A DNA stretch of 12,882 bases from Nitrospinae bacterium RIFCSPLOWO2_12_FULL_45_22. GTDB taxonomy: Bacteria > 2-12-FULL-45-22. Shown piece by piece: positions 1-12,882 of the stretch. Numbering within the stretch: the stretch's first letter is position 1; every line of letters begins with the position of its first letter. The notes beneath the pieces were generated by a model. That model saw only the letters and a list, made by a program, of their open reading frames with translations, was not told where the DNA came from and did not search any database. The position numbers were made by a program, and so were the translations under genes. The stretch covers positions 1-12,882 of the forward strand of contig MHDQ01000289.1 in the NCBI GenBank assembly GCA_001803565.1, in the 5' to 3' direction.

Positions 1-516
1 AAGGTTGTTATAGGTTTTTTTCCTGAGCCAGATCAAGCTACCAGGGCGATAGCTGGTTTAATAGAAAATGGTCTCTGCCGTGAGACGATCAATGCCTTAT
101 CGTCTGTGCCGTACCCAGAGGGGCATTTCGGCACTGATAACAGAAAATCTTTCCTGCCGTTTTTCCCCCTGGTGGGTGGCGTCCTGGGTGCTATATCAGG
201 GTTTTTATTGGCGGCTGGTACGGCCTTACTCTACCCATTACCTACTGGAGGTAAGGCCATAGTAGCCCTTCCGACGGTAGGTATCATAACTTATGAAGTG
301 ATGATGTTGGGTGCTATAGTAGGGACAGTGATAGGGCTATTAATTGATAGCCGGCTGCCCCCCATTAAGACCCGGGCTTATGATAAGAGGATTAGTGAGG
401 GGCAGATCGGTGTGTTGGTGGGGTGTGACACCGAGGAAGAAATTAATCTGGTTCGAGAGCTCCTTACCCGCCATGGGGCTAAAGAAACTGAAAGGATTAA
501 TGGAGTAAAGTTGTAG
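1..516 (+). CDS. actD: Alternative complex III subunit ActD-like (DUF3341), 5' end outside window
   Basis: The reading frame is open from base 1 to the stop at 514-516, giving 171 visible residues. Family members normally begin with a short beta strand like the first residues seen here (KVVIGFFPEPDQA), so probably only a few N-terminal residues are missing; an internal ATG at 106 would cut the conserved N-terminal domain and is not the likely start. After the N-terminal domain come two hydrophobic segments, roughly residues 51-76 and 91-113, separated by a loop with the LPTGG segment, then a soluble C-terminal domain (VLVGCDTEEE). This two-helix arrangement is characteristic of DUF3341/ActD, a membrane subunit of quinol-oxidising alternative complex III and related complexes. 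Its exact role in the complex is not established. The cytochrome gene that follows on the same strand is what actE would be, which supports the assignment. The other subunits should lie upstream of the window. Confidence 0.8.
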   Translation, partial: KVVIGFFPEPDQATRAIAGLIENGLCRETINALSSVPYPEGHFGTDNRKSFLPFFPLVGGVLGAISGFLLAAGTALLYPLPTGGKAIVALPTVGIITYEVMMLGAIVGTVIGLLIDSRLPPIKTRAYDKRISEGQIGVLVGCDTEEEINLVRELLTRHGAKETERINGVKL

Positions 517-581
517 TGGGGGGTAAATTACTGAGTAGCTGCAGGGCCTAAAACTTTTCGTAACCGTGCAAGGGGTTTTCT

Positions 582-632
582 AACAGGGATAAACAGGATA
601 GAAGCAAATAGGACATCCTGTCTATCCCTGTT
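582..632. repeat. 18-bp inverted repeat (hairpin) between actD and actE
   Basis: The arm AACAGGGATAAACAGGAT (582-599) is complementary to 615-632 with one mismatch in 18 bases, leaving a 15-base loop. The right arm is followed by an A/T-rich stretch (TTTAAATTT), but not a true U-tract. It could partly attenuate transcription between the two genes, or it may simply be a dispersed palindromic repeat; repeats with this wording are seen between genes in many environmental bacterial genomes. No protein-coding potential is seen in 517-659. Confidence 0.7.
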
Positions 633-659
633 TAAATTTCTATTACAGGATAAAATTCA

Positions 660-1154
660 ATGTCTATTTACAGAGCTAAAAAGGCCATAAACAAAATCCC
701 TGTATGTCTGAGTGGGATTATGCTGGCTATAGTTTTAGCCGGTTGCCCCACGGAGATGACAGAGCAACCTTCCTATAAGCCTCAGGAGGCCCCACTACTT
801 ACACCACCTGCCTCTTCGGTGTCTACCCAGGGAAGAGCAGGGGGGCTCAGAGATTTGGCCTCGCCTACAACTGCTACACCAAAATCTATTGAGGAAGGGC
901 GTTATCTATTTCAGATTTATTGCACTATGTGTCACGGAGAAAAGGGCCGGGGTGATGGCCCGGTAGGGCAGAAATTTATCCCTAAGCCAGCCGACTTGAC
1001 CAGTGCCCACGTACAACAATTGGGTGACGAAGAGATATTTCTTAGGATAACTAACGGTTTTCAGACTATGCCGTCCTTTAAGAAAGACCTGACCCCTCAG
1101 GAGCGTTGGCACATAGTAAATTATGTCAGAAGCCTGGGGGTCAAGGGTGGTTAA
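660..1154 (+). CDS. actE: Monoheme cytochrome c lipoprotein, ActE-like
   Basis: This 164-residue protein carries a signal peptide ending in a lipobox, with the lipidated cysteine at about C29 (VLAGC). A proline-rich linker of about 45 residues follows, then a class I cytochrome c domain. The haem-binding motif is C88-T-M-C91-H92, and M137 in the TMPSF segment is the probable sixth iron ligand. The post-lipobox segment MTEQPSYKPQEA resembles the start of mature ActE proteins (DQPKYKPLEPS-like), which are membrane-anchored periplasmic monoheme cytochromes of alternative complex III. The role would be to pass electrons from the quinol-oxidising core to a periplasmic acceptor or oxidase. The start at 660 has only a weak AGGA-type ribosome site. 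The gene lies 143 bases after actD and converges with the zinc-ribbon gene, whose stop is 12 bases away. No ActF follows. Confidence 0.82.
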   Translation: MSIYRAKKAINKIPVCLSGIMLAIVLAGCPTEMTEQPSYKPQEAPLLTPPASSVSTQGRAGGLRDLASPTTATPKSIEEGRYLFQIYCTMCHGEKGRGDGPVGQKFIPKPADLTSAHVQQLGDEEIFLRITNGFQTMPSFKKDLTPQERWHIVNYVRSLGVKGG

Positions 1155-1166
1155 CAAATCTGGGGA

Positions 1167-1523
1167 TCAAGATTTTTTGCCTTTACTCTTTACCTCAGCC
1201 TTTTTATTGCCTTGAGTATAAAGGGTCATGGTGTATTCCTTGCCACAACTACGGCACATACCATGTACCGGGGTGGGTTTACCATTATTGGAAGGGACCT
1301 TTTGCACAAAGTTGAAATCCCCCCCGCACTCGGGGCACTTATAGGGGATAAATTTGACTGTCTGGGCTTCATTATCTTCTGTTTGAATCAGGTCCAAAAT
1401 GGTCAAATCCCGATAATGACCGTTCCAACAACGGAGAGACCGCACCTTATAGCCATTAGTATCTACATCAATATTCCAAAACATAGGTGCCCCGCACCTC
1501 TTACACTGGCCTACTATATCCAC
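1167..1523 (-). CDS. Small protein with two zinc-ribbon motifs
   Basis: The 118-residue product starts at a GTG (1521-1523), supported by a strong upstream GAGGGGGG nine bases away. It has two cysteine clusters. The first is C7-x2-C10 with C32-x3-H36 (CWNGH). The second is C63-x2-C66 (CPECG) with C90-x2-C93 (CRSCG). The spacing fits two zinc-ribbon folds. The C-terminus is lysine-rich (about residues 107-117), which would suit nucleic-acid binding. I do not recognise a named family. It follows the small membrane protein gene by 25 bases on the same strand and may be co-transcribed with it. A DNA/RNA-associated or regulatory zinc protein is an inference only. Confidence 0.72.
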   Translation of the reverse strand: MDIVGQCKRCGAPMFWNIDVDTNGYKVRSLRCWNGHYRDLTILDLIQTEDNEAQTVKFIPYKCPECGGDFNFVQKVPSNNGKPTPVHGMCRSCGKEYTMTLYTQGNKKAEVKSKGKKS

Positions 1524-1548
1524 CTCTTATAACCCCCCTCAGGTTTTT

Positions 1549-1755
1549 TTATGATAATAAGATTTTAATCCCGATGGAAAGAAAGTCGCAAAATTTTATG
1601 CCTGCAATCTCCAAGATATTCTTTACCACAAAAAGGCTTATGGCGCCTAGCAATAAGATGAATACCCAGCCCCCTTTTTTAATATAAGTCCATCCGGAGG
1701 CTAAATCGTGCAAGATATTATCTGTCTCTAGACCTAAATGATCTGGCTCTTTCAT
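1549..1755 (-). CDS. Hypothetical small membrane protein
   Basis: A 68-residue frame begins at the ATG at 1753-1755, only 10 bases after the CCA end of tRNA-Leu on the same strand. Residues about 29-52 form one strongly hydrophobic segment (starting GGWVFILLLG), preceded by two lysines, so a single-pass membrane protein is likely. The GGWVF stretch vaguely recalls the first helix of TolQ/ExbB/MotA-type proteins, but the protein is far too short for one and the likeness may be chance. No convincing Shine-Dalgarno sequence precedes the ATG. The zinc-ribbon gene follows 25 bases downstream. Whether it is translated is uncertain. Confidence 0.45.
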   Translation of the reverse strand: MKEPDHLGLETDNILHDLASGWTYIKKGGWVFILLLGAISLFVVKNILEIAGIKFCDFLSIGIKILLS

Positions 1756-1765
1756 AAAGGATTTG

Positions 1766-1852
1766 TGGTGCCGAAGAGGGGACTCGAACCCCTACGGGAA
1801 TACACCCACCACCCCCTCAAGATGGCGTGTCTACCAGTTCCACCACTCCGGC
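1766..1852 (-). tRNA. tRNA-Leu (anticodon GAG)
   Basis: This is an 87-base class II tRNA with encoded CCA (1766-1768 on the complementary strand) and discriminator A. The acceptor stem pairs GCCGGAG with CTTCGGC with one G-U pair. The D arm contains TGGTAGACACG. The anticodon stem CCATC/GGTGG holds the loop TTGAGGG, placing anticodon GAG at 1816-1818. The long variable arm has a GGG/CCC stem, and the T arm is AGGGG-TTCGAGT-CCCCT. It reads CUC and CUU leucine codons. Confidence 0.96.
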
Positions 1853-1921
1853 CCCTTTTAAAAACCTTTTGCTTTGATAAATAACTTCACTATAATAATA
1901 AGGGTCAGTTCTCGGCGAGTC

Positions 1922-1963
1922 AGCTTTCAGCCCATAGCCATTAGAGGCTGATGGCTTATAGCT
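1922..1963. repeat. Imperfect palindromic repeat upstream of tRNA-Leu
   Basis: The segment 1922-1939 (AGCTTTCAGCCCATAGCC) is imperfectly complementary to 1946-1963, with 13 of 18 positions pairing around a 6-base loop. The flanking sequence contains further GTCAG motifs. The same CAGCTTTCAG wording recurs at 4863-4872, so this is probably a member of a dispersed intergenic repeat family. It lies in the divergent region between tRNA-Leu and tldD. Confidence 0.5.
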
Positions 1964-2002
1964 CATTAGCCTATTCGTATATAATAGTTAATAGCAAAGC
2001 AT

Positions 2003-2030
2003 ATTTTATATCTAGAATTGATCTTGTCAA
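2003..2030 (-). promoter_or_regulatory. Predicted promoter reading toward tRNA-Leu
   Basis: On the complementary strand a perfect -35 box TTGACA (2025-2030) is followed after 16 bases by TAAAAT (2003-2008), five of six matches to the -10 consensus. Transcription would start near 1996 and give a leader of about 140 bases before the tRNA, passing through the palindromic repeat at 1922-1963. The -35 region is also part of the short palindrome TCTTGTCAAGA just upstream of tldD, so an operator is possible. Confidence 0.4.
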
Positions 2031-2049
2031 GACCATCTAGGAGAGAAAG

Positions 2050-3501
2050 TTGCGAGAATTAGCAGAGCTAGCTCTAGATGTAACCCGGATAAAAGGGGCT
2101 GTTTATGCCGATATAAGGATTATTGCGGTTAAAGGGGAATCCTTAATAATCAAGAATGGCCAGGTCAGCCATATTCATTGTTCCGAAGATAGGGGTTTTG
2201 GTGTGAGGGTCATAGTAGATGGGGCCTGGGGTTTTGCTAGTAGTGATGAGCTTACCCGGAATGAGATCAAGCGGGTAGCGGCACAGGCCGTAAAGATAGC
2301 TAAAGCCAGCGCCCTTTATAAGGGCAGGGGTGTGGTTTTAACCCCGGTAGTAAAGGCTGTAACTCATTGGTCCACACCCTTTGAAATAGACCCTTTCACA
2401 ATATCGTTGAGCGAGAAGATAGACTTATTGTTATCTATAGATAAGGCTTTGCGGCAGGTAAAAGAGGTAAAGATAGCCCGTGGTAATATGGAATTTCAGA
2501 AAAAGAGCCAGCTCTTTGCCAGCACCACCGGGTCTTTTATTGAGCAGGAGTCCTTATCGTCGGCAGCGGGTTATGCTGCTATTGCTATCAATCAAGATGA
2601 TCTCCAGATAAGGTCTTATCCCTCGTCTTTTGGTGGGCAATATATGACCAGGGGCTATGAACTAATCCAGGAATTGGCCTTAGAGGAGAATGCCAGCCGG
2701 ATTGCCGAAGAAGCAGCGGCTTTGCTAAAGGCCCCCCAATGTCCTACTGGCTACAAGGATATTATCCTGGATAGCTCACAATTGGCCCTGCAAATCCATG
2801 AATCTTGTGGTCACCCGGCGGAACTGGACCGGGTTCTGGGTACCGAGGCAGATTTTGCTGGCCGTAGTTTCCTCACCCCGGATAAGCTCCATTCTTTTCT
2901 CTATGGGTCTCCGGTGATAAATATAGTGGCTGATTCGCTAACCCCGGGTGGTATGGGCACTTATGGTTTTGATGACGAAGGGGTGCCGGCCCAGAGGTGG
3001 TATCTGGTCAAAGAGGGGCTCTTTTGTGGCTATCTGACTTCCCGACAAACAGCCCCAGAGATAGGGTTAAACCATTCTCAAGGGGCAATGCGGGCCTGCA
3101 ACTGGAATCGGCTGCCCCTTATCCGGATGAATAATGTTAGTCTGGAGCCGGATCAATGGAACCTGGAAGACCTCATAGCGGATACTAAAGATGGTGTCTT
3201 TATGGAGACCAATCGGAGTTGGAGTATAGACCAGTTGCGCTACAATTTTCAATTTGGCACCGAGATAGGTTGGGAGATAAAAAACGGCAAGAAAGGTAAA
3301 ATGTTGAAAAACCCTACCTACCAGGGTATCACGCCCCAGTTCTGGCAGGCCTGTGATGCCGTATGTAACGATAATTACTGGGTCCTGTGGGGGGTGCCTA
3401 ATTGCGGCAAGGGCCAGCCTGAACAGATCATCGCTACTAGCCATGGGGCTGCACCAGCTCGCTTCAGACAAGTTATGGTGGGGGTGGGATATGTTAAATA
3501 A
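2050..3501 (+). CDS. tldD: TldD metalloprotease subunit
   Basis: The 483-residue product matches the usual TldD length. It carries the HExxxH zinc motif H250-E251-S-C-G-H255, and C452 in the GVPNCGKGQP segment corresponds to the cysteine zinc ligand known in E. coli TldD. It is the catalytic half of the TldD/TldE heterodimer, which degrades unfolded peptides and in some bacteria trims ribosomally made peptides such as microcin B17. The start is a TTG at 2050 with an AGGAGAG ribosome site directly upstream, and it aligns with the usual N-terminus. A perfect TATAAT at 1980-1985 could be its -10 box, though no good -35 box is present. tldE begins inside its last codons. No candidate modified-peptide precursor is visible nearby, so the housekeeping role is most likely. 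Confidence 0.95.
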   Translation: MRELAELALDVTRIKGAVYADIRIIAVKGESLIIKNGQVSHIHCSEDRGFGVRVIVDGAWGFASSDELTRNEIKRVAAQAVKIAKASALYKGRGVVLTPVVKAVTHWSTPFEIDPFTISLSEKIDLLLSIDKALRQVKEVKIARGNMEFQKKSQLFASTTGSFIEQESLSSAAGYAAIAINQDDLQIRSYPSSFGGQYMTRGYELIQELALEENASRIAEEAAALLKAPQCPTGYKDIILDSSQLALQIHESCGHPAELDRVLGTEADFAGRSFLTPDKLHSFLYGSPVINIVADSLTPGGMGTYGFDDEGVPAQRWYLVKEGLFCGYLTSRQTAPEIGLNHSQGAMRACNWNRLPLIRMNNVSLEPDQWNLEDLIADTKDGVFMETNRSWSIDQLRYNFQFGTEIGWEIKNGKKGKMLKNPTYQGITPQFWQACDAVCNDNYWVLWGVPNCGKGQPEQIIATSHGAAPARFRQVMVGVGYVK

Positions 3502-4837
3502 AGAACAGGCCAGGAATATATTGAATAAAGTGCTAGAGTATTCCCGGGCGGATGAAACCGAGGTGAGCCTGGGTGGAGGGACGTTTGCGTTAACCAGGTT
3601 TGCTCAGAATATTGTTCACCAAAATACTATGGAGAGGGGTTATGAAGTATCGGTCAGGACAGTGCTGGGGAAAAAGACCGGCCGGGCCTCTACTAATCGC
3701 CTGACGGATAAAGACCTCAAAAGGGTAGTAGAAACAGCCCTGGATATTACCCGTCATATACCCGATGATCCAGAGTTATTGCCTGTCTTAGAACCACAGG
3801 AATATCGCCGGTTAGAAACTCCAGCCAGGAATACGGTAATTTTCAGCCCGGATAAACAATTAAAGCTCGTAGGTAAAATTATCAACCTGGCCCGGGGACA
3901 TGGCCTGAAGGCTTCTGGTAGCCTCAGCCATACTCTTGGCAGCCTGGAAGAGTATGGAGAGAGGGGTATTTTTGCCGTGGCTAATTCCAAAGGTCTCTTT
4001 GCCTACTATGGCCGGCAACTCTCATCTTTGTCTGTTACTATTGAGGGTGAAGATAGTTCGGGCTGGGCCCGCCAGGAAGGCCTGGGGCTGGCAGAGCTTA
4101 ATCCCGAAACCCTGGCCGCTACTGCTATAGACAAGGCCATAAAGAGCCAAAACCCCCGACTTATTGACCCGGGTGAATATACTGTTATCCTTGAGCCCGC
4201 TGCGGTAGCCAGCCTGGTCTGGTTCCTGGTAGATGGGTTCAATGCCTTAGCCTATTACGAAGGCCGTAGTTTTCTGAAAGATAAGCTAGGGCAAAAACTG
4301 GCAGGGGAAAACTTCACCATGCTGGATGATGCCTACCACCCTCTTTATAGCGAGAGACCTTTTGACGATGAGGGTATCCTGAAGAAGAAGGTTATTCTAT
4401 TTGACAGAGGAGTAGCGGCTAATCTGGTCTATTCTCGCAAAGAGGCCAGGAAGCATAAAGCGGAGCCGACGGGGCATGGCTTACAAGTCCCTAATCCCTG
4501 GGGTGCCCGGGCCGGTAATATTGTGGTTATGGGGGGCGAAGAGACCCTGGAAGAGATGATCAGGACAACAGAAAAGGGGCTCCTGGTTACCCGCTTCTGG
4601 TACAATCGCCTGGTAGACCCCATGCGAGTTATTGTTACTGGAATGACCCGGGATGGCACTTTTTTGGTCGAGAAGGGTAAGATTAAATATGGGGTAAAGA
4701 ACCTCCGGTTTAATCAATCCGTACTGGAGATAGCAAAAAATATTCGTGCCTTGAGCTCCCCTATCAAGATAGAAGGTATGGTAGTGCCGGCCATGAAGGT
4801 AGACCATTTCAATTTCACCAGCACTACCGAATTTTGA
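3491..4837 (+). CDS. tldE: TldE (PmbA) subunit of the TldD/E protease
   Basis: The frame stays open upstream to 3353, but the credible start is the ATG at 3491 (MLNKEQARNIL), giving 448 residues, the normal TldE size. It overlaps the end of tldD by 11 bases, implying translational coupling, and a G-rich GGGGGTGGG ribosome site precedes it. The HExxxH motif of TldD is absent, as expected for the non-catalytic partner. The C-terminal segment around VDPMRVIVTGMTRDGTFLVE is typical of the family. TldE shapes the substrate channel and is needed for protease activity. The gene ends seven bases before a large palindromic region that separates it from the convergent hydratase gene. Confidence 0.94.
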   Translation: MLNKEQARNILNKVLEYSRADETEVSLGGGTFALTRFAQNIVHQNTMERGYEVSVRTVLGKKTGRASTNRLTDKDLKRVVETALDITRHIPDDPELLPVLEPQEYRRLETPARNTVIFSPDKQLKLVGKIINLARGHGLKASGSLSHTLGSLEEYGERGIFAVANSKGLFAYYGRQLSSLSVTIEGEDSSGWARQEGLGLAELNPETLAATAIDKAIKSQNPRLIDPGEYTVILEPAAVASLVWFLVDGFNALAYYEGRSFLKDKLGQKLAGENFTMLDDAYHPLYSERPFDDEGILKKKVILFDRGVAANLVYSRKEARKHKAEPTGHGLQVPNPWGARAGNIVVMGGEETLEEMIRTTEKGLLVTRFWYNRLVDPMRVIVTGMTRDGTFLVEKGKIKYGVKNLRFNQSVLEIAKNIRALSSPIKIEGMVVPAMKVDHFNFTSTTEF

Positions 4838-4843
4838 CTATAG

Positions 4844-4966
4844 GCGGTCAGCTATCAGCCGTCAGCTTTCAGCTAAAACCAGGGGGGTCAGGGTATAGAG
4901 ATCAATAAGCTGACCCATCACACCTGATCCCTGTCGCTGACCGCTGATTGCTGAAAGCTTATTTTT
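4844..4966. repeat. Palindromic repeat between convergent genes, possible terminator
   Basis: The region contains nested inverted repeats: GCGGTCAGC (4844-4852) with its complement at 4936-4944, GCTTTCAGC (4865-4873) with 4950-4958, and an inner GGGTCAG/CTGACCC pair (4885-4891 and 4910-4916). On the + strand the right arm is followed by TTATTTTT (4959-4966), so it could end tldE transcription. It also shares the words GGGGTCAGGG and CTGATCCCTG with the element at 5812-5970, which suggests a dispersed repeat family. Confidence 0.6.
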
Positions 4967-5738
4967 AATGGCCCTTAAAATTGGGTTTGCGCTTGTTTAA
5001 GAAGGCATCCATACCCTCTTTCTGGTCTTCGGTAGCAAAGAGTTTAGCCGTCGCCTCGATACAAAATACCATATCATCACCCCCTAGTTCCCGATTAGCG
5101 GCCGTTTTAAGCAAGCTAACAGCTAAAGGGGCGCTTTCCATAATCTTCTTAGCTACCTCTACCGCCTTTCCCATCAACTGGTCATGAGGTACTACCAGGC
5201 TAATTAAGCCAATCCGCTCAGCCTCTTCGGCAGATATAGGCTCCGCTGTCATCATAAGATAGGAGGCCTTATTTCTGCCTAGCAGATCGAATAAACGGCC
5301 AATAGCAAAACCGGGCACCAGCCCGATCCTGGGCTCTGGCACCCCAAACTTGGCCTTATCGGAAGCAATGACAATATCAGAGGCAAGGCATAATTCCAGG
5401 CCACCACCCAGGGCTAGGCCACTCACGGCTGCTATTATAGGTTTAGGGAGCTTTTCCATACGATTAAACAAGGTCATAACATCCCGGGCAAAGCGTTCCA
5501 CATCAACCATGGTCTTGATCTGCTGGAAACCACTAATGTCTCCACCAGCACAGAAGGCCCTCCCAGCGCCAGTAAGGATCATTACCCGTACCTGCTCATC
5601 TTGTTCCACTAAATCCATAGCTGAACGCAGACCCTTTCTGATACCATGGCTCAAGGCGTTGAGCCGCTCTTCATAATTCAAGGTTACGTATGCAATACCA
5701 TCCTTCGCTTCATACAGAACCTGATCCAATTGCTGCAT
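4965..5738 (-). CDS. Enoyl-CoA hydratase/isomerase (crotonase family)
   Basis: The 257-residue protein has the standard crotonase length. The oxyanion-hole segments AFCAGGD (61-67) and ALGGGLEL (109-116) are present. Both glutamates used by true enoyl-CoA hydratases are found at the expected places, E115 and E135 (VPEPRIG), so hydratase activity is plausible; the segment after E135 is PGFAIGRL rather than the common PGAGGTQRL. It would hydrate a 2-enoyl-CoA to a 3-hydroxyacyl-CoA in the cytoplasm; the substrate cannot be read from sequence. The ATG at 5736-5738 follows a GAGGAGGAGAG ribosome site. It is divergent from the dehydratase gene at 6121, and the intergenic region holds a miniature transposon. 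Confidence 0.88.
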   Translation of the reverse strand: MQQLDQVLYEAKDGIAYVTLNYEERLNALSHGIRKGLRSAMDLVEQDEQVRVMILTGAGRAFCAGGDISGFQQIKTMVDVERFARDVMTLFNRMEKLPKPIIAAVSGLALGGGLELCLASDIVIASDKAKFGVPEPRIGLVPGFAIGRLFDLLGRNKASYLMMTAEPISAEEAERIGLISLVVPHDQLMGKAVEVAKKIMESAPLAVSLLKTAANRELGGDDMVFCIEATAKLFATEDQKEGMDAFLNKRKPNFKGH

Positions 5739-5803
5739 AACTTTCTCTCTCCTCCTCTTTAACCAGTAAATATGAATTTATAACCTCTAAACACACTAAG
5801 ATA

Positions 5804-5978
5804 AAAGGCAGGTAACAGTTCACCGGGGTCAGGGATCAGTTGTCAGGTATGCCTTTCCTCAAGGACCTCTACGGGCTATTAACCCTTCGCGCTATCTACA
5901 ACTAGCGATAACTATACAAAATTTAAAGTATTTTCCTGACCCCTGTTAACTGAACCCCGTGAACTGTTACAAAGGCAG
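5804..5978. mobile_element. 159-bp miniature transposon (MITE) with 8-bp target duplication
   Basis: The element spans 5812-5970. Its ends are 36-bp terminal inverted repeats, 5812-5847 and 5935-5970, matching at 29 of 36 positions with the outer 12 bases (GTAACAGTTCAC) perfect. It is flanked by a perfect 8-bp direct repeat AAAGGCAG at 5804-5811 and 5971-5978. It encodes no protein, so it would need a transposase supplied elsewhere. Ends beginning GTAA together with an 8-bp duplication are features described for the IS66 family; that family link is an inference. A small internal palindrome CGCTA/TAGCG lies near the centre. It sits between the divergent hydratase and dehydratase genes. Confidence 0.88.
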
Positions 5979-6031
5979 TTGCCTGCAGGGCAAGAGCTTA
6001 TCATTGATTGATTTCGATTTCAAGCCAAGAA

Positions 6032-6060
6032 TTGACATAGCCCATTCCTTTTGTTATTTT
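6032..6060 (+). promoter_or_regulatory. Predicted sigma-70 type promoter for the dehydratase gene
   Basis: A perfect -35 box TTGACA (6032-6037), a 17-base spacer and TATTTT (6055-6060, four of six matches) precede the dehydratase gene. The start of transcription would fall near 6067, giving a 5' leader of about 54 bases that carries the AGGAGGAGAGAGG ribosome site. The miniature transposon ends 54 bases upstream of the -35 box and leaves this promoter intact. Confidence 0.55.
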
Positions 6061-6120
6061 CAAGGTTAAGAAACAGATGTTTATTAGCGATAAAAATTTG
6101 GCCGTTAGGAGGAGAGAGGA

Positions 6121-7392
6121 ATGAAGACTATCATTGAGGCAAGAGATACTATGGAGGCTGTTTGCGCTGCCCTGGAGAAAATTTTAGCGCACCGTAAATC
6201 CCGACCTACGGTACCTAGTGAGACATTGTATTACCAATTGGTGCTGGATTATTTCCAAAAGATCCTTAATGCCAGGGAAGAAGGGAAATTTATTGTGGGC
6301 CATACAGTCATGGCCCCTACCGAAATTTTTTATGCCATGGACCTGGTGCCTATGTCTTTAGAAAATGTATCCAGCATGATGGCCATCCTTCTTAATAAAT
6401 ATGGAGAATTTCTGGGCTCTGCCTCAGCCTTTGGATTAGCGCCAGAGACCTGCTCGGCCCATCGGATGTTGGCTGGCGCCGTTTTACGGGAAGCTGTTAC
6501 CAGCCCTGACTGCATCGTCTGGAGCAGTCAGGTATGTGATAATACCTCTAAGAGTGGTGATGCCTTGCTGGATTTATATGGGATACCGGGATTTTTTTTG
6601 GACCGGCCCTATAAATATACCGCCGAGGCCGTTAGATACTATACCCGGCAGATGGAAGAGCTGGTAGAGTTCCTGGAGGATCAGAGCGGGAAAAAGCTCA
6701 ATCAGGATAAGTTAGCTGAGGCGGTAGACTTATCAAATCAGGTAATCAATATCTATCGCGAAATATATGAGCTAAGAAAGGCCATCCCAGCACCTATGCG
6801 GAACCGTAATCTGGTCAACCAGAGTACTATTGAAGGTATTTATTCTGGCACCCAGCAAGGGGTTCACTTCCTTGAAATGGTGCGCGATGAAATCAGACAG
6901 AATGTAGTGGCTGGCAAAGGTGTAGTTCCAGAAGAGCGATATCGCTTACTTTTTCTCTTCTTACCTCCATTTTATGAGATGAAGATATTGGACTGGCTAG
7001 AGAAGGAGCAGGGGGCAGTATCGGTCATGGAGCCGTTCATATCGTATTTTTCTCCTGGGCAGATGGACCCCCAAAGACCACTAGAAAGTGTAGCTGCTAA
7101 AACTTTTTATCGTTGCTTAGCAAAGCCTATGCATGGGCCAGCCGATCCCTTTATAGATGATGCATTAAAGATTGCCCATGAATTTAAGGCTGACGGTGCG
7201 GTCTACTTTGCTCATATTGGTTGTCGGCAAGCCTGTGCCCTTATCCGAACATTAAAAGATAGGTTGAAAGAAGAACTAGATATGCCTACCCTGGTTATTG
7301 ATGTGGATATCATGGACCCATCCCTTTCTTCGGGCGAGGAATTGAGGGATAAGTTTGAGAGGTTTTTTGAAATCCTGGATGAGAAGAAATAG
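6121..7392 (+). CDS. 2-hydroxyacyl-CoA dehydratase / benzoyl-CoA reductase family subunit (HgdB/BcrC-like)
   Basis: The 423-residue protein belongs to the HgdB/BcrC/FldC family, whose members hold a [4Fe-4S] cluster and carry out radical dehydration or aromatic-ring reduction of CoA thioesters after activation by an ATP-using partner. The three cysteine positions expected for the cluster are present: C111 in PETCSAHR, C139 in QVCDNTS and C368 in the IGCRQAC segment. The C-terminal stretch VIDVDIMDPSLSS followed by a conserved helix is also typical. The start has a strong AGGAGGAGAGAGG ribosome site. Family enzymes normally work as two related subunits plus an activator ATPase, but neither partner is encoded here. 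The dehydrogenase, dodecin and ABM genes that follow suggest an anaerobic acyl-CoA pathway. Substrate unknown. Confidence 0.87.
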   Translation: MKTIIEARDTMEAVCAALEKILAHRKSRPTVPSETLYYQLVLDYFQKILNAREEGKFIVGHTVMAPTEIFYAMDLVPMSLENVSSMMAILLNKYGEFLGSASAFGLAPETCSAHRMLAGAVLREAVTSPDCIVWSSQVCDNTSKSGDALLDLYGIPGFFLDRPYKYTAEAVRYYTRQMEELVEFLEDQSGKKLNQDKLAEAVDLSNQVINIYREIYELRKAIPAPMRNRNLVNQSTIEGIYSGTQQGVHFLEMVRDEIRQNVVAGKGVVPEERYRLLFLFLPPFYEMKILDWLEKEQGAVSVMEPFISYFSPGQMDPQRPLESVAAKTFYRCLAKPMHGPADPFIDDALKIAHEFKADGAVYFAHIGCRQACALIRTLKDRLKEELDMPTLVIDVDIMDPSLSSGEELRDKFERFFEILDEKK

Positions 7393-7469
7393 GTAACAGT
7401 TTCTTTATTTCCCAAAAATCACTATGGGCGAACAATTATCCCCAGTAGGGATAAAATTTTGGGGAACAT

Positions 7470-7505
7470 CCAGAAATGTTTTGCCTTGACAACCAGAAAT
7501 GTTTT
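7470..7505. promoter_or_regulatory. Paired 13-bp direct repeats upstream of the dehydrogenase, possible operator
   Basis: CCAGAAATGTTTT occurs exactly at 7470-7482 and 7493-7505, a period of 23 bases or close to two helical turns. A perfect TTGACA (7486-7491) lies between and touching the copies, but the sequence 17 bases downstream (TGACTT) is a poor -10 box. Tandem sites on one face of the helix next to a -35 element suggest binding of an activator or repressor. The 220-base gap 7393-7612 has no other gene. Confidence 0.4.
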
Positions 7506-7612
7506 TATTGACTTTTACCAGATATTTTGTTAAGGATGAAAAATAGGGAAAGGCTTTAGGACAATCCAGTAGAAGAGGTGCGGCTAATTTTTCAGAAAGG
7601 AGATGAGGCAGA

Positions 7613-8545
7613 ATGGGTAAGAAGTTAGCGAATAAGGCGGCGGTAGTAACAGGTGCGGGTCGGGGTATTGGCCGAGAGATAGCCTTGTTCTTAGCAGGGG
7701 AAGGGGCCAGGGTTGTAGTCAATGACCCAGGGGTAACAAGGGATGGGGCAGGCCAGGACAGTAAGCCAGCGGATGAGATAGTAGCGGAAATAAAGAAGCG
7801 GGGTGGAGAAGCGGTTGCTAACTACGATTCGGTAGTAGATTTTGCCGCAGCGGAAAGGATTATTAATTCCTGTGCAGAGAAATTTGGCCGGATAGACATC
7901 CTGGTAAATGTAGCCGGGATATTGAGAGATCGGATGATCTTTAACATGTCCGAAGAAGAATGGGATGCAGTACTGGATGTCCATCTCAAAGGTACTTTTA
8001 ATTGCTCCCGCTATGCTTGTATCCTTATGCGGAAGCAACGGGCTGGCCGGATAATAAATATTACCTCTGATGCCTGGCGCGGTACCGTAGGTCATGTGAA
8101 CTATGGGGCAGCAAAAGCTGGCATTGTTGGCCTTACCCGCTCTATTGCCCGGGAAATGGGTCGCTATAACGTGACTTGTAATGCCGTTGCCCCGGTAGCG
8201 GCTACCAGGATGACCCTGGATGAGGATGTAAAACAGGGGATAAAGAAACGTTATGAAGCCGGGCTGGTCAGTAAGGAACAGTTGGATGCTATCTTAAATA
8301 TGCCGGGACCGGAGTACGTACCACCCATTGTAGCTTATTTAGCTACAGATGAAGCCTGGAATATTAATGGGCAGGTATTCCATGCTGAGGGGGGGAGGAT
8401 ATCGGTCTATTCCGAGCCGGTAGAAACCAAGGCTGTTTATAAAAAAGAAGGTATTTGGAAAGTAGATGAGCTGATAGATATTATCCCCCAGACCATAGCT
8501 CAGGGCTTAGTAAATCCAGCACCACCACAACCGGCAGAAAAATAA
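7613..8545 (+). CDS. Short-chain dehydrogenase, MFE-2-like D-3-hydroxyacyl-CoA dehydrogenase
   Basis: The 310-residue protein is a classical short-chain dehydrogenase. The nucleotide-binding motif TGAGRGIG is at 13-20, with NVAG in place of NNAG at 99-102. The catalytic residues are S152, Y164 and K168 (NYGAAKAG). Several segments match the dehydrogenase domain of peroxisomal multifunctional enzyme type 2 (17-beta-HSD4): GGEAVANYDSV, AGILRDR, VHLKGTF and the NAVAP...TRMT region. That group oxidises (3R)-hydroxyacyl-CoA with NAD. A C-terminal extension past about residue 250 ends in a proline-rich tail. The ATG at 7613 follows AAGGAGATGAGG. Dodecin follows after 48 bases, implying an operon. 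The specificity is inferred from likeness only; other hydroxyacyl-CoA substrates are possible. Confidence 0.88.
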   Translation: MGKKLANKAAVVTGAGRGIGREIALFLAGEGARVVVNDPGVTRDGAGQDSKPADEIVAEIKKRGGEAVANYDSVVDFAAAERIINSCAEKFGRIDILVNVAGILRDRMIFNMSEEEWDAVLDVHLKGTFNCSRYACILMRKQRAGRIINITSDAWRGTVGHVNYGAAKAGIVGLTRSIAREMGRYNVTCNAVAPVAATRMTLDEDVKQGIKKRYEAGLVSKEQLDAILNMPGPEYVPPIVAYLATDEAWNINGQVFHAEGGRISVYSEPVETKAVYKKEGIWKVDELIDIIPQTIAQGLVNPAPPQPAEK

Positions 8546-8593
8546 AAAATAAAACATAAACCTATCCTATAGGAAAAAGAGGAGGTAAGGAAC

Positions 8594-8800
8594 ATGGCAG
8601 TAGCAAGAGTCACCAGAGTAACGGCATCATCTACCATTGGCTTTGAGGATGCTATACGGAAGGGGTTAGATAGGGCTAACAAAACTTTGAGGGGGATCAC
8701 TGGTTTAAGAATTGTGGAGCAGAAGGCCAAGGTTGAGAATGGGAAAATAAGCGAATACCGGGTCACAATGGACATAAACTTTATACTGGAAGGAACTTAA
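8594..8800 (+). CDS. Dodecin, lacking the flavin-stacking tryptophan
   Basis: The 68-residue protein has the complete dodecin fold signature: MAVARVTRVTASS, the helix FEDAIRKGLDRANKTL, and QKAKVENGKISEYRVTM. Dodecins assemble as hollow 12-subunit shells that store or buffer flavins, and some bind CoA. In the flavin-binding forms a tryptophan (Trp36 in the Halobacterium protein) and a glutamine contact the isoalloxazine ring. Here the aligned positions are G37 and R56, and the protein has no tryptophan. It looks more like the calcium-dodecin-type group (from memory, the M. tuberculosis Rv0379 type). Flavin binding is therefore not assured. A GAGGAGGTAAGG ribosome site precedes the ATG. It sits between the dehydrogenase (48 bases) and the ABM gene (32 bases). 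Confidence 0.9.
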   Translation: MAVARVTRVTASSTIGFEDAIRKGLDRANKTLRGITGLRIVEQKAKVENGKISEYRVTMDINFILEGT

Positions 8801-8832
8801 GATAATTATTACCTTAGAAGGAGGGTAATATT

Positions 8833-9132
8833 ATGTTTACCAGGATAGTTAGGGGGAAGTTAAATCCAGCCAACAAAATGGAGGCTCAGGAAGTTATTGA
8901 CAGTGCCATACTTAAGATAAAAGAACAGGATGGATTTCTCTTCCTTCAATACCTTGAAGGGCAAGATGACTTTATTACCATTACCACGTGGGCTAGTCAG
9001 CAAGATATGGAGGCTTTTGCTAACAGTAGCTTAATCAGAGAGATTCGTGAGAGTCTGAAACCATATCTAACCGAGGAGCCTATAGTCAGGTCATATGCCG
9101 TCAAGACCAACATAAATGCCATGTGGGCATAA
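8833..9132 (+). CDS. ABM-domain (dimeric alpha/beta barrel) protein
   Basis: The 99-residue protein has the pattern of the antibiotic-biosynthesis-monooxygenase domain: an N-terminal strand (MFTRIVRGKL), a long helix, the segment GFLFLQYLEGQDDFITITTWAS, a helix QQDMEAFANS, and a C-terminal strand. Such proteins form ferredoxin-like dimers and include haem-degrading and cofactor-independent oxygenases as well as many of unknown role. Nothing in the sequence identifies a substrate, and no haem-ligand histidine pattern is evident. The AAGGAGGG ribosome site seven bases before the ATG is strong. It is probably the last gene of the operon; the 92-base gap to the convergent thiL contains no clear terminator. 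Confidence 0.78.
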   Translation: MFTRIVRGKLNPANKMEAQEVIDSAILKIKEQDGFLFLQYLEGQDDFITITTWASQQDMEAFANSSLIREIRESLKPYLTEEPIVRSYAVKTNINAMWA

Positions 9133-9224
9133 AGCTTTGAAGAAAAATAGTAATCGTTCACTAGCTTTACATTTTGCGCTTTTAGTTTTCTTTCTGTGCG
9201 TGCTCTGCCACGCAAGGTTAGATG

Positions 9225-10238
9225 CTATTTTCTTGAGAAATGATTATATCCTCTGGGCTCTAATAAATACTTCCTCCCTTCTTCTTCGACCAGAAGGATA
9301 TCCTGGCCCGCAACTATTATCCCAATTTTAGTAATGGGCAGGCGAAATGTCTCCTCAAAATCCTTTACTATGTAATCCAGTACCCCTTTTTCTGCCGTAA
9401 GGCAGAGCTCAAAGTCCTCCCCTCCGTTCAAAGCCCAATCATAGGGAGATATCCCCTGATTTTTGGCCAGGGTTTTAGCGCCAGAAGAAATAGGCAGGAG
9501 AGAGCATGTAATCTCTGCCCCTACCCTGCTGGCCTGGCAAATATGCCTGAGATCGCTAGAGAGACCATCGCTAATATCAATCATACTATTTATCATAACT
9601 CTCTCACAAAGGTAGCGTGCTTCTTCTATCCGCGGAACCGGTTGTAGGAAGCGATCTATTACCGGGGCAACAATTTCTTTGTTTAGAGAGGGCTTATGGC
9701 GGAGATATTCTAACCCTGCCCGAGAATCCCCTAACCATCCCGTTACCCATATCTCATCCCCCAATTTTGCATTACTGCGGCGCAAGGCCCTGCCCCGATC
9801 CACCTCTCCTATAACCGTTATATTGATAAACAAGCCCCGAACTGAGCGAGTAATATCTCCCCCGATAAGGGGACACCGATAGCGCTCACCCAGGGTAGTG
9901 ATCCCCTTAAGCAAAAGATCAAACTCCTCCCTCTGGCGATTAGCGGGTAAAGAACAGGCCAGCAATGCCCCTAAAGGTTCCCCGGCCATGGCCGCTATGT
10001 CACTGAGGCTGGCAGCCATAGCCCGCCCGCCTATCTGATAATAATCCATCCAATGGGTATTAAAATGGATATTTTCTACCAATGTATCCGTCGTAATTAT
10101 AAGGTCTTTTTCCGCCGAGGGGCACAAAACCGCACAATCATCCCCTATCCCCTCGATAACCTGGGGAGGGTATTTGTTGGCCATATTCCGCTTTATTCCT
10201 TCTATCAGGATAAACTCACCTACTCTTGCCAGCCTCAT
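9225..10238 (-). CDS. thiL: Thiamine-monophosphate kinase
   Basis: The 337-residue product carries the expected ThiL motifs in order: GIGDDCAV (30-37), TTDTLVENIHF (49-59), MAASLSDIAAMAG (74-86), IGGDITR (125-131), ISDGLSSDL (222-230), GGEDFEL (272-278) and GYNHF (330-334). The aspartates in these motifs bind magnesium and the nucleotide. The enzyme phosphorylates thiamine monophosphate to the active cofactor thiamine diphosphate with ATP. The ATG at 10236-10238 follows a GGAGGGGAGGG ribosome site. It is transcribed alone and divergently from purH across a 609-base gap, with no other thiamine genes in the window. Confidence 0.96.
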   Translation of the reverse strand: MRLARVGEFILIEGIKRNMANKYPPQVIEGIGDDCAVLCPSAEKDLIITTDTLVENIHFNTHWMDYYQIGGRAMAASLSDIAAMAGEPLGALLACSLPANRQREEFDLLLKGITTLGERYRCPLIGGDITRSVRGLFINITVIGEVDRGRALRRSNAKLGDEIWVTGWLGDSRAGLEYLRHKPSLNKEIVAPVIDRFLQPVPRIEEARYLCERVMINSMIDISDGLSSDLRHICQASRVGAEITCSLLPISSGAKTLAKNQGISPYDWALNGGEDFELCLTAEKGVLDYIVKDFEETFRLPITKIGIIVAGQDILLVEEEGRKYLLEPRGYNHFSRK

Positions 10239-10340
10239 CCTTGTCCCTCCCCTCCACTTCTGCTATACTTTCCCCAGCCTTTAGCCGGGACCATTTTACT
10301 AATATCTCCTTTTCTTGTAACTTATCAAGTTAAGTTTATT

Positions 10341-10502
10341 ACCACAAAGACACCAAGGACACAAAGAATTTAATTTGGGTTATTAGGTTATTGCGTCATT
10401 AGGTGATTGGATTATTGCAATATCAGGGTTCCCCATGTTCTAATACCTAATTACCCAATGCCTTTATCAGCCTTTTCTTCGGGTTCTTTGTGGCTTTGTG
10501 GT
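10341..10502. repeat. 162-bp imperfect palindromic element A
   Basis: The outer arms begin ACCACAAAG (10341-10349) and end with the complementary CTTTGTGGT (10494-10502); complementarity continues imperfectly inward. A second pair lies inside: GGGTTATTAGGTTATTG (10377-10393) against 10440-10456. There is no coding frame and no clear target duplication. Repeats worded like ACCACAAAG-ACAC are commonly seen between genes in environmental genomes. The stretch 10239-10340 between thiL and this element holds nothing I can assign beyond the thiL ribosome site. Confidence 0.65.
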
Positions 10503-10572
10503 TCATTAGCGTATTGATCCAGAATCATCTTTCTGGCTCCTTGGGATTGATACCCTGAAAAACCGCATTATT

Positions 10573-10613
10573 AAAATGAAAATTCCTATGCTATTAAAGG
10601 CATCTTTCATTTT
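10573..10613. repeat. Short inverted repeat upstream of purH
   Basis: AAAATGAAA (10573-10581) pairs perfectly with TTTCATTTT (10605-10613), with an inner ATGC/GCAT pair. A smaller hairpin, CCAGAA/TTCTGG around a TCATCT loop, lies at about 10520-10537. On the + strand the right arm ends in TTTT but is too A/T-rich to be a strong terminator. Confidence 0.5.
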
Positions 10614-10615
10614 CC

Positions 10616-10777
10616 AGTTAACACTTTTAACCCACAATAGTGTAAGCAAAAGGTGATAGGGAGATAGGGAAGATAATGGAGATACTGGAAAAACAATGAT
10701 GTCTCCCTAATCCCCAAGCTCTCCAAATCTCCTTTTCTTACACATATAAACTGTTATACTTTTATGAAGTGTTAACT
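10616..10777. repeat. 162-bp palindromic element B upstream of purH
   Basis: The ends are a perfect 11-bp inverted repeat, AGTTAACACTT (10616-10626) and its complement at 10767-10777. An inner pair of about 46 bases (10640-10685 against 10698-10743) starts with GTGTAAG and is purine-rich on one arm (GGTGATAGGGAGATAGGG) and pyrimidine-rich on the other, with several mismatches. No coding frame is present and the flanks show no exact duplication. It resembles a miniature transposon or a large REP-like unit. Confidence 0.65.
10752..10760 (+). promoter_or_regulatory. Possible extended -10 promoter for purH
   Basis: TGTTATACT contains TATACT (10755-10760, five of six matches) with the TG of an extended -10 element one base before it. 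No good -35 box is found at the right distance. It lies inside the right arm of palindromic element B, and transcription from it would give an 80-base leader before purH. No purine riboswitch signature was recognised in that leader. Confidence 0.28.
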
Positions 10778-10847
10778 ACTTTTGCTAAATATGAAGGATG
10801 CCCTATTAAATTACTAAAAATAGAAGGGAGGGGAAAAAGGGAAGGAG

Positions 10848-12404
10848 ATGATCAAGATCCAGAGGGCTATAATCAGCGTGTATGATAAGAGAGGGGTGGT
10901 AGAATTTAGCCATAAACTAAAGGAATATGGTGTAGAGATCCTCTCTACTGGCGGCACCAGCCAACTATTAGAAACTAACGGTATTAACGTAACCCCTATC
11001 GCCCAAGTCATAGATTTTCCTGAGATCCTTGATGGTCGGGTAAAGACTCTACATCCCCGTATCCATGGTGGTATCCTGGCCAGGCGCAATAACCCTTCTC
11101 ATACCCAGGAATTAGCTGCACACGGGATCCAGCCTATTGATATAGTGGTAGTAAATCTCTACCCCTTTCGCGAAGTGGTCAAGCAGGCAGATGCTGACCT
11201 GGAAACCGCCCTGGATAATATTGATATTGGTGGTCCGAGCATGCTCAGAGCGGCAGCCAAAAATTTTCCTGATGTAGTTATAGTAACCTGCCCGGAAGAT
11301 TATCCTGGGGTGATTAAAGAGATGGAAGCTAATGCTGGGGCTGTCTCCTGGGAGACCAGGGCCTATCTGGCCCAGAAGGCCTTTGCCCATACCGCCAAGT
11401 ACGACAGTTTTATATCTCATTACTTAGCCCATTACCTCCCCCAGGACAGGCTTCCTGACCTCTCTCAAGACTTATTGCTACATTATGATAAAGTCCAGGA
11501 GCTGCGCTATGGTGAGAATCCGCATCAGAAAGGATATTGGTACCGACAGGCTTTCTCCCCTGATGGCTCCCTGGCCCAGGCCAGGCAGATTCAGGGTAAA
11601 GAATTGTCTTTTAATAATATACTCGATGCTGATGCGGCCCTCAGGGTATTAGCAGATTTTACTGAGATAACGGCTGGTATAATCAAGCATAACAATCCTT
11701 GCGGGGTAGCTTACGGAGCTAGCCCCCTAGAAGCATATAAGCTAGCCCTCGAATGCGACCCGGCATCAGCCTTCGGTGGTATAGTAGGCTTTAATTCCCC
11801 CTTGGATACTGCTACTGCCCAGGAATTGATAACTAATTTCCTGGAGATCATCATAGCTCCCGGGTATACTCCCGAAGCCCTAGCCATATTGAAGCGAAAA
11901 ACTAATTTGAGGGTATTGGAAGTCCCTGTGGCTAAAAAACACGTGAAAGATTGGGACTTAAAGAAGATATCCGGAGGAATATTGCTCCAGGAAGAAGATG
12001 CCCTGGTATGGGACGAGAAAGGGTTGAAGGTAGTTACCCAGCGGCACCCTACCTCAGAAGAGATGGAAGCCCTATACCTTGCCTGGCGGGTTGCGAAGCA
12101 GGTAAAATCTAATGCTATTGTCTTCGCTAACAAACACCAGACCGTGGGCATAGGTGCTGGTCAGATGAGCCGGGTAGATGCCGTGAAGCTGGCTATAATG
12201 AAGGCCCGCTTACCACTAAGTGGTACTGTTGTGGCTTCGGATGGCTTCTTTCCTTTCCGGGATAGTATAGATTTAGCAGCCCAGGCTGGTGCCGGAGCTA
12301 TTATCCAACCCGGCGGTTCTGTCCGGGATGCGGAGGTCATTGAAGCGGCTAATCAACACCATATGGCTATGGTCTTTACTGGCTGCCGCCACTTCCGCCA
12401 TTAA
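10848..12404 (+). CDS. purH: Bifunctional AICAR formyltransferase / IMP cyclohydrolase
   Basis: The 518-residue product has the full PurH length. The N-terminal IMP cyclohydrolase domain (about 1-150) shows STGGTSQLL (33-41), [17 protein letters not shown] (64-80) and [14 protein letters not shown] (126-139). The C-terminal AICAR transformylase domain contains RYGENPHQ (220-227), [15 protein letters not shown] (250-264) and the catalytic K280-H281 in KHNNPCG, ending with the usual [11 protein letters not shown] tail. It carries out the last two steps of IMP synthesis, formylation of AICAR by 10-formyl-tetrahydrofolate and ring closure. An AGGGAAGGAG ribosome site abuts the ATG. No other purine genes are adjacent. 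Confidence 0.97.
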
Positions 12405-12435
12405 AGTTCCGCATAAGCGAGATAGAGGGATAAAA

Positions 12436-12882
12436 ATGATCCGTCACCTTGAGATTCTGCATTACCGGGCCCTTAAATATATAGATATTAAACTTGCCAA
12501 CTTTCTCATCCTAGTGGGACCAAATGCGAGCGGAAAAAGCACTTTTTTGGATGTTATTTACTTAATCAAAGATATTCTCAATGAAGGTCCGCAGATGGCC
12601 GTTGAGAAGAGAACATCTCGTTTTGCTGAACTCTTGTGGAAAAATCAAGGAGATAAGTTTGAAATTGCTATAGAACTTGAGATACCCAAGGATATTAGGG
12701 AGAGATTAAAGGATAAAGATTTTTCTTCAGTACGATATGAAATATCCCTTCAATTGGAAGATAAGAAAGGGGTTATCATTGGTGGAGAAAATCTCTGGCT
12801 AACAAAGGGATCAGCTACAAGTTCCCAAAAATTTTCTAGCAAAAGTTTGAGACAAATGACTCTTTTCCCTAGAGAGCCAGAA
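12436..12882 (+). CDS. AAA-family ATPase (OLD/AAA_21-like), 3' end outside window
   Basis: The frame opens at the ATG at 12436, after an AGAGGG ribosome site and 31 bases after purH, and is still open at the window end with 149 codons visible. The N-terminus follows the pattern of SMC/OLD-type ATPases: strand, charged segment, then the Walker A motif GPNASGKST at residues 28-36. The Walker B and signature motifs would lie beyond the window. Proteins of this group include stand-alone ATPases and the ATPase half of several phage-defence pairs, but which one applies cannot be told from the visible part. The close spacing to purH may mean shared transcription, but no functional link is expected. 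Confidence 0.8.
   Translation, partial: MIRHLEILHYRALKYIDIKLANFLILVGPNASGKSTFLDVIYLIKDILNEGPQMAVEKRTSRFAELLWKNQGDKFEIAIELEIPKDIRERLKDKDFSSVRYEISLQLEDKKGVIIGGENLWLTKGSATSSQKFSSKSLRQMTLFPREPE

Follow-up and report, generated by a model that had tools for sequence, protein, structure and literature searches.

What is the 159-bp non-coding element that lies between two divergent genes of Nitrospinae bacterium RIFCSPLOWO2_12_FULL_45_22, and what could have moved it there? The window that we analyzed, 12,882 nt in length, is on contig C289 of the host genome, a 3.67-Mb draft of 321 contigs that is 85% complete. The initial annotation of the window described the element as an intact miniature transposon with IS66-like ends and an 8-bp target duplication, inserted fairly recently between two acyl-CoA genes. 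The sequence and a repeat search bear out this anatomy, and the placement is also right (Table 1). Both ends begin GTAACAGTTCAC, a GTAA start, and the 36-nt arms are complementary at 29 of 36 positions (81%), the outer 12 nt being identical. The exact 8-bp copies flank the element on both sides, and no ORF of at least 80 aa lies inside it. The right end also holds an inner second copy of the terminal motif, which the annotation had missed. An Rfam search of the window matched nothing at the element; its sole match was a tRNA gene (1769-1852, minus strand).

Table 1. The element and its surroundings, in window positions.
Feature	Positions	Strand	Basis or remark
A-type MITE, 159 bp, non-coding	5812-5970		boundaries common to family members
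Left 8-bp target duplication copy, AAAGGCAG	5804-5811		direct read; 8-bp length confirmed family-wide
Right 8-bp target duplication copy, AAAGGCAG	5971-5978		direct read
Left 36-bp terminal inverted repeat, GTAACAGTTCACCGGGGTCAGG...	5812-5847	+	repeat search
Right 36-bp terminal inverted repeat, inward reading GTAACAGTTCACGGGGTTCAG...	5935-5970	-	repeat search
Inner second copy of terminal motif in right end, CAGTTAACAGGGGTCAGG	5935-5952	-	pairs with 5816-5833 at 89%
Enoyl-CoA hydratase/isomerase (ECH_1), flanking, outside element	4965-5738	-	ATG 73 nt from element
2-hydroxyacyl-CoA dehydratase D-component (HGD-D), flanking, outside element	6121-7392	+	ATG 150 nt from element

The element is a genuine member of a repeat family, far beyond what chance would produce. 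BLAST with the 159 bp against the host genome returned 91 matching stretches, in which the two ends of one element may count separately, and full-length copies are 71-90% identical to the window element. A search of the 3.67-Mb draft for the end motif GTAACAGTTCACNGGG, allowing up to 2 mismatches, gave 87 matches versus one for a reversed-pattern control; a sister pattern, GTAACCGTTCACCNGG, gave 104 versus 4 in its control, and the two lists overlap. There are two sub-families, A (GTAACAGTTCAC, which includes the window element) and C (GTAACCGTTCAC), whose ends differ at a single position among the outer 12. Among 66 distinct convergent end pairs on the stretches of the host genome that were examined, the 8-bp direct repeats are perfect in 17 and have at most one mismatch in 25. 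When the flanks of 24 pairs were profiled, positions 1-8 agreed in 22-24 pairs and neighboring positions in 3-10; as these pairs had been preselected for at most one mismatch, the informative part is the sharp edge at 8 bp. Flanks of ends that are not partners agreed equally well in only 1 of 552 comparisons. What the initial annotation would have counted against a miniature transposon, a lack of other copies or copies without its boundaries and duplications, is clearly not what the genome shows, as the motif matches and perfect pairs attest, and copies with the same boundaries occur at different sites.

A REP/REPIN-type repeat would also be short, palindromic and mostly intergenic. However, the exact 8-bp target duplications with their sharp boundary already contradict such an origin, and defined 12-bp termini recur in several genomes. 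REP elements are not known to make such target duplications. We consider this explanation extremely improbable.

By crude ORF calls, most host-genome copies occupy short intergenic gaps flanked by codirectional genes, which fits a tolerance of insertions there. One copy, on contig C302 (5874-5985), is a 112-bp C-type element that together with its 8-bp duplication (120 nt) sits in frame within an ORF and adds 40 residues; the later part of this ORF is GvpL/GvpF (PF06386, E 4e-39). This element holds GTCATTCTGAGCGAAAGCGAAGAATCTC between its ends, and a 518-bp A-type element of contig C227 holds a similar stretch, so that a similar internal repeat is carried in both sub-families. A 1860-bp end pair on contig C81, whose duplication has 2 mismatches, was considered as an IS and rejected, as it contains what by eye are SurE-like and L-isoaspartyl O-methyltransferase-like proteins and no transposase-like ORF.

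The position of the window element raises the possibility that it was domesticated into a hairpin with a regulatory or insulating role between the divergent genes. Its predicted folding is better than that of all 200 shuffles (z -4.85), although the terminal inverted repeats alone explain the fold, and one weak promoter-like site (9/12) inside the element points toward the hydratase gene. Promoter-like sites are nevertheless near chance, with 2 found versus 0.7 expected, a terminator search of the element was negative, and most copies sit in unrelated short spacers. Domestication is therefore quite unlikely. The window element probably has no dedicated function, and the effect on expression of the neighboring ECH_1 and HGD-D genes that the initial annotation suggested is no more than a possibility.

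As to age, the initial annotation had taken the intact duplication at 5804-5811 and 5971-5978 as a sign of fairly recent insertion. The nearest relative of the window copy is 90% identical, and if each line has changed by about 5%, we estimate a probability of about 0.44 that all 16 duplication bases would remain unchanged. An intact duplication is thus expected about 4 times in 10 at this identity and is no proof of recent insertion, leaving the case for one weak. We read the window copy as an insertion now established in the intergenic spacer between the two divergent genes.

The family extends to distant genomes. When GTDB genomes were scanned for exact matches to the 19-base end pattern GTAACAGTTCACNGGGNTCAG, 32 stretches were found, compared with about 2 expected by chance by our estimate. 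The main carriers are four MAGs: PFIF01 (Deltaproteobacteria CG_4_8_14_3_um_filter_43_13; G098), Candidatus Magnetocorallium (G099), Desulfobacteraceae CSMAG_2403 (G100) and Zixibacteria CSMAG_1030 (G101). The first three have 130-160 bp elements with perfect or one-mismatch 8-bp duplications; G101 has one 360-bp end pair whose flanks differ at 2 of 8 bases. A match in Duganella was set aside as probably due to chance, being an isolated end with no partner. Searches of plasmid and phage records with the element, and of viral contigs for the end pattern, gave no match. The nearest relative genome examined belongs only to the same order as that of the window.

Two full-length relatives in G098 are 81% identical in DNA to the window element. 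They are 99% identical to each other and occupy two different sites; at one the duplication is perfect (AAATATTG), and at the other it has a single mismatch (AGAAGGAG / AAAAGGAG). A small tree places them among the host-genome copies, with low to moderate support. The PurH proteins of G098 and the window's genome are only 53% identical, which makes shared descent of a non-coding element at 81% identity unlikely. Transfer of the A-type element between lineages is the better reading of these sequence comparisons, and the element may have moved together with its helper. Mis-binning is an unlikely source of the G098 elements, because the end motif is present on many contigs of that genome.

Which transposase might recognize these ends? 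The host genome has a single gene matching PF03050 (IS66 transposase), a 5′ fragment on contig C275 that encodes zf-IS66 and part of the DDE domain, followed in frame across a short N gap by HD_5. The residues flanking the N stretch repeat, and this junction has the look of an assembly join. The tnpC ATG is preceded, 133 bp away, by a perfect C-type end (GTAACCGTTCAC) that points into the gene; with 52 forward ends in 3.67 Mb, we estimate the chance of an end at this position at about 0.3%. Intact single-ORF IS66 elements with similar ends and exact 8-bp duplications are present in other genomes: five copies of 1492-1494 bp in G048, with ends GTAACCATTCAGGGGG, and one of 1584 bp in G423, with ends GTAATCGTTCAGG / GTAACCGTTCAG. 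Their TnpC proteins are 37-39% identical to the C275 fragment. ISDge4, of the ISBst12 group, has ends GTGACTACTCAGCA / GTAACTGCTCAGCA and an 8-bp repeat (PMC12898284).

The IS66 elements of other genomes have GTAAC..TTCA and an 8-bp duplication in common with the window-type ends. The C-type end at tnpC matches the A-type end at 11 of 12 outer bases and the other IS66 ends match at 8-10 of 12, but A-type ends differ from every IS66 end examined at inner positions. The related ends and duplications in G048, G423 and ISDge4, together with the C-type end at tnpC, make an IS66 assignment likely by analogy, more directly so for C-type than for A-type ends. To this extent the IS66-like ends of the initial annotation stand. 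Of the full-length IS with matching ends that it had proposed to look for, the searches gave no more than the C-type-ended tnpC fragment; an autonomous element with A-type ends was not found in the genomes searched.

The search for such a helper was broad. The genomes searched for TnpC comprised 98 relatives together with 395 members of the phylum of G098 and 77 from that of G104, and plasmids were searched by protein; none of these gave a helper with A-type ends. Among the places examined, no end pair of IS size carried a duplication. The A-type carriers G098, G100 and G101, incomplete drafts with dozens of end-motif matches, gave no match to PF03050. IS66 elements with GTAACTACTCAGG ends are present in G099. 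In that genome, eight contig-end stretches start or stop inside the 3′ part of tnpC with GTAACTACTCAGG after it, which points to a multicopy IS66 having broken the assembly.

The missing helper can mean that it was lost from the drafts, or that the transposase is of another kind. Another DDE transposase, perhaps one not yet described, may mobilize the A-type elements and likewise make 8-bp duplications; the likeness of their ends to IS66 would then be confined to the outermost bases. The abundance of the end motif in three genomes with no detected IS66 transposase is what such an enzyme would explain, as is the failure to find an A-type autonomous element. Against it are the near-identical C-type ends directly preceding the host IS66 tnpC, the outer bases and duplication length common to IS66 elements elsewhere, and the 66 unpaired ends, beside which no candidate ORF recurs. 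We regard a transposase of another kind as possible but doubtful. The absence of an A-type helper is weak evidence against IS66, since the drafts have gaps and MAG assemblies tend to drop multicopy IS. A MITE also need not share a genome with its helper. In archaea, MITEs and their helpers often have only terminal repeats of less than 20 nt in common (PMC3852290), so a helper could be missed.

We therefore favor IS66, at a probability of about 0.7, with the 159-bp element being a non-autonomous MITE served in trans by an ISBst12-like, single-ORF TnpC from a helper outside the assembly. This DDE transposase would recognize the GTAACAGTTCAC... ends and insert the element, and host repair would then duplicate 8 bp of the target. 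Elements of the ISBst12 group, such as ISDge4, resemble the window element in ends starting GTAAC or GTGAC and in 8-bp direct repeats. Unlike the window element, which has no coding content, they are autonomous, with a gene for a transposase (about 1.5 kb in those found here), and their ends differ from it in inner sequence.

The window family is a new one of a known kind, the MITEs, and is probably driven by IS66. Prokaryotic IS-derived MITEs are likewise short and non-coding, with terminal inverted repeats, target duplications and many copies, and often only their terminal repeats resemble the helper (PMC3852290). The family differs from these in that it spans several distant lineages and in that a helper sharing its ends did not turn up in our searches. 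MITECca01 of Cardinium (PMC9769881) is also an IS-derived bacterial MITE with many copies, but it comes from another IS (ISCca4) that is not IS66-like. Text searches of the literature gave no paper on a MITE family with IS66-like ends, and none of the five papers containing a 12-base end motif, judged by title, concerned transposable elements. MITEs with IS66-like ends seem little described.

Several rich hosts in which no IS66 gene was detected invite a more far-reaching speculation, in our view an unlikely one, that the GTAAC[A/C]GTTCAC elements form a single large superfamily of MITEs that bacterial phyla have exchanged and an undescribed transposase has spread. The missing helper of the A-type elements poses a well-defined question, one that a complete genome could answer. 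A non-coding element about 80% identical in hosts whose PurH proteins are 53% identical points to very small mobile DNA being exchanged between distant uncultured bacteria.
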